This document shows, piece after piece, positions 1-64,000 of a stretch of 64,000 nucleotides of DNA (positions are counted from its first letter, which is position 1; each line of letters starts with the position of its first letter). A model generated the notes under the pieces. That model did no database searches and was not told where the DNA came from. It saw only the letters and a list, made by a program, of their open reading frames with translations. This DNA is from Burkholderiales bacterium. GTDB taxonomy: Bacteria; Pseudomonadota; Gammaproteobacteria; Burkholderiales; Burkholderiaceae_C. The DNA is taken from contig JAIXTA010000035.1 in assembly GCA_027484405.1 (NCBI GenBank), forward strand, positions 1 through 64,000, written 5' to 3'. The translations under genes were made by a program, and so were the position numbers.

Positions 1-684
1 CACCACATGTTCACCACCGGCATGCCGGTGACGGGCCAGCTCTTCTTCATGTACGCCACCATGCTGATCGCCGTGCCCACGGGCGTGAAGGTGTTCAACT
101 GGCTGGCCACGATGTGGAAGGGCTCGATGAGCTTCGAGATCCCGATGCTGTTCTCGGTCGGCTTCATCTTCGTGTTCACGATGGGCGGTTTCACCGGCCT
201 GATCCTGGCCGTGGCCCCGATCGACATCCAGCTGCAGGACACCTACTACGTGGTCGCGCACTTCCACTACGTTCTGGTCGCCGGCTCGCTGTTCGCCCTG
301 TTTGCCGCGACCTATTACTGGCTGCCCAAGATGACCGGCCGCATGCCCAGCGAGACCCTCGGCAAGTGGCACTTCTGGTCCTCGATCATCACCTTCAACA
401 TCACCTTCTTCCCGATGCACTTCCTGGGTCTGGCCGGCATGCCGCGCCGCTATGCCGACTACGCTGCCCAGTTCACCGACTTCCATGCCATCGCCACGAT
501 CGGCGCATTTGGCTTCGGGCTGTCGCAGCTGTTCTTCCTGGCCGTGGTCTGGCGTGCAGCATCCGGCAAGGGTGAGCAGGCTTCGGCGAACCCCTGGGCG
601 GAAGGCTATGACCAGGGCCTCGAGTGGCAGCTGCCCTCGCCGGCACCGCATCACAGCTATGAAACCCCGCCCCTGGTGAAGTGA
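1..684 (+). CDS. ctaD: cytochrome c oxidase subunit I, C-terminal part (5' end outside window)
   Basis: Open frame from base 1 ([39 protein letters not shown]...[15 protein letters not shown]), hallmark heme-copper oxidase subunit I sequence; followed by other cox genes. Confidence 0.97.
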
Positions 685-741
685 TGATGGTGGGCCGCAC
701 CCAGCGTGCGGCCCCGGCAGGCTGATACGCAGGAACCGACC

Positions 742-870
742 GTGAGCGCACCGAACGCAGACCAGCAGCGCAAGAACAAGCGCACCGCATTGATCATCGG
801 ATCGATTGCCTTGGTCTTCTTCGCCGGAATCATCGTGCGCAGGTGGCTGGTCATCAACGGGATCATGTGA
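742..870 (+). CDS. small membrane protein, cytochrome oxidase small assembly protein-like (43 codons, GTG start)
   Basis: Reading frame VSAPNADQQRKNKRTALIIGSIALVFFAGIIVRRWLVINGIM* between ctaD and ctaG; one TM helix; not in supplied ORF track because of GTG start and size. Confidence 0.65.
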   Translation: MSAPNADQQRKNKRTALIIGSIALVFFAGIIVRRWLVINGIM

Positions 871-875
871 GACGC

Positions 876-1475
876 ATGAGCGAGCAGCAGACCACGCCGC
901 AGGACGACGGCAGCGACAACAAGACGATGGTGCGCAAGCTCATCGTCATCGTGGCACTGATGTTCGCCTTCGGCTGGGCGCTGATCCCGATCTACCGCAA
1001 GATCTGCGAGGTCACTGGCATCAATATCCTCGCCTGGGACGCAAAGATGGGGCCAGATGCGGTGGCCCAGATGAAGAACACTCAGATTGACACCAGCCGC
1101 AAGGTGTCGGTCGAGTTCGATGCGAACGTGCAAGGACCATGGCGCATGGTGCCAACCAAGAACGCCATTTCGGTTCACCCCGGTGAGTTGATCACCGTGA
1201 TGTACGAGATCGCCAACCAGCAGCCGCGCGCAGTGTCCGGGCAGGCCATTCCCAGTTACGCGCCGATGAATTCAGCGCAGCATTTCCACAAGATGGAGTG
1301 CTTCTGCTTTTCACAGCACACGCTGGCTGCCAACGAGGTCAAGCAGTTTCCGGTCACGTTTGTGGTGGATGCGGATCTGCCTCGCGACGTGGCCAACATC
1401 ACCTTGTCTTTTACCTTCTTCGAGGTGGGCGGTGCGGCGAGTTCGGCGCAGGCGCCGACGGGGCCGCGTTCCTGA
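876..1475 (+). CDS. ctaG: cytochrome c oxidase assembly protein CtaG/Cox11
   Basis: MSEQQTT..., N-terminal TM, KMECFCFSQHTL copper motif, Cox11 fold sequence. Confidence 0.95.
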   Translation: MSEQQTTPQDDGSDNKTMVRKLIVIVALMFAFGWALIPIYRKICEVTGINILAWDAKMGPDAVAQMKNTQIDTSRKVSVEFDANVQGPWRMVPTKNAISVHPGELITVMYEIANQQPRAVSGQAIPSYAPMNSAQHFHKMECFCFSQHTLAANEVKQFPVTFVVDADLPRDVANITLSFTFFEVGGAASSAQAPTGPRS

Positions 1476-1500
1476 GCCTGAACGACAGAGCGAGCATCGA

Positions 1501-1716
1501 ATGGATGAACTGGGACAACATGTGCAGCGCAAAGGGTCGTTCCGACAGACCCTCAGCGCGGTGCTGTGGTCCTTTTTCGGGGTCCGCCGCGGTGCGGATC
1601 ACGAGCGTGACATGAGCAGCCTGAACCCCGTCCACGTGTTGCTCATCGGCGTGCTGGCTGCGGCCGTGTTTGTGGGAGTGCTGATCGGCATCGTGCAGAT
1701 GGTCGTCAGCAAGTAA
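1501..1716 (+). CDS. DUF2970-type small membrane protein
   Basis: MDELGQHVQRKGSFRQTLSAVLWSFFGVRRGADHERDMSSLNPVHVLLIGVLAAAVFVGVLIGIVQMVVSK; position between ctaG and ctaE. Confidence 0.8.
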   Translation: MDELGQHVQRKGSFRQTLSAVLWSFFGVRRGADHERDMSSLNPVHVLLIGVLAAAVFVGVLIGIVQMVVSK

Positions 1717-1753
1717 AACGAGTCTAAAGAGCGAGTTATTGGAGAACCAGAGA

Positions 1754-2623
1754 ATGGCGAACGTTCAAGCAGGTCAGACGCCGTACTACTTCGTGCCGGG
1801 CTTGTCGCGGCATCCGGCCACTGCGGCTGTCGCGCTGCTGCTGTGGGGTCTGGGCATGGCGGCATGGGTCAACAAGATGACCCCGCTGGGTCCGGTGCTG
1901 GTCTTCGGCGGTCTGGTCATGTTCCTGTTCACCCTGTACCAGTGGTTCGGTGATGCGATCAGCGAATCCGAAGGCGGCATGTACAGCCGCCGCGTGGATG
2001 CCTCCTTCCGCTGGAGCATGAGCTGGTTCATCTTCAGCGAAGTGATGTTCTTCGCGGCCTTCTTCGGCGCGCTGTTCTACGCCCGCGGCATCACCATGCC
2101 CTGGCTGGCCGATCCCGACTACTCCGGCATTCTTTGGCCCGACTTCCGCGCCGTGTGGCCGCACGCCGGTCCTCAGGGTTCGGTGGAAGCCTTCACCACG
2201 ATGGGTCCGCTGTGGATCCCGACGATCAACACCGCGCTGCTGCTGACATCGGGTCTCACGCTGACCATCGCGCACCACGCGCTGGTCGTGGGCAACCGCA
2301 GCAAGACGATGTTCTGGCTGTTCCTGACGATCCTTCTGGGCGCCGTGTTCATGGGCTTCCAGGCCTACGAATACATCCACGCCTACAGCGACCTGAACCT
2401 CAAGCTCAGCTCGGGCATCTACGGTTCGACCTTCTACATGCTGACCGGCTTCCACGGTTTCCACGTGACCATGGGCGCGATCATGCTGTCGGTCATCCTG
2501 TATCGCCTCTGGAAGGGCCACTTCACCAAGGATCATCACTTTGGCTTCGAAGGTGCCGCCTGGTACTGGCACTTCGTGGACGTGGTCTGGCTCGGCCTGT
2601 ACGTGCTGGTCTACTGGATGTGA
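1754..2623 (+). CDS. ctaE: cytochrome c oxidase subunit III
   Basis: MANVQAGQTPYYFVPG...FHGFHVTMGAIMLSVIL...WYWHFVDVVWLGLYVLVYW. Confidence 0.97.
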   Translation: MANVQAGQTPYYFVPGLSRHPATAAVALLLWGLGMAAWVNKMTPLGPVLVFGGLVMFLFTLYQWFGDAISESEGGMYSRRVDASFRWSMSWFIFSEVMFFAAFFGALFYARGITMPWLADPDYSGILWPDFRAVWPHAGPQGSVEAFTTMGPLWIPTINTALLLTSGLTLTIAHHALVVGNRSKTMFWLFLTILLGAVFMGFQAYEYIHAYSDLNLKLSSGIYGSTFYMLTGFHGFHVTMGAIMLSVILYRLWKGHFTKDHHFGFEGAAWYWHFVDVVWLGLYVLVYWM

Positions 2624-2655
2624 TGATGCACGGGCTGAGTCCTGTGCTCAGCCCC

Positions 2656-2695
2656 AAGAAAAAAGCCGCACAACTCAGGGTGCGGCTTTTTTCTT
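2656..2695. terminator. Rho-independent terminator (bidirectional), ctaE / 2740-2952
   Basis: 15-bp perfect inverted repeat AAGAAAAAAGCCGCA ... TGCGGCTTTTTTCTT with A- and T-tracts. Confidence 0.9.
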
Positions 2696-2739
2696 GTCGG
2701 CAGCAAGGCCGCGCTGGCAGCAGGGCTTCTGTGTGCGCC

Positions 2740-2952
2740 TTACTGCACCGGAACGCGGATGCCGGTGGGCTGGATCCAGCCCATCCACCACGAAAACAGG
2801 ATGAAGCTGAACAGCGCAATCGACAGACCGATCCGCCAGCTCAGCGCCCGCACCATCTGATGCGCCTCGCCCTTGCGGCGCAGCATGAAGAGCCCGGCCG
2901 ACGCGAGGCTGGCCAGAATGCCGATGAAGGCCAGCAGTACCAGGAATTTCAT
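2740..2952 (-). CDS. twin-transmembrane protein
   Basis: MKFLVLLAFIGILASLASAGLFMLRRKGEAHQMVRALSWRIGLSIALFSFILFSWWMGW..., two TM helices; typical neighbour of SURF1. Confidence 0.75.
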   Translation of the reverse strand: MKFLVLLAFIGILASLASAGLFMLRRKGEAHQMVRALSWRIGLSIALFSFILFSWWMGWIQPTGIRVPVQ

Positions 2953-3754
2953 GCCCACTCCGATCACAGAAGCCCCAGATTCTACGGCGCAGCCTCCCGC
3001 GCAGGCCCGCTCGGGCCCTGGCCTGCGCTACTGGGTCGCTGTGCTCGCGGGCCTGGGCATGATGGCGCTGGCCTTGTGGGCGGCAGGCTGGCAGGGCGAG
3101 CGCGCACAGTACAAGCGCGAACTTGCGCAGGCCATGAACGCTGCCACGGCGGCCGCGCCGCTCGACCTGGACCGCGACCTGCCTGCCGAGACCGATGAGC
3201 ACCGCACCGCGCGCATGACAGCCACGTGGTTGCCGCACTTGGCCGTGTACCTGGACAACCGAACGCTGGACGGCCGGGTCGGGCGCATCGTGCTCATGCC
3301 TGCGCGTACCGCAAGCGGCCAATACCTGCTGGTGAATCGCGGCTGGGTGCCGCAGGGCGCGGGTCTGCGAACCCAGTTGCCCGTAGTGCCTACACCCACA
3401 GAGCCCGTCTTCATCGAAGGCCGTCTGGCCCGCGACGTTCCCGCCTTCTCCCGCCGCGGCGACGCCTACCCCGGCCCCTTGCCGGCGCTTTGGCCCAACT
3501 TCGACTGGGCCGCCTGGCAGGCTCTGAGTGGCCTCTCCAATGCGCAGTGGGTGCTTGTGCAAACTTCTGCGGCGCGTGCCGGTCCATCGGCCGATGCTGC
3601 CGTGCTCGACGACGGTCTGGTGCGCCGCTGGGCGGCCCCGCAGACCGACGTGGCCAAGCACCAGGGCTACCGCTTCCAGTGGTTTGCCATTGCCTTGCTG
3701 GCCTTCGGCCTCACACTTTTCTTCGGACTCAAGCCTTGGATCAGGCGCCCATGA
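2951..3754 (+). CDS. SURF1 family cytochrome oxidase biogenesis protein
   Basis: Two flanking TM segments, LVNRGWVPQ and VEGR-like (FIEGRLAR) motifs, C-terminal ...HQGYRFQWFAIALLAFGLTLFFGLK. Confidence 0.88.
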   Translation: MPTPITEAPDSTAQPPAQARSGPGLRYWVAVLAGLGMMALALWAAGWQGERAQYKRELAQAMNAATAAAPLDLDRDLPAETDEHRTARMTATWLPHLAVYLDNRTLDGRVGRIVLMPARTASGQYLLVNRGWVPQGAGLRTQLPVVPTPTEPVFIEGRLARDVPAFSRRGDAYPGPLPALWPNFDWAAWQALSGLSNAQWVLVQTSAARAGPSADAAVLDDGLVRRWAAPQTDVAKHQGYRFQWFAIALLAFGLTLFFGLKPWIRRP

Positions 3755-4368
3755 CCGCACCCACCTCCACGACCCCCGACAATACCCACCCGACCCAACA
3801 GGAAACCAAGCGCTCGCTGCTCGCGCTCTGGGGGGTGCTCGCTGTCTGCGCCGCGCCGGTGATCGCTGCCTTCGTCGTGTATTTCTTCTTCAAGCCCGAG
3901 GGCGGCAAGACGCAGAACGGCGAGCTGCTGCCGCAGATTGCGGCGCCGCAGATCGGTGGCCAGACGCTCGAAGGCAAGCCCTTCGAGTTCAAGGATCTGC
4001 GCGGCCAGTGGATCATCCTTACTGTGGGCCCGAGCGCCTGTGGCGAGCCCTGCGCCAAGCACCTGTGGGAGATGCGCCAGATCCGTACTTCGCTGGGCAA
4101 GAAGCGCGACAAGGTTGATCGCGTCTGGCTTGTCACCGACAAGGAGCCGATCGACATTCCACTGCTCAAGCAGCACGAGAACCTGATCGTTGTGCGCACC
4201 GACCCCGCCAAGCTTCAGGGCTGGCTGGGCGACCCCGCCGGCTGGGAGGGGCGCACGTGGTTCATCGACTGGAAGGGCGATCTGATGATGACCTACCGCC
4301 CCGGTCAGGACCCGATGGAGATCCGCAAGGATCTGGGCAAGCTCCTTCACTTCAACACCGCACGCTGA
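3751..4368 (+). CDS. membrane-anchored SCO/thioredoxin-like cytochrome oxidase assembly protein
   Basis: TM anchor then FEFKDLRGQWIILTVGPSACGEPCAKHLWEMRQIR; CxxxC motif (CGEPC) at the SCO position. Confidence 0.7.
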   Translation: MTAPTSTTPDNTHPTQQETKRSLLALWGVLAVCAAPVIAAFVVYFFFKPEGGKTQNGELLPQIAAPQIGGQTLEGKPFEFKDLRGQWIILTVGPSACGEPCAKHLWEMRQIRTSLGKKRDKVDRVWLVTDKEPIDIPLLKQHENLIVVRTDPAKLQGWLGDPAGWEGRTWFIDWKGDLMMTYRPGQDPMEIRKDLGKLLHFNTAR

Positions 4369-4380
4369 GCCGCGCGCCTT

Positions 4381-4527
4381 CGATGACGGAATGACGCCAT
4401 GACTTCGGTGCTGTGCACCTCAATGACGCAACCCCAGCCGCGCGAGGATGCCTCAGCGCCTGCACGCCTGCTCCAGATGGTCATTCCGTCATTGGAGCCG
4501 CGCAGCGGCGACGTCATTTCGTCATCG
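4381..4527. repeat. short inverted-repeat element between 3751-4368 and ctaA
   Basis: CGATGACGGAATGACG (4381-4396) vs CGTCATTTCGTCATCG (4512-4527), 15/16 complementary; additional internal arm GTCATTCCGTCAT (4480-4492) perfectly complementary to 4383-4395. Confidence 0.6.
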
Positions 4528-4573
4528 GCGAGTATCGAAGCCACTGCGACGCGCACCTGAGCGCCAAAGACCG

Positions 4574-5719
4574 ATGAAGATCACCGAAGTCCTCCAGCTC
4601 CTGTTCATCGGCGCCACCGTCGCGCTGATTCCGCTCTCCATCCTGTGGTTCAGCAGGAGCGCGAAGACCACGCAGCAGCGCTTTGCCAAGCTGGTGGCCA
4701 TCACCCTGTTCTTCACGCTGGACCTGATCATGTTCGGCGCCTTCACACGCCTGACCGACTCCGGCCTGGGTTGCCCGGACTGGCCTGGCTGCTACGGTGC
4801 CGAGAGCCCGATTTCCGCTGCCAAGCACATCGCCGAGGCCTATGCCGCACAACCCACCGGGCCGGTGAGCTTCTCCAAGGCATGGATCGAGATGCTCCAC
4901 CGCTACTTTGCCAAGGCGCTCGGTCTGCTGTTCATCATCATCATGGTCTGGGCCTGGGTGAAGCGCAGCGAACTCAAGCAAAGCCCCACCTTGCCCACGT
5001 TGCTCTTCTTCGGCGTGTGCCTGCAGGGTGCGTTCGGTGCCTGGACGGTCACGCTCAAGCTCATGCCCATCATCGTCACCATCCATCTGCTGGGCGGCAA
5101 CCTGCTGCTGGCGGTGACGGCCTGGCTGTTGGAGCGGCAGAAGCCCATCCAGGCGATCAGCGCATCGACCGCACGGCTGCTGCCCTATGCCTGGTTCGCG
5201 CTGATCATTCTGTTCATGCAGATTGCGCTGGGTGGCTGGGTGAGCACGAACTACGCGGCCCTGGCCTGCCTGGACTTCCCGCTGTGTCAGGGCAAGGTCA
5301 TTCCGCCGATGGACTTTGCCAACGCCTACACCCTCTGGCGTGATCTTGGCGAAACCGGCGCGGGCGCAGCCATTCCCTTCCAGGCGCTGACCGCCATCCA
5401 CTGGGTACACCGCAACTTTGCGTTCTTCGTGTTCGCGGTGATGGGCTACCTGGCCTGGCGGACCTGGAAAGAGCCGGCACTGCGCGGCCTTGCAGCGTGG
5501 ATCGTCGGCATGCTCGCCTGGCAGCTGGTCACGGGCCTGACCAACATCTTCATGCAGTGGCCCCTGCCCGTGGCCCTGGTGCACAACGGCGGCGCGGCGG
5601 TGCTGGTGCTCGTGACCACGCTGCTCGTGGCGCGCATGCAGATCGCAGCGCGAGCGGGGGCGACGGCAAGCGTCGATAATCCCGCTTCTGCACCTGCCCG
5701 ACCTGTGGCGGTGCAGTGA
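4574..5719 (+). CDS. ctaA: COX15/CtaA heme A synthase
   Basis: [10 protein letters not shown]...[25 protein letters not shown]...[22 protein letters not shown]. Confidence 0.95.
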
Positions 5720-6663
5720 GTTCAATGAAATCCACCCCGACCACTCCCGACGTCACCGCTGACGTGCCCGCCCCAGCGGCCACGAAGCAAGCCGCGCCGC
5801 GCTTGAGCCGCACGGCGCAGTACTGGGCGTTGACCAAGCCGCGCGTCACGCAGCTGGCCGTGTTCTGCGCCGTGATCGGGATGTTCCTCGCCGCCGACAC
5901 CCTGCCGCCCTGGCAGCCGGTGCTCTGGGGCTCGATCGGCATCTGGCTGCTGGCTGGTGCCGCATTCGCCATGAACTGCCTGATCGAGCGCGAGGTGGAC
6001 GCCCGCATGCGCCGCACCGCTTGGCGGCCCAGCGCCCAGGGTGAGCTCAATGGCTGGCAGATCAGCGCCTTTGCCGCCGTCATCGGCGGCGCGGGCTTTG
6101 CCATGCTCTACGGCCTGGTGAATCCGCTCACCGCGTGGATGACGCTGGCCACCTTCCTGGGCTACGCCGTCATCTACACCATCCTGCTCAAGCCCAACAC
6201 GCCGCAGAACATCGTGATCGGCGGCCTGTCAGGCGCCATGCCGCCGGCCTTGGGCTGGGCCGCCGTGGCCGGCGACGTGCCTGCCATTGCGTGGGTGCTG
6301 GTGCTGATCATCTTCGTCTGGACGCCGCCGCACTTCTGGGCCCTGGCCCTGTATCGCGTCGAGGACTACAAGCAGAGCGGCCTGCCGATGCTGCCTGTCA
6401 CGCACGGCGTCAAGCTCACGCTGCAGCACATCTTTCTCTACACCATCATCCTGCTGGCCACGACGTTGCTGCCCTTTGCCATGCGCTTCTCCGGCTGGAT
6501 CTATCTGGCCAGCGCCCTGGTGCTCGGGCTGATGTTCATGGCCTACGCCTGGCGGCTGATGCGCAACTACAGCGACGCGCTCGCCAAGCGCACCTTCCGC
6601 TTCTCCATCCTCTATCTGGCCCTGCTGTTCACCGCACTGCTGGCCGACCACTGGATTCTCTGA
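5716..6663 (+). CDS. ctaB: protoheme IX farnesyltransferase (heme o synthase)
   Basis: [23 protein letters not shown]...[19 protein letters not shown]...[28 protein letters not shown] start overlapping ctaA stop. Confidence 0.95.
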
Positions 6664-7265
6664 TGCTGCGCCGCGCCTTGATTGTCAATTCGGTTCTTGC
6701 TGCTTCGCTGCTCGCACTGCTTGCAGCCTGCACGCCCTCCAAGCCCAGTTTCAACAACACCGACATCACCGGCAGCACCGTGGGCGGCAACTTCTCGTTG
6801 ATCGACCACACCGGCGCCCCGCGCACCCTCGCGGACTACAAGGGCAAGGTGGTGGCCATCTTCTTCGGCTTCACGCGCTGCCCCGACATCTGCCCGACCA
6901 ACATGCTGGAGTGGGCCGAGATCATGAAGCAGCTGGGGCCCGATGCCGACCGCGTGCAGGTGCTCTTCGTCACCGTGGACCCGGAGCGCGACACCCAGCA
7001 GGTGCTGGCCGGCTATGTGCCCGCCTTCGACAAGCGCTTCGTGGGTCTGTATGCCAAGGACGCCGCCGCCACCAAGGCCGTGGCCGACACCTTCAAGGTC
7101 TTCTACGCCAAGGCCGGAGACACCTCCGGCATGAACTACACGATCGACCACACGGCCGCCAGCTACGTGCTCGACACCACCGGCAAGCCACGCCTGTATG
7201 TGAAGCACGGCCAGGCGAACGTGGAGAAGACCGTGGCGGACATCCGCACCCTGCTCAAGGGCTGA
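6663..7265 (+). CDS. SCO family copper chaperone lipoprotein
   Basis: Lipobox LLAACTPS, FGFTRCPDICPTNMLEWAEI, DHTAASYVLDTTGKPRLYVKHG. Confidence 0.93.
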   Translation: MLRRALIVNSVLAASLLALLAACTPSKPSFNNTDITGSTVGGNFSLIDHTGAPRTLADYKGKVVAIFFGFTRCPDICPTNMLEWAEIMKQLGPDADRVQVLFVTVDPERDTQQVLAGYVPAFDKRFVGLYAKDAAATKAVADTFKVFYAKAGDTSGMNYTIDHTAASYVLDTTGKPRLYVKHGQANVEKTVADIRTLLKG

Positions 7266-7674
7266 GCGGCTTCGCCGGGATGCCCAGTCTGCCGAGGTGA
7301 TCGGCAAGCCCGGGCGCTGAGCCGATGCAATACGCCGGCAATAGCCAGACGTCACCCTCCGACAAGTGCAGGCGCAGCCAGGGCGCGCCGTCGGACCAGG
7401 GCGTGAGTTCGTAGGCCGCGACGTCGCTCAGCGCGACTGAGCGCCGCCACCTTCCGGCAAAGCACTCCAGTTCAGCGTCTGTCAGTCGGCAGCCGCTGCG
7501 GCGGCCGGCGACGAAAAACCCCCAGCTGAGTAGCGCAGATACCGCGACCACCCACAGGAACGGCCCCGGTGCGCCGTAATGCCAGCCCACCCACGTGAGC
7601 ACTGTTCCAACGCCTGCGGCAACCGCAACCGAAGCGCGCCGCGTGCTTTCTTCATGTTCGAACAAGGTCTTCAC
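7255..7674 (-). CDS. DUF2244 domain membrane protein
   Basis: Two TM helices, LECFAGRWRRSVALSDVAAYELTPWSDGAPWLRLHLSEGDVWLLPAYCI; convergent 11-nt overlap with SCO gene. Confidence 0.75.
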   Translation of the reverse strand: MKTLFEHEESTRRASVAVAAGVGTVLTWVGWHYGAPGPFLWVVAVSALLSWGFFVAGRRSGCRLTDAELECFAGRWRRSVALSDVAAYELTPWSDGAPWLRLHLSEGDVWLLPAYCIGSAPGLADHLGRLGIPAKPLSP

Positions 7675-7835
7675 GGGCGGCTAGGTCGCAGGAGGTTTCA
7701 GGCACCCAAGTGTGTCTGCGGCTCCGCCCAAACTCAACGTGTCCGGCACGCCCAAGCCGGACGGCCGCCACGATGGAGCGTGCTCTTGCGCCGCGATCAC
7801 ATCACCTGCGCCTGAAATCTTGTATTTAGTGCAAC

Positions 7836-7965
7836 TCTTGGCTCGCGTCACGCCGGGCTGCGGGCCGTGCGAGGCCGGCTTCAACAATTCCGACGATACC
7901 AACGCCAGCTACGTGCTAGGCCAAAGCAGCGAGCCGCGCCTGCATGTCAAGCGCGGTTCGCCAAG
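7836..7965 (+). pseudogene. candidate internally deleted SCO-gene remnant
   Basis: In-frame LLARVTPGCGPCEAGFNNSDDTNASYVLGQSSEPRLHVKRG resembles joined N- and C-terminal pieces of the adjacent SCO protein (LLAACTPSKPSFNNTDIT ... AASYVLDTTGKPRLYVKHG); catalytic middle missing. Confidence 0.5.
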
Positions 7966-8227
7966 TTCAGCTTCCGGGCTGCCTGAATTCACAGCGTTGT
8001 TTACAGGCTGCCATCCCGCGAAATGCAGGGCATTTGTGGTCTTGCTCGTGCAAATCACCGCAATCGATGCCGATAACGTTCGCAGCTCAAAGGGCGTTGC
8101 GGAACTCATAGCGAGTTGCCCCATGGGCATTGGCCGATGGGATCGCAAAAGTCAGCCTGCTATCGGGTAGCTGAAGGCCTAGAGAAGCAGCAACGCTTGA
8201 GCTCAACTTTTCATCGCGGTTGTACTC

Positions 8228-9784
8228 ATGAACGCTTTATCAAACATTCGTCTCGGAGTCCGCCTGGGTCTGGGCTTTGGCCTGCTTGTTGTGCTGGCAC
8301 TGGCGTTGGGGCTGTTTGGCATCAGCCGGCTGTCCGCGCTGTCGACCAGCTTCTCCCTTGTGGGTGACGACCGCTTGCCGAAGGTGGTCAAGCTCGCCGA
8401 GATTGTGGATGACGTGAACCTCAGTGCCAGAGAGATGCGCAACGCGCTCATCTTCAAGGATCGCGCCAAGGTAGATGCAGCGCTCACTTCCGCGGATCAG
8501 GCGCAGGCCCGTGTGTCCGAGACACTCGACAGACTGGCACCCAGTATCACCAGTGCCGATGGCAAGAAGCTGCTCGCTGCGGTGACCGAGGCGCGCATCG
8601 CGTACTTGCCCATCCAGCAGCAGTTCATCGAGCGCGTTCGTGCCGACCAGGGCGACGAAGCGGCGAATCTGCTTGAGACCAGCCTGCGTCCTGCCCAGTT
8701 GCGCGTCATCAAGGCGCTGGATGAATTCAAGGACTTCCAGATCAATCTCATCGAGAAGGCCGTCAAGGATGGCGAGGCGGACTACGCACAAGCCAAGTTC
8801 CTGATGCTTGTGCTGGCCTTGGTCATGGCCGGCCTGAGCGCCGTCCTGGCATGGTGGATCACTCGTTCGATCACGGTGCCGATCAATCAGGCGGTCGAGG
8901 TGGCCGAGCGTGTAGCTGCCGGAGATCTCGGCTCGGTCATCAACAGCCAGTCAGGCGACGAAACCGGACGGCTGCTGGCGGCCTTGCGCAGCATGAACGA
9001 GAGCCTGACGCGCATCGTGGGCACCGTCCGGGCAAGCAGTGACACGATTGCCACCGGCAGCACCCAAATCGCCATGGGCAATGCCGATCTCAGCCAGCGC
9101 ACTGAGGAGCAGGCCAGCGCCCTGCAGCAGACAGCAGCCACAATGGACGAGCTTGGGGCCACAGTTCGCCAGAACGCCGACAACGCGCTGCAGGCCAACC
9201 AGCTCGCTCAAACTGCATCGACCGTTGCAGTCAAGGGCGGCGAGGTCGTCGGTCGGGTGGTGGAGACGATGAAGGGCATCAGTGACAGCTCACGCCAGAT
9301 TGCCGACATCATCGGCACCATTGACGGCATAGCCTTCCAGACGAACATTCTGGCGCTGAATGCAGCAGTCGAGGCCGCACGCGCCGGTGAGCAGGGCCGC
9401 GGCTTTGCCGTGGTGGCCACCGAGGTGCGCACCCTGGCGCAGCGCAGCGCCGAGGCCGCGCGCGAGATCAAGAGCCTGATCGGCGCCAGCGTCGAGCGCG
9501 TCGAGCAGGGCGCGGTGCTGGTGGACGAAGCCGGACAGACCATGGGCGAGGTGGTCAGCGCCATCCGGCGCGTGACCGACATCGTCGGCGAGATCAGCGC
9601 GGCGTCCGTGGAGCAGAGCAACGGTGTGGGCCAGGTCGGTCAGGCGGTCAGCCAGATGGATCAGGTCACGCAGCAGAACGCGGCCCTGGTCGAGGAAAGT
9701 GCGTCTGCCGCTGAAAGCCTGCGCACTCAGGCGCAGCAGCTGGTCGATGCCGTGAGCGTGTTCAAGGTCGCCCAAGCCGCCTGA
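8228..9784 (+). CDS. methyl-accepting chemotaxis protein
   Basis: 4HB-type periplasmic region, [93 protein letters not shown]. Confidence 0.96.
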
Positions 9785-9805
9785 GCGGCCTGCGCAGGGG
9801 TCGTT

Positions 9806-9830
9806 TTCGGGCCGGTTCAACCGGCCCGAA
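9806..9830 (+). terminator. probable terminator of MCP gene
   Basis: TTCGGGCCGG-TTCAA-CCGGCCCGAA hairpin followed by TGCGTTTT. Confidence 0.6.
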
Positions 9831-10160
9831 TGCGTTTTGCGGGCCGCTCGGTCAAGGTGCAGCAGGCGTTATGCCATCCGCAGGCACGGGTGCACGCATC
9901 TTGCCCAGAAGCCGCATCCCGCCTTAATCGAATAGAAGGAATCAAGGATTCAAGCGCTTCTTCAGGCCAAACTGGCCGAAAAGCCGCGCCAGATAAGCGA
10001 TCAGGCTGTCCGGACGCCGCGTCCGGGTGGTGTCCGGGCGATCCATCCAGACGCCCGGACGTCCGATCCGAACGCCTCGGACGATGTTTTGGCCGCGATT
10101 GCGCAAAGTGCCTCCACCGACGCCGCCAGCCCGGCGGGTCATTTACCCAGGAGCACTTCC

Positions 10161-10763
10161 ATGCAATCCAAGCAACTCACCATCGTCCAATTCGCCGCCA
10201 CCCTCGCCTTCGCCTTTGCAGGTGTTGCAGGCAACGCAAGCGCCAAGGACGCTGACCCCTGGTACGCCGGGGTGGATCTCGGCGCGGGCCGCGTCAACAT
10301 CGACTGCACCGGCACCGTCAGCTGCGACAAGACGGGCACCACCAGCCGCCTGACGATCGGCAAGCGCCTGAACGAGACCTTCAGCCTCGAGGGCAGCTAT
10401 GTCGACTTTCGTGGCGTGAAGGCCTCGGTCAACCAGCCGCCCTTTGGCACCATCAGCGGCAAGTTCAAGAGCACGGGTATCGAAGTGGCCGGTCTGGCGC
10501 ACACGCCGGAAATGAACGGCTTCTCGGGCTACGCCAAGCTGGGTGTGGCTTCGATGAAGACCACCGGCTCGGTGAGCGTGCCCGGTGTGGGCAGCGACAG
10601 CGTGTCTGAGCGCAAGACCACGCCCGTGGTGGGTGTGGGCGTGAACTACAAGCTCAGCCCGCAGCTGGGCCTGACCGCCGGCTACGACTGGCGCCGCCTG
10701 TCGCTGGATGGCGAGAAGGAAGCGGCGCACGGCCTCACCGTGGGCGCGCGCTACAGCTTCTAA
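10161..10763 (+). CDS. outer membrane beta-barrel protein (OmpA-like 8-stranded barrel)
   Basis: Signal peptide; DPWYAGVDLGAGRVNIDC...ETFSLEGSYVDF...GFSGYAKLGVA...TPVVGVGVNYKLSPQLGLTAGYDWRRL...LTVGARYSF (C-terminal Phe). Confidence 0.85.
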   Translation: MQSKQLTIVQFAATLAFAFAGVAGNASAKDADPWYAGVDLGAGRVNIDCTGTVSCDKTGTTSRLTIGKRLNETFSLEGSYVDFRGVKASVNQPPFGTISGKFKSTGIEVAGLAHTPEMNGFSGYAKLGVASMKTTGSVSVPGVGSDSVSERKTTPVVGVGVNYKLSPQLGLTAGYDWRRLSLDGEKEAAHGLTVGARYSF

Positions 10764-10884
10764 GGCGGTGAGGCCAGGCAGCGGGGGCGGGGCGCCTGCC
10801 CGCCCCCAGCTGCGCTGCCGTCCATTGCACCAAATCGTCACTTCATTCCACGGCCTGTTTTCCATCTGACCGAAGGAGTCCACC

Positions 10885-11412
10885 ATGTATCCCCAAGTCG
10901 TCCGTCCCGTGCTGGCCCTCGCTGTGGTCGCCAGCGTCCTGTTCACCACCGGCTGCACGAGCATGCCGGCCAACGATCAATACAGCCGCCATGAGCTCAT
11001 GCAACGCCAGACCGAAGAGGCCGGTACCATCCTCGCCTTTCGCCATGTCCGCATTCAGGGCGAGGGCAGCGGCGTGGGCGCCCTGATCGGCGCGTCGGCC
11101 GGTGGCGGCGTGGGCAGCGGCATCGGCAAGGGCCGGGGCGCCAGCATCAACGCCGGGCTGTTCGGCATTGCCGGCGCCATCGTCGGCGGTGTGGTCGAAG
11201 ACCGCCTGAGCCAGACCGACGCCACGGAGATGTCGGTCCGCCTCGAGACGGGCAAGATCATGTCGGTGGTGGTCCCGGGCAAGCTGAACTTTGTCATTGG
11301 CGAGCCGGTGCGCGTACTGAGCGGCCAGGGCTACACGCGCGTGGTGCCGGCCGTGCCCGCGCAGCCGGCAGCGGCCGCCGTGAGCAGCGCGGCGCCCGCC
11401 ACGGCACGCTGA
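10885..11412 (+). CDS. lipoprotein with glycine-zipper segment
   Basis: Lipobox LFTTGCTS; GVGALIGASAGGGVGSGIGKGRGASINAGLFGIAGAIVGG. Confidence 0.75.
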   Translation: MYPQVVRPVLALAVVASVLFTTGCTSMPANDQYSRHELMQRQTEEAGTILAFRHVRIQGEGSGVGALIGASAGGGVGSGIGKGRGASINAGLFGIAGAIVGGVVEDRLSQTDATEMSVRLETGKIMSVVVPGKLNFVIGEPVRVLSGQGYTRVVPAVPAQPAAAAVSSAAPATAR

Positions 11413-11469
11413 ACGCAGACACACTGCCCAAGAGATCCGCACGATCGCAAAACACAGAGGGAGCACAGG

Positions 11470-12219
11470 ATGAGAGGCTGGAACCGCACACGCAGACGCC
11501 GTGCACAGGCGCTGGGCGCCGCCCTGATGGCCACCCTGGCGCTGGGCGCCTGCAGCACGCCGCTGGTCGTCCCCAACGGCAGCGGCATGCAGGCCATCAC
11601 GGTGCCCGAGGAGAACTATGCCGTCTTTGAAGTCGAGATCACCGAGCCCGGCACCTATGCCCTGCAAGTGATCGATCTGGACCCGCAGGCCTCGCAGCGA
11701 CGGGTGGCGCGGGCGGCCAATCTGGCGCGTCTGGCCGGCGGGCTTGAAGGCGGACTGACCGGCAGCACGCGCAGCAGCATCGGTACCGACACCTTTGATG
11801 CCTTTGCCGGCGTGATCTGGTCGGTCTACGGCCGCAAGCCCGCCCAGGCCGCAACAGCGCCCGCCGCACCTGCAGCTTCGCCGGCCGCGCCCGCCGCATC
11901 AGCGGCTGCGGCCACGCCTGCAACGGCATCGGCCGTGCGTCCGGGCAGCGAGCTCGGCACGCGGGTCATGCAGTCGCCCGAGCGGCCCCTGTCCGAAACC
12001 GGCAAGCGTGCACCGGAGCGCGCCCGGCTGGAACCCGGCCGCTATGTGATCCGCGTGGCCACCGGCTACGGCACCGTGCGTACATCCACGGACCGGGTCG
12101 AAGTCGGCCTGCTGCGCGTGGCCGAGGGCAGCAGCCTGCCCTCAGGCGAGCGCATCAGCGCCGTGCCCGTGCAGCGCGCGGGCACCCCCGCCACCCCGGC
12201 GCCCACGCAGTCGCGCTGA
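11470..12219 (+). CDS. hypothetical lipoprotein with Ala/Pro-rich linker
   Basis: Lipobox LALGACST; AAPAASPAAPAASAAAATPATA linker. Confidence 0.7.
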   Translation: MRGWNRTRRRRAQALGAALMATLALGACSTPLVVPNGSGMQAITVPEENYAVFEVEITEPGTYALQVIDLDPQASQRRVARAANLARLAGGLEGGLTGSTRSSIGTDTFDAFAGVIWSVYGRKPAQAATAPAAPAASPAAPAASAAAATPATASAVRPGSELGTRVMQSPERPLSETGKRAPERARLEPGRYVIRVATGYGTVRTSTDRVEVGLLRVAEGSSLPSGERISAVPVQRAGTPATPAPTQSR

Positions 12220-12237
12220 GTCGCGCGGGTCCACGCC

Positions 12238-13698
12238 ATGGCCGGCATTGCGTTTGCGCAGCACATCCTGACCGCAGGCATTGCGCTCGCGCTGGCCTAC
12301 GCGGTGCTTGTGATCGCGCAGCGCCACAACCGCGCGGCGCACCGCTGGCTGGCGCTGTTCCTGCTGTGCATGGCCTGCATGGGTGCGAGCGAGTCCCTGC
12401 GCATGGGCGCCCGGGCCGATACCGCGCTGCTGCGCTGGCAGGGCTTTCTGGCCTGGAGCGTGGTGGCACTTGCACCGGCGCTGTTCATGTACATCCGCCA
12501 TCTGCTGTCGGCCGCGCCCTGGCCGCGCTGGCAGGTGGCGCTGCACTTCGTGCCGGCCCTTGTCGTCGGCCTGCCCGTGCTGGGGCTGTCGCTGACTCAG
12601 ACCGATCCGGCCTTCTGGCGCGAGCATGCGCAGGTCGGTGCCGACGCGGGTGTGGGCACGGGCGGTGCGATCAGCGCACTGCTCGCCCTGCAGTGGGCGG
12701 CCTATGGGGTGGCGGCCTGGCTGCTGCTGCAGGACTACCGCCGCCGCCTGCTGCAGCAGTACTCCAATGTGGACCAGCGCCGCATGGGCTGGCTGGGTAC
12801 CCTGATCGCCTGCCTGCCGGCGCTGCTGCTGCTCTGGCTGCTCGCGCGCCTGGGCGGGCCCGAGGTGGCGCTGCTGATCGACACCCTGTACGTCCCGGTG
12901 GGTGTGGCGGTACTGGCGACCTTCGCGCTGCGCCAGCCGGCGGTGCTGCTTGAACCCATCGATCCGCATCCGCCTGCCCCGAGTCGCCCTCCGCCTGTTC
13001 CGCCGCATCTGCAGCAGGGACGGGGTGTGATCGCACCCGTCGCGCCACCGGCACCGCCCGCAGCCGGTCGGGGTGCTGCCCGCTCGCCGGACGCAGCGCC
13101 CGCAGACCGCGCGCATGACCCGCCAGCCCGGGCGGATGCCTCGCAACACGCCTCGCGCCCCGGCTTCGGGGCGTCTGTGCAAGCACCGCAGGCTGGTGCG
13201 GAGGCCCCGCCCGAACGCACTGAGCCGGCGGCAGCTCTGCCGGTCGAGCAGGACAGGTCGACCGACGATGCAGAGCACATGATCGCCCCTGCGCCAGAGC
13301 ACGGGGCAGCCCCCGCATTGCCAAGTGCCGAGGACGACGCACGCTGGGCCGCGCTGCAGGTGCGGCTGGACGAACTGCTCGCCATCGAGCGGCCGTATCT
13401 CGACAACGACCTCTCGCTCGCCGCACTGGCGCAGATGCTGCAGACCAGCACCCACCACCTGAGCTACGTGCTCAACCAGCGCCTGGGCGTGAGCTTCTAC
13501 GACCTCATCAACGAGCGTCGCGTGCGCGAGGTGCAGCGCTGCCTGCGTGATCCCGCCTACGCCGGCCAGAGCATTCTGGAGATTGCGCTGGACGCCGGCT
13601 TCTCGTCCAAGGCCACCTTCAACGCGGCCTTCAAGAAGCACGCGGGTACGACACCGAGCGCCTATCGCCAGCAGTTGGCCGGATCGAGCCAGGGATGA
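12238..13698 (+). CDS. membrane-anchored AraC-family transcriptional regulator
   Basis: Seven hydrophobic N-terminal segments, Pro/Ala-rich linker, C-terminal AraC HTH (LSYVLNQRLGVSFYDLINERRVREVQRCLRDP...ILEIALDAGFSSKATFNAAFKKHAGTTPSAYRQQL). Confidence 0.9.
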   Translation: MAGIAFAQHILTAGIALALAYAVLVIAQRHNRAAHRWLALFLLCMACMGASESLRMGARADTALLRWQGFLAWSVVALAPALFMYIRHLLSAAPWPRWQVALHFVPALVVGLPVLGLSLTQTDPAFWREHAQVGADAGVGTGGAISALLALQWAAYGVAAWLLLQDYRRRLLQQYSNVDQRRMGWLGTLIACLPALLLLWLLARLGGPEVALLIDTLYVPVGVAVLATFALRQPAVLLEPIDPHPPAPSRPPPVPPHLQQGRGVIAPVAPPAPPAAGRGAARSPDAAPADRAHDPPARADASQHASRPGFGASVQAPQAGAEAPPERTEPAAALPVEQDRSTDDAEHMIAPAPEHGAAPALPSAEDDARWAALQVRLDELLAIERPYLDNDLSLAALAQMLQTSTHHLSYVLNQRLGVSFYDLINERRVREVQRCLRDPAYAGQSILEIALDAGFSSKATFNAAFKKHAGTTPSAYRQQLAGSSQG

Positions 13699-14579
13699 GC
13701 CTGTCGACATCCCCTTGTGCGTGTGTGGCCCCGCGGCTTGGGCGATCGATGGGACTGGCCGCACTGACGCTGCTGGCGTGGCTCGGGCTCTCGGCGCCCC
13801 GCGCACAGACGGAAGGCACGGTGCGCAATCGCGAGGCGGTTGAAGTGCGCGCCGATCCGGTCGGCGCGCGCGATGCCCGCACGGTGGGCGACTTGATGCG
13901 GGCGCAGGCCCTGTTCACGCGCTTCCAGAGCCTCGCACCGCAGGCGCAGTTGCGCATCCGGGTTCTGGCACGGCTGGACGCCAACCACGCCGATCGCTTC
14001 CGCATTGCCGTGATGGCCCGGACCGGTCGCATTGACGTTGCCCTCGACGAGCTGTCGCGATTCGAGATTCCGGCCGAGTGGGCAGGTCTTCCGCCCGACA
14101 CCGTGATCCGCAGTTTGCTGCGCGACGGCGCAGTCACCTGGCGCAGTGATGTCCGCACCCCCGGCCTGCCAGCGCACGTACGGCGCCTCGGTGATCTGCG
14201 GCTGCAGTGCAAGCTTGATTGGGGTGTACCGCTCGGCCGGCGCGGCTTCGTGCCGCAGATGTCCCAGTTCGCGAGCGCCGACGCGCTGTGCGGCAGCGCA
14301 AGCACCGGTGCAATGAACAGCCAGTTTGCCGACCGGCCGGTGCTGGCCATTGATCTGGTGCACGGCGACCGGCGCGAGCAGCTGAGCTACTTCTTCATGC
14401 ACGGCGCCGGCGACAACGGGCCCACACGCATGCTCAGCGGCCCGCTGGACTGGCGCGCCAACCTGCGCGACCACATGTATCGCCTGCCGATCGAGGACCG
14501 CAGCTGGCCCGACGACACCTGGGTCGTGTTCACCTACATGGAGCCCGGCGCCATCAAGACGAAGGAGGAGACACCATGA
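13695..14579 (+). CDS. hypothetical exported protein
   Basis: ATGA overlap with the AraC gene; N-terminal hydrophobic segment; no recognised family. Confidence 0.65.
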   Translation: MSLSTSPCACVAPRLGRSMGLAALTLLAWLGLSAPRAQTEGTVRNREAVEVRADPVGARDARTVGDLMRAQALFTRFQSLAPQAQLRIRVLARLDANHADRFRIAVMARTGRIDVALDELSRFEIPAEWAGLPPDTVIRSLLRDGAVTWRSDVRTPGLPAHVRRLGDLRLQCKLDWGVPLGRRGFVPQMSQFASADALCGSASTGAMNSQFADRPVLAIDLVHGDRREQLSYFFMHGAGDNGPTRMLSGPLDWRANLRDHMYRLPIEDRSWPDDTWVVFTYMEPGAIKTKEETP

Positions 14580-15097
14580 AGCACGGTTTCTCCGGCCCGC
14601 GCATGCGGGCATCGCTGGGCATGGCAAGCGTCGCGGCACTGCTGGGGGCCTGCGGCAGCCTGCCTCCGAGCCCGGTTCCAGGGCCGACAGCCGCCTCGGC
14701 GCCCTCCGGCCCCTCGAGCACACCCAGCATCGCCTCCACGCAGGCCGGGGCAGCGCCGGGCGCCGTACCTGCGCCCATCGCTGCGGTCACGGAGGCCGTT
14801 GCACTGGCCGAGGCCCTGCCGATCGGGCAAGCGACCCTGGCGCAGGTACAGGATCGACTGGGACCGGCGCGATCCCGCATTGAATTCGCGCAAGGGCATC
14901 TTGCGCTGCACTACTACCTGCCCTGGGACGGCCGGGGGCTGCGCTCGCTGATGCCCTGGTTGGCGGATTTGGGTCCGGATGAACGCGGCCGCCCTGCCAC
15001 GGAGGTGCTGCTGCTGTTTGACCAGGCGGGCGTGTTGCGCCAGCGCCTGGTGCGGCAATTGCCGGATGGACCTCGTACGACGCGCCCGAACAGCTAG
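14576..15097 (+). CDS. hypothetical lipoprotein
   Basis: ATGA overlap with preceding gene; lipobox LLGACGS. Confidence 0.7.
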   Translation: MKHGFSGPRMRASLGMASVAALLGACGSLPPSPVPGPTAASAPSGPSSTPSIASTQAGAAPGAVPAPIAAVTEAVALAEALPIGQATLAQVQDRLGPARSRIEFAQGHLALHYYLPWDGRGLRSLMPWLADLGPDERGRPATEVLLLFDQAGVLRQRLVRQLPDGPRTTRPNS

Positions 15098-15198
15098 CGA
15101 CGCGATCATCTGCCGACCGTGCTGCCCTGCATCCGCGGTGGCCGACGGCCTTGCCCTGCAGGGCTGACCCGGCTCGGTGCGTTTCGTTGGGCGCGGTC

Positions 15199-15369
15199 TC
15201 AGCGCCGCCTGCGCTTGCGCTTCTTCTCGGCCGGCTCGGACTGCTCCTGCGTCGGCTTCAGGGGCTGTGTCGGCGGAAACGGCGGCGGAAAGCCCACAAA
15301 GGCCAGAAAAACCAGGATCGGCAGGATCAGATAGAACAGCGGGCGTTTCCAGTCCAGGAGCTTGCGCAT
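15199..15369 (-). CDS. small single-TM protein with basic C-terminus
   Basis: MRKLLDWKRPLFYLILPILVFLAFVGFPPPFPPTQPLKPTQEQSEPAEKKRKRRRR. Confidence 0.5.
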   Translation of the reverse strand: MRKLLDWKRPLFYLILPILVFLAFVGFPPPFPPTQPLKPTQEQSEPAEKKRKRRRR

Positions 15370-15457
15370 CCGCCGCAGGTGCTTGCATGGGCGCAGCGTT
15401 TCAAGGGTGCGCCGTACTCTGCCGATGAACGGTCGCGTCGGCAGCGCTGAAGGCTGC

Positions 15458-17917
15458 TCAGGCGCGGACGCTTGTGGCTGCAGTATCGGCCCAGAGCGGC
15501 CGGGCGCGGCGCGACACCTGATTGTTGACCGGGTCCTGCGCCCGGCGCACCGCCTCGCGAGCGCGCTCACGGGTGGCGTCGTCGATCATCCGGGCGGCGC
15601 GAACAGGACGCGCGCGGGGACGTGGAGACTCGTTGTAGCTGACGCGGAACGTGCTCGCCATCGCCTGCAGGCGCGCCACTTCCTCGGCATGCCGCTGCTG
15701 AGCAATGCGCACTTCGGCCGGCAGGTCAGGGGTCTGCGCCTGATGGGGCAGGGCCACAACGAGCGCGAGCGCCGCGAGCTTCAGCGCCGGGCTGCGCCAG
15801 GCCTGCGCCAAGGTATCGGCGAGCCGATCGGCCCAGGCTGCGGGCCGGACTGCCGTGCCATGCGCCCGTGCGCCGGTCGGCCCTGCGGCCGGTTTGGCCA
15901 TGGTTGGTGCCCCTGCGGCGGGCGCGGCCTGGGGCACGAGGTCGGCAAAGCCGCGCTGCGCGATGGCTTCGCGCAGGGTGCGCGGCATGGCCCACTCGTC
16001 CGGCACCAGCAGCATCCGCACGCGGCGCAGCGCTGCACCCAGCGCCGGGTGGCTGCTCCAGACCGCCACCGGAATGGCCAGGATCAGCGCCACAGTGAGC
16101 GGCGCAATATGTGGTGCCGTCAGCACATCGCTCGACAGGACCCAGGCCGCGAGCAGAAGCAGCGGCGTGCACAGGATGCCCAGGCGCGAGAACGCGTCGC
16201 GCCAGCCCACGGCCAGCGCATCGCGCGGGGGGCTGCGCCATTCCAGCTTCAAGCCCGTGAAGGTGGACAGCACGTAGGTGGAATAGGCCAGCATGCGCAC
16301 GGGGGCCTGCAGTGCGGACAGCGCCAGCTCCAGCAGGGCGCTGCCCATCAGGCGCAGCGTGCCGCCAAAGGCCTCCTGCTGCCCGGCCAGACGCACAGCG
16401 GCCACGCCGAGCGCGCGCGGCAGCAGCAGCAGCGCGAGCGTCAGGGCCCACAGTGCCAGACCGGCGTGCGGGTTGTGCATGTCCGCTTCCTGCCCGGCCC
16501 ACAGACCGAGCGCCACGAACACCAGCCACACCGGCCCCATGACGTACGACAGCGCGCCGATGGCGAACATCGCGCGATGCACGCGCTGCCAGCCGGGTTC
16601 GGCAATCAGCTGGGCGTTCTGCAGGTTGCCGCGGCACCAGCGGCGGTCGCGGTCGAGCTCGTCGATCAGGTTGGGTGGCAGCTGCTCCCAGCTGCCTTCC
16701 AGCTGCGGTGCCAGCCAGACCTCGTAGCCGGCGCGGCCCATGCAGGCGGCCTCGACGAAGTCGTGCGAAAGAATGTCGCCGGCCAGACTGCCGCGGCCGG
16801 GAATGTGCGCGAGGCCACAGTGCTGCATGAAGGCATCGACCCGCAGGATGGCGTTGTGCCCCCAGTAGTGCGAGTGCCCGAGCTGCCAGTAGGCCATGCC
16901 CAGGGCAAACAGGCGGCCCGTGACACGGGTGGCGAACTGCTGTGCCCGTGCATGCAGGGTGTTGTGTCCATAGGCCTGGGGCAGGGTCTGCACGATGCCG
17001 GCCCGCGGATTCGCCTCCATCAGGCGCACGAGCTTCACGAGCGTGTCGCCGTGCATGGTGCTGTCGGCGTCGAGCACGATCATGTAGCGGTAGTTCGCGC
17101 CCCAGCGGCGGCAGAAGTCCGCCACGTTGCCGGCCTTGCGGCCCGTGCGGCGGCGGCGCAGGCGGTAGAACACGCGTGCGCCTTCGCGGGCTGCAACTGC
17201 CGTGTCCGCGGCCGGCCGGCCGTCCCCCAGCAGGTCGCGCAGGCGCTGCCAGGCCGCCAGCTCCGCGGCGCGGATCGCGGGGTCGGTGCTATCGGAAAGG
17301 ATGTAGAAGTCGAAGAGCTTGAGCGCCCCGGTGGTTGCCAATGACTCCGCCGTCGCGCGCAGGCCGGAGAACACCGTGGCGATGTCCTCGTTGCAGATCG
17401 GCATGATGATGGCGGTGCGCGCCTGCGTGTCGATCGGCGCACGCTCATCGGCCAGGCGCAGCCCATGGGCGTCGCCGCGCAGCATGACCCAGGCACCCAT
17501 CAGCGCGGTGACCGTTCCAGCGCCCACCCAGGCCAGCAGCAGCACGGCCAGCACTGCATAGGCCCACCAGAGCGCCGAGGGGCTGGCCGGCGCATTCACG
17601 GCCAGCAGTGCGGCAGCCAGCACCGCAAAACCCAGCACCACGCCCAGCAGCACGCGGCGGCGCGCGCGGGCGGCCGCTTCCCACGCCGCCGGCTGCTGCG
17701 TGTGCCAGGCAAAGGGCGTGCGGCTCGCGCCGGGCAGGCGCTGCAGCAGGCTGCTCAGGGCGCCGGCCAGCAGGCTCCGGCCGAAGCCCATCCAGGGCCG
17801 GCGCGGCATGGGGGTCCGGCAGATCGGCGGTGCCGCAGCGGCGCGGCCGCTGGATGCATGGATATGGGCCTGGGGCGGGGTGGGCAGGTCGTTCGGCACG
17901 GCTTGCGGTGGCTGCAT
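15458..17917 (-). CDS. opgH: glucans biosynthesis glucosyltransferase MdoH/OpgH
   Basis: RTAIIMPICNEDIATVFSGLRATAESL..., LDADSTMHGDTLVKLVRLMEANPRAGIVQTLP, QLPPNLIDELDRDRRWCRGNLQN; GT2 membrane enzyme. Confidence 0.95.
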   Translation of the reverse strand: MQPPQAVPNDLPTPPQAHIHASSGRAAAAPPICRTPMPRRPWMGFGRSLLAGALSSLLQRLPGASRTPFAWHTQQPAAWEAAARARRRVLLGVVLGFAVLAAALLAVNAPASPSALWWAYAVLAVLLLAWVGAGTVTALMGAWVMLRGDAHGLRLADERAPIDTQARTAIIMPICNEDIATVFSGLRATAESLATTGALKLFDFYILSDSTDPAIRAAELAAWQRLRDLLGDGRPAADTAVAAREGARVFYRLRRRRTGRKAGNVADFCRRWGANYRYMIVLDADSTMHGDTLVKLVRLMEANPRAGIVQTLPQAYGHNTLHARAQQFATRVTGRLFALGMAYWQLGHSHYWGHNAILRVDAFMQHCGLAHIPGRGSLAGDILSHDFVEAACMGRAGYEVWLAPQLEGSWEQLPPNLIDELDRDRRWCRGNLQNAQLIAEPGWQRVHRAMFAIGALSYVMGPVWLVFVALGLWAGQEADMHNPHAGLALWALTLALLLLPRALGVAAVRLAGQQEAFGGTLRLMGSALLELALSALQAPVRMLAYSTYVLSTFTGLKLEWRSPPRDALAVGWRDAFSRLGILCTPLLLLAAWVLSSDVLTAPHIAPLTVALILAIPVAVWSSHPALGAALRRVRMLLVPDEWAMPRTLREAIAQRGFADLVPQAAPAAGAPTMAKPAAGPTGARAHGTAVRPAAWADRLADTLAQAWRSPALKLAALALVVALPHQAQTPDLPAEVRIAQQRHAEEVARLQAMASTFRVSYNESPRPRARPVRAARMIDDATRERAREAVRRAQDPVNNQVSRRARPLWADTAATSVRA

Positions 17918-17962
17918 GGTCAGGGGAACGGGAGCAGGTGAGTCTGACAGGTTGGATGGGGC

Positions 17963-19720
17963 CTACTGCGGCGGCAGCACGTAGGACCAGGTTTCACTCA
18001 GGGCATGCGTACCGGCTTGCAGGTACAGGCGCAGCTCGACGGGCTGGCTGGCATCCAGCCGCTCGAATTCGAGGGTGCTGCGCCAGCCGCCGCGCACCGG
18101 GCTGGGGTAGGTGTGCACACGGCGCAGGCGGGCATTCGCATTCAGGCTGGCCAGGCCTTGCACATCCTGTGCCTGCACGCCTGCGGGCAAGGCGGCATCG
18201 GAGAAATCGACTACGAGCTTGTGCAGCCCGGCGGGCCGCTCGCCCTTGAAGTAGCCGTAGCCGCTGCGGGTCTGCAGCACGCGCGCGCCCGGCGGTGCGC
18301 GATCGGTGCCGCCGGCCGCCGGCCCCTGCCAGTGGATGCGCCAGGCAAGCTCAACCGCCTCGCCCGGTGCCGGGCGCTGCGCCGGCACCCAAAAGGCGGC
18401 CACGTTGTCATGGGTCTCGTCGGGCGTGCGGAACTGCAGCAGCTCCACGCGGCCCGCGCCCCAGTCGCCGATCGGCTCGACCCAGGCACTGGGCCGGGCC
18501 TCGTAGCGGGCCTCGATGTCCTCATAGCTGGCAAAGCTGCGGTCGCGCTGCATCAGGCCGAAGCCGCGCGGCGACTGCAGCGCAAACGACGTGACCAGGG
18601 TGCCGGCCGGGTTGGTGAGTGGCCGCCAGATCCATTCGCCGCTGCCGGTCTCGATCTGCAGGCCATCGGAGTCATGCACCTCGGGGCGGAAGTCGCCCGT
18701 GCTGCTGGGCTGGTTCTCGCCGTGCAGGAACATGCTGGTGAGCGGCGCCAAGCCCAGGGTGCGGATCGGCGCAGTACCTGCGCGGACAAACAGGCGAGCG
18801 CGCACTTCGGTACGGGTGGATGCGCCCGGCGTGAGCACGAAGCGGTACGCGCCGGTGATGCGCGGGCCGTCAAGCAGTGCGTAGAACACGAACTGACGGG
18901 CCCCGGCGGCGGGCCGCTCGAACCAGAAGGCCACAAACTCCGGAAATTCCTCGGGCGCGCCGCCGGTGGTGTCGATGGCCACGCCGCGCGCCGACAGGCC
19001 GTAGCGCTGAGCCTGGCCAAGCGCGCGGAAGTAGTTGGAGCCCACGAAGGCCACGACTTCGTCGAGTTTGTCTGGCGCATTGAGCGGGTAGAGCAGGCGC
19101 CAGCCGGCCACTGGCGCCGGCGCGTCCGCCGGTTCGGGCGGCAGCACACCGTCGTTGTTGAACATGCCGGCCGGCAGGCGCAGCGGGCGCACCCGGCCCT
19201 GCTCAAGCTCGTACAGACGCAAGGCCCGTACCGCGGCTGCACCTGCCACGGGGAAGAACTGCATCTCGAAGGACGTGCCGCTGCCGCGCCACAGGGACTG
19301 GTCCGCGCGAAATTGGATGCGCCGTGCGGCGTCGTAGTCGAGCGCGGCGCGCTGCGGGTCGGCCGGCGCGGCCGCCTGCCAGGGCTGTGCAGCCAGCGCG
19401 CGTGCCTCGCGGCTCACGGTCTCGAAGTCGAAGGGGCGCGCCGCTGCGTCGGCTGCCCGGACCGGGCCGCTGGTGGCGAACAGCAGCGCACTCAGGCCGA
19501 TCAGCGCGACCAGCGAGCGGCCGAAGCGGCTGGCCTCCGCAGCAAGCGCTGCGCGGCGCACGACAAGCAGGGACCGGTCTTGAGGATCCAACGAGCCTCC
19601 GGATGGGATGCCAGCGGTTGAGTGGCCCGGCATGCTCGGATCAGCGGCCGGGTGGCCGCGCCGCAGGTTGCCGGGGCGCGGGTCAGCGCGGGTGCACAAC
19701 GCCCGAGGTGCAGGCGGCAC
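17963..19720 (-). CDS. periplasmic glucan biosynthesis protein OpgG/OpgD family (start uncertain)
   Basis: FDFETVSREARALAAQPW..., SNYFRALGQAQRYGLSARGVAIDT, FGLMQRDRSFASYEDIEARYEARPSAWVEPIGDWGAGRVELLQ; upstream of opgH. Confidence 0.93.
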   Translation of the reverse strand: MPPAPRALCTRADPRPGNLRRGHPAADPSMPGHSTAGIPSGGSLDPQDRSLLVVRRAALAAEASRFGRSLVALIGLSALLFATSGPVRAADAAARPFDFETVSREARALAAQPWQAAAPADPQRAALDYDAARRIQFRADQSLWRGSGTSFEMQFFPVAGAAAVRALRLYELEQGRVRPLRLPAGMFNNDGVLPPEPADAPAPVAGWRLLYPLNAPDKLDEVVAFVGSNYFRALGQAQRYGLSARGVAIDTTGGAPEEFPEFVAFWFERPAAGARQFVFYALLDGPRITGAYRFVLTPGASTRTEVRARLFVRAGTAPIRTLGLAPLTSMFLHGENQPSSTGDFRPEVHDSDGLQIETGSGEWIWRPLTNPAGTLVTSFALQSPRGFGLMQRDRSFASYEDIEARYEARPSAWVEPIGDWGAGRVELLQFRTPDETHDNVAAFWVPAQRPAPGEAVELAWRIHWQGPAAGGTDRAPPGARVLQTRSGYGYFKGERPAGLHKLVVDFSDAALPAGVQAQDVQGLASLNANARLRRVHTYPSPVRGGWRSTLEFERLDASQPVELRLYLQAGTHALSETWSYVLPPQ

Positions 19721-19735
19721 ACGCGGTCAGGGTGT

Positions 19736-19844
19736 TGCAACGCGCAAATTTTCGTGGGCTGCGCTCTATGAGTCAGCCCGCGCCACGTCTCGCTTTGAAA
19801 CAGAATGTTCATTTGCGCGTTGCAGCAGAGTGCAATTTTTGCAC
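19736..19844. promoter_or_regulatory. divergent intergenic region with inverted repeats (candidate operator)
   Basis: TGCAACGCGCAAAT (19736-19749) and its perfect complement ATTTGCGCGTTGCA (19811-19824), then hyphenated palindrome GTGCAATTTTTGCAC (19830-19844). Confidence 0.45.
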
Positions 19845-20074
19845 GCCATACAGCCGGCTGCGGGGCGGTCCGAGGCCGAGCTCCAGCCGGCCGGGGTGAG
19901 CGCGCCCGCGCAGCCTGACCCCGGCCAACTGCAGTCCGTCGCAGGCCGCTCGCACCCAAGAGGTGCTCACCGAACAATGCCACCAAGGCCGCTGAACCTG
20001 CTCCTTGCCCGGGCAGCACACCGGTGGCACACGGCAACTCTGCATCCCGCACAGCAACGCACTGGAGAACTGAC

Positions 20075-20893
20075 ATGAGCCTCGCTCTGACCCTGCCCCG
20101 CCTGGCCCTGGCCGCTGCCCTGTTCACGGTGGCCCATCTGGCCGCCGCACAAACCGTGGTGGTGGAAACCAACGAAGAAAAGACCCCCACCGGCACACGG
20201 ACCACGATCTCGATCAACGGCCTGTCCTGGTGGGGCGGCGGCTCGCGGGTGGAGGGCAATGGCAAGGTCGTGGAAAAGACCCGCGAGATTCCGGCGTTTG
20301 CACAGGTCAAGGTACGCGGTCCGATGGATGTGCGCATGCGCGCCAGCGACAAGGAGGCGCTGAGCGTGCGCGCCGACGAGAACATCGAACCGCTGATCGA
20401 GACCCGCATGGAGGGTGATGCGCTGGTCATCGGCCTGAAGAACAACGTGAGCATCAATACCCGCGGTCCGCTGGAGGTGACGCTGAACTTCAGGAAGCTC
20501 GAAGGTGTCGGTTTGTCCGGCTCGGGCAACGTGAGCGTGGATCGCATCGAAGGCCCGCGCTTTGCCGCCAGCATTGCCGGCAGCGGCGACCTGCGCGTGG
20601 AGACCGCGAACGTGGCGGAGTTCCGCGGTGCGGTGTCCGGCTCGGGCGATCTGCGCGTGAATGGCCGTGCAGAGAGCCAGCACTTCAGCGTGGCCGGCAG
20701 CGGCGACATCTGGGCCAGCCGCCTGAACGGCAAGATGGTGAGGGTGTCGATCGCGGGCAGCGGCGATGTGCGCGTGGGCCAGTGCGAGAACCTGGATGTG
20801 TCGATTGCCGGCAGCGGCGATGTCAGCTACCAGGGCAGTCCGGCCGTGAAGAAGTCAATCGCCGGTTCGGGCTCGGTCGTTGCCGCCAAGTGA
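20075..20893 (+). CDS. DUF2807 (head-GIN / putative auto-transporter adhesin-type) beta-helix protein
   Basis: Signal peptide; repeated SIAGSGD(I/V/L) motifs every 18-20 residues. Confidence 0.8.
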   Translation: MSLALTLPRLALAAALFTVAHLAAAQTVVVETNEEKTPTGTRTTISINGLSWWGGGSRVEGNGKVVEKTREIPAFAQVKVRGPMDVRMRASDKEALSVRADENIEPLIETRMEGDALVIGLKNNVSINTRGPLEVTLNFRKLEGVGLSGSGNVSVDRIEGPRFAASIAGSGDLRVETANVAEFRGAVSGSGDLRVNGRAESQHFSVAGSGDIWASRLNGKMVRVSIAGSGDVRVGQCENLDVSIAGSGDVSYQGSPAVKKSIAGSGSVVAAK

Positions 20894-21018
20894 TCGGCTT
20901 GACGTTGATTGTCTGAATTTGATTGATTTTTGAGTTCAGAATCAAAGAAGATCCGCACCAGAAAATCGATAAACGGGTCATTGGCGGGTCACAGTATTGT
21001 GTCCGAAATTGAATGAAC

Positions 21019-21044
21019 AAAAGGGCCGCCACCGCGGCCCTTTT
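21019..21044. terminator. bidirectional terminator
   Basis: AAAAGGGCCGC-CACC-GCGGCCCTTTT perfect hairpin between convergent genes. Confidence 0.85.
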
Positions 21045-21072
21045 CCTTGCTGGCGCAATGCACGCCGGCCTG

Positions 21073-22956
21073 CTATTCCTCTAGCCGGTTGCGACCGGCT
21101 TCCTTGGCACGGTAGAGCGCGGCATCGGCTCGGGCTGCCAGCGGGCTGAACAGGTGTTCATGCTCGGCGCGTTCAGCCAGGCCCACGCTGATGGTCACAC
21201 GCAGTTCGGACGACAGATCCGGAAAGCGCAGGGCCTGCACCGCGGCGCGCATGCGCTCGCCCACGGCGCGGGCCACTTCGCGATCGGCGTCCGCGAGGAC
21301 GGCGGTGAACTCCTCGCCGCCCACACGACCGATCACGTCATTGCTGCGCATGGCCGAGGTGCAGGCCTGCGCCACGCGCCGCAGTACCAGGTCGCCGGCC
21401 TCGTGGCCGTACAGGTCATTGATGCGCTTGAAGTGGTCGATGTCGATGGCCAGTATGGACATCGCGGTTTTGTCGTCCCTGGCCTGATCCATGCGCAGCT
21501 GGGCCTGGGCCAGCAGGTTGCGGCGATTGGGCAGACGTGTGAGCTCGTCGGACAGGGCCAGGTCACGCATCCGGCGCGACAGGTGCACCTGCCGCCAGGT
21601 CATCACGCCCAGTGCGATGAACGCGACGCCGCCGACGGCGATCAGCAGCCACTGCAGGCGCTGGATGCTCGCCGCATCGTCCAGGGCCTGCTTGCGCAGC
21701 GCATTCTCGGCAAACAGGGCGGCGTTCTCCTCGTCCTTGCGGGCCGTGTCGAACTGCACCTGCAGGCGCGCCAGCTGCCGGGCCTTGAGACGATCGGCCA
21801 CCGAGCGCACGAACTCCGCCTGCATGGCACGTGCCTGCGCGGCACCACGCCAGTCACCGACAGCTTCCAGGGACAGGGCGCGCTGTTCGTGGATCTGCTC
21901 CAGAAAGGCGTGGTCGTCCTGTTGCTCGAAGTAGGCGCGGGCGCGGCTCAGGTCCACCAGCGCCTCGCGGGCGCGGCCCAGGAGGCGAAGAGCCTTGCCG
22001 CGCGTGGCCCGGGTCTGCGCGGCACGGTCGGCGTCGTCCAGGCGTTCGAACACGGCGAGCGCCTCGTCGAGCAGCGGCAGTGCGTCCTGCGCCCGATCCA
22101 TCTTGATCAACGTGGCGGCCCTGGCACGCTGGGTGTAGGCGTGCTCCAGCGACAGGTCGAGATGTGCCTCGATCTCCATGGTGCGGGCATAGAAGTCCAG
22201 TGCGCGCTCGTAGTCCTTCTTCTGCTCGTAGGTGGCGGCAATGTTGAACAGGCCGGTGGCCATGGTGCGCAGGCTGCCCTGCGCGCTGTCCGCGGTGAGC
22301 AGCTGCGCGTAGTAGCGGATGGCCTGGTCGTAGGCGGCCACATTCGGGTCCGCATACAGGTTGGCAATCGAATTGAGCACGAAGGGCAGCTTGTCGGTGC
22401 GCTTGAGCTCGGTGTTCAGGTCGTAGGCACGCTGCAGGTCGGCCAGGGCCGGCGCGTAGTCTGCGTCGAGATAGCGGGCTTCTCCGCGCAGGGCGAGCGT
22501 ATCGGCCAGCAGCGCCCGGTCCCGCAGGCGTTCGGCCTCGCTGAGCACCGCTTCATATTCACGGCGCGCCTGCCGCAGGTCCTGACCCATGGATAAGGCC
22601 CAGGCGCGGCACAGACGCAACTCGGCCCGGCGAGCGTCCCAGCCGGCAAACAGGGGCGAGGCCAGTGCGGCATCGGTGTCGCGGACGGTTTCGGGCAGGC
22701 GGTCGGTCGCCTGCAGCCAGCAGCGCTGCACCAGCGCGCGTCGGCGCAGGTCCGGGTCGGCGCCGGCCCCTTGCGCATCGAGCACGGCCAGCGCTTCGCG
22801 CGTGCGCACCATGGCGATGGCCGGGTCGCGCGGTTCAAGACGGGCGGCTTCGTCCAGCAGCTTGATCACGGCCGGGTGGGCGGCGGCTGGCGCAGCGTGC
22901 AGGCTCAGGGCACACAACAGCAGCGCGGGCACGCGCAGCAGGGGCTTGAAGATCAT
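21073..22956 (-). CDS. TPR-containing membrane diguanylate cyclase (GGDEF)
   Basis: N-terminal TPR region, TM, LALSDELTRLPNRRNLLAQAQ..., GRVGGEEFTAVLADADREVARAVGERMR. Confidence 0.92.
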   Translation of the reverse strand: MIFKPLLRVPALLLCALSLHAAPAAAHPAVIKLLDEAARLEPRDPAIAMVRTREALAVLDAQGAGADPDLRRRALVQRCWLQATDRLPETVRDTDAALASPLFAGWDARRAELRLCRAWALSMGQDLRQARREYEAVLSEAERLRDRALLADTLALRGEARYLDADYAPALADLQRAYDLNTELKRTDKLPFVLNSIANLYADPNVAAYDQAIRYYAQLLTADSAQGSLRTMATGLFNIAATYEQKKDYERALDFYARTMEIEAHLDLSLEHAYTQRARAATLIKMDRAQDALPLLDEALAVFERLDDADRAAQTRATRGKALRLLGRAREALVDLSRARAYFEQQDDHAFLEQIHEQRALSLEAVGDWRGAAQARAMQAEFVRSVADRLKARQLARLQVQFDTARKDEENAALFAENALRKQALDDAASIQRLQWLLIAVGGVAFIALGVMTWRQVHLSRRMRDLALSDELTRLPNRRNLLAQAQLRMDQARDDKTAMSILAIDIDHFKRINDLYGHEAGDLVLRRVAQACTSAMRSNDVIGRVGGEEFTAVLADADREVARAVGERMRAAVQALRFPDLSSELRVTISVGLAERAEHEHLFSPLAARADAALYRAKEAGRNRLEE

Positions 22957-23065
22957 GGCGCGTGATTTTGGTGCAAGTCGCTGCCGGACTCACCGGGCTT
23001 TCTGGAGGGTTGCGTCGTTCACACCACATCCGCACGGGCTGAACCGAAGCGTGCAGACGAAAAAA

Positions 23066-23093
23066 GACCCTGGCAGGTTGCCCTGCCAGGGTC
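23066..23093 (-). terminator. rpoH terminator
   Basis: GACCCTGGCAG-GTTGCC-CTGCCAGGGTC with A6 on the left (U-tract on minus strand). Confidence 0.85.
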
Positions 23094-23177
23094 GGGATTG
23101 CGCTGTGCGGGTGGGAGAGAGGAGGAGAGACCGCTTTGCGTGCAGCGCAGAATCAGGGCAACCGTTTGCGCTCGCGC

Positions 23178-24110
23178 TCAGCGGCCGGCCTGAAACTCGG
23201 TGAGGGCGCCGCGCATCTTCTTGAGCGCGGCGCTTTCGATCTGGCGAATCCGCTCGGCGCTGACACCGTATTCGTCGGCCAGCTCCTGCAGGGTCATCGG
23301 CTCGCTGCCGTCTTCGGCCACGTTCAGCCAGCGGGTCTGGATGATTCGGCGGCTGCGGTCGTCGAGCTTGGCCATCGCGGCCTCGATGCCGGAGGAGGAC
23401 ATGGCATCGCGCTCCTTCATCTCGATGACGCGGGTGGGCTCGGTGCGGCTGTCATCCAGATAGGCGATCGGCGCGAATGCGACGGCATCGTCGCCATCGT
23501 CCGGGTTGCCCTCGAGCGCAATATCCCCGCCTGAGAAGCGCGTTTCCATCTCGCGCACCTCTTCAGGCTTGACCTCGAGCGTGTCGGCAATGCGCTGCAC
23601 GGCGGCGGAATCCAGCGTGCCGGCGTCGCCCTTCATGCTGCGCAGGTTGAAGAACAGCTTGCGCTGGCTCTTGGTGGTGGCCACCTTGACCATGCGCCAG
23701 TTCTTCAGGATGTATTCATGGATCTCGGCCTTGATCCAGGCCAGCGCAAAGCTGACCAGGCGCACGCCACGGTCCGGATCGAAGCGCTTGACCGCCTTCA
23801 TCAGGCCGATGTTGCCTTCCTGGATCAGGTCGGCGTGCGGCAGGCCGTAGCCCAGGTAGTTGCGCGCGACGCTGACCACCAGGCGCAGGTGCGACATCAC
23901 CAGCTTGCCGGCCGCCTCGACCGACTCGCGGTCGCGCAGGTCACGGGCGAGCTGCTGCTCTTCTTCATGCGTGAGGAGAGGAATGCGATTGACGGCCGAG
24001 ATATAGGCGTCGATGTTGCCCAGGGCGGGCAGGCGAGACATCGAGACCATCAGGCTCTGGCCGCTGGCGAACGGACTGGCGACCGGGCTCAGGGCAAGTG
24101 ATTGAGTCAT
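23178..24110 (-). CDS. rpoH: RNA polymerase heat-shock sigma factor (sigma-32)
   Basis: LVMSHLRLVVSVARNYLGYGLPHADLIQEGNIGLMKAVKRFDPDRGVRLVSFALAWIKAEIHEYILKNWRMVKVATTKSQRKLFFNLR (RpoH box). Confidence 0.97.
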   Translation of the reverse strand: MTQSLALSPVASPFASGQSLMVSMSRLPALGNIDAYISAVNRIPLLTHEEEQQLARDLRDRESVEAAGKLVMSHLRLVVSVARNYLGYGLPHADLIQEGNIGLMKAVKRFDPDRGVRLVSFALAWIKAEIHEYILKNWRMVKVATTKSQRKLFFNLRSMKGDAGTLDSAAVQRIADTLEVKPEEVREMETRFSGGDIALEGNPDDGDDAVAFAPIAYLDDSRTEPTRVIEMKERDAMSSSGIEAAMAKLDDRSRRIIQTRWLNVAEDGSEPMTLQELADEYGVSAERIRQIESAALKKMRGALTEFQAGR

Positions 24111-24144
24111 TTGTCTTACCTTTCACTGAATACAGCGGGGATGG

Positions 24145-24171
24145 TTAGCACTCTATGTCGGTGAGTGCTAA
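24145..24171. promoter_or_regulatory. CIRCE element (HrcA operator) upstream of rpoH
   Basis: TTAGCACTC-N9(tatgtcggt)-GAGTGCTAA, an exact match to the CIRCE consensus, 34 bp upstream of the rpoH start. Confidence 0.95.
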
Positions 24172-24359
24172 ATGTCCAGTCGAGTTCCCTGATCGGCGAT
24201 ATAGGCCGGGTTAATTCAGACGGACGCGCTGCGGGCCTCAACATATTGGGGAGGATTGCTCTAATCGCATCTTGCTGCGACCTGCGGGAGCTTCGAGACT
24301 TAGGGATTGCCCGGGCGACCGGGCGCCATGCCCTGTACGTTGGCACCGCCGGACCCTCG

Positions 24360-24998
24360 ATGACCGCCAAGACCCTATCCGCCGAAGATCTGTCCAGCGT
24401 GTTTGAACGCTGCACGCGCTCGGTCTCCCGCCGCATGGTGGGGCTGCCGGCCTTCGGGCCGCTGCTGCGGGAGGATCTGCTGGGCGATCCGCTCGTGCTT
24501 GCCACGCTGCCCGGAGAGCCGGGCCGGGCGATTGGGGATGCCGAGCGCTTCGTGATCGACAACGTCGCGCAGCAGCTGCATGACATGACCACGCGCGCCT
24601 GGACCGATGCGGTGGGCGCGGCCACGCCAGCCAGCGCACCCACGAGCCTGGCGCTGATCGAGGACAGCGCGCCGCTGGTCAGCCCGGAGGAGTGCCATCA
24701 GGTCGCCGCGGACATCGAGCGCATTTCCGGTGGCATGAGTCACAGCCTGGCGCGCATGTATGCCGACGTTCTGGCTGCCGCGAACTGCGTACCGCGCAAC
24801 GACACCGCGCATGTCTGTCCCTTCACGGCGCGCGCCATTCTGGGCGCGGTCGGCGTGGCTTGGGGGCGTGCCATGCCGCAGGGCGCGGGTCTGGCCATGG
24901 TGCTGCAGCACTGGAAGCCGTGGCTGGCACCACGCATCATCGATGCGCAGCGCCGGGTCGAGCAGCGGCTGGTGACTTGCCTGGCCTCTGTGATGTAG
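24360..24998 (+). CDS. hypothetical protein
   Basis: MTAKTLSAEDLSSVFERCTRSVSRRMVGLPAFGPLL...; good coding frame, no family recognised with confidence. Confidence 0.6.
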   Translation: MTAKTLSAEDLSSVFERCTRSVSRRMVGLPAFGPLLREDLLGDPLVLATLPGEPGRAIGDAERFVIDNVAQQLHDMTTRAWTDAVGAATPASAPTSLALIEDSAPLVSPEECHQVAADIERISGGMSHSLARMYADVLAAANCVPRNDTAHVCPFTARAILGAVGVAWGRAMPQGAGLAMVLQHWKPWLAPRIIDAQRRVEQRLVTCLASVM

Positions 24999-25186
24999 AG
25001 CATCGCCGCACGGCAAGCGTCTGATCGGCAAGGCTGGCGCACAATCGGCCAATGGATTGAATTGTTTTCAGTCAAAGTGCGCCTGTGGCGGCATCGCTGA
25101 TCCGGTGCGGGTTTCAAGTCGATTTCGGTCGACGGAAATCGACGAAGAGTCATTTTCGGCCAGCAAAAACCAACGAGATCGGCCGT

Positions 25187-25996
25187 CTAGTGCAGCAGGC
25201 GGTGCTGGGCGGCGAGTGCACTGGCCACAGCGGTCCAGTGGGCCGAGAGCGCCTGCTGTACGACCTCAGGGCTGGGCCCGCCCGATTCGACCAGATCATG
25301 CGCAAGGGCTTCGAGCTGCGCAGCGTGCTGGCTGCCCGGTGCGTCGCCCAGCATGCGCAGCACCGTCTTCAGGCTGTGCGCCAGTCGCTCGATCTGCGCG
25401 GCATCGCCACGCTGCAGGGCGGCCTCTCCCTCGGCCGCGTCTGATGCAAATCGTGCCCGGGCCCCGCTGGCGAAGGCCGTGAACAGCGCCAGATTGCCGC
25501 CGAAGTGCTCGGCGACGGGGTCGGCCGCGGTGTCGGCCACGGGATTGGCCACGGCGTCGGTCTGCGCATCGGGCGCAGGGTGGGCGGCCGTGGTGCCGGC
25601 CGCGTCAAAGGGCTCATGCATCGCAGCTTCGATGCAGGCTTCGATCTCGGTGATCGACGCCGGCTTGCGCAGGGTGCGCCACACGCCGGCCTGTGCAATG
25701 GCCTGGGCCGTCTGCGGGCTCGCATCGGCGCTGAACACGCAGACGCGCAAGCCGGGGTGGCGCGCCGAGGCAGGGTGTGTGCGCAGCTGCTCGATCAACC
25801 AGAGACCATGTTCGCCAGGCAGCATGAGATCGGTCATCAGCAGATCGGGCCAGCGCTGATCGAGTGCACGCAGCGCGTCGCGCGCGGTGGCCACGCTGTG
25901 CAGCGTCACCGGCAGATCGGCGCAGACCATCTCAAGGAAGCGGCGCACGCCCGCGTCGTCTTCGACCAGCAGGATTTGCAGCGCAGGCGTCGTCAT
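25187..25996 (-). CDS. response regulator receiver - HPt domain protein
   Basis: REC: ILLVEDD, DLLMTDLMLPGEHG, RKP; C-terminal HPt with AHSLKTVLRMLG. Confidence 0.88.
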   Translation of the reverse strand: MTTPALQILLVEDDAGVRRFLEMVCADLPVTLHSVATARDALRALDQRWPDLLMTDLMLPGEHGLWLIEQLRTHPASARHPGLRVCVFSADASPQTAQAIAQAGVWRTLRKPASITEIEACIEAAMHEPFDAAGTTAAHPAPDAQTDAVANPVADTAADPVAEHFGGNLALFTAFASGARARFASDAAEGEAALQRGDAAQIERLAHSLKTVLRMLGDAPGSQHAAQLEALAHDLVESGGPSPEVVQQALSAHWTAVASALAAQHRLLH

Positions 25997-25999
25997 GGC

Positions 26000-26617
26000 T
26001 CAGGCGGCCGGCGCAAGCGCCTCTTGCAGGCGCTGCGGCAGTTCGGTGACGAGGCGATCCTTGCGCACGATGGGCACGCCCTTCAGGGCAAAGGCATAGC
26101 GCTCGATCTCGGTGTCGGACAGCGAGGTCACCACCACCAGCCGCGCCCGGGCCAGCGCCGGGTTGGCGCGCAGGCTCGCCACCAGGGCGGCGCCGTCAAT
26201 GCCCGGCAGCAGGATGTCGACGATCAGTACATCCGGGTCGATCCGTCCGTACATCACCAGCCCGGTCACGCCATCGCCCGCCACGGCGAGCTCGGCCTGC
26301 GGCAGCGCCTGCCGCACCACCAGCTGGATCAGATTCTGGAAATGTGCGGAATCTTCGATCAGCAGCACTCGCGGCGCCGTGGATGCCGCGCCGCGTCCGC
26401 CAGCCGTGGTTCCTCCACCTGCGCCGGGTGCGACGCCGCTCAACCAGCGCTCCACCGAAGCGCGCGAGATGCGGCGGTGCCCGCCAGGCGTGCGCCAGGC
26501 CTGCAGCTCGCCGCGATCCACCATGGCCTGCACCGACCGCACCGCCAGGCCCAGGCGCTGCGCCGCCTCCACCGTGGTCAGGACCTCCAGCTCATCAAGA
26601 TTCGGGTGTTCTGTCAT
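26000..26617 (-). CDS. MerR/excisionase-type HTH - receiver domain protein
   Basis: N-terminal LTTVEAAQRLGLAVRSVQAMVDRGELQAWRTPGGHRRISRASVERWL (HTH), C-terminal REC RVLLIEDSAHFQN...DVLIVDILLPGIDG...VTSLSDTE...VRKD. Confidence 0.9.
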   Translation of the reverse strand: MTEHPNLDELEVLTTVEAAQRLGLAVRSVQAMVDRGELQAWRTPGGHRRISRASVERWLSGVAPGAGGGTTAGGRGAASTAPRVLLIEDSAHFQNLIQLVVRQALPQAELAVAGDGVTGLVMYGRIDPDVLIVDILLPGIDGAALVASLRANPALARARLVVVTSLSDTEIERYAFALKGVPIVRKDRLVTELPQRLQEALAPAA

Positions 26618-26789
26618 GCGCTGATTTTGCCAGACTCGACCGGCGAATCACGAAATTCGACTCAACAAATTCGTACGGAGGGCGATAAATCAGCCACGAC
26701 TCGCCGATTAAATCAATTAATCAAATCAGAACCTTGCTTATTTGATAGATCCAGCTAAACTGGCATCATCAAACCGGCAAAATCGAATC

Positions 26790-27905
26790 ATGAAGACACT
26801 CACCACCCTGTTCGAGAACCTGGACTGTGGCCTGATCTGGGCGGACGCGGAGTTCACGATCCGCTACGTCAATGCCCGCGCGGCCGAGCAGACCGGCCTG
26901 ACCGTCGGCGAGAAGGTGCCCATGGGGCCGGTGCGCCGCGCGATGGATTCGGCCATGCGCGGCCACTCGGCCCTGCCCGTGAAGCTGCCCAGCGCCAGCG
27001 GTGACGGCCAGACCCTGACCATCACCACGCTGCCCGGTCTGGGCAAGCAGGACGCGATCGCGCTGGTCCGCAGTGACCAGCCCAGCTCAGCGCTGACGGC
27101 CGGCGGTGGCCTGGACGCGCTGCTCACGGTGATCCGCGCCGACCTGCTGGAGCCCTGGAACAAGCTCACGATGGAGTCGCAGCTCGCACGGCGCCTGCCG
27201 GGCGCCAGCGAGACGGTGCTGGGCCTGGTGAATCAGATCGAGGAGGTGGGCAGCACGCTGCAGAAGCTGCTCGATCTCGCGGGAGTGTGGAGCAGTTCGG
27301 CGCTGGTGGCCAACGACCGCGTCGACATGTGGGACATGCTGCGTACGGTCTGGCGTGCGGCCGAGCCGCTGGCGGCGAGCCGCAATCTCAAGGTGCGCTT
27401 CGCCCGCTTCCCGGCCGAGGCGGAACTTGCCGCCGTGTATGGCAGCGAGCCCTGGCTGCGCCGCGTGCTGATCGAGTGCCTCGAATCCGAGATCCGCAGC
27501 ATCCCGCGCGGTGCCACGATCGACATCGAATACCACCAGATGGGCGCGCGCGGCCTGATCGTGTTCCGCGACTCCGGCCTGTTCGCGCCGCCACGCAAGC
27601 AGGCCACCGCCATGGACCTGCTGGTGCGGCCGGTGCGCGTTGATGGCGACGGCGAAAAGCAGCTCAGTGCGCGCGACCTGATCGGCCTGCGTCTGTGCAA
27701 GTACATCGTCGAGCAGCACGGCGGCCAGCTGCGCGAGGAGCATGACGGCGCGCAGCGCAACTTCCTGATCGATCTGCCCACCGGTGCACCGGCGCAGACC
27801 GCCACCCCCGAACTCGACCTGCTGCAGGCGCAGCAGTACGCCAAGGATCTGGCGGCCCTCGTGGCTCGCCGCAAGCAGCGCCAGCAGGCCGCCACCGCGG
27901 CCTGA
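26790..27905 (+). CDS. PAS / degenerate histidine-kinase-like protein
   Basis: N-terminal PAS; DHp-like region IRADLLEPWNKL without His; HATPase-like region LIECLESEIRSIP...FRDSGLF...LIGLRLCKYIVEQHGG without canonical N and G2 motifs. Confidence 0.75.
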   Translation: MKTLTTLFENLDCGLIWADAEFTIRYVNARAAEQTGLTVGEKVPMGPVRRAMDSAMRGHSALPVKLPSASGDGQTLTITTLPGLGKQDAIALVRSDQPSSALTAGGGLDALLTVIRADLLEPWNKLTMESQLARRLPGASETVLGLVNQIEEVGSTLQKLLDLAGVWSSSALVANDRVDMWDMLRTVWRAAEPLAASRNLKVRFARFPAEAELAAVYGSEPWLRRVLIECLESEIRSIPRGATIDIEYHQMGARGLIVFRDSGLFAPPRKQATAMDLLVRPVRVDGDGEKQLSARDLIGLRLCKYIVEQHGGQLREEHDGAQRNFLIDLPTGAPAQTATPELDLLQAQQYAKDLAALVARRKQRQQAATAA

Positions 27906-27946
27906 CCACTCCTATCCGCCGCAGCCACAAGCCCACGGAGCACACC

Positions 27947-28318
27947 ATGAAGAAAGTCCTGATCGTTGAAGACCACGCGGACATCCGCAAGCTCATCTCG
28001 ATGACGCTCGAGTTCGAGGACTACGAGATTCACGAGGCGCCCGATGGCGTGACCGGTCTGCTGATGGCCCAGACCGTACGCCCCGATCTCATCGTGATGG
28101 ACGTGATGATGCCGGGCGAGCTCGACGGCCTGCAGGTCTGCAAGCACATCCGCAGCGACCCGAAGCTCAACCACATCCCCGTGGTGCTGCTCACGGCCCG
28201 TGGCCAGGCCAAGGACCGCGAGGCCGGCCTCGCAGCCGGTGCCACCCAGTACCTCGTCAAGCCCTTCAGCCCGCTGCAGCTGATCGAAACCATCGAACAA
28301 CTGCTGGTCAGCGCCTGA
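27947..28318 (+). CDS. single-domain response regulator (REC)
   Basis: KKVLIVEDHADIRKLISMTLEFEDYEIHEA...DLIVMDVMMPGELDG...LLTARGQ...YLVKPFSP. Confidence 0.94.
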   Translation: MKKVLIVEDHADIRKLISMTLEFEDYEIHEAPDGVTGLLMAQTVRPDLIVMDVMMPGELDGLQVCKHIRSDPKLNHIPVVLLTARGQAKDREAGLAAGATQYLVKPFSPLQLIETIEQLLVSA

Positions 28319-28325
28319 GCACTCC

Positions 28326-29072
28326 ATGACTCAGGGCCTTGCCGATGCCGACCTCGCCATGCAGCAGATGAGCCGCATGCTCGATGACCTGCGCGGCCTC
28401 TATGCACAGCGCAAGGCCGCGCTGCAGGAGGCCGAGCGGGCCCACCAGGACGCCATGCTCCGGCTGGCGCTTGCGGCCGAATTCCGCGACGACGAGACGG
28501 GCCGCCACCTGCTGACCATGGCCCTGTGCAGCGAGCAGTTTGCGCTCTGCCTGGGCTTGCCCAGGCGCTTTGCACGCAATCTGCGCCTGGCCGCACCGCT
28601 GCATGATGTGGGCAAGATCGGCATTCCCGACGCCATCCTCAAGAAGGCCGGCCCGCTGAATGCCGAAGAGCGCGCCGCAATGAACGAGCACACCACCAAG
28701 GGCGCGCATCTGCTGGCCGGCGCCACGAGCGACCTGATGAAGCTGGCCGCCGAGGTGGCGCTGACGCACCACGAACGCTGGGACGGCAGCGGGTACCCGA
28801 ATGGCCTGTCCGGCGAAGCCATTCCCTTGTCGGGCCGCATTGTCGCGGTGGTGGACTACTTCGATGCACTGACCATGGACCGCTGCTACCGCAAGGCGCT
28901 GAGCGTGCCCGAAGCCATGGCCATGCTGCGCGCCCAGGCCGGGCGCGGGCTGGATCCGGCGCTCTGCGCCTGCTTTGAACTGCATCTCGACCGCATCCTT
29001 GCCGTTCGCGCCTGGGTCGAGAAGAACGACCTCTCACTGGCTGACCTGATCGATCATGAACTCTGCAGCTGA
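28326..29072 (+). CDS. HD-GYP domain phosphohydrolase (putative c-di-GMP phosphodiesterase)
   Basis: LHDVGKIGIPDAILKK, NEHTTKGAHLL, HHERWDGSGYPNGLSGEAIPLSGRIVAVVDYFDALT. Confidence 0.93.
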   Translation: MTQGLADADLAMQQMSRMLDDLRGLYAQRKAALQEAERAHQDAMLRLALAAEFRDDETGRHLLTMALCSEQFALCLGLPRRFARNLRLAAPLHDVGKIGIPDAILKKAGPLNAEERAAMNEHTTKGAHLLAGATSDLMKLAAEVALTHHERWDGSGYPNGLSGEAIPLSGRIVAVVDYFDALTMDRCYRKALSVPEAMAMLRAQAGRGLDPALCACFELHLDRILAVRAWVEKNDLSLADLIDHELCS

Positions 29073-31272
29073 GATCCGTATCGCCATCGATCCGGAGGCC
29101 CTCTTCAAGCGCATTGCGCTGACCCTGGCGCTCCTTGGTCTGAGCGCCACGGCCGCCGGCATTCTGCTGGCCCCGGGGCCAGCTGCTGTCGCGGCCGCGG
29201 CAGCGCTGCTGCTTGCCACGGCCTACGCGCGCGGCCTGCTCGATCGTCATGCGCAGCAGCTCCAAGGCGTTGCCGCGCAGCTGGGCGCGGGCGAGGAAAC
29301 CCCGCCGGACAATCAAGCCGAGCCAGCCGTCCGGCTCGATGCCCAGGCTGCCGCCGTGGTGCAGCGCCTGCGCGAGCGGGAGGCGGAAGTGGAGTCGCTG
29401 CGCGGCCGCCTCGACACGCTGCTGGGCACCGTGCCCGATGCCGTGTTCGGCCTCGATGCCGAGATGCGCGTGGTCTTTGCCAACCCGGCAGTGACCGCGC
29501 TGTGCGGTCTGGCGCTGGATCGGGCCACGGGTGTCGAATTCGCCACGCTGTTTCCCGAATGCACGGCGACCTGGACGCAGACCCAGCTGGACGGCGCAGC
29601 GGTGGTGTCGAGCACCGGCATGCGGGTGGCCCGCAGCGAGACAGACGGGATCCGTGGCGGGGACACGCGCTTTCCGGTCGAAGTGTCGATTGCGCAGGGT
29701 CAGAGTGCGGGCGACATCCGGTATGTCTGCGTGGTGCGCGACCTGGCCGAGCGCCGCTGGGCCGAGGACCAGATGCGCCTGTTCAACCGCGCCCTCGACG
29801 CCACCACCAACGGTGTGCTGATTGCATCGATGACCTGGCCCGGTGCGCCCGTGGTGTATGCCAACCCGGCCTTCGAGTCGCTGACCGGCTACGAAAACGG
29901 CGAGTTCATCGGCATGAACTGCCGCGTGCTGCAGGGCACGGACACCGACCAGCCCGCGCTCGATACCCTGCGTGCCGCCATGAAGGCGGGGCGTTCGACG
30001 CAGGTCACCTTGCGCAACTATCGCAAGGACGGCACGCCCTTCGTCAACGAACTCAGCCTGTCTCCTGTCACGGACCACGGGGGTGCGCTCACGCACTACG
30101 TGGGCGTGCTCAATGACGTGACGCAACGCGAAGCGGCAAGGCGCGCACTGGCCGACCGCAGCGCACGCCTGGATGCCATCTTCAAGCTCAGCCCGGACGG
30201 CTTCGTGCTCTTTGACAGCACCGGCTGGCTGGCTTACGGCAATCCGGCCTTCTATGAAATGACCGGGTGGCTGCCCAAGCACACCATCGGTGTGCTCGAC
30301 CTGGACGCCTTCGAGCATCTGTTTGAAGAGCACTGCGATCCGGCGTTCCCGTATCAGCGGCTGATCAATGACGGGCAGCAGGACGACTCTCCTGCGCTGC
30401 TGCGCCTGGCCCGGCCCAGCCGCCGGGTGCTCAGCCGCACCGTGCGCCACACGCTGGCCGAATCCGGCGAGACCATCCTGTACTTCCGCGACGTCACGCG
30501 CGAGACCGAAGTCGACCGGATGAAGAGCGAATTCCTGACCACGGCGGCCCACGAGCTGCGCACGCCGATGGCCAGCATCTTCGGATTCAGCGAACTGCTC
30601 CTGCGTCGTGAAGTCACCGTGGAGCGGCGCCGCGAGATGGTGGAGACCATCCATCGGCAGGCCTCCTGGCTGATCCACATGCTCAATGAGCTGCTGGATC
30701 TGGCCCGCATCGAGGCACGCCAGGGCAAGGACCTGCTGTTCGAGCCGGTGCCGATCCGCGCGCTGATCGACGACGTCCTGGCGAGCCTGATGGTGCCCGG
30801 CGACCCGCGTCAGGTCCAGATCGTCGGAGAGATCTCGGCGCAGAGCGTCACGGTCGATGCCGAGAAGACCCGCCAGGCGCTGCTGAATGTGCTGTCCAAC
30901 GCCTACAAGTACTCGCCCGAGGGCGGAGCGATCGGGCTGTGGACCGTGTCCAGACAAGACGAGCAGGGGCGGACGCAGTGCGGCGTCGCGGTGCGTGACC
31001 ACGGCATCGGCATGACGCCCGATCAGGTCCGGCGCATTGGCGAGCGCTTCTACCGTGCCGACCCCTCTGGCAACGTGCCGGGCACGGGGCTGGGCATGGC
31101 ACTGGTGCGCGAAATCATGGGCCTGCAAGGCGGCACCATCGACATCGACAGCGAGTTCGGCCAGGGCACGACCATCACCCTGTGGTTCGCCGCGCAGTCT
31201 CATGCGGGCACCGGCCTCTTGGCGGATGCGCGCCAGGCTCAGACGGAGATGCAGCCATGCACGTCTTCCTGA
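29056..31272 (+). CDS. membrane multi-PAS sensor histidine kinase
   Basis: Two TM helices, PAS/PAC repeats (YANPAFESLTGYENGEFIGMNCRVLQGTDTD), DHp AAHELRTPMASIFGFSELL, HATPase NVLSNAYKYSPEGG...DHGIGM...GTGLGMALV. Confidence 0.95.
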   Translation: MNSAAEIRIAIDPEALFKRIALTLALLGLSATAAGILLAPGPAAVAAAAALLLATAYARGLLDRHAQQLQGVAAQLGAGEETPPDNQAEPAVRLDAQAAAVVQRLREREAEVESLRGRLDTLLGTVPDAVFGLDAEMRVVFANPAVTALCGLALDRATGVEFATLFPECTATWTQTQLDGAAVVSSTGMRVARSETDGIRGGDTRFPVEVSIAQGQSAGDIRYVCVVRDLAERRWAEDQMRLFNRALDATTNGVLIASMTWPGAPVVYANPAFESLTGYENGEFIGMNCRVLQGTDTDQPALDTLRAAMKAGRSTQVTLRNYRKDGTPFVNELSLSPVTDHGGALTHYVGVLNDVTQREAARRALADRSARLDAIFKLSPDGFVLFDSTGWLAYGNPAFYEMTGWLPKHTIGVLDLDAFEHLFEEHCDPAFPYQRLINDGQQDDSPALLRLARPSRRVLSRTVRHTLAESGETILYFRDVTRETEVDRMKSEFLTTAAHELRTPMASIFGFSELLLRREVTVERRREMVETIHRQASWLIHMLNELLDLARIEARQGKDLLFEPVPIRALIDDVLASLMVPGDPRQVQIVGEISAQSVTVDAEKTRQALLNVLSNAYKYSPEGGAIGLWTVSRQDEQGRTQCGVAVRDHGIGMTPDQVRRIGERFYRADPSGNVPGTGLGMALVREIMGLQGGTIDIDSEFGQGTTITLWFAAQSHAGTGLLADARQAQTEMQPCTSS

Positions 31273-31811
31273 TGGAATCGCTGGAAGGCTTTGTGACGGC
31301 AGCGCATGGGGACGCTTCATGGGCTGCAATCTGCAGGCGAGTCGATGCGCCGGAGGACGGCTTGCTTGCGCCAGGCACCGGCCTTCGTCCCTGCGCCTAT
31401 GCCCTCGTCCACGCCAGCGCACATGAACTGGGCATGAATCGCCAGGCGCTCCTGGAAGCCTGTGGGGCGTTCTGGCTGGAACGCCAGCTGGGGGCGTGGC
31501 CCACCAGCACACCCGCAGTCGGTCCGCCCTTGCCTGAGGATGCGCCGGCACTCGGCCGCCTCCAGACCGTGTATGCCCTGGCGCAGCATGTGCTCCGCCA
31601 GTTTGGCGCAGATCACTGCACGCTGCTGCCCACCGGGCACGGCGCCATCGAGGTCCGGCTGCCGGGTGCGGGGGCGCTCGTGCGCAAGTGGACGGTGGGC
31701 GTGTTCAAGGCGCTGAGTCGGGCGGCGGGTGTGGCCGCGGCCGTTCGTGAAGTGTGTGCCGAAGAGGCGCGCGGATTTGCCCTGCACCGCGTCGAGGTGT
31801 GTGCATGCTGA
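31257..31811 (+). CDS. H-NOX-like (heme NO-binding fold) protein, apparent loss of heme-ligand motifs
   Basis: MHVFLMESLEGFVTAAHGDASWAAIC...LVHASAHELGMNRQALLEACGAFWLERQLG... follows the H-NOX N-terminal pattern; 184 aa; overlaps an HNOBA-type kinase gene; expected LxxLH reads LGRLQ and YxSxR is absent. Confidence 0.6.
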   Translation: MHVFLMESLEGFVTAAHGDASWAAICRRVDAPEDGLLAPGTGLRPCAYALVHASAHELGMNRQALLEACGAFWLERQLGAWPTSTPAVGPPLPEDAPALGRLQTVYALAQHVLRQFGADHCTLLPTGHGAIEVRLPGAGALVRKWTVGVFKALSRAAGVAAAVREVCAEEARGFALHRVEVCAC

Positions 31812-33433
31812 CTGTAGAGACCGTGAGTGCTGCTGACGCGCCGGACACACCGGCGGCGAGACGGCTGCTTTCGCTCACGCCTGACGCGTTGCGTCGTGCG
31901 TTTCCGTTCCTGATCCTCCTGGACGCGGAGCTCCACATCCTCGAGATCGGCGCTTCGCTGGCCAAGGCCTTGCCGCTGGCGCGCGTGGGCCGCAGTCTGC
32001 ACGACGTGTTCCGGGTCACGCAGCCGGTCGCAAGTCGTGATCCGGCGCAATGGATTGCCGAGGCCGGGGCGCTGTGCACCCTGCGCCCCATCGTGACCCC
32101 GCAAATGATGCTGCGCGGCGCGGTTGAGCCGCTGGCCGATGGCAGCATCCTGCTGCTGGTCTCGCCCGTGTTTGCGTCGATGGATCATCTGAGTGCGCTG
32201 GGCCTGCGCTTCAGCGACTTCGCTCGGCACGACGCCGTGACCGACCTGCTGCTGATGGCGCGCAGCATGCAGATGGCGGCGCATGACACGCAGCGCATGG
32301 CGCGGCGGCTGCGCGAGCGCGGCGACCAGCTCAATGCCGTCCTGGACCTCAGCATCAACGGCGTGGGCTACTTCGGCCCGGATGGTGTGCTGCAGCTGAA
32401 CAACGCGCGATTTGCCACGCTGCTCGAGCTGGAAGCCGAACGCATGACCGGCCTGCGTCTGGCCATGCTGGACGATCATCTGGCGCATCTGCTTGCCGGT
32501 GCCGATCGCGGTCGCCTTGCCCTGACGGACTGGGCGCGTGCCGGCTCGCCGGACGAACCGCTTCACCTGTGTCTGGGTGAGGCAGACCCGCGCCATGTGT
32601 GCCTGCGCCTGCGCCACACGCACGAGGGCGGCACCATTGTCTACGTGCAGGACACCACGCGCGAGGCGCAGATCGATCGCATGAAGAGCGAGTTCCTGTC
32701 GACGGCGGCCCATGAGCTGCGAACGCCGATGGCCAGCATCTTCGGCTACACCGAGCTGCTCCTGTTCAAGAGCTTCCCGCCCGAGGAACAGCGCAGCTTC
32801 CTGCAGACCATCCACAACCAGACTGCACTGTTGGTGGACATGGTCAACGAGCTGCTTGACCTGGCGCGCATCGAAGCCGGGCGCGAGAAGGAGTTCCGGC
32901 TGGCGCCCACGCGCCTGGACGCCATCGTGTCGCGCGCCCAGCGGGCCATTGCCCCATCGGCGGCGCGGCATGAGCTGAGGATCTCGCTGGATCCGGGCGA
33001 TGCCATGCTCATGGTGGATGCGGCCAAGACGCATCGCGCATTGCTCAACGTGCTCTCCAATGCCGTGAAATACGCGCCGAATGGCGGTGTGATCGAAGTC
33101 ACGAGTTGTCGCGAGCAGCGGGGGGGCCGTGCCATGATCGGCGTACGCATCTCGGATCAGGGCATCGGTATGAATGCCCAGCAGCTTGAGCGCGTCTTCG
33201 AACGCTTCTACCGGGCGGACCCGAGCGGCGAGATCCCGGGGACCGGTCTGGGCATGAGTCTGGTCAAGGAGATCATGGAGCTGCAGCGCGGCGAAGTGAC
33301 CGTACAGAGCCAGCCCGGCGTGGGAACCTGTGTGACCCTGTGGTTCGCGGAGTTTGCCAACCCGGCCGCAGCTGAATCCCCCATCGGGGTATCCGAGGGC
33401 GTGATGCCCAGTGAAATTCAAAAGAGGTCTTGA
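31805..33433 (+). CDS. HNOBA (heme-NO-binding-associated)-PAS sensor histidine kinase
   Basis: FPFLILLDAELHILEIGASLAKALP...MLRGAVEPLADGSILLLVSPVFASMDHLSALGLRFSDFARHDAVTDLLLMARSMQ (HNOBA-like), PAS, DHp AAHELRTPMASIFGYTELL, HATPase. Confidence 0.8.
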   Translation: MLTVETVSAADAPDTPAARRLLSLTPDALRRAFPFLILLDAELHILEIGASLAKALPLARVGRSLHDVFRVTQPVASRDPAQWIAEAGALCTLRPIVTPQMMLRGAVEPLADGSILLLVSPVFASMDHLSALGLRFSDFARHDAVTDLLLMARSMQMAAHDTQRMARRLRERGDQLNAVLDLSINGVGYFGPDGVLQLNNARFATLLELEAERMTGLRLAMLDDHLAHLLAGADRGRLALTDWARAGSPDEPLHLCLGEADPRHVCLRLRHTHEGGTIVYVQDTTREAQIDRMKSEFLSTAAHELRTPMASIFGYTELLLFKSFPPEEQRSFLQTIHNQTALLVDMVNELLDLARIEAGREKEFRLAPTRLDAIVSRAQRAIAPSAARHELRISLDPGDAMLMVDAAKTHRALLNVLSNAVKYAPNGGVIEVTSCREQRGGRAMIGVRISDQGIGMNAQQLERVFERFYRADPSGEIPGTGLGMSLVKEIMELQRGEVTVQSQPGVGTCVTLWFAEFANPAAAESPIGVSEGVMPSEIQKRS

Positions 33434-33434
33434 A

Positions 33435-34262
33435 ATGTCCGCATGGAACCCACTGTCCGTCGTGCGTGCGATCGTGCGAAGCCCGGCTGCTGCGCTGCTC
33501 GCGGCCTTTGCACTGGCTGCGCCGGCTGCCCATGCCGGCCCGGTGCTCGACAGGATTCGCGCCTCCGGGGAGCTGCGCGTCTGCATCTGGCCGGACTACT
33601 ACGGCATCACCTTCCGCAATCCGAAGACGCAGCAGCTGGCCGGGATCGACATCGATCTGTCTGCCCAGTTTGCCCGCCAGCTCGGCGTGCGCCTGAGCTA
33701 TGTGGACTCGTCCTTCGTGAACCTGATCAATGATGTCACCACCGACCGCTGCGACATTGCCATGTTTGCCGTGGGCGTGCTGCCGCAGCGTGCAGAACGC
33801 TTGCGCTTCACGTCGCCCTACCTGGCCAGCGACATCTATGGTGTGACGACGCGCAGTTCGCGCGTCATCCGGCAATGGGCCGACATCGACCAGCCGGGGG
33901 TTCGCGTGGCAGTGCAGGCGGGGACCTTCATGGAGCCGGTCATGCGTGAGCGTCTCAAGCAGGCCACCATGGTCGTGATCCGGCCGCCGCAGACGCGGGA
34001 AGCCGAGCTGGAGGCCGGCCGTGTGGATGTCTTCATGACCGACTACCCCTACAGCCGGCGCCTGCTGGACAATGCGGACTGGGCCCGCCTCGTGACAGCA
34101 CCCGCGCCGTTCCATGTGCTGCCTTACGCCTACGCGGTCAAGCCCGGCGACGAGGAGTGGTTCCGGGAAGCCGAGGCCTTTGTCACGCGCATCAAGGCGG
34201 ATGGCACGCTTGCAGCAGCCGCAGCGCGGCACGGCTTGCGCGAGATTATGCTCAATCGTTGA
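33435..34262 (+). CDS. periplasmic amino-acid-type solute-binding protein, no transporter partner
   Basis: Signal peptide; VLDRIRASGELRVCIWPDYYGITFRNPKTQQLAGIDIDLSAQFARQLGVRLSYVDSSFVNLINDVTTDRCDIAMFAVGVLPQRAERLRFTSPYL. Confidence 0.9.
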   Translation: MSAWNPLSVVRAIVRSPAAALLAAFALAAPAAHAGPVLDRIRASGELRVCIWPDYYGITFRNPKTQQLAGIDIDLSAQFARQLGVRLSYVDSSFVNLINDVTTDRCDIAMFAVGVLPQRAERLRFTSPYLASDIYGVTTRSSRVIRQWADIDQPGVRVAVQAGTFMEPVMRERLKQATMVVIRPPQTREAELEAGRVDVFMTDYPYSRRLLDNADWARLVTAPAPFHVLPYAYAVKPGDEEWFREAEAFVTRIKADGTLAAAAARHGLREIMLNR

Positions 34263-34285
34263 GTGGCGAGTCGAAGCGTCGAGCG

Positions 34286-36799
34286 ATGAAGTCAGACCAG
34301 TCATTGCAGGCCGGCTACCGGTTGATCCGGTGGCTGGCTGCTGCCTTGGCGCTTGCGAGCGCGGTGGCGACAGCCGCTTTCGTCGCCTATGAGTATCGCG
34401 AGACCGAGCGCGTGGAGCTGGCCAAGGCGGGGCTGCTCGCGCGCGTGCTCGAGGACTACAGCTCGCGCCTGCTGGACAGCAGCAGCAGCTTGTTGGGCAG
34501 CGTGGCCGAGCAGATTCGGCTGCGCCCGGAGGCCATGTCCGATGCCAGCCTGCAGCAACTCATTGCAAGCCAGCGCCATCTTCGAAGCCTGTCGATCCTG
34601 GACGCGCAGGGACGCGTGCTGATGAGCTCCAACGCAGAGAACGTCGGGATTGCCGTGGATGCCGCCGTGTTCAAGTCCCTGGCGGAGGCCAACGGGCCTG
34701 CGCTCGGCGACCCCGTGACCGCGCGGGACCTCTTTGAGCTGGCGCAGGGGCGCGCAGCGAACTCGACTTCCGTCGTCACCTTGCTGCCCATGGCACTGCG
34801 CCTGCAGCCGAACCCCGAGTCGCCGGTCTTGCTTGCGGTGATCAATCCCGATGCCATTGCCAACTGGTTCACCCTGACGACACAGCCGGAGGGCTACGCG
34901 GCAAGTCTGGTGAGCTATGGACGCCGCAATCTGGTGTCGACCCTTGATCTGCCCGATGCCCGCTTGTCTGCGGCGGCCAGCACCCACCCCATCTTTGTCG
35001 CGATGCTGCCGGCGGTGGAGCACGCCGCCATCGAGGGTGCAGGGCTGAGCGGCACAGCGTCGATCCTCGGCTATCGGGCGCTGCGCCACTGGCCAGCGGT
35101 GGTGCTGGTCGAACGCACGCATCAAGCCACCATGGCACCCTGGTGGCGCACGGTGTGGCTGTCCCTGGCCGGGCTGCTGGCCGTGTGGATGCTTGTGGGA
35201 GTCATGGCCTGGTTTGCCCGCCGCGTGCTGCGGAGCAGTCAGTTCATGGCGGGCCGGCTGATGCAGGCCAGTGACCGCCTGGCCGAGCGCGAGCGCGACA
35301 TCCGGAACCTGTTCGAGGGGGTGCATGAGGTCTTGCTGCGCACGGACGCGACTGGTGCCATCCGCGTGATCAACAGTCACTGGACGACGCTGACCGGCAT
35401 CTCGACCTCGGACGTGATCGGTCAGCCGGTCTGGGTCCTGGTGGATCCGGCGCAGGCCGCACGCGTTCAGGAGCAGTTTGCGTCCCTGGGTGACAAGCCC
35501 TCGCGCCTGACCGTGAGCCTGCGCACCCAGGGCGACGACGCGCCGAAGGTTGACCTCATCCTGACGCGCGAGCAAGGACACGGGACCAGCACTGGCGGTG
35601 TGATCGGCTTTGCGGTGGACGTGACTGAGCGTGAGCGGGCGCGGCGTGCACTGCGCAAGCAGCTGGCCTTCAGCCGCTCGGTGCTGCAGGTCATCCCGAT
35701 CCCGGTCTGGGTGCAGAGCACCAAGGGGCTCACGCTGGAGGTCAATGCCGCGTGGGAGACCTTCCACGGCATCGGCGCGGAAGACATTCGCGGCCGCCCG
35801 CTGGACAACGTGCTCAGCGAAGGCATCGGCCAGGTGTTGCAGCGTGACGATGGCCGCATCATCCGTGGCGAGGTGAGCGAGCTGACCTTCACCGAACGCA
35901 TTCGCCGTGGCGACGGCCAGTGGCGCGAGGTGTCGATCATCAAGCGCGCGTTGACCGATGTGAATGGTCAGCCCGTGGGTGTCGTGGGCAGCGTGTTCGA
36001 CATCACCGACTTCCACCAGGCGCAGCAGGCCATGCAGGCCGCGCGAGACGCTGCCATTGCCTCTGAGAACGTGAAGAGCGGCTTCATTGCCAACGTCAGC
36101 CACGAGCTGCGCACGCCCCTGCAATCGATCCTCGGTTTCTCGGAGCTGGCCTTGCGTCGGCAGATGGGCCCGGAGCGCCTGAAGTCCACACTCGAGGACA
36201 TTCACGGCGCCGGGCTGCGCATGCTCACGCTGGTCAACGAGATTCTCGACATTTCCCGGCTCGAGAACTCGGACGAGGCGCTTGCACTCGGTCGTGCCGA
36301 CGTGTGCGAGGTGGTCCGAGAAGTCAGCCGGGAGATTTCCGCCATTGCCACCCAGAAGTTGGTGTCGCTCGAGGTCGAGCTGCCGCATGAGCCGATCTGG
36401 GCGGCGCTGCATCCTTTCCGGTTTGCACAGGTGTTGCGCAATGTCATGGCCAATGCCGTGCGCTTTTCGCCGGCGGGCTCGCAGGTGGAGGTGCAGCTGA
36501 GCCGGGCGGCCGGCGGCATTGCCGTCAAGATTCTCGATCGCGGGCCGGGTATTCCGCCCGACGAACTCGAGGCCATCTTCGAGGCCTTCACGCAGTCCAG
36601 CCTGACCAGCGATGGCGCCGGCGGGACGGGTCTGGGTCTGACGATCGCACGCAGCATCATGCGTGCCCATCACGGGCAGATCGCGGCGACGAACCGGGCT
36701 GAGGGCGGGGCCTGCTTTACCGTCTGGCTGCCTGATCCCGACGCGGAATCCAATCTGTCCTTTGTGGATTCCCTGCCGGGCGAGGCGCACGTGCTTTAA
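34286..36799 (+). CDS. membrane PAS sensor histidine kinase
   Basis: Two TM helices flanking an extracytoplasmic sensor region, two PAS domains, DHp NVSHELRTPLQSILGFSELALR, HATPase NVMANAVRFSPAG...DRGPGI...GTGLGLTIA. Confidence 0.93.
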   Translation: MKSDQSLQAGYRLIRWLAAALALASAVATAAFVAYEYRETERVELAKAGLLARVLEDYSSRLLDSSSSLLGSVAEQIRLRPEAMSDASLQQLIASQRHLRSLSILDAQGRVLMSSNAENVGIAVDAAVFKSLAEANGPALGDPVTARDLFELAQGRAANSTSVVTLLPMALRLQPNPESPVLLAVINPDAIANWFTLTTQPEGYAASLVSYGRRNLVSTLDLPDARLSAAASTHPIFVAMLPAVEHAAIEGAGLSGTASILGYRALRHWPAVVLVERTHQATMAPWWRTVWLSLAGLLAVWMLVGVMAWFARRVLRSSQFMAGRLMQASDRLAERERDIRNLFEGVHEVLLRTDATGAIRVINSHWTTLTGISTSDVIGQPVWVLVDPAQAARVQEQFASLGDKPSRLTVSLRTQGDDAPKVDLILTREQGHGTSTGGVIGFAVDVTERERARRALRKQLAFSRSVLQVIPIPVWVQSTKGLTLEVNAAWETFHGIGAEDIRGRPLDNVLSEGIGQVLQRDDGRIIRGEVSELTFTERIRRGDGQWREVSIIKRALTDVNGQPVGVVGSVFDITDFHQAQQAMQAARDAAIASENVKSGFIANVSHELRTPLQSILGFSELALRRQMGPERLKSTLEDIHGAGLRMLTLVNEILDISRLENSDEALALGRADVCEVVREVSREISAIATQKLVSLEVELPHEPIWAALHPFRFAQVLRNVMANAVRFSPAGSQVEVQLSRAAGGIAVKILDRGPGIPPDELEAIFEAFTQSSLTSDGAGGTGLGLTIARSIMRAHHGQIAATNRAEGGACFTVWLPDPDAESNLSFVDSLPGEAHVL

Positions 36800-37197
36800 G
36801 TCTTTGGTGTCCAGCGCGCAAGCACTGTGCGCAGATCGTGGATGGATGCCGGCTTCACCAGCACCTCGTTCATGCCTGCCTGCAGGCAGGCGTCTTCCGT
36901 GTCGAGGCCCGAATCACCGGTCAGACCGATCAGCGGCATGGCCACCCGGCCGGCGGCTGTCTCGCGCGCTCTGACGGCCGCCGCGGTCTCCGGGCCATTC
37001 AGGCCGGGCATGTTGAAGTCCAGGAAGGCGAGATCGAAGTCGCGGTCCGCGAGCAGGGCAAGCGCCTCTTCCCCGTCCGCAACAGCCTCCGCAGCCGCCC
37101 CCAGCGCGCTCAGCAGGCTGAGCATCACCTGGCGGTTGAATGCATTGTCTTCAACAACCAGAACGCGGGGCGGGACGGCGGGCGCGGTTTCGCTCAT
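36796..37197 (-). CDS. single-domain response regulator (REC)
   Basis: MSETAPAVPPRVLVVEDNAFNRQVMLSLLSALGAAAEAVADGEEALALLADRDFDLAFLDFNMPGLNG...GLTGDS...LVKPASI. Confidence 0.93.
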   Translation of the reverse strand: MSETAPAVPPRVLVVEDNAFNRQVMLSLLSALGAAAEAVADGEEALALLADRDFDLAFLDFNMPGLNGPETAAAVRARETAAGRVAMPLIGLTGDSGLDTEDACLQAGMNEVLVKPASIHDLRTVLARWTPKT

Positions 37198-37288
37198 GCA
37201 GCCAGAGTACGGCAGTCCAGCACACGTGGGATCGCAGCCACGCGAAAATGAACTGATTGGTAGAAATAAATCTTTATGGTTATGAAAT

Positions 37289-37306
37289 AAATCAATCGAT
37301 TGATTT
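37289..37306. promoter_or_regulatory. candidate TetR operator
   Basis: AAATCAATCGATTGATTT, 18-bp perfect palindrome 18 bp upstream of the TetR start codon. Confidence 0.75.
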
Positions 37307-37324
37307 TGTGCTAGAGTGCGCGGC

Positions 37325-38044
37325 ATGGACCCCGATCAAAGCTTGCCTGCCGCCCACGACGCACCGTCCGAACCTGCTGCCCAGCGGGGCCTGACCGCGC
37401 GCGATCAGCTGGTGCTGCATGCCACGCCGATCTTCGCCAACAAGGGGTTCGCCGGCGCCTCCACCCGTGAGATCTGCGATGCCGCCGGCGTGAACCTGTC
37501 CGCCATCCGGTACTACTTCGGCGACAAGGCCGGCCTGTACCGCGCGGTGCTGGAACGCCCGATCGGCGAGATGACAGCCGCGTTCTCCGGATTCGACGCC
37601 GCGGACCTGCCGCTGGAGCAGGCGCTTCGCATCCTGCTGAGGCCCTTCGTCGATTCAAACGACGATGACGCGCTCGAGGCCCAGACCATGCGCCTGTACT
37701 TGCGCGAGATGATCGAACCCTCGGAGATCTTCCGCGAGGTGGTCGGCCGTGCCGTCATGCCTTCGCACATGGCCATGTGCGAGGTGCTCGCCCGGCACAG
37801 CGGCGCCGCGCAGATCGACGACGAGATCCATCAGCTCGCCTTCGCCCTGGTTGCGATGGCGCACGACTACTGCATGTCGCGCGAGTTCATGAAGATGCTC
37901 GCCCCCAGCGTGCTGTCCCGGCCGAACGCCACCACCCACATCGTCGACCGTCTCGTGGACTACGGCATCGCCCTGGTCGGCGCAGAACAGCAGCGAAGAG
38001 CCCAAGCCGCCGCACGCCAGCCCGCGGCCGGAGCCCACGACTGA
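37325..38044 (+). CDS. TetR family regulator (CerR/YbiH-like C-terminal domain)
   Basis: ARDQLVLHATPIFANKGFAGASTREICDAAGVNLSAIRYYFGDKAGLYRAVL; first gene of efflux operon. Confidence 0.92.
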   Translation: MDPDQSLPAAHDAPSEPAAQRGLTARDQLVLHATPIFANKGFAGASTREICDAAGVNLSAIRYYFGDKAGLYRAVLERPIGEMTAAFSGFDAADLPLEQALRILLRPFVDSNDDDALEAQTMRLYLREMIEPSEIFREVVGRAVMPSHMAMCEVLARHSGAAQIDDEIHQLAFALVAMAHDYCMSREFMKMLAPSVLSRPNATTHIVDRLVDYGIALVGAEQQRRAQAAARQPAAGAHD

Positions 38045-38106
38045 CCCCAGGACTGCAACCCGAAGAGAAGCAGCCTCTCCCCCTCCAGAGCACAAAGAGA
38101 TCACTC

Positions 38107-39609
38107 ATGCGTCTTGCCCACCTGTTGAAACCTGCGCCCCGCCAGCCGGCACGTTCATCCCTGCTGCGCCTGGGGGCGGCGGCCGGCCTGGTCCTCGCCT
38201 TGAGCGCATGCGCGACCGTCGCGCCCGCTCCGCAAGCGCCACGCGGCATACCCGAGCGCTGGCAGGCCCCGCTGCCCGGTTCCCAGGCAGGCACTGTGGC
38301 CCACGGGGGCCGCGTGGATGCGCTGGCGCAGTGGTGGGCGCAGTTCGATGATCCCGCGCTTGTGCGCCTGATCAGCGCAGCCCAGACCAACAACGGCTCG
38401 GTGGTGCAGGCGGGTGCCCGGATCCAGCAGGCGCGCGCATCGCTGCGCTCCGCCGGGGCCGCCAACCTGCCGCAGGTCGATGGCGGCGTCTCGGCCACCC
38501 GCGCGACCCAGGCCGGCGCGCCTATCACCCAGTCAGCAGGGGTCTCTCTGGACGCGCTCTGGGAAATTGACCTCTTCGGCGCCGGCCGGGCCAACCGCTC
38601 TGCCGCGCTCGCCCAATTGCAGGCCAGCGAAGCCGCCTGGCATGACGCCCGCGTAAGCATTGCTGCAGAGCTTGCCCAGACCTATGTGAACTACCGCAGC
38701 TGTGAACAGCTGGTGCGGGTGCTGCAGTCCGATGCCGCATCTCAGCGCATCTCCGCCGAGCTCACCGACCGCAAGGTGCGCGCCGGTCTGGAGTCGCCCG
38801 CCAATGGCGCGCTGGTGCAGGCCAGCGCCGCAAACTCTGCCTTGAACCTGGTCGGGCAGCAGTCCCAGTGTGATGTTCAGATCAAGGGGATTGTGGCGCT
38901 GACGGCCCTGCCGGAGCCCGAGGTGCGCCAGCTGCTCGGCGCCGGATCCGCCGTGTTGCCGCAGCCACGCGCATTTGCAGTGGACGCCTTGCCCGCCCAG
39001 TGGCTGACGCAGCGGCCGGACCTGCGCAATCTTGAGCGGCAGGCGGCCGCTGCGCTGCGCGATGTGGACGCCGCCCAAGCCGACCGCTGGCCACGGCTGA
39101 CCCTGGCGGGCTCCATCAGCCGCGCGCGTGTCAGTGGCGTGGGCGGCGCACCGGCGAGCTTCGCCAACACGTGGTCCATCGGTCCGGCCCTGAGCCTGCC
39201 CATCTTCGATGCCGGCCGCCGCAGCGCCGCGGTGGATCAGGCCCGCGCGCGCTACGACGAGATCAAGAGCCAGTACGAGCAGCGCGCCCGTGACGCCGTG
39301 CGTGAAGTTGAAGAAGCGCTGGTCAAGCTGGATGCGGCGCAGCGCCGCGAGGCCGACGCGCTCACCGCAGCCCATGGTTTTGCCGCCTTCCTTGAAGCGC
39401 AGCGCAAGCGCACCGAGGCGGGCGCCGGCAGCCTGCTCGATCTGGAAGATGCACGGCGCACGGCACTCTCGGCCCAGTCCAGTCTGATCAACATCCAGAC
39501 CGAGCGTGTCCAGGCGTGGATCAGCCTGTATCGCGCGGTCGGCGGCGGCTGGTCACCCGAGACGGCCGTGGCCACGGCGGCACTGCCCGCAGCGCCAGGA
39601 TCCCGCTGA
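38107..39609 (+). CDS. RND efflux outer membrane lipoprotein, NodT family
   Basis: Lipobox LALSACAT; QWWAQFDDPALVRLI...SVSLDALWEIDLFGAGRANRSAA...FDAGRRSAAVDQARARYDE. Confidence 0.94.
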   Translation: MRLAHLLKPAPRQPARSSLLRLGAAAGLVLALSACATVAPAPQAPRGIPERWQAPLPGSQAGTVAHGGRVDALAQWWAQFDDPALVRLISAAQTNNGSVVQAGARIQQARASLRSAGAANLPQVDGGVSATRATQAGAPITQSAGVSLDALWEIDLFGAGRANRSAALAQLQASEAAWHDARVSIAAELAQTYVNYRSCEQLVRVLQSDAASQRISAELTDRKVRAGLESPANGALVQASAANSALNLVGQQSQCDVQIKGIVALTALPEPEVRQLLGAGSAVLPQPRAFAVDALPAQWLTQRPDLRNLERQAAAALRDVDAAQADRWPRLTLAGSISRARVSGVGGAPASFANTWSIGPALSLPIFDAGRRSAAVDQARARYDEIKSQYEQRARDAVREVEEALVKLDAAQRREADALTAAHGFAAFLEAQRKRTEAGAGSLLDLEDARRTALSAQSSLINIQTERVQAWISLYRAVGGGWSPETAVATAALPAAPGSR

Positions 39610-39692
39610 CCCGACCGACCGACATCCACCGCATTCAACAGAGCCCCTGCCGGGCCGCCTCTCCCCTCAAGACCTCACACGAGCCAAGCACC

Positions 39693-40994
39693 ATGACCGA
39701 GCACACCTCCACCGAACACCCTGCCGGCCCCGATCAATCGCGGGAATCGACCTCGCATGCCCTCTCGGCGCGATTCATGCAGCCCCGTGTCCTGCTGGCC
39801 GGCGCTGCGCTGACCGGTTCCCTGGTCATTGCGCTGGGGCTGGCTTTGGGGGCGGGAAGCCCGCGGGCCAACGCGCAGGCCGCACCCGGGCAGAGCACGG
39901 AGAAAGCCGCAGACAAAGCGGCCGGAAAGGCCGCGGTCAGCGCGCGCCCTGCGCTGACCGTCAATGCCGTCCAGCCCGTGCGCAGCGAGTGGGCGCAGAC
40001 CCTGGAGGCCAATGGCAGCGTGACGGCGTGGCAGGAAGCCATCATCGGCCCTGAGGTTGGCGGCTATCGCCTGGTGGAAGTGAACGCGAGCGTCGGTGAT
40101 CGGGTGCGCAAGGGCCAGCTGCTGGCGCGAATCAACAGTGACACGATCGCTGCCGAGCTTGCGCAGTCGCGCGCCGCTGCCGCCGAGGCGCAGGCATCGC
40201 TGGAAGAGGCGCGCAACAACGCGCAGCGCGCGCGCGGCCTGGCCGAGAGCGGCGCGCTGTCTTCCCAGCAGGTTTTGCAATACGTCACGGCCGAGCAGAC
40301 CGCCCGCGCCCGGCTCGATTCCGCCCGTGCCAAGGTCCAGGCCGACGAAGTTCGCATGGCGAACACCCGCGTGCTCGCCCCGGATGACGGCGTCATCAGC
40401 GCGCGCCAGGCCACCGTGGGCTCGCTGGCCCAGCAGGGCCAGGAGCTGTTCCGCCTGATCCGCGATCAGCGTCTGGAATGGCGTGCCGAGGTCACGGCCA
40501 CCGAGCTGGCCCGCATTCAGCCGGGCATGCGCGCCAATGTGACCGTGCCAGGTGCCGAGGGCAAGCCCATCACGGGCAAGGTACGCATCGTGGCACCGAC
40601 CATCGACCCGCAGACGCGCAATGCGCTCGTCTATGTCGACCTGCCCGCAGGCAGTGCGGCGCGTGCCGGCATGTTCGCGCGCGGTGAGCTGGTGCTTGGC
40701 GCCCAGAGCGCGCTCACGCTGCCGCAGTCGGCCGTGCTGCTGCGCGACGGCTTTGCCTATGTGTTCGTGATCGATGCCAACAATCGCGTCCAGCAGACCA
40801 AGGTCAGCACGGGGCGCCGCAACGGCGATCGGATCGAGATTGCCAGCGGCTTGAAGCCCGAGGCGCGCGTGGTGGCCAGCAGCGTGGCCTTCCTGGCGGA
40901 CGGCGATCTGGTCAGCGTGGCCGCCGTGGCGCCTGCCGCTGGGCAAGCTGCCCCTGTGGCCCATGCCAGCCGGCCGCGTCCGGCTGCCCTCTGA
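39693..40994 (+). CDS. RND efflux periplasmic adaptor (membrane fusion protein)
   Basis: NGSVTAWQEAIIGPEVGGYRLVEVNASVGDRVRKGQLLARI...VLAPDDGVISARQATVG...ITGKVRIVAPTIDPQTRNALVYVDL. Confidence 0.94.
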   Translation: MTEHTSTEHPAGPDQSRESTSHALSARFMQPRVLLAGAALTGSLVIALGLALGAGSPRANAQAAPGQSTEKAADKAAGKAAVSARPALTVNAVQPVRSEWAQTLEANGSVTAWQEAIIGPEVGGYRLVEVNASVGDRVRKGQLLARINSDTIAAELAQSRAAAAEAQASLEEARNNAQRARGLAESGALSSQQVLQYVTAEQTARARLDSARAKVQADEVRMANTRVLAPDDGVISARQATVGSLAQQGQELFRLIRDQRLEWRAEVTATELARIQPGMRANVTVPGAEGKPITGKVRIVAPTIDPQTRNALVYVDLPAGSAARAGMFARGELVLGAQSALTLPQSAVLLRDGFAYVFVIDANNRVQQTKVSTGRRNGDRIEIASGLKPEARVVASSVAFLADGDLVSVAAVAPAAGQAAPVAHASRPRPAAL

Positions 40995-41012
40995 TCGCGG
41001 AGCGCAAACGCC

Positions 41013-44000
41013 ATGGCCATCAATGTCTCCTCCTGGTCGATCAAGAACCCCATCCCTGGGGTGATGCTTTTCATCATGCTCACGCTGGCCGGACTCATGT
41101 CCTTCCATGCGATGAAGATCCAGAGCTTTCCGGACATCGAGCTGCCCACCATCACGGTGAGTGCATCCTTGCCCGGTGCGGCGCCCCCGCAGCTGGAAAC
41201 CGAAGTCGCGCGCAAGATCGAGAACTCGGTCGCTACCCTGCAGGGCCTCAAGAACCAGTACGCCACCATTCAGGACGGCGTGGTCACCATCACGGCCGAA
41301 TTCCGGCTGGAGAAGCCCATCCAGGAAGCCCTGGATGACGTGCGTAATGCCGTGGCCCAGATCCGCAGTGATCTCCCTGCAGATCTGCGCGACCCGGTCG
41401 TCAGCAAACTGTCCTTGTCCGGTTCGCCGATCCTTGTCTTCACGGTGGCCTCCGAGCGTATGGACGAGGAGGCCCTGTCCTGGTTCGTGGACAACACCGT
41501 CACGCGGCAGCTGCTGACCGTGCCCGGCGTGGGCGCGGTGGCGCGTGTGGGTGGGGTCACCCGCCAGGTGCAGGTGGAGCTCGACCCGGCCAAGCTGCTG
41601 GCACTCGGCGCCACGGCGGCCGATGTCTCGCGTCAGCTGCGCAGCATCCAGCAGGAGGCCTCCGGTGGCCGCACGGACGTGGGCGGCGCGGAGCAGTCGG
41701 TCCGCACCCTGGCCACGGTGCAGACCGCGGAACAACTCGCACGCATGGACATCTCCCTGTCCGATGGACGCAAGGTGCGCCTGGACCAGATTGCCACGGT
41801 GCGCGACACCGTGGCCGAACGCCGCTCGACTGCGCTGCTCAACGGCCAGCCGGTGGTGGGCTTCGAGATCACCCGCAGCAAGGGCGCCAGCGAGATCGAT
41901 GTGGCCGATGGCGTGAACGCCTCGCTGAACGCGCTCAAGGCCCAGTACCCGGACCTCAAGGTCAATGAGGCCTTCAACTTCGTCACGCCGGTGCGTGAGA
42001 GCTACAAGGGCTCGATGTGGCTGCTCTATGAGGGCGCCATCCTCGCGGTGCTGGTGGTCTGGCTGTTCCTGCGCGATTGGCGCGCCACCTTCATTGCCGC
42101 CACGGCGCTGCCGCTGTCGGTCATCCCGGCCTTCATCGGCATGCACTACCTCGGCTTCACGCTCAATACGGTGACGTTGCTGGCCATGTCGCTGGTGGTG
42201 GGCATCCTGGTGGACGATGCGATCGTGGAGATCGAGAACATCGTGCGCCACCTGCGCATGGGCAAGACGCCCTACCAGGCCGCCATGGAAGCGGCCGATG
42301 AGATCGGCCTGGCGGTGATTGCCACCACCTTCACGCTGATTGCCGTGTTCCTGCCCACCGCGTTCATGAGCGGCATTCCGGGCAAGTTCTTTGTTCAGTT
42401 TGGCTGGACGGCCGCGCTGGCGGTGTTTGCCTCGCTGGTGGTGGCGCGCGTGCTGACACCGATGATGGCTGCCTACATCCTCAAGCCCTGGGTGGCGAAG
42501 ACGCCTTCCGGCGAAGCGCCCCTGGCTTCAGCGAGCAGCCACGACCCGCATGGCGAGCCGGATGGCCGCCTGATGCGTGCCTACATGGGCTGGGTGGCCT
42601 GGTGTCTGAAGCATCGTGCGGCCACCATGCTGGGCTCGCTCGTGCTCTTTGTGGGCGGCATTGGCGTGGCAGGCATGCTGCCCACCGGCTTCATCCCGCC
42701 CGATGACACCGGACAGACGCAGGTGAAGCTGGAACTCCCGCCGGGCAGCCGCTTCGAGGATTCGCTGGCCGCTGCCGAGGCCGCGCGTGCAATCGTGGCG
42801 GCCCATCCGGAAGTGCGCTCGGTCTACACCGCCATTGGCGGCGGCGCGGCCGGCTCGGACCCCTTTGCGGGCGGCAGCGGCGTGTCCGAGGTCCGCAAGG
42901 CCACGCTCACCATCCAGACCACGCACCGCAAGGAGCGCAGCGTCAGCCTGCAGCAGATCGACTCCGAGCTGCGCGAGAAGCTCGCGGCCCTGCCGGGCGT
43001 ACGCGTTCAGGTGGGCCTGGCCGGTGCGGGCGGCAGTCTGCTGCAGCTCAGCCTCTCGGGCGACGACCCGCAGGCCCTGCTGACGGCCGCCCGTGCGCTG
43101 GAGCGCGATCTGCGCACCATCCCGAACCTGGGCAACATCACCTCCACTGCCGCGCTCATCCGGCCCGAGCTGGTCGTGCGGCCGGACTTCGCCCGCGCCG
43201 CCGACCTGGGCGTGACCTCGGCCGCCATTGCCGACACGCTGCGCATTGCCACCGCCGGCGACTTCGATCAGAGCCTGGCCAAGCTCAACCTGAGCCAGCG
43301 CCAGATCCCGATCGTGGTGAAGCTGCCGGCCGACGCGCGCGCGGACCTCGGCCTGATCGAGCGGCTCATGGTGCCTGGTGCACGCGGCCCGGTCATGCTC
43401 GGCCAGGTGGCCACGGTCACCATCGACAGCGGCCCGGCGCAGATCGACCGGTTCAATCGTCTGCGCAACGTGAACTTCACCATCGAACTCAACAACCAGC
43501 CCCTGGGCGATGTGCAGGCCAAGGTCGATGAGCTGCCCGCGCTGAAGAATCTGCCGCCCGGCGTGAAGCGCACCAACATCGGCGATGCGGAAGTCATGGC
43601 CGAACTCTTCACCAGCTTCGGCTTGGCCATGCTGACCGGCGTGCTCTGCATCTATGTGGTGCTGGTGCTGCTGTTCAAGGACTTCCTGCAGCCCGGCACC
43701 ATACTGACGGCCCTGTTCCTGTCGATCCCCGGTGCGTTCGTGGCCCTGCTGGTGACGGGCAAGGCGCTGTCCATGCCGGCGATGATCGGCCTGATCATGC
43801 TGATCGGCATCGCCACCAAGAACTCGATCCTGCTGGTGGACTACGTCATCATCGCCCGGCGCGAGGGCATGAGCCGCTGGGACGCGCTGCTGGACGCCTG
43901 CCACAAGCGCGCCCGCCCGATCATCATGACCAGCCTGGCCATGGGCGCCGGCATGCTGCCCATTGCGCTGGGCATCGGCGCCGACCCGAGCTTCCGCGCC

Positions 44001-44177
44001 CCCATGGCCATCGCCGTCATCGGCGGGCTGATCACCAGCACCTTCCTGTCGCTGCTGGTGGTGCCCGTGGCCTACGCCATCGTGGATGACCTGGAGCAGC
44101 TGCTCAAGCGGGTGAGCCCCTGGCATCGCCGGCGCAAGTCGGCCCCTGAGCCGGTGGTGGCCCCATCGGGCGAGTAG
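41013..44177 (+). CDS. RND efflux transporter permease
   Basis: WSIKNPIPGVMLFIMLTLAGLMSFHAMKIQSFPDIELPTITVSASLPGAAPPQLETEV..., SLVVGILVDDAIVEIENI, GIATKNSILLVDY. Confidence 0.96.
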   Translation: MAINVSSWSIKNPIPGVMLFIMLTLAGLMSFHAMKIQSFPDIELPTITVSASLPGAAPPQLETEVARKIENSVATLQGLKNQYATIQDGVVTITAEFRLEKPIQEALDDVRNAVAQIRSDLPADLRDPVVSKLSLSGSPILVFTVASERMDEEALSWFVDNTVTRQLLTVPGVGAVARVGGVTRQVQVELDPAKLLALGATAADVSRQLRSIQQEASGGRTDVGGAEQSVRTLATVQTAEQLARMDISLSDGRKVRLDQIATVRDTVAERRSTALLNGQPVVGFEITRSKGASEIDVADGVNASLNALKAQYPDLKVNEAFNFVTPVRESYKGSMWLLYEGAILAVLVVWLFLRDWRATFIAATALPLSVIPAFIGMHYLGFTLNTVTLLAMSLVVGILVDDAIVEIENIVRHLRMGKTPYQAAMEAADEIGLAVIATTFTLIAVFLPTAFMSGIPGKFFVQFGWTAALAVFASLVVARVLTPMMAAYILKPWVAKTPSGEAPLASASSHDPHGEPDGRLMRAYMGWVAWCLKHRAATMLGSLVLFVGGIGVAGMLPTGFIPPDDTGQTQVKLELPPGSRFEDSLAAAEAARAIVAAHPEVRSVYTAIGGGAAGSDPFAGGSGVSEVRKATLTIQTTHRKERSVSLQQIDSELREKLAALPGVRVQVGLAGAGGSLLQLSLSGDDPQALLTAARALERDLRTIPNLGNITSTAALIRPELVVRPDFARAADLGVTSAAIADTLRIATAGDFDQSLAKLNLSQRQIPIVVKLPADARADLGLIERLMVPGARGPVMLGQVATVTIDSGPAQIDRFNRLRNVNFTIELNNQPLGDVQAKVDELPALKNLPPGVKRTNIGDAEVMAELFTSFGLAMLTGVLCIYVVLVLLFKDFLQPGTILTALFLSIPGAFVALLVTGKALSMPAMIGLIMLIGIATKNSILLVDYVIIARREGMSRWDALLDACHKRARPIIMTSLAMGAGMLPIALGIGADPSFRAPMAIAVIGGLITSTFLSLLVVPVAYAIVDDLEQLLKRVSPWHRRRKSAPEPVVAPSGE

Positions 44178-44518
44178 CCGCGCTGCTCGGCGCTCGGGGT
44201 GGGCGACCTGTCACCGCCTCGTGCGCTGAGCGCGTCCATCCCCCATCGGATACAGGTGTGAGGAATCATTTTCGGCCATGAATAGCAGTCAAAATGTGTA
44301 GAAAGTGCCAAAGGCCAGTCTCGCTTGGCTGAAGCCGGTCTTCAGGCATTTTTTGGTACCAGAGAGTGTCAAAAAAACAATTTCGGCCGAATCATTCATT
44401 TATTTTTGGCCGTAAATGGCCAATCTGAGCTGGCTACCCGGACAACCTGCAGGCCACACTCGCGCTCCGCCAACGGCGAGCCTGCGGCGCGTGCTGCCAA
44501 CAGGCGACAATCGCAGCC

Positions 44519-45646
44519 ATGTCGGATTCCGCTGATCGTTCCACGCCACCCCATGCCGCAGCATTCGGCGCTGCCACGCCGCGGGCGCTGCCCCCCGGCC
44601 AGTTCGAGCAGCTCGGCATCCAGGCGCCCGGCCGCTACGCGCTGGTGATCGACGCCCGCTCGCCGCGCGAGTTTGCCGAGGACCACATCCCCGGCGCGGT
44701 GAATCTGCCGGTGGTCAATGACGCCGAATACGCCGAAGTCGGCACCCTGCACCGGCAGGACCCGCACGCGGCCTACCTGCTCGGGGTGCGCTATTCCCTG
44801 GCCAACATCGCCACCCAGCTGCCGCGCATCATCGAGCCGCTGCCGCGCTACGCGCCGATCCTGGTGTATTGCTTCCGCGGCGGCAAGCGAAGCAAGCTGT
44901 GGGCAGACAATCTGCGCACGATCGGCTTCCGGGTGGACGTGCTGCAGGGCGGCTGGAAGCGCTACCGGACCTGGGTGCGCGAAGCGCTGAACGCGCTGCC
45001 GCAGCAGTTCCGATTCCGGGTGCTGGTCGGCCCCACCGGTTGCGGCAAGACCCGGGTACTGCAGGCCCTGGCCGACGCCGGCGAGCAGGTGCTTGATCTG
45101 GAGAGCCTCGCCAATCATCGGGGTTCGCTGATCGGCGGCATTCCCGGCCTGCCACAGCCCAGCCAGAAGCACTTCGACAGCCTGCTGCTGCACGCCATGC
45201 AGGCCCTGGACCCCTCACGGGTGGTCTGGCTGGAGGGCGAAAGCAAGCGCATCGGCAAGGTCCAGCTGCCCACCGCGCTCTATGAGGCCTTGCTCGCTGC
45301 GCCCACCGTGGGTGTGGACGCACCCATGGCGGCCCGTGTTCAGATGTGGAAGGAAGACTTCCCGCATTTCGTCACCGACCCGGTGGGCATGATCGAGCAG
45401 CTCGAACCCATCCGCGCGCTGGTCAGCGGCGAGACCTACGAGCGCTGGCAGGCACTGGCCGGCGCGGGGCGCGTGGATGAGCTGTTTGAGCGCGTCATGC
45501 GCGAACACTATGACCCCTGCTACACCCGTTCGCTGAAGAAGCATGTACAGCATGGCGCGGCAGCGACCTCGCTACACGTGCAGGTGGCCGATCTGGGCCC
45601 TGCCGGCTTGGCCAGCGCGGCCCAGGCACTGAAGACACTCGCCTGA
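44519..45646 (+). CDS. mnmH: tRNA 2-selenouridine synthase (rhodanese + P-loop)
   Basis: DARSPREFAEDHIPGAVNLPVVNDAEYAEVGTLHRQ...YCFRGGKRSKLWADNL...GPTGCGKTRVLQALADAGEQVLDLESLANHRGS. Confidence 0.94.
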   Translation: MSDSADRSTPPHAAAFGAATPRALPPGQFEQLGIQAPGRYALVIDARSPREFAEDHIPGAVNLPVVNDAEYAEVGTLHRQDPHAAYLLGVRYSLANIATQLPRIIEPLPRYAPILVYCFRGGKRSKLWADNLRTIGFRVDVLQGGWKRYRTWVREALNALPQQFRFRVLVGPTGCGKTRVLQALADAGEQVLDLESLANHRGSLIGGIPGLPQPSQKHFDSLLLHAMQALDPSRVVWLEGESKRIGKVQLPTALYEALLAAPTVGVDAPMAARVQMWKEDFPHFVTDPVGMIEQLEPIRALVSGETYERWQALAGAGRVDELFERVMREHYDPCYTRSLKKHVQHGAAATSLHVQVADLGPAGLASAAQALKTLA

Positions 45647-45695
45647 AGCCGCCAGGGCAGCGCGACCGCCAAGGGCGCGGGCGCGCTTGCAGGAC

Positions 45696-47129
45696 TCACT
45701 TGCGCCCGTAGTGATCCTCGAAGCGGACAATGTCGTCCTCGCCCAGGTAGCTGCCCGACTGCACTTCGATGATCTCGAGCGGCAGCTTGCCCGGGTTGGC
45801 CAGGCGGTGCACCTCGCCCAGCGGGATGTAGGTGCTCTGGTTTTCGGTGAGCATGATCTTCCTGTCGCCCACGGTGACCTCGGCCGTGCCGCTCACGACA
45901 ATCCAGTGCTCGGCGCGGTGGTGGTGCATCTGCAGGCTCAGACTCGCGCCCGGCTTGACCTGGATGCGCTTGACCTGGAAGCGTGCACCCTGGTCGATGC
46001 TGTCGTACCAGCCCCAGGGGCGGTGCACGCGGCGGTGCAGGTTGCCCTCCGAGCGGCCAGATTTGGCCAGGCTCGCCACGATGTGCTTCACGCCCTGGCT
46101 GGCGGCCTGGTCGGCCACGAGCACGGCATCCGGCGTTTCGACGATGACAAGGTTCTCCACGCCCACGGCGGCCACCATGCGGTCGGTAGCGTGCACGAGC
46201 GTATTGCGGCTGTCCTGCAGCAGCACATCGCCCTGTGCGGCATTGCCTTCGGCATCGCGCGCAGCGGAATCCCAGACGGCATCCCAGGCACCGAGGTCGC
46301 TCCAGCCGGCATCCAGCGGCACCATGCGCACGGCAATGCCTGCGCCGGCGGCCTTCTCCATCACGGCGTAGTCAATGCTCTCGCTGGGGATCTCGGCCCA
46401 GAGCGCCTTGTCGGGCCGGACAAAAGCCTGGTCCGTTGCGCCGCGCTTGGCCCATGCCGCTTCGGTGGCGGTGGCGATGTCGGCACGCAGCGCGCGCAGG
46501 GCCGCCAGCCAGACGCTCGCCTTGAGCACGAACATGCCGCTGTTCCAGAAGTAGTGGCCCGCGGCAAGGTATTCCTCGGCCGTGGCGGCGTCCGGCTTCT
46601 CGCGGAAGGCCTTGACCTCACGGACGACGCCCGTTGCGCTGGCGTCGATGTAGCCGAAGCCGGTTTCAGCACGCGTCGGCACCACGCCCAGGATCACGAT
46701 GCCGCCGCTCTCGGCGGCTTCCACCGCCTCGCGCAGTGCGGCCACGTAGGCGGGCGGGTTCGTCACGGTCTGGTCAGACGGCGTCACGACCAGCACCGGG
46801 TCGGTGCCGGCTGCGGCGGCTTGCAGCGCGGCCAGAGTCAGCGCCGGAGCGGTGTTCTTGCCCGAGGGTTCCAGCAGCACGGCCATGGGCGACATGCCGA
46901 TCTCGCGCAGCTGGTCGAGCACCATGAAGCGGTGCTCTTCGTTCGTGACCACCAGCGGGTCGAGGACCGGCTGTGCGTCGGAGCCCAGCCGCGCAATCCG
47001 GGTCGCGGCCTGCTGGAACAGGGTTTGCGGGCCGTTGATGGCGAGAAACTGCTTCGGGTAGGCCGCGCGGGACAGTGGCCAGAGCCGCGTGCCGGATCCG
47101 CCGGCCATGATCACGGGTTGAATACTCAT
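45696..47129 (-). CDS. manC: mannose-1-phosphate guanylyltransferase / mannose-6-phosphate isomerase
   Basis: VIMAGGSGTRLWPLSRAAYPKQFL..., C-terminal HRPWGWYDSIDQGARFQVKRIQVKPGASLSLQMHHHRAEHWIVVSGTAEVT. Confidence 0.95.
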   Translation of the reverse strand: MSIQPVIMAGGSGTRLWPLSRAAYPKQFLAINGPQTLFQQAATRIARLGSDAQPVLDPLVVTNEEHRFMVLDQLREIGMSPMAVLLEPSGKNTAPALTLAALQAAAAGTDPVLVVTPSDQTVTNPPAYVAALREAVEAAESGGIVILGVVPTRAETGFGYIDASATGVVREVKAFREKPDAATAEEYLAAGHYFWNSGMFVLKASVWLAALRALRADIATATEAAWAKRGATDQAFVRPDKALWAEIPSESIDYAVMEKAAGAGIAVRMVPLDAGWSDLGAWDAVWDSAARDAEGNAAQGDVLLQDSRNTLVHATDRMVAAVGVENLVIVETPDAVLVADQAASQGVKHIVASLAKSGRSEGNLHRRVHRPWGWYDSIDQGARFQVKRIQVKPGASLSLQMHHHRAEHWIVVSGTAEVTVGDRKIMLTENQSTYIPLGEVHRLANPGKLPLEIIEVQSGSYLGEDDIVRFEDHYGRK

Positions 47130-47163
47130 TTCGCGTTTCTTGAGATCAAGAGGTTGGACATCG

Positions 47164-47901
47164 TCATTTTCGCCGAACGCTTGCGCCGCACGGCGCCCAG
47201 CGCGTAACGATGTCCCAGGTCCGTGCGCCGGGTTGCACGCCGGGCGCGTCGGTCAGCTCGATCAGCGCACGGTCGCCCGCTGCACCCAGGAACTTGCCGC
47301 GCAGGCGGATGGGTGTGGCCGGGTTGGCACCGGAGCCGGGCGGATAGACCACGCGGCAGATCTCGCTGCCTTCCTTGAGCACGGTGGCCAACTGGGCAAT
47401 GCCCACCGCGCGCATGTGCTGGTACGCGGTCGCACCCGCCACCTGCACACCGTTCTCAAAGCGCGCTTGCGTCTGGTCACCAAAGGCCCAGGTGTAGGTG
47501 CCTTCGCCGTGCAGCTTGTCGGCCTTGAAGCCACCCACATAGCGGTCGCCCACCCAGGGTGAGCCCGGGCCGTAGACGAGCGTGCCCTGGCCCTCGCGCA
47601 GATCGTTCACAAAGCGGCCCTCATAGCGATCGCCGGCGGCATTGACCAGCACACCCTGGCCCTGCCGGCGCCCAGCCGCAAAGTCGCCTTCATAGCTGCC
47701 GCCGGAGCCTGTTGCCTTGCCACGACCGTGCGCTAGTCCATCCTTGCAGGGGCCTTCATATCGCTCAGACAGGGCGGCGTCCAGCACACGGCAGGCGCTT
47801 GCGGGGGCCTGGGCCGCTGCCACAGGGCTGGCGGGTACCGGGCTCTGCGCGAGGCCGACTGCAGGCAGGCTCAGCACACACAGGAACAGGGCGCTTCTCA
47901 T
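47164..47901 (-). CDS. secreted MORN-repeat protein
   Basis: Signal peptide MRSALFLCVLSLPAVGLAQ; GSYEGDFAAGRRQGQGVLVNAAGDRYEGRFVNDLREGQGTLVYG. Confidence 0.8.
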   Translation of the reverse strand: MRSALFLCVLSLPAVGLAQSPVPASPVAAAQAPASACRVLDAALSERYEGPCKDGLAHGRGKATGSGGSYEGDFAAGRRQGQGVLVNAAGDRYEGRFVNDLREGQGTLVYGPGSPWVGDRYVGGFKADKLHGEGTYTWAFGDQTQARFENGVQVAGATAYQHMRAVGIAQLATVLKEGSEICRVVYPPGSGANPATPIRLRGKFLGAAGDRALIELTDAPGVQPGARTWDIVTRWAPCGASVRRK

Positions 47902-50036
47902 GGCTTGGCCTCCGTATCGGCCGGGGCATCGGTAAACCCGCGCAGCGCCTCTTTGCCTCGCAGGTTGTAGAGCATGCTGCGTTCGAACATGCCCACCAGG
48001 TCGGCAGACTGGCTCACCATTTGGCCGACATCGCGCGTCCATGGGGCGAGCGAGAACGTGGCCACGGCAGCACTGTCACGCGTCAGCAGCAGATTGAGCG
48101 GCATGCTAATGAAGATGCCCTTGTCCTGATACGGCTTTTCAGGCGTGCCCGGGGCGGTGATGTCCCGCCCGTTGGTATGCGTGTACCAGACACCCATGGT
48201 GATGCCCGAAGCAAAGCGGCGCTTGAGCTCAAAGCGCGCGCCTTCGTCCTTGGCAAGAAAACGGCCCGCGCGCACGCTGGCCAGCATGTCGTAGGGCAGG
48301 CGCATGTGCAGCGACGCATAGCCCGTGGTGGTCTTGTAGGCCTGGAAGCCGGTGCCCTTGAAGTCGCGCTGACGCAGCCAGTCGCCCATCACATCGGCCG
48401 CCCAGCGGCCGCTCGGGGCCACATACATGACCTGGGCCCCGGCGCCACCAAACATTTCTTCATACAGGCCGCCGGACGCCCGTGCATACCAGTTGGCTGC
48501 GGGTTGCCAGAACTGATTCAGCTGCAGGCGATCCAGCTTCACGTTCGCACCGCGGAAGTACTCCGCAATGTCTGTACGCACCTTGGGCAGCAGGGAGTTG
48601 CTGGGCTGCTTCACGTCGGTCACCGTTTCGGCGATGCGGCCGCGCAGTGTGCCCTCGAGCGTGGTGCTGCGTGTGAATTCGTACCGGCCGCCCAGCTGCA
48701 GGCCCAGCTCGTACTTGAATGCGCCGCTGGGGTCGTTCAGGAAAATCCGCGTGTACGGGCTCAGGCCCAGCGTGTTTCCGCGCGCATCATCCAGCGCCAG
48801 CGTGCCGGCACCGGCTGCCACGCGCGTGGCCACCGGAATGTCTTCGCGCTGGGCATAGACCAGCGCTTCCAGCGTCGCATCGTCCAGCGGCGCGGGTTGT
48901 GCAGTGGCATCTGCAGGGCGCAGCTGGGTGTGCTGCTGGAGCGTTGCCAGGGTGGCGGTACCGGCAAAGAAATCGGACAGCACATCCAGCCGGTTGAAGG
49001 CGTAGGTCTTGGTCGCCATGCCGTTGATCATCGGCGTCAGCTCGATCGCCTTGGCCTCCAGAGGCGTATGGGCAAGCGCCAGGCGGGCGGCCCGCGCCAC
49101 GGCGCGCGAGGCCAGCAGATGCCGTGTGCTGGAGAACGCCACGCGCATGACACCCTGCTCGTACTTGAGCCCTACGTCCCGGAAGCCCTCGCGGTCCATG
49201 CGAATGCGCAAGGTCTGCGCCCAGTCAGGATTTGCATCCCACTCAGCCGTGGTCGGGCGCGTGTTCAGCGGCTGATAGGCGGGCGCTTCAGACACCCAGG
49301 GCGCCCACTCTCGGCGGTTGGTCGGCGCGCGAAGCTGCACCAAGACGCTGGGCTTGTTGTAGGACGAACCGACTTGGATGCCCCACCAGTCAGATTGGTA
49401 GCCGATTGCGGCGTTGACGTGGCCTGTCTTGCGGTTTGCAAGGCCGGCTTCTTCAGAGCGGTAGTCGGACCGGTAAGCGGTTGCGTCGTACTCGATGAGG
49501 CCATACCAGCGCTGAAGGCTGCTTGGGCGGAAGCGAATCCCGCCGAAGACCCCATCGATCCGCTGGCGACCGTAGCCCAGCGTGAGGTCGACATCGCCAA
49601 TTCCCTTGCTGGCGACCAAGAACTCAGAGGGGTAGATCTTGGTACCGAAGAGGTCTTCGCGACCGTATGAAATCTGCGGGATCCATGCTTGTCCAAGCGC
49701 GCCCTCAGAAATCAGTCTGACCTTGAGGGCGATTGACTTGTCTTTCTGAGCGCCATACTGCGGTCCAAGGTCCGTAGAAACCCCATCAACTCGCCGATAT
49801 CGCCCGCTGATCTCCAGCCACGGGAAAGCTTGAACTGAGACAAGAGCGTTTTGATACGGCTTGCCGATGTTCAGGCCTGTACGAAGCAAGCCGTCAGGCT
49901 CCATCCGCGCATCAGGCATCTCAAGCAATCCGGTCAGGCCGCTTGTACTCACCTGGGCGTGGGTGGGAGCGGATCCCAAGGCAGCAGCAAGTCCGAGCAG
50001 GACAGGAAGCGCCGCGCGCATTTTTGTTAGTGGCAC
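47898..50036 (-). CDS. YjbH-family outer-membrane exopolysaccharide protein
   Basis: GLTGLLEMPDARMEPDGLLRTGLNIGKPYQNALVSVQAFPWLEISGRYRRVDG...KDKSIALKVRLISEG; 4-nt overlap with MORN gene. Confidence 0.88.
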   Translation of the reverse strand: MPLTKMRAALPVLLGLAAALGSAPTHAQVSTSGLTGLLEMPDARMEPDGLLRTGLNIGKPYQNALVSVQAFPWLEISGRYRRVDGVSTDLGPQYGAQKDKSIALKVRLISEGALGQAWIPQISYGREDLFGTKIYPSEFLVASKGIGDVDLTLGYGRQRIDGVFGGIRFRPSSLQRWYGLIEYDATAYRSDYRSEEAGLANRKTGHVNAAIGYQSDWWGIQVGSSYNKPSVLVQLRAPTNRREWAPWVSEAPAYQPLNTRPTTAEWDANPDWAQTLRIRMDREGFRDVGLKYEQGVMRVAFSSTRHLLASRAVARAARLALAHTPLEAKAIELTPMINGMATKTYAFNRLDVLSDFFAGTATLATLQQHTQLRPADATAQPAPLDDATLEALVYAQREDIPVATRVAAGAGTLALDDARGNTLGLSPYTRIFLNDPSGAFKYELGLQLGGRYEFTRSTTLEGTLRGRIAETVTDVKQPSNSLLPKVRTDIAEYFRGANVKLDRLQLNQFWQPAANWYARASGGLYEEMFGGAGAQVMYVAPSGRWAADVMGDWLRQRDFKGTGFQAYKTTTGYASLHMRLPYDMLASVRAGRFLAKDEGARFELKRRFASGITMGVWYTHTNGRDITAPGTPEKPYQDKGIFISMPLNLLLTRDSAAVATFSLAPWTRDVGQMVSQSADLVGMFERSMLYNLRGKEALRGFTDAPADTEAKP

Positions 50037-50077
50037 AGTTTGAGAGGAGTAAAGGTAGTTGGCTATCTACAAAAAAA

Positions 50078-50097
50078 AAGGCAGCCGAAGCTGCCTT
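50078..50097 (-). terminator. terminator for 50119-50388
   Basis: AAGGCAGC-CGAA-GCTGCCTT preceded by an A-run (U-run on minus strand). Confidence 0.8.
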
Positions 50098-50118
50098 GTG
50101 CGACTACTGCCAACCCAG

Positions 50119-50388
50119 TTATGGGCGTGCGAAGTGATGCGACGTCGTCGATGCCTTGTCGCTGGAGCTGCCGATGATCACAGCGGCGACGACGACGGTG
50201 CCAACGATCACGGTGGTCGGGGCAATCTTCATGCCGCCGGCGCCACCGGCCTGAGCGGCAGCCTGACCAGCGGGCAGCGAAGCCTGCGGGGCGGTGGCTT
50301 GGGCGGCGGCAACAGCGGCTGGAGCTTCAGCAGCCATGGCAGACAGAGACAGCAGCGAGGCTGCGGCGGCGATAGCGATGCGCTTCAT
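50119..50388 (-). CDS. small Ala-rich exported protein (possible YjbE analogue)
   Basis: MKRIAIAAAASLLSLSAMAAEAPAAVAAAQA...GTVVVAAVIIGSSSDKASTTSHH; next to the YjbH gene. Confidence 0.55.
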   Translation of the reverse strand: MKRIAIAAAASLLSLSAMAAEAPAAVAAAQATAPQASLPAGQAAAQAGGAGGMKIAPTTVIVGTVVVAAVIIGSSSDKASTTSHHFARP

Positions 50389-50804
50389 TGTTTCTTCTCC
50401 TAGGGGAAATGGAGCCCGCGTCCGGGCAGGTGGATTAGCCAAACTGATAACCCAGTGCGCGTTTTACCAGAATGGCGCGTCGGCAATCAACCGCAAGCGG
50501 TTTCAGGAGTTGCGCGGCATAGACACGCTGCAAGCGCAGAACTGCATGCGATTCAGGCGCGCTGGCGCCGTGCACACTTTGCCCTTGCATGCTTCGACAC
50601 CGACTAGCGGCGGCTGATTCGTTGCCCGCATGTTCGGTGGGCGTATCACACAGCTTTGACGAAATTCGGGTCTGTTATCCTGCCAAGAGCGGTTGTGCGG
50701 CCGGTGGACTCGATCAGCAGCCATTCCCGCTGCGGCTCGTCATGACGCCCCGTTTCGGTGCGGTACGTGCTTGTTGGCGCCTAGAACAGATGTTTTGACG
50801 ACTA

Positions 50805-53225
50805 ATGGATATCAAATTGGATTTCTCTCGGCTGGTAGGCTGCATGGTTGCTGCCGTGACTTGCCTAGGTTTGGGTGCTACGGCCGAAGCGCAGCAATCA
50901 GCCGCGCAAGACGAAGCGCGGAGCGCAAGCGCATCCCAGCAACAGCAGCTTGGGGTTCCTAGAATTGTTTCCAGGGACGTCGCTGATCCTCGACGGGAGC
51001 CCGCCTCCCAGACGCCAGGGCAATCTCTGGGCGCGCAGCAGATGCTCAAGCCCGCGGATGCGCCACCGGTCAAGCCGACGCCTTCGGAGTTTGAAGCGTT
51101 TGTCGAGAGCAGCATCGGGCAACCGCTGCGCCGATTCGGGGCTGCTTATTTTGAGGCGTCCAAAGAGCCAGGGTTCGAAGCCGACTCAGCTGTTCCTGGT
51201 GACTACGTCGTAGGTCCGGGCGATGAAATCTGGGTCCGTGCTTCGGGCCAGATCGAAATGGACGTCAGAACCCGAGTCGATCGCACCGGTGCGATCGTGA
51301 TTCCGCGGGTTGGTGTAGTTGCCGTCGCAGGTGTTCGTCAGGATCAGCTATCTGCACACCTGGCTGCTGCAGTCGCTCGTACCTTCAAGGGCTTTGAACT
51401 GAATGCCACTATTGGCACCGTGCGTGGTGCACGGGTGCTGGTGGTGGGGCAAGCCAAGCGGCCCGGCAGCTACACCCTGAGCGGGCTGACCACCTTTGCC
51501 AATGCGGTGTTTGCGTCCGGCGGGCCAAGCGCCGCAGGTTCCATGCGCAAGATTCAGTTGCGCCGCGGGGGCCAGCTGGTGGCGGAACTGGATCTTTATG
51601 ATTTGCTGCTTAAGGGTGAAACCAAGCAGGATGTCCGCATCCAGTCGGGTGATGTGATCTTTTTTGCGCCGATCGGCCGGCAGGTTGCTGTGGCCGGCGC
51701 TGTCAATGCGCCAGGCATCTTTGAGTTGGGATCCGGGACGCAGTCGCTTGCGGACGCCATTGCATTTGCGGGGGGGCTGACGACAACCGCATCTGGCCAG
51801 CGTGTCGTGATGGAGCGCATTCAGGATCGCAAGTCGCGCCGCGTCGAAGAGCTCAACCTCGACCCAGCCGGTCTGGCCAAGCCACTCTCAGACGGCGACC
51901 TGGTGCGGGTGTTCTCTGTCAGCCCGCAGTTTGCAAATGATGTGAATTTGCGCGGCTTTGTCGCGCAGCCCGCCCGCCTTGCCTGGCGGGAAGGTATGCG
52001 TGTGAGCGACGTCATTCCAGACAAGACGGCGCTGGTGTCCCGCGATTACTGGTTGCGCCGCAATGGCGCCGTCGCTGCGTCTGCCTTGGCGCCTTGGCAG
52101 GTCAAAACTCAAAACAGCGGGCCTGCAGAGCGCAGCACAAGCGGCTCCTCCCAAAGAGCGCCGAACGGCAACGCTGAAGACGCGTCTGGCATCGACTCAT
52201 ACAGCCGGCTGCGGCGTGGCGACACGGATGATGTGCAGCAAAACCGTGTTTCGCAGACTCTGGCGCAGGAGATCCGCCGCCAGGAGTCGATCAATTGGGA
52301 CTACGCCCTGATTGAGCGGCGCGCCGACGATTCATCTACCGAGCTGATCCCGGTTGATCTTGGCAAGGCGGTCCTTGAACGAAGCCCGGCGCATGACGTT
52401 CCGCTTCGTCCCGGCGACACCATCACTGTGTTTTCCACGAGTGACATCCGAGTGCCGGTGTCCAAGCAGTCGCGCATTGTTCGGCTGGAGGGAGAATTTG
52501 TGCGGCCAGGGGTGTATCGGGCCCGCCCCGGAGAAACTTTGCGGCAACTGGTTGAGCGCGTGGGCGGCCTGGCGGCCACGGCCTACCTGCCAGCGGCCGA
52601 GCTCACACGGGAATCGACTCGTATTGCCCAGCAGCAGCGGCTGCGCGAGCTGGCGGACCGCCTGGAGCGTGAACTGCAGATTGCCAGCAGCAACCGCGCC
52701 GGCGGAGCAGGTACGGATGCTGCAGCTGTGGCTGCGCAACAGGCTGCCCAGGCTGCGTTTGTGAGCCGTATCCGCTCCGTACAGGCCACAGGGCGCATTG
52801 TTCTTGAACTGCCCGAGACGCCCAGCACAGCAGATTTGCCGTCCATCCCGGTTGAAGATGGAGATACCTTATTCGTTCCGACTAGGCCTTCCGTAGTGAG
52901 CGTGCTGGGTGCGGTCTACAACGAGGGCGCGTTCCTTCACATTGAGGCAAAGAACGTTGCGGACTACCTGGGTCAAGCTGGTGGGCCCACGCGCACAGCC
53001 GACGACAGCCGTATCTATGTTGTCGGTGCGGATGGTGCAGTCAGTCAGCGACCAGGTACGTGGTTTGGCATTCGGAGCGGGAGACGGCTGCTTCCAGGCG
53101 ACACAATTGTCGTGCCGGAAACGCTCGACCGCTTTGCCTTCACGAGAGAGCTGAAGGACTGGTCGCAGATCTTCTATCAGTTCGCGCTTGGCGTTGCTGG
53201 TCTGCGCAGCCTCAGGGGGCTTTGA
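50805..53225 (+). CDS. Wza-like polysaccharide export outer membrane protein (SLBB domains)
   Basis: DYVVGPGDEIWVRASGQIEMDVRTRVDRTGAIVIPRVGVVAVAG..., LVVGQAKRPGSYTLSGLTTFANAVFASGGPS, repeated SLBB. Confidence 0.92.
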   Translation: MDIKLDFSRLVGCMVAAVTCLGLGATAEAQQSAAQDEARSASASQQQQLGVPRIVSRDVADPRREPASQTPGQSLGAQQMLKPADAPPVKPTPSEFEAFVESSIGQPLRRFGAAYFEASKEPGFEADSAVPGDYVVGPGDEIWVRASGQIEMDVRTRVDRTGAIVIPRVGVVAVAGVRQDQLSAHLAAAVARTFKGFELNATIGTVRGARVLVVGQAKRPGSYTLSGLTTFANAVFASGGPSAAGSMRKIQLRRGGQLVAELDLYDLLLKGETKQDVRIQSGDVIFFAPIGRQVAVAGAVNAPGIFELGSGTQSLADAIAFAGGLTTTASGQRVVMERIQDRKSRRVEELNLDPAGLAKPLSDGDLVRVFSVSPQFANDVNLRGFVAQPARLAWREGMRVSDVIPDKTALVSRDYWLRRNGAVAASALAPWQVKTQNSGPAERSTSGSSQRAPNGNAEDASGIDSYSRLRRGDTDDVQQNRVSQTLAQEIRRQESINWDYALIERRADDSSTELIPVDLGKAVLERSPAHDVPLRPGDTITVFSTSDIRVPVSKQSRIVRLEGEFVRPGVYRARPGETLRQLVERVGGLAATAYLPAAELTRESTRIAQQQRLRELADRLERELQIASSNRAGGAGTDAAAVAAQQAAQAAFVSRIRSVQATGRIVLELPETPSTADLPSIPVEDGDTLFVPTRPSVVSVLGAVYNEGAFLHIEAKNVADYLGQAGGPTRTADDSRIYVVGADGAVSQRPGTWFGIRSGRRLLPGDTIVVPETLDRFAFTRELKDWSQIFYQFALGVAGLRSLRGL

Positions 53226-54370
53226 TGGACCGTGATCTTCGAGACCAGGCGGCGTTGGACGCCAGTGTTGGTTCGGTTGATGCGATCACGGCCCGCGAGC
53301 TGGTTGCTGCAATCAAGGGGTACTGGCGTTGGATCACATTCCTCCCGGTGTGCGCTGCCGCGGCAACGTTTGCGGTTACTTTTCTCATGTCGCCTCAGTT
53401 CACGGCAAAGGCGCTGCTGATGCCCCCGCAGCAGCAGCAAAGTCTCGCGGCCGCTGCACTCCAATCGCTTGGCGCACTTGGAGGCCTCGCCGGAGCCGTT
53501 GCGCCTCTGCGCAGCCCAGCCGATCAATACGTGGCGCTCATGCAATCGGATAACGCGCTGGATCGCCTGATCTCAGAAAACGACCTGCACACTGTCTACA
53601 AGAAGGAGCTTCGGTCCGAGGTGCGCGAGCGCTTGGCAAGCCGCTCTCGGATTGAGGTGAACAAGAAGAACGGCCTCATCCAAGTCGAAGTGGACGACAC
53701 TGATCCATCTCGGGCGGCTCGACTTGCAAATGGCTATGTCGAGCAACTGCGTCGCCTGACCAGCGAACTGGCTGTATCCGAGGCTCAGCAGCGGCGGAAG
53801 TTCTTCGAGGGGCAACTGGCTCAAGTCAACAAGCAGCTTGCAGCCGCACAGGGTGCCTTGCAAGCGACCGGCTTGAACGAAGGGGTCATTCGCTCCGAGC
53901 CCAAGGCAGCCGCCGAGAACTATGCGAGGCTGCGTGCGCAACTTACCGCAGCAGAAGTCCGCTTGCAGACGAAGAGGGCGTTCCTTGCCGATGGCTCGGC
54001 AGAGCTGTCGCAGGCCAGGGAAGAAATCGCGGCGCTCCGCACTCAGCTGAATCGGCTTGAGACGACACTTACTGGATCGAGTGATACAGGCTATATGGTC
54101 AAGTACCGAGATGCCAAGTATTACGAGGCATTGTTCGAGATATTTGCTAAGCAGTTTGAGCTCGCACGGGTCGACGAAGCACGCGAAGGCGCTTTGATCC
54201 AGGTAATTGATAAGGCTGAGGCGCCTGACGTCAAGAGCGGTCCCAAAAGGTTTTTTTTGGCCGCAGTGATCTGGCTTCTTGCAGTCATTAGCGTGTTTTT
54301 CTTTGTTGCGACTCGCTTGTTTCTGCGCAAGATCGATTCTTCGCAGGCCTCGGCGCCACCAAGCAACTGA
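53225..54370 (+). CDS. Wzz/KpsE-type chain-length determinant, no kinase domain
   Basis: Two TM helices bracketing a coiled-coil; AVTFLMSPQFTAKALLMPPQQQQS...VIDKAEAPDVKSGPKRFFLAAVIWLLAVISVFFF. Confidence 0.88.
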   Translation: MDRDLRDQAALDASVGSVDAITARELVAAIKGYWRWITFLPVCAAAATFAVTFLMSPQFTAKALLMPPQQQQSLAAAALQSLGALGGLAGAVAPLRSPADQYVALMQSDNALDRLISENDLHTVYKKELRSEVRERLASRSRIEVNKKNGLIQVEVDDTDPSRAARLANGYVEQLRRLTSELAVSEAQQRRKFFEGQLAQVNKQLAAAQGALQATGLNEGVIRSEPKAAAENYARLRAQLTAAEVRLQTKRAFLADGSAELSQAREEIAALRTQLNRLETTLTGSSDTGYMVKYRDAKYYEALFEIFAKQFELARVDEAREGALIQVIDKAEAPDVKSGPKRFFLAAVIWLLAVISVFFFVATRLFLRKIDSSQASAPPSN

Positions 54371-54461
54371 AAATCCATTTGTAAGTGCTGCATATCTGTG
54401 CGAACTTTGCTGAGTTGTTTTTTGCAGAGGTCAGGTGCTGCTTTGAGCAGAGTAAGTGAAT

Positions 54462-55757
54462 ATGAGAGATAGAACGATTGCCGTCATCGGGTTGGGGTAT
54501 GTCGGACTGCCGCTTGCTGTCGAGTTCGGCAAGAAATACTCGGTTATCGGATTCGATATCCAATCTGCGCGAATCGAAGAGTTGAGTCGCGGCTTCGATC
54601 GAACCAGGGAGTGTTCGGCAGAGCAGCTTGCAGACAGCAAGTTCCTGCGATATACCGCTAGTGTCGACGAGTTGCGTTCCGCGCAAATTTTCATTGTGAC
54701 GGTGCCAACACCTGTTGACACCGCGAATCGGCCGGACTTTACACCTCTGGTCTCGGCAAGCGAAACGGTTGGGCGTGTGATCTCCCCAGGCGCTTTGGTG
54801 ATCTACGAGTCCACTGTCTATCCAGGAGCAACCGAAGAGGTTTGTGTGCCAGTTCTCGAGAGAGTAAGTGGCCTGCGCTTCAATATAGAATTCTTCTGTG
54901 GCTACAGTCCCGAGCGGATCAACCCGGGCGACAAAACTAATACCCTGACCAAGATTCGCAAGATTACCAGCGGTAGTAATGACGCAGTTGCCAATGAGGT
55001 CGATGCACTATATGCGAGCATCGTTGAGGCTGGCACATGGAAGGCTAGCAGTATCAAGGTTGCAGAAGCTGCCAAAGTTATTGAAAATACCCAGCGCGAT
55101 TTGAATATTGCTTTTGTTAATGAGCTTTCACTGATTTGTGAGCGTCTCGGTATTGATACCATGGATGTGCTCGATGCAGCCGGCACCAAATGGAATTTTC
55201 TGCCATTCAAGCCAGGCATGGTTGGCGGGCACTGCATTGGTGTTGATCCTTATTACTTAACGCATAAGGCAGAGCAGCTGGGCTACCACCCACAAGTGAT
55301 TCTAGCTGGACGACGGATCAATGACGGTATGGCTCGCCACGCCGCTCAAGCATTCGTCAAAAAAATGGTACAAGCAGGAGTTAACATCAGCAAGGCGACT
55401 GTCGGAGTGCTCGGTATCACGTTCAAGGAAAACTGTCCCGACATCCGTAACAGCAAGATTGTGGACATGATTCATGAGCTTGAAGGTTGGGGCATTCGAG
55501 TTCAGGTCTCGGATCCATGGGCTGATCCGGATGAGGTGAAGCATGAGTATGGCTTGCAGCTCTCCACGTTCGGCGCCGAGACAGGGTTTGATGCGATCAT
55601 CGTTGCGATCGGACACAACGAATTTCGTGCGATGACCCCGCAACAGCTGCGCGGGCTCTGCAGAGCCGACTGCCGTCAGCCGCTGATTGGTGATTTGAAG
55701 AGCTTGTATCCGCGCGACCGGCTCACCGAATACGGTTTCGATGTATTCCGCCTTTGA
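54462..55757 (+). CDS. nucleotide sugar dehydrogenase (WbpO/TviB-like)
   Basis: RTIAVIGLGYVGLPLAVEFGKKYSVIGFDI...GYSPERINPGDKTNTLTKIRKITSGS...VGGHCIGVDPYYLTHKAEQLGYHPQVILAGRRINDGM. Confidence 0.93.
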   Translation: MRDRTIAVIGLGYVGLPLAVEFGKKYSVIGFDIQSARIEELSRGFDRTRECSAEQLADSKFLRYTASVDELRSAQIFIVTVPTPVDTANRPDFTPLVSASETVGRVISPGALVIYESTVYPGATEEVCVPVLERVSGLRFNIEFFCGYSPERINPGDKTNTLTKIRKITSGSNDAVANEVDALYASIVEAGTWKASSIKVAEAAKVIENTQRDLNIAFVNELSLICERLGIDTMDVLDAAGTKWNFLPFKPGMVGGHCIGVDPYYLTHKAEQLGYHPQVILAGRRINDGMARHAAQAFVKKMVQAGVNISKATVGVLGITFKENCPDIRNSKIVDMIHELEGWGIRVQVSDPWADPDEVKHEYGLQLSTFGAETGFDAIIVAIGHNEFRAMTPQQLRGLCRADCRQPLIGDLKSLYPRDRLTEYGFDVFRL

Positions 55758-56940
55758 GCGAACCAGTAAGGCCGGCGCGCTGTCGCAATTGGCGGGCGTC
55801 GGCTTTGTTTATTTCCTGCTGGCGACTGGTACAGTGAGTGCGTTTGAGTACGCTCGGCACTGGTTCTTCATATATCTCTTTGGTCTGTTGCTGGTGTTGC
55901 TTGCCATCCGCTTCACCGGTGTGGTACGCGACCTCGTTGTCAATGCACTCCTGTGTGCGATTTGGCTATCGCCAGCGCTGATTATTTATTTGATCATGGG
56001 GCTGCGGGCACAGGATGTCGAGCTCTTCGTGAACCGAATCGAAGGCGCTTTTGTAATTACCGTGATTGCCGCCGCACTTTCGATGGCATTCATCAGGCAT
56101 TACGGTGAGGCGATGTTTCAGCGACGGTTCATCGAGGTGGCTGCGATCATTTTGATTCTGACCTTCTTCTACAAGCTTCAGTTCGGATTTTTCGATCGTC
56201 AAACCCGCTTTTTTCTCAATGGCCCGATCGTTTTTTCCTGGCTCATGTGTTACTCAGCAGTGCTTGTGTTCCTGCTTGTAGGAAATCATGATCGATCAAT
56301 GCGAGTCGCCTGGTTTCTACCTGTTTTCATTCTCGCCGCATTGTGGAGCGCATCGAAGGGGCCTATTCTGGCGTTGATGCTCACGTGCGCCAAGATCTAC
56401 GTTGATCGGCCTTTGAGTCTGCATTATCTCAAGCTTGGGGCGATTGTCGCGGGGTTGCTTGCACTCCTGTTCATCATCATGCCTGTTGAAGAGACAAATC
56501 GCCTACTGGCCTTGGCACGTTTGTTCGATGGCAGTATGAGTTCGGATGAGGATTATGCTTCAGTGGGTATTCGTGCGGATATGTGGATTTCTGCCTATGA
56601 CATCTTCATGGAGTATCCGCTCTTTGGTGTTGGGGCGACCAATTGGCAGTTTCACAGCATCTTCGGCGATTTGCTCTATCCGCATAATCTTTGGCTCGAG
56701 TTGGCGGCCGAGACTGGTTTGGTGGGTGTTGCTGTTTTTGCCGCAACGATCGGCTTGATTTGGTGGAGAACTTCCTATTTCGGTCGTCTTACCATTTTGT
56801 TTTTTCTTGTTTGCTCATCAGTAAGTGGCGATATGTCCTATATCCGCATGATGTTGGCGGTGCCACTCGCTTCCGCGCTTTGCCGTGTATACAAGATTGG
56901 GCCGACCCCCTCATCAAGATCTGCAGTGATCCATGCATGA
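55741..56940 (+). CDS. O-antigen polymerase/ligase-like membrane protein (Wzy/WaaL)
   Basis: About 10 TM helices; ALWSASKGPILALMLTCAKI...YDIFMEYPLFGVGATNWQFHSIFGDLLYPHNLWLELAAETGLVGVAVF. Confidence 0.85.
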   Translation: MYSAFERTSKAGALSQLAGVGFVYFLLATGTVSAFEYARHWFFIYLFGLLLVLLAIRFTGVVRDLVVNALLCAIWLSPALIIYLIMGLRAQDVELFVNRIEGAFVITVIAAALSMAFIRHYGEAMFQRRFIEVAAIILILTFFYKLQFGFFDRQTRFFLNGPIVFSWLMCYSAVLVFLLVGNHDRSMRVAWFLPVFILAALWSASKGPILALMLTCAKIYVDRPLSLHYLKLGAIVAGLLALLFIIMPVEETNRLLALARLFDGSMSSDEDYASVGIRADMWISAYDIFMEYPLFGVGATNWQFHSIFGDLLYPHNLWLELAAETGLVGVAVFAATIGLIWWRTSYFGRLTILFFLVCSSVSGDMSYIRMMLAVPLASALCRVYKIGPTPSSRSAVIHA

Positions 56941-58202
56941 GTTATAAGTCGTCGGGGTTGCTGGCAGGAGCATCATTCGCAGGCTATTTCACGCTGCTCG
57001 GATTGACGCCATTCATCACTCGCGTTTACGGGCCGGTGAGCATTGGCGAGTTTGCGGTGCTCGGTTCGATCATCCTGTGGTTGCTCCCGGTTCTGACGCT
57101 GGGCAACGAGGTCGGCATTCTGAATGCCGGTCGCCAAGCAGACGCATTGCGTTATCTGGTCCGCGCGCTGACGTCAATTTTTGTGGTGGGGGCTGTCGCC
57201 TTTGCGATCGGCCTGTGCCTTGCGCTCTACCCTACCGGCCTCTTGGCAAAGGTGCCGAATTGGGCGTTCCTCAGTGCACCAGTCATTGCAGTCGTTGCGT
57301 CTCTGAGCGCGCTGCTCATCAATTATCAGATCTGGCAGCACAGGGATCGAATTGTCGCAAGTGCCCTGTATGTGAACTTGGGTTTCCGTGGGGCGCTCCA
57401 GCTGGCTGCCGGCCTCCTATCGCCATCCCTACTGTCGCTGGTGGTCGGAGAGTTCTTCGGACGTCTGCTCGCATGGCGCATTGCCGATCCTAAGGCCTTA
57501 GTGCTGCGGATAAAGATCTTGCGGCGTGCCGTCTCTCTCAAGGCAGTGTCTGCGGCAGTTACGCCATATGCGCGCTACGTCACGCCCAAGGTACTGCTGG
57601 AGAACTTTGTCATCTGGGCACCGGCGTTCTTGATTGCACTTCTGCATGGCCCCCTGGCTGCAGGCCTCGTGTCCATTGCGCAGCGGCTGGGCGCAACGCC
57701 AGTCACGATCTTCAATCAGTCTTTTGGCTCCGTGTTGCACCGAAAGCTTTCGCGCACGGAATCTCCTACACGTCGCTCGATCGTGCTTCTGCTCGTCATT
57801 GTGTCGAGTGTCACCGCAGCTATGTACGTTGCGACCGATAAACTGCTGCAAGTGGCTGGCGTGCCCCTGTTCGAGGCGGTTTTCGGATCCGCCTGGGGTG
57901 GATTGGCAGAGATCATCGAACTGTTGTTGCCGGTTTATTGCATCCAGTTCGCTCTCGTGCCGTTGGAGCGCATCCTGCTGCAAAGAAAGATGCTCAGGCT
58001 CAATCTCTTTGCATCGGTGACCAACGCCGCAGTGCTGGTGCTTGTCTTTGTTGCCGCATCAGCAAGGACCTGGACGCTTGAGGTCACGCTGCACAGTCTT
58101 GTGATCGGACTCTGCGCTTCCAGCGTGTTCTGGGCCTTGGTGTCCGTGGGCTACGTGCTGCGCGGACTCGAGTCACGCAGCCTTGAATCACATTCAGGAT
58201 AG
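56937..58202 (+). CDS. polysaccharide flippase-like membrane protein (Wzx)
   Basis: ATGA overlap; MSYKSSGLLAGASFAGYFTLLGLTPFITRVYGPVSIGEFAVLGSIILWLLPVLTLGNEVGIL, multi-TM. Confidence 0.82.
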   Translation: MSYKSSGLLAGASFAGYFTLLGLTPFITRVYGPVSIGEFAVLGSIILWLLPVLTLGNEVGILNAGRQADALRYLVRALTSIFVVGAVAFAIGLCLALYPTGLLAKVPNWAFLSAPVIAVVASLSALLINYQIWQHRDRIVASALYVNLGFRGALQLAAGLLSPSLLSLVVGEFFGRLLAWRIADPKALVLRIKILRRAVSLKAVSAAVTPYARYVTPKVLLENFVIWAPAFLIALLHGPLAAGLVSIAQRLGATPVTIFNQSFGSVLHRKLSRTESPTRRSIVLLLVIVSSVTAAMYVATDKLLQVAGVPLFEAVFGSAWGGLAEIIELLLPVYCIQFALVPLERILLQRKMLRLNLFASVTNAAVLVLVFVAASARTWTLEVTLHSLVIGLCASSVFWALVSVGYVLRGLESRSLESHSG

Positions 58203-58207
58203 AGAGT

Positions 58208-60022
58208 ATGTGTGGGATATTTGGGTTGATCTCGCGATCAGCGGTTTCAAGCAAGGATCTGAGTCAACTGAGTAACGCGGCCCGGCGCCGCGGCAAGGAT
58301 TCAAGCGGCCTCGTCGTCGTGCGCAGCGACGAGCCGTACGCCATCTACCGTGCTGCACTGGACGTACGGGCACTGCTTGCGGAGGTCCGCAGCGGTGACA
58401 CCACGGTCGCGCTGGGCCACAGCCGGTTGATCACCAACGGCAACGACGACAACCAGCCTGTTGTGAGGGACGGTGTCATCGTGATTCACAATGGCATCAT
58501 CGTGAACGCTGATGCCCTGTGGAAGCTTCGGCGCGGCAAGCGCCAGCTTGAAGTTGACACCGAAGTTATTGCGGCGATCGTTGCCGAGATGATCGAAGAC
58601 GGTGAGTCGCTGGACAACATTGCCGGATACATCGCGCGTGAATGCCGCGGCACGGTGTCATGCGCCATCGCTGTACCTGCGCTGGGCAAACTGGTTCTGC
58701 TGACCAACAACGGCAGCTTGTATGTTGGGGAGACGGCGGATAGCACCTACTTCTACTCGGAAGCGTATGCGCTGAGCGAAGTCGGCTGCTCGAATGTCCG
58801 TCAGGTGCAGGAGCCCATGGTTCTCGACATTCCACGGTCTGCCGAACCTTTCGTGATCAGCAATCTTGCCGGGCGCAGCAACAATCTTGTGCCGGCTCTG
58901 GGGAGCAATGCTGAAGAGGAAAGGTCTCTGCAGCATCTGCGCCATCAGCTGCGCCGCTGTTCCCGCTGCATCCTGCCGGAAACCATGCCGTTCATACGCT
59001 TCGACGAGCAGGGGGTCTGCAATTACTGCAAGCACTACAAGCCCAAGAACAAGCTCAAGTCGCGCGAACGCTTCCTCGAACTGCTTGACGGCTACCGCGT
59101 GAACGGCAACGTCCCATGCATCGTTCCGTTTTCAGGCGGTCGCGACAGCACATACGCAATTCACGTGATCGTGAACGAGCTGGGGATCAGGCCGATCACC
59201 ATGACCTACGACTGGGGCATGGTGACCGACCTGGCCCGTCGGAACATCAGCCGCGTCTGTTCGCAGCTGAAGCTCGAAAACATCATCATCGCGGATGACA
59301 TCGAGAAGAAGCGCGGATACATCCGCAAGAATCTGCAAGCATGGCTGAAGCGTCCGCACCTCGGCATGCTCAACCTGCTCATGGCGGGCGACAAGCACTT
59401 CTTCCGCCACATCGAGAGCGTGAAGCAAGAGACCGGGATTGAGCTGAACCTCTGGGGAATGAATCCGTTGGAAGTCACTCATTTCAAGGCAGGATTCCTC
59501 GGATTCCCGCCCGATTTCGAGACGGAGCAGGTGTTCTATACAGGCACCTTGAACCAGCTTAAGTATCAGTGGCTGCGCATCAAGGAGGTCGCCAAGAACC
59601 CGGCCTACCTGAACGACTCCATCTGGGACACGCTGTCCGGAGAGTTCTACCGGAGCGTCAAGAAGAAGACCGGTTTCCACAACATCTTCGACTACTGGGA
59701 CTGGAACGAGCAGCACATCGATTCCGTGCTCGATACCTACGATTGGGAGCGAGCTCCAGACACTCGCTCGACCTGGCGTATCGGCGACGGCACGGCAGCG
59801 TTCTACAACTACGTCTATTACACCGTTGCTGGCTTTTCGGAGTTCGACACGTTCCGCAGCAATCAGATCCGTGAAGGCGTCATGACGCGCGATGAAGCAC
59901 TTGAAAAGGTTGCAGTGGAGAACCAGCCACGGTATCCGAATATCAAGTGGTATCTCGATGCGATCGGCATGGACTTCAATTCCGTGATCCAGCGCGTCAA
60001 CAGCATTCCTCGGCTCTACTGA
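58208..60022 (+). CDS. fusion: class-II glutamine amidotransferase + N-acetyl-sugar amidotransferase (WbpG/WbuX-like PP-loop)
   Basis: N-terminus MCGIFGLISRSA (Cys2 nucleophile), ALGHSRLITNGNDDNQPV, HNGIIVN; then RRCSRCILPETMPFIRFDEQGVCNYCKHY and VPFSGGRDSTYAIHVIVNELGIRPITMTYDWG. Confidence 0.9.
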   Translation: MCGIFGLISRSAVSSKDLSQLSNAARRRGKDSSGLVVVRSDEPYAIYRAALDVRALLAEVRSGDTTVALGHSRLITNGNDDNQPVVRDGVIVIHNGIIVNADALWKLRRGKRQLEVDTEVIAAIVAEMIEDGESLDNIAGYIARECRGTVSCAIAVPALGKLVLLTNNGSLYVGETADSTYFYSEAYALSEVGCSNVRQVQEPMVLDIPRSAEPFVISNLAGRSNNLVPALGSNAEEERSLQHLRHQLRRCSRCILPETMPFIRFDEQGVCNYCKHYKPKNKLKSRERFLELLDGYRVNGNVPCIVPFSGGRDSTYAIHVIVNELGIRPITMTYDWGMVTDLARRNISRVCSQLKLENIIIADDIEKKRGYIRKNLQAWLKRPHLGMLNLLMAGDKHFFRHIESVKQETGIELNLWGMNPLEVTHFKAGFLGFPPDFETEQVFYTGTLNQLKYQWLRIKEVAKNPAYLNDSIWDTLSGEFYRSVKKKTGFHNIFDYWDWNEQHIDSVLDTYDWERAPDTRSTWRIGDGTAAFYNYVYYTVAGFSEFDTFRSNQIREGVMTRDEALEKVAVENQPRYPNIKWYLDAIGMDFNSVIQRVNSIPRLY

Positions 60023-60029
60023 CCGGCAT

Positions 60030-61277
60030 ATGCGGCGAGTCGTCTGGTACATATCGAAATACACCGCACCGCGGCAGCACGCGCGTGTGGGAGTTCGCGC
60101 GCACAGCATTCTCAGCGAGATGGCGCGCAAGGGCGTGGAGCCTGTGCTGATCACCTCGGATGCGAACCATCTGGCCAATGTGCCGGCGCTGAGCAGGCGC
60201 GTGCAGGACGAGGTTCACGACGGCGTACACGTCCGCTGGATTCGAACGCTGAAGTATGGGGCGGCGCGAACGATGCGGCGCATCATGAGCTGGTTCGACT
60301 TCGAACTCAAGGTGGCCTTGTTCGGTTGCCGCGATCTGCCGAGGCCCGATGTCATCATCGCCTCCAGCCTGTCCTTGCTGACTGTTGTGACCGGGCTGTA
60401 CCTGCGCCGCAAGTTCCCGGGCTGCAAGCTCGTGTTCGAAGTCCGCGATGTTTGGCCGATGATTCTCGTGAAGACCGGGGGCTTTTCGCCGCGCAATCCA
60501 GCCATCTGGTTTCTTTCGCAGGTCGAGCGGCTGGGCTACCGACATGCAGACTTGATCGTGTCAACGCTGCCCAATCTGTCGGAGCATGTGCAGGAGGTGC
60601 TTGGTGAGGCCCGGTCGGTGGTGTGTATTCCGCAGGGTATCGATCTGAGGGAGCAGCAGACTCCTGCCTGCCTTTCTGCCGATTACGTCGAGCAGCACAT
60701 CCCGCGCGGAAAGTTCATCGTCTGCCATGCCGGCTCGATCGGTGCAGACAACGCCCTTGAGACCCTGCTGGCCTGCGCCCGTGCAATGGTTTCCGAGCCC
60801 GACGTGCACTTCCTGATCGTCGGCGAGGGTTACCTGAAGGCTAGCCTACAGGCGCAAGTGGCGGATCTTTCCAACATCACCTTCGCGCCGGGCGTGCCGC
60901 GCAGCTGCGTGCAAGACCTGCTTTCGCATGTGGACGTCGTGTATTTTGCGGCGCATCGCTCGCCCGTCCTCCGTTTCGGCCAGTCGCTCAACAAGATCGT
61001 GGACTACATGTACGCCGGCAAGCCGATCATCGGCTCGTATACCGGCTATCCATCGATGATCAACGAGGCGGACTGCGGGGAGTTCGTGCCTGCGGAAGAC
61101 GTGCATGCGCTGGCCGACGCCATTCGTCGATTCAAGGCGATCGATGCTGCGCATCGTGCCGACATGGGCCGCCGCGGACGTGAATGGATCGTCCAGAACC
61201 GATCCTTCGAGGCTCTCGCCCAGGCATACCTATCCGAGATTGATCGACTGGCGCCCACGCCGAGTGCCAGGCATTGA
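60030..61277 (+). CDS. glycosyltransferase family 4 (WbuB-like)
   Basis: GVRAHSILSEMARKGVEPVLITSD...KLVFEVRDVWPMILVKTGGFSPRNPAIWFLSQVERLGYRHADLIVSTLP...AGKPIIGSYTGYPSMINEADCGEFVPAED. Confidence 0.88.
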   Translation: MRRVVWYISKYTAPRQHARVGVRAHSILSEMARKGVEPVLITSDANHLANVPALSRRVQDEVHDGVHVRWIRTLKYGAARTMRRIMSWFDFELKVALFGCRDLPRPDVIIASSLSLLTVVTGLYLRRKFPGCKLVFEVRDVWPMILVKTGGFSPRNPAIWFLSQVERLGYRHADLIVSTLPNLSEHVQEVLGEARSVVCIPQGIDLREQQTPACLSADYVEQHIPRGKFIVCHAGSIGADNALETLLACARAMVSEPDVHFLIVGEGYLKASLQAQVADLSNITFAPGVPRSCVQDLLSHVDVVYFAAHRSPVLRFGQSLNKIVDYMYAGKPIIGSYTGYPSMINEADCGEFVPAEDVHALADAIRRFKAIDAAHRADMGRRGREWIVQNRSFEALAQAYLSEIDRLAPTPSARH

Positions 61278-61292
61278 CGTGCGCCAATCGGC

Positions 61293-61904
61293 ATGAGGGA
61301 AACAAAGGTGAAGCGGACTTTCGACTTCCTGGCTGCGGCGGCTCTTCTGCTTGTTCTCGCCCTGCCCTTGGCACTGTTGTATATCCAGGTGCGGCGGCGC
61401 CTTGGCGCGCCGGCGTTGTTTCGCCAGGTGCGGCCCGGTCTGGGCGGACGCCCGTTTGAAATGATCAAGTTTCGAACCATGACCGATGCCAGGGATGCCT
61501 CGGGTCAGCTGCTGCCAGACAGCGAGCGTCTGACGCCGTTTGGTAGGTGGCTTCGCTCCACCAGCCTCGATGAACTGCCTGAGCTCTGGAATGTGCTCTG
61601 CGGGCACATGAGTCTGGTGGGGCCTCGGCCTCTGCTCATGGAGTATCTCCCGCTCTACAGCGCCGAGCAGGCCCGTCGGCATGACGTCCGGCCAGGCGTC
61701 ACGGGCTGGGCGCAGATCAACGGGCGCAACGCGATCAGCTGGGACCAGAAGTTCGCACTGGACGTCTGGTACGTAGACAACCAGAGTCTGTGGCTTGACC
61801 TGAAGATCCTGGCCCTTACCGTACTGAAAGTGTTAAGAAAGGAAGGCATTTCGTCGGCGGGCGAGGCAACGATGCCCCGCTTCACTGGAACGAAAGCCGA
61901 CTGA
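61293..61904 (+). CDS. PglC-type initiating phosphoglycosyl transferase
   Basis: KRTFDFLAAAALLLVLALPLALLYIQVRRRLGAPALFRQVRPGLGGRPFEMIKFRTMTDA...LRSTSLDELPELWNVLCGHMSLVGPRPLLMEYLPLYS. Confidence 0.95.
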   Translation: MRETKVKRTFDFLAAAALLLVLALPLALLYIQVRRRLGAPALFRQVRPGLGGRPFEMIKFRTMTDARDASGQLLPDSERLTPFGRWLRSTSLDELPELWNVLCGHMSLVGPRPLLMEYLPLYSAEQARRHDVRPGVTGWAQINGRNAISWDQKFALDVWYVDNQSLWLDLKILALTVLKVLRKEGISSAGEATMPRFTGTKAD

Positions 61905-61913
61905 GGAGACGAT

Positions 61914-62555
61914 ATGCAGGAGATCGCAGTTTTCGGTGCTAGTGGGTTTGGCCGTGAGGTGATGCCAGTAGTTCGGCAACAGATTGCATCTGCCGGCACG
62001 CATGCCCGCCTAAGCTTCGTTGACGATGCACCAACTTCGTCGGAATGCAACGGGCATCCAGTGTTTGTCTACAGCGATTGGCTGGCTGGAGCTGCTATCG
62101 GCAAGTCTGTTGCGATCGCAATTGCGAATAGCCAGGTCCGGGAAAAGCTGGCCCAAAGATGTGTCGCTGACGGGGTGAAGTTCCTCGAGATTCGACACCC
62201 GAACGTCGTGCAGTTTGATGATGTGCAAATTGGTGAAGGCGCGATTCTCTGCCCCTTTGTCACGCTGACTAGCAATATCCGCATCGGAAAGCACTTCCAC
62301 GCAAACATCTACAGCTATGTCGCGCATGACTGTGCGATCGGCGACTATGTGACCTTTGCGCCAGCTGTGAAGTGCAACGGAAATGTTGTAGTTGAAGATC
62401 ACGCCTACATCGGAACCGGGGCAGTAATCAAGCAGGGTCAACCGGGCAAGCCCATTGTCATTGGCCGAGGCGCAGTGGTTGGCATGGGGGCGGTTGTGAC
62501 CAAGAGTGTTCCGGCGGGCACCACAGTGGTGGGCAATCCGGCGCGCCCTCTTTGA
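61914..62555 (+). CDS. NeuD/PglD-like sugar O/N-acyltransferase
   Basis: EIAVFGASGFGREVMPVV...; left-handed beta-helix hexapeptides IGDYVTFAPAVKCNGNVVVEDHAYIGTGAVIKQG...VGMGAVVTKSVPAGTTVVGNPARPL. Confidence 0.93.
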   Translation: MQEIAVFGASGFGREVMPVVRQQIASAGTHARLSFVDDAPTSSECNGHPVFVYSDWLAGAAIGKSVAIAIANSQVREKLAQRCVADGVKFLEIRHPNVVQFDDVQIGEGAILCPFVTLTSNIRIGKHFHANIYSYVAHDCAIGDYVTFAPAVKCNGNVVVEDHAYIGTGAVIKQGQPGKPIVIGRGAVVGMGAVVTKSVPAGTTVVGNPARPL

Positions 62556-63817
62556 GTCAGGAATTCATCGTGCTGAACACCCCATTCTCCCCGTGGCCCT
62601 CTTTTACCGCTGAGGAAGCCGAGGCGATCCACGGCGTCCTGCTGTCGAACAAGGTCAACTACTGGACGGGCAACGAGGCCCGCGCGTTCGAGCGTGAGTT
62701 TGCGCAGTGGTGCGAAACGCGCTACGCAGTCGCGCTGGCCAATGGAACGCTTGCGCTCGATGTCGCCTTGAAGGCGCTCGGCATCGGTCCGGGTGACGAG
62801 GTAGTGGTCACTCCGCGGACCTTCATGGCGAGCGTGTCCTGTGTGGTGAACGCTGGCGCCACGCCGGTGTTCGCGGATGTGGAGCCGGACTCGGGCAATC
62901 TATCTGCACGAACGATCTCGGCTGTGCTGACTGAGCGCACGCGCGCGATCATATGTGTTCACCTCGCGGGCTGGCCTTGCGACATGGATCCGATCATGAC
63001 GCTTGCAGAGCAGCATGGTCTGAAGATCATCGAGGACTGTGCACAAGCGCATGGCGCGCACTACAAGGGGCGGCCGGTCGGCAGCATCGGTCACATCGGC
63101 GCCTGGAGCTTCTGCCAGGACAAGATCATGACCACTGGCGGTGAGGGCGGCATGGTCACGACCAACGATGAGGCGCTATGGCGCACCATGTGGGCCTACA
63201 AGGACCACGGCAAGAGTTATGAAGCGGTCTACGAACGCAGCCACCCGCCGGGTTTTCGCTGGCTGCACGAGTCCTTCGGGACCAACTGGCGCATGCTCGA
63301 GATCCAGGCGGTGATCGGTCGTATCCAGCTCAAGCGCATGGGTGAGTGGACGGCCCGCAGGCATGACAATGCCCAGCGGCTGCGTGCTGCGCTGGCGCCG
63401 TTTTCCAGTGAACGGGGCCCCGTCCGCGTGCCGGCTTTCCGCTGCGCATCCTGTCCGGGCCAGTGCGGCAACGGCCCCTGCATCCATGCGAGCTACAAGT
63501 TCTATGCCTATGTGCGGCCCGAGAGTCTGGCCCCGGGCTGGACCCGTGACCGTATTGTCGACACCATTGTGGCGGCAGGCGTGCCCTGCTATCAGGGCAG
63601 TTGCAGTGAGGTGTATCTGGAGAAGGCGTTCGACGGCACAGGTTTCAGGCCCAGTGCCCGCCTGCCCGTGGCGCAGCGCCTTGGTGAGACCAGCTTGATG
63701 TTCCTGATCCATCCCACCCTCACGCCTGCCGAGATGGACAAGGCCTGCTCTGTCATCGGTGAAGTGTTGACCGAGGCATCAATGCCAGCCCGGGGTGTGG
63801 TTGCAGCGGCCGAATAG
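62552..63817 (+). CDS. DegT/DnrJ/EryC1/StrS (PglE-like) aminotransferase
   Basis: ALANGTLALDVALKALGIGPGDEVVVTPRTFMASVSCVVNAGATPVFADVEPD...IEDCAQAHGAHYKGRPVGSIGHIGAWSFCQDKIMTTGGEGGMV. Confidence 0.95.
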   Translation: MSQEFIVLNTPFSPWPSFTAEEAEAIHGVLLSNKVNYWTGNEARAFEREFAQWCETRYAVALANGTLALDVALKALGIGPGDEVVVTPRTFMASVSCVVNAGATPVFADVEPDSGNLSARTISAVLTERTRAIICVHLAGWPCDMDPIMTLAEQHGLKIIEDCAQAHGAHYKGRPVGSIGHIGAWSFCQDKIMTTGGEGGMVTTNDEALWRTMWAYKDHGKSYEAVYERSHPPGFRWLHESFGTNWRMLEIQAVIGRIQLKRMGEWTARRHDNAQRLRAALAPFSSERGPVRVPAFRCASCPGQCGNGPCIHASYKFYAYVRPESLAPGWTRDRIVDTIVAAGVPCYQGSCSEVYLEKAFDGTGFRPSARLPVAQRLGETSLMFLIHPTLTPAEMDKACSVIGEVLTEASMPARGVVAAAE

Positions 63818-63848
63818 CGGCAAGGCACAGACCCTCAGGAGACCCGCG

Positions 63849-64000
63849 ATGAACATGCTGCGCTCGATGGGTGTACGCGCACTCGCCCTGCCACGTCCGT
63901 TCAAGCGGGCCCTGGTGCTTGCGCTTGATGCGGGCCTGTGCGTGCTCGCGGTCTGGCTGGCGTACTACCTGCGTCTTGGCGCCTTTGTCTCCATTGATGG
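63849..64000 (+). CDS. CapD/WbpM/PglF-type nucleotide-sugar dehydratase, N-terminal fragment (runs off window)
   Basis: MNMLRSMGVRALALPRPFKRALVLALDAGLCVLAVWLAYYLRLGAFVSIDG, characteristic N-terminal membrane region; last step expected after PglC/D/E-like genes. Confidence 0.75.
   Translation, partial: MNMLRSMGVRALALPRPFKRALVLALDAGLCVLAVWLAYYLRLGAFVSID

Follow-up and report, generated by a model that had tools for sequence, protein, structure and literature searches.

The eleven signalling genes at 25187-37197 of the window (the whole 64,000-nucleotide stretch of DNA that was analysed) constitute a real, conserved signalling system that is apparently undescribed. Eight of them form one tight plus-strand run. 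The core of the system is a pair of adjacent genes, encoding a pseudo-histidine kinase and the receiver REC1, and this pair is a conserved and apparently unnamed two-component core, accompanied by c-di-GMP genes in many of the order's genomes. The island is laid out as follows:

25187-25996, minus strand: REC-HPt protein (Pfam Response_reg 3.9e-18, Hpt 2.5e-4; 58% identity to the copy in strain AAP99)
26000-26617, minus strand: HTH_17-REC transcription factor (HTH-REC), excisionase/BldC-like, divergent from the operon (Pfam HTH_17 9.5e-13, Response_reg 3.8e-10; 84% identity in AAP99)
26618-26789, no strand: divergent promoter region with AT-rich TGAT/ATCA repeats at 26706-26729
26790-27905, plus strand: pseudo-histidine kinase (pseudo-HK) with PAS, degenerate DHp, degenerate CA and a conserved C-terminal tail (HisKA undetected, HATPase below the cut-off)
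27947-28318, plus strand: REC1, stand-alone receiver (Pfam Response_reg 2.2e-29; 94% identity in AAP99)
28326-29072, plus strand: HD-GYP protein, predicted c-di-GMP phosphodiesterase (Pfam HD_5 8.8e-40)
29056-31272, plus strand: PAS-HK, apparently membrane-anchored (phosphoacceptor His present, AAHELRTP)
31257-31811, plus strand: H-NOX-like protein, predicted H-NOX fold without the residues that ligate haem, Tyr106 standing where the proximal His would be
31805-33433, plus strand: HNOBA-PAS histidine kinase (HNOBA-HK; Pfam HNOBA 3.4e-17, HisKA, HATPase)
33435-34262, plus strand: SBP_bac_3, family-3 solute-binding protein with an apparent signal peptide (Pfam SBP_bac_3 5.9e-22)
34286-36799, plus strand: Cache/PAS-HK (Cache-HK), membrane histidine kinase with a Cache-like periplasmic region and two PAS domains (Pfam HisKA, HATPase, PAS; dCache_1 weak, 0.0036)
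36796-37197, minus strand: REC2, stand-alone receiver, convergent (Pfam Response_reg 6.2e-21; 67% identity in AAP99)

Pfam matches and coordinates bore out the original prediction of eleven contiguous signalling genes, and the domain content supported its list of parts: histidine kinases, receivers, HPt, a c-di-GMP hydrolase candidate and a DNA-binding output. The plus-strand genes had also been described as one overlapping operon. The tight run was confirmed but overlap throughout was not: neighbouring genes overlap at just four junctions, namely HD-GYP/PAS-HK, PAS-HK/H-NOX, H-NOX/HNOBA-HK and, convergently, Cache-HK/REC2, and elsewhere they are 1-41 bp apart. In HD-GYP, the HD and GYP catalytic motifs are both intact (HDVGKIG, HHERWDGSGYP). 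HNOBA-HK possesses the catalytic His and the N-box, and the stretch around and after the His (AAHELRTPMASIFG) is common to HNOBA-HK and PAS-HK. The HPt domain of REC-HPt scored 21.7 bits, just below the Pfam cut-off of 24.6, with the phosphoaccepting His of 'AHSLK' present. No permease gene was found alongside the gene for the solute-binding protein.

HTH-REC is a BldC-like winged-HTH protein by its matches to HTH_17 (9.5e-13) and to the excise model TIGR01764 (1.3e-13, above the model's cut-off). It adjoins REC-HPt also in the related loci L013, L124, L126 and L132. Promoters of relatives show a strong 9-bp TGAT register, and the window carries a degenerate form of these 9-bp direct repeats. 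By analogy with the binding mode of BldC (PMC5859096), the TGAT/ATCA repeats at 26706-26729 are a putative operator of HTH-REC.

Pseudo-HK and REC1 are encoded side by side, in this order, in all 24 loci compared (the window and 23 others across the order), 13 of which were retrieved by the pseudo-HK profile alone with neighbours disregarded. Downstream of this core lies a PAS kinase, an H-NOX/HNOBA-kinase pair, or both; HTH-REC, REC-HPt, HD-GYP, the solute-binding protein and Cache-HK recur alongside it, and the order and content of genes differ from locus to locus. REC1 is the most conserved gene of the island. In strain AAP99, the entire set is syntenic except for PAS-HK, which is absent there. 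Cache-HK is 77% identical in AAP99; the solute-binding protein is 85% identical in AAP99 and 73% in L013, and it adjoins Cache-HK in both as well as in L124 and L132. The PAS-HK slot is occupied likewise in L015, L066, L068 and in loci without H-NOX. In the three loci of the family with no PAS-HK directly downstream, H-NOX/HNOBA-HK occupies that place, so the sensor kinases look exchangeable.

Lack of co-occurrence in other genomes had been named as grounds for refutation, and the opposite was found: pseudo-HK and HNOBA-type H-NOX occur together far above chance, with p ~4e-10 in the order sample and ~1e-4 in the own-family sample. Two-component genes often cluster, and the variable order and content among loci could suggest that these genes accumulated side by side by chance, with no common pathway. 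We regard this as highly improbable, given the adjacency of pseudo-HK and REC1 in 24 of 24 loci, the recurring HTH-REC/REC-HPt/HD-GYP/SBP/Cache-HK set and the co-occurrence in the order sample. A conserved module is the reading we retain. It is not built around the H-NOX/HNOBA pair, as had been thought: among the 19 genomes of the family with pseudo-HK, 14 carry the module but no HNOBA-type H-NOX, and the idea of an H-NOX-centred cluster was dropped. A scan of genome contigs with a four-row HNOBA alignment as the profile found only four loci, and searching plasmids with this kinase as the query gave generic kinases only. No description of the module was found in the open-licence papers searched, in keeping with its proposal as a candidate undescribed system.

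Judged from its residues, the protein formerly annotated as a degenerate PAS-HK is a family-wide pseudokinase. Its phosphoacceptor His is replaced with Ala in the window and AAP99, and among the loci checked a His was seen in just one (L013). The C-terminal tail is conserved (P[TA]GAP..QAQxYAxD). A structure model of pseudo-HK from three sequences was poor (pLDDT 49).

Identification of the H-NOX-like protein is based on its fold (AlphaFold2 and Foldseek) and profile comparison, not on the Pfam score. With HNOB (PF07700) it scored 16.5 bits (cut-off 25.5; E 0.008), in the N-terminal half only, and the genome scan at 1e-3 showed no HNOB match. All 47 PDB matches of its AlphaFold2 model (pLDDT 82, pTM 0.82) at E<=1e-3 in Foldseek were H-NOX or sGC; according to the model, the protein has the H-NOX fold. 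Its gene (31257-31811) overlaps that of its kinase (31805-33433), the reading frame of HNOBA-HK starting across the stop codon of H-NOX (ATGCTGA). The genome yielded no second H-NOX.

The proximal haem His is replaced with Tyr in the window and in AAP99, the only congeneric orthologue, and is present in 12 of 12 aligned relatives; the register at this position is uncertain, with MAFFT placing Tyr106 there, hhalign a Gly, and neither a His. The same two proteins have lost the conserved Pro (kept in 12/12 relatives) and the haem-propionate motif YxSxR (YxS/TxR kept in 11/12, with partial loss in L015). The two hinge glycines, G70 and G146 in L013 numbering, assigned by position (PMC7108781), are invariant in 14 of 14 sequences. 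As a check of the alignment, the Paracoccus protein showed Pro at the proximal His position, as published. The joint absence of this His, the Pro and the YxSxR motif makes binding of NO to haem by this protein unlikely on sequence grounds, and haem-based NO sensing is not supported. Resemblance to the NO network of Shewanella, pointed out in the original prediction, is not supported as a functional guide.

The protein might still sense a gas through haem, Tyr106 or a different residue serving as axial ligand instead of His, which would make the island an NO/redox module. Both species share the Tyr at the aligned position, Tyr serves as a haem ligand in other proteins, and the H-NOX fold is kept. 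However, YxSxR and the Pro disappeared along with the His, the haem-side (C-terminal) half is just 9-20% identical to haem-type relatives, and the register around Tyr106 is uncertain; we consider such a sensor quite improbable. Probably, the protein senses something other than nitric oxide, because the haem-holding residues were lost while the altered half is under selection.

Evidence for selection came from one species pair, as only two genomes of the genus were present in the sets searched. The haem-side half is 11-19% identical to relatives. Between the window and AAP99, this half is 63% identical and the N-terminal half only 45%, whereas the reverse relation holds in 63 of 66 canonical pairs; dN/dS is 0.30 overall and about 0.23 in the altered half. 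The HNOBA domain has diverged at an ordinary rate (43-45% identity to nearest relatives), compared with 16-26% for H-NOX. For this pair, the identities and the codon statistics indicate that the haem-side half is re-specialised under purifying selection and not decaying. The gene might instead be a relic in decay, or its product a structural subunit that takes no ligand and only locks HNOBA-HK in one state. This would fit the sub-cut-off Pfam match, a dN (0.39) that is the highest and an identity (55%) that is the lowest among five genes compared, and the partial loss of YxSxR already seen in L015. Decay is disfavoured by the dN/dS values, by the better conservation of the altered half and by reading frames that are intact in AAP99 and, with overlaps, in the window. 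The protein may nonetheless have a structural role that involves no ligand. Taken together, the relic or structural-subunit explanation is rather unlikely, and we continue with a re-specialised H-NOX.

From gene content, synteny, the modelled H-NOX fold, haem-residue loss, purifying selection, pseudokinase residues and co-occurrence, which are observed, we infer phosphate flow, an adaptor role, gating and a signal, and slightly favour the following scheme. The island would be a two-component module with several inputs that is conserved across the order and sets both transcription and the level of c-di-GMP. Shared receivers (REC1 as the hub, HTH-REC, and REC-HPt as a shuttle) would obtain phosphate from sensor kinases that are exchangeable, namely membrane PAS-HK, H-NOX/HNOBA-HK and SBP/Cache-HK. 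Pseudo-HK, always encoded with REC1, may be its non-catalytic adaptor or docking partner. One output would be c-di-GMP hydrolysis by HD-GYP, and the other HTH-REC bound at the divergent promoter. In this genus, H-NOX would no longer bind haem in the usual way; it could gate the translationally coupled HNOBA-HK, without haem, via the distal subdomain and the glycine hinge, its re-specialised haem-side half responding to a non-NO cue. More tentatively, H-NOX may have been turned into a sensor of some new cue that does not involve haem. It would do so through a new site in the former haem subdomain, where C121, H128, H177, C182 and C184 are conserved in both species (a metal or thiol site is possible), and may control the island via its HNOBA kinase and a previously undescribed hub of pseudokinase and REC1.

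The closest known systems include the Nostoc-type H-NOX (Alr2278) and the sGC beta type. Canonical H-NOX relatives in related islands matched Alr2278 (E 1e-74) and sGC beta-1 (~1e-46), and the H-NOX gene has an HNOBA partner, here encoded directly after it. Unlike these, the window copy is without the haem His, the Pro and YxSxR, and it belongs to a larger module that includes pseudo-HK, REC1, HD-GYP and SBP. The alpha subunit of sGC is likewise a haem-less H-NOX with an HNOBA/PAS neighbour domain, but it is eukaryotic, fused and forms a heterodimer with the haem-binding beta subunit, and this genome showed no second H-NOX. In the HnoX-HnoK-HnoB-HnoD systems of Shewanella and Vibrio, H-NOX also adjoins a histidine kinase with a c-di-GMP phosphodiesterase output (PMC8846402, PMC8738867). 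The island differs from them in having no haem ligand, an HNOBA-type kinase and an HD-GYP separate from the receiver, and it adds the BldC-like regulator, SBP/Cache kinase and pseudo-HK; no EAL domain (HnoB-type phosphodiesterase) was found in its eleven genes.

H-NOX proteins without the proximal His are already known, namely Group 5 (Paracoccus-type; PMC8738867). They resemble the window protein in this loss, in His instead of Tyr at residue 2 and in the retained hinge glycines, but have Pro, not Tyr, at the proximal position and a GGDEF partner, not HNOBA-HK. Identity to the Paracoccus protein is 20-21%, no more than haem-type relatives show. H-NOX of Vibrio cholerae and Caulobacter acts on its kinase independently of haem-NO, through redox or zinc (PMC7108781, PMC12329717); these proteins keep the His, whereas the window H-NOX does not. 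Zinc sites were defined as three Cys plus His/Gln at the positions given in PMC7108781. Five residues ahead of the alpha-G glycine, where the zinc-ligating Cys is expected, the window has Arg, and AAP99 has no Cys either; the published site is therefore absent here, and a Vibrio/Shewanella-type zinc reading was dropped for this mismatch in Cys positions. How H-NOX proteins without the haem His work is a question raised in PMC8738867. Here such a protein adjoins a kinase with intact catalytic residues and haem-type relatives occur in the same gene setting with the same partners, so the two forms are directly comparable.

NosP-NosK-NosR of Burkholderia has a similar NO-sensor/HK/HD-GYP logic, with a FIST-domain sensor and REC fused to HD-GYP (PMC12570481). 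The island HD-GYP domain gives a partial match to the NosR model that falls short of the model's cut-off, and this genome has a separate FIST gene, located away from the island.

All genes of the eleven-gene signalling island named in the original prediction were found at 25187-37197 of the window, and the eight plus-strand genes are separated by gaps of no more than 41 bp. Pfam cut-offs are not reached by either the HPt domain or the H-NOX-like protein. Gene starts were refined from the sequence as follows.

26790, plus strand: start of pseudo-HK (previously the degenerate PAS-HK)
31257, plus strand: start of the H-NOX-like gene
31805, plus strand: start of HNOBA-HK, whose ATG overlaps the H-NOX stop codon
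33435, plus strand: start of SBP (family-3 solute-binding protein)
34286, plus strand: start of Cache-HK (membrane histidine kinase with a Cache-like periplasmic region)
37197, minus strand: start of REC2

Close to the island, a TPR-GGDEF diguanylate cyclase (21073-22956), found in the same place in AAP99, is a possible counterpart of the HD-GYP protein. A 277-aa ORF (24165-24998) beside a sigma-70-family gene, with 71% identity in AAP99 and without a Pfam match, is a conserved unknown gene.

A conserved-neighbourhood search, suggested with the original prediction, revealed related clusters in other genomes of the family and order. Strain AAP99, the one further genome of the genus in our set, carries the whole island in synteny (55-94% protein identity) with PAS-HK missing; REC2 was recognised in its syntenic place in AAP99 only. 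A profile (A7) built from pseudo-HK was searched against 399 order genomes, with specific matches defined by E below 1e-60 (the next best being about 1e-24). Besides the window genome, six genomes had pseudo-HK, five of these six with an HNOBA-type H-NOX (hypergeometric p about 4e-10, window excluded). Among 301 family genomes, pseudo-HK occurred in 19, five with such an H-NOX (p about 1e-4; 0.007 without the window's genus). REC1 was the next gene after pseudo-HK in 24/24 loci (the window and 23 others), followed by HD-GYP and/or PAS-HK and/or H-NOX plus HNOBA-HK. In the three family loci that lack a PAS-HK directly downstream (L010, L012 and L013), the H-NOX/HNOBA-HK pair occupies this position. 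L124 and L132 hold REC-HPt, HTH-REC, HD-GYP, SBP, Cache-HK, pseudo-HK, REC1 and PAS-HK without H-NOX; thus, the module is independent of its H-NOX part. Pseudo-HK/REC1/PAS-HK modules without H-NOX were seen at L099 (genome G092) and L124-L136; the L099 PAS-HK has a longer, probably periplasmic N-terminal part than that of the window.

At the phosphoacceptor position, pseudo-HK of both the window and AAP99 has Ala; L013 is the only one of the aligned loci with His. Fewer than half of them have the N-box Asn, and the C-terminus ends in a conserved P[TA]GAP plus QAQxYAxD tail. Judged by these residues, pseudo-HK is a conserved family without phosphoacceptor rather than a kinase decaying in one genome. 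From its constant adjacency to REC1 and the high conservation of REC1, we infer that pseudo-HK is an adaptor for REC1.

An AlphaFold2 model of the H-NOX-like protein (four sequences; pLDDT 82, pTM 0.82) showed the helix/strand order of H-NOX, and all 47 PDB fold matches at E<=1e-3 were H-NOX or guanylate cyclase. Profile comparison with 12 canonical relatives gave 98.6% probability. The proximal His of these relatives is replaced by Tyr in the window and AAP99 (MAFFT), or by Gly in the shifted register of hhalign; neither alignment places His there. As a check on the alignment, Paracoccus H-NOX treated likewise shows Pro, in agreement with the published report (PMC8738867). The invariant Pro and YxSxR of canonical relatives are both gone in the window and AAP99, and both hinge glycines are kept. 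Every other H-NOX found in the 301 family genomes keeps a His in the alignment region of the proximal His. The H-NOX of a related island (L015 8129-8686, G171), with the proximal His kept and YxSxR partly gone (C-S-A), is possibly an intermediate. Residue 2, Tyr in canonical relatives, is His in the H-NOX forms without haem ligand, namely those of the window (31257-31811), AAP99 and Paracoccus (L137 4001-4570). Because a FIST-domain (NosP-like) protein is encoded elsewhere in the genome (G000 contig C127:29360-29944, locus L104), NO could be sensed by another route.

Between the window and AAP99, a single species pair with dS >1 so that dN/dS ratios are rough, the whole H-NOX-like gene gave a dN/dS of 0.30. 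Its N-terminal half, part of whose surface reportedly meets the kinase (PMC7108781), shares 26-36% identity with the relatives in the case of the window and 45% between the two species (dN/dS 0.38). The haem-side half shares only 11-19% (window) or 9-20% (AAP99) with the relatives, versus 63% between the two (dN/dS 0.23; permutation p 0.012). Canonical pairs mostly show the opposite, with the N-terminal half better conserved in 63 of 66. The HNOBA domain showed no such shift (43-45% identity to its nearest relatives, equal to that among the relatives). These sequence comparisons speak for the altered half being under a new constraint.

Nostoc Alr2278 and sGC beta-1 are close to canonical members of this H-NOX group. 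H-NOX without proximal His is known from the Paracoccus group, most with Pro there (PMC8738867) and with a GGDEF partner in Paracoccus; in Vibrio and Caulobacter, H-NOX control of a kinase independently of haem has been described (PMC7108781, PMC12329717). From these cases the window protein differs in partner, residues and setting. For the conserved pseudo-HK/REC1 module around it, we found no describing paper in the open-licence literature, so that the island, originally put forward as a candidate for an undescribed system, holds a divergent form of a known type of H-NOX in an apparently undescribed module.

In the route we propose, PAS-HK and HNOBA-HK, closely similar in their DHp sequences, would feed shared receivers, and the H-NOX-like protein would gate HNOBA-HK through its distal part and hinge. 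SBP may present Cache-HK with a small molecule, possibly an amino acid; HD-GYP and HTH-REC would be the outputs.

We compared the divergent HTH-REC/pseudo-HK promoter of the window (26618-26789) with those at L062, L065, L132, L124 and L013. In the relatives' promoters, TGAT words recur in a 9-bp register (8 pairs versus 0.3 expected; at most 2 in 100 shuffles). This pattern corresponds to the 9-bp direct repeats to which BldC binds (PMC5859096), and by analogy these promoters may be bound likewise. The window copy of the repeat is degenerate. In the window and AAP99, an extended -10-like sequence, TGGCAAAAT, or a close variant of it occurs near the start codon on either side of the divergent promoter.
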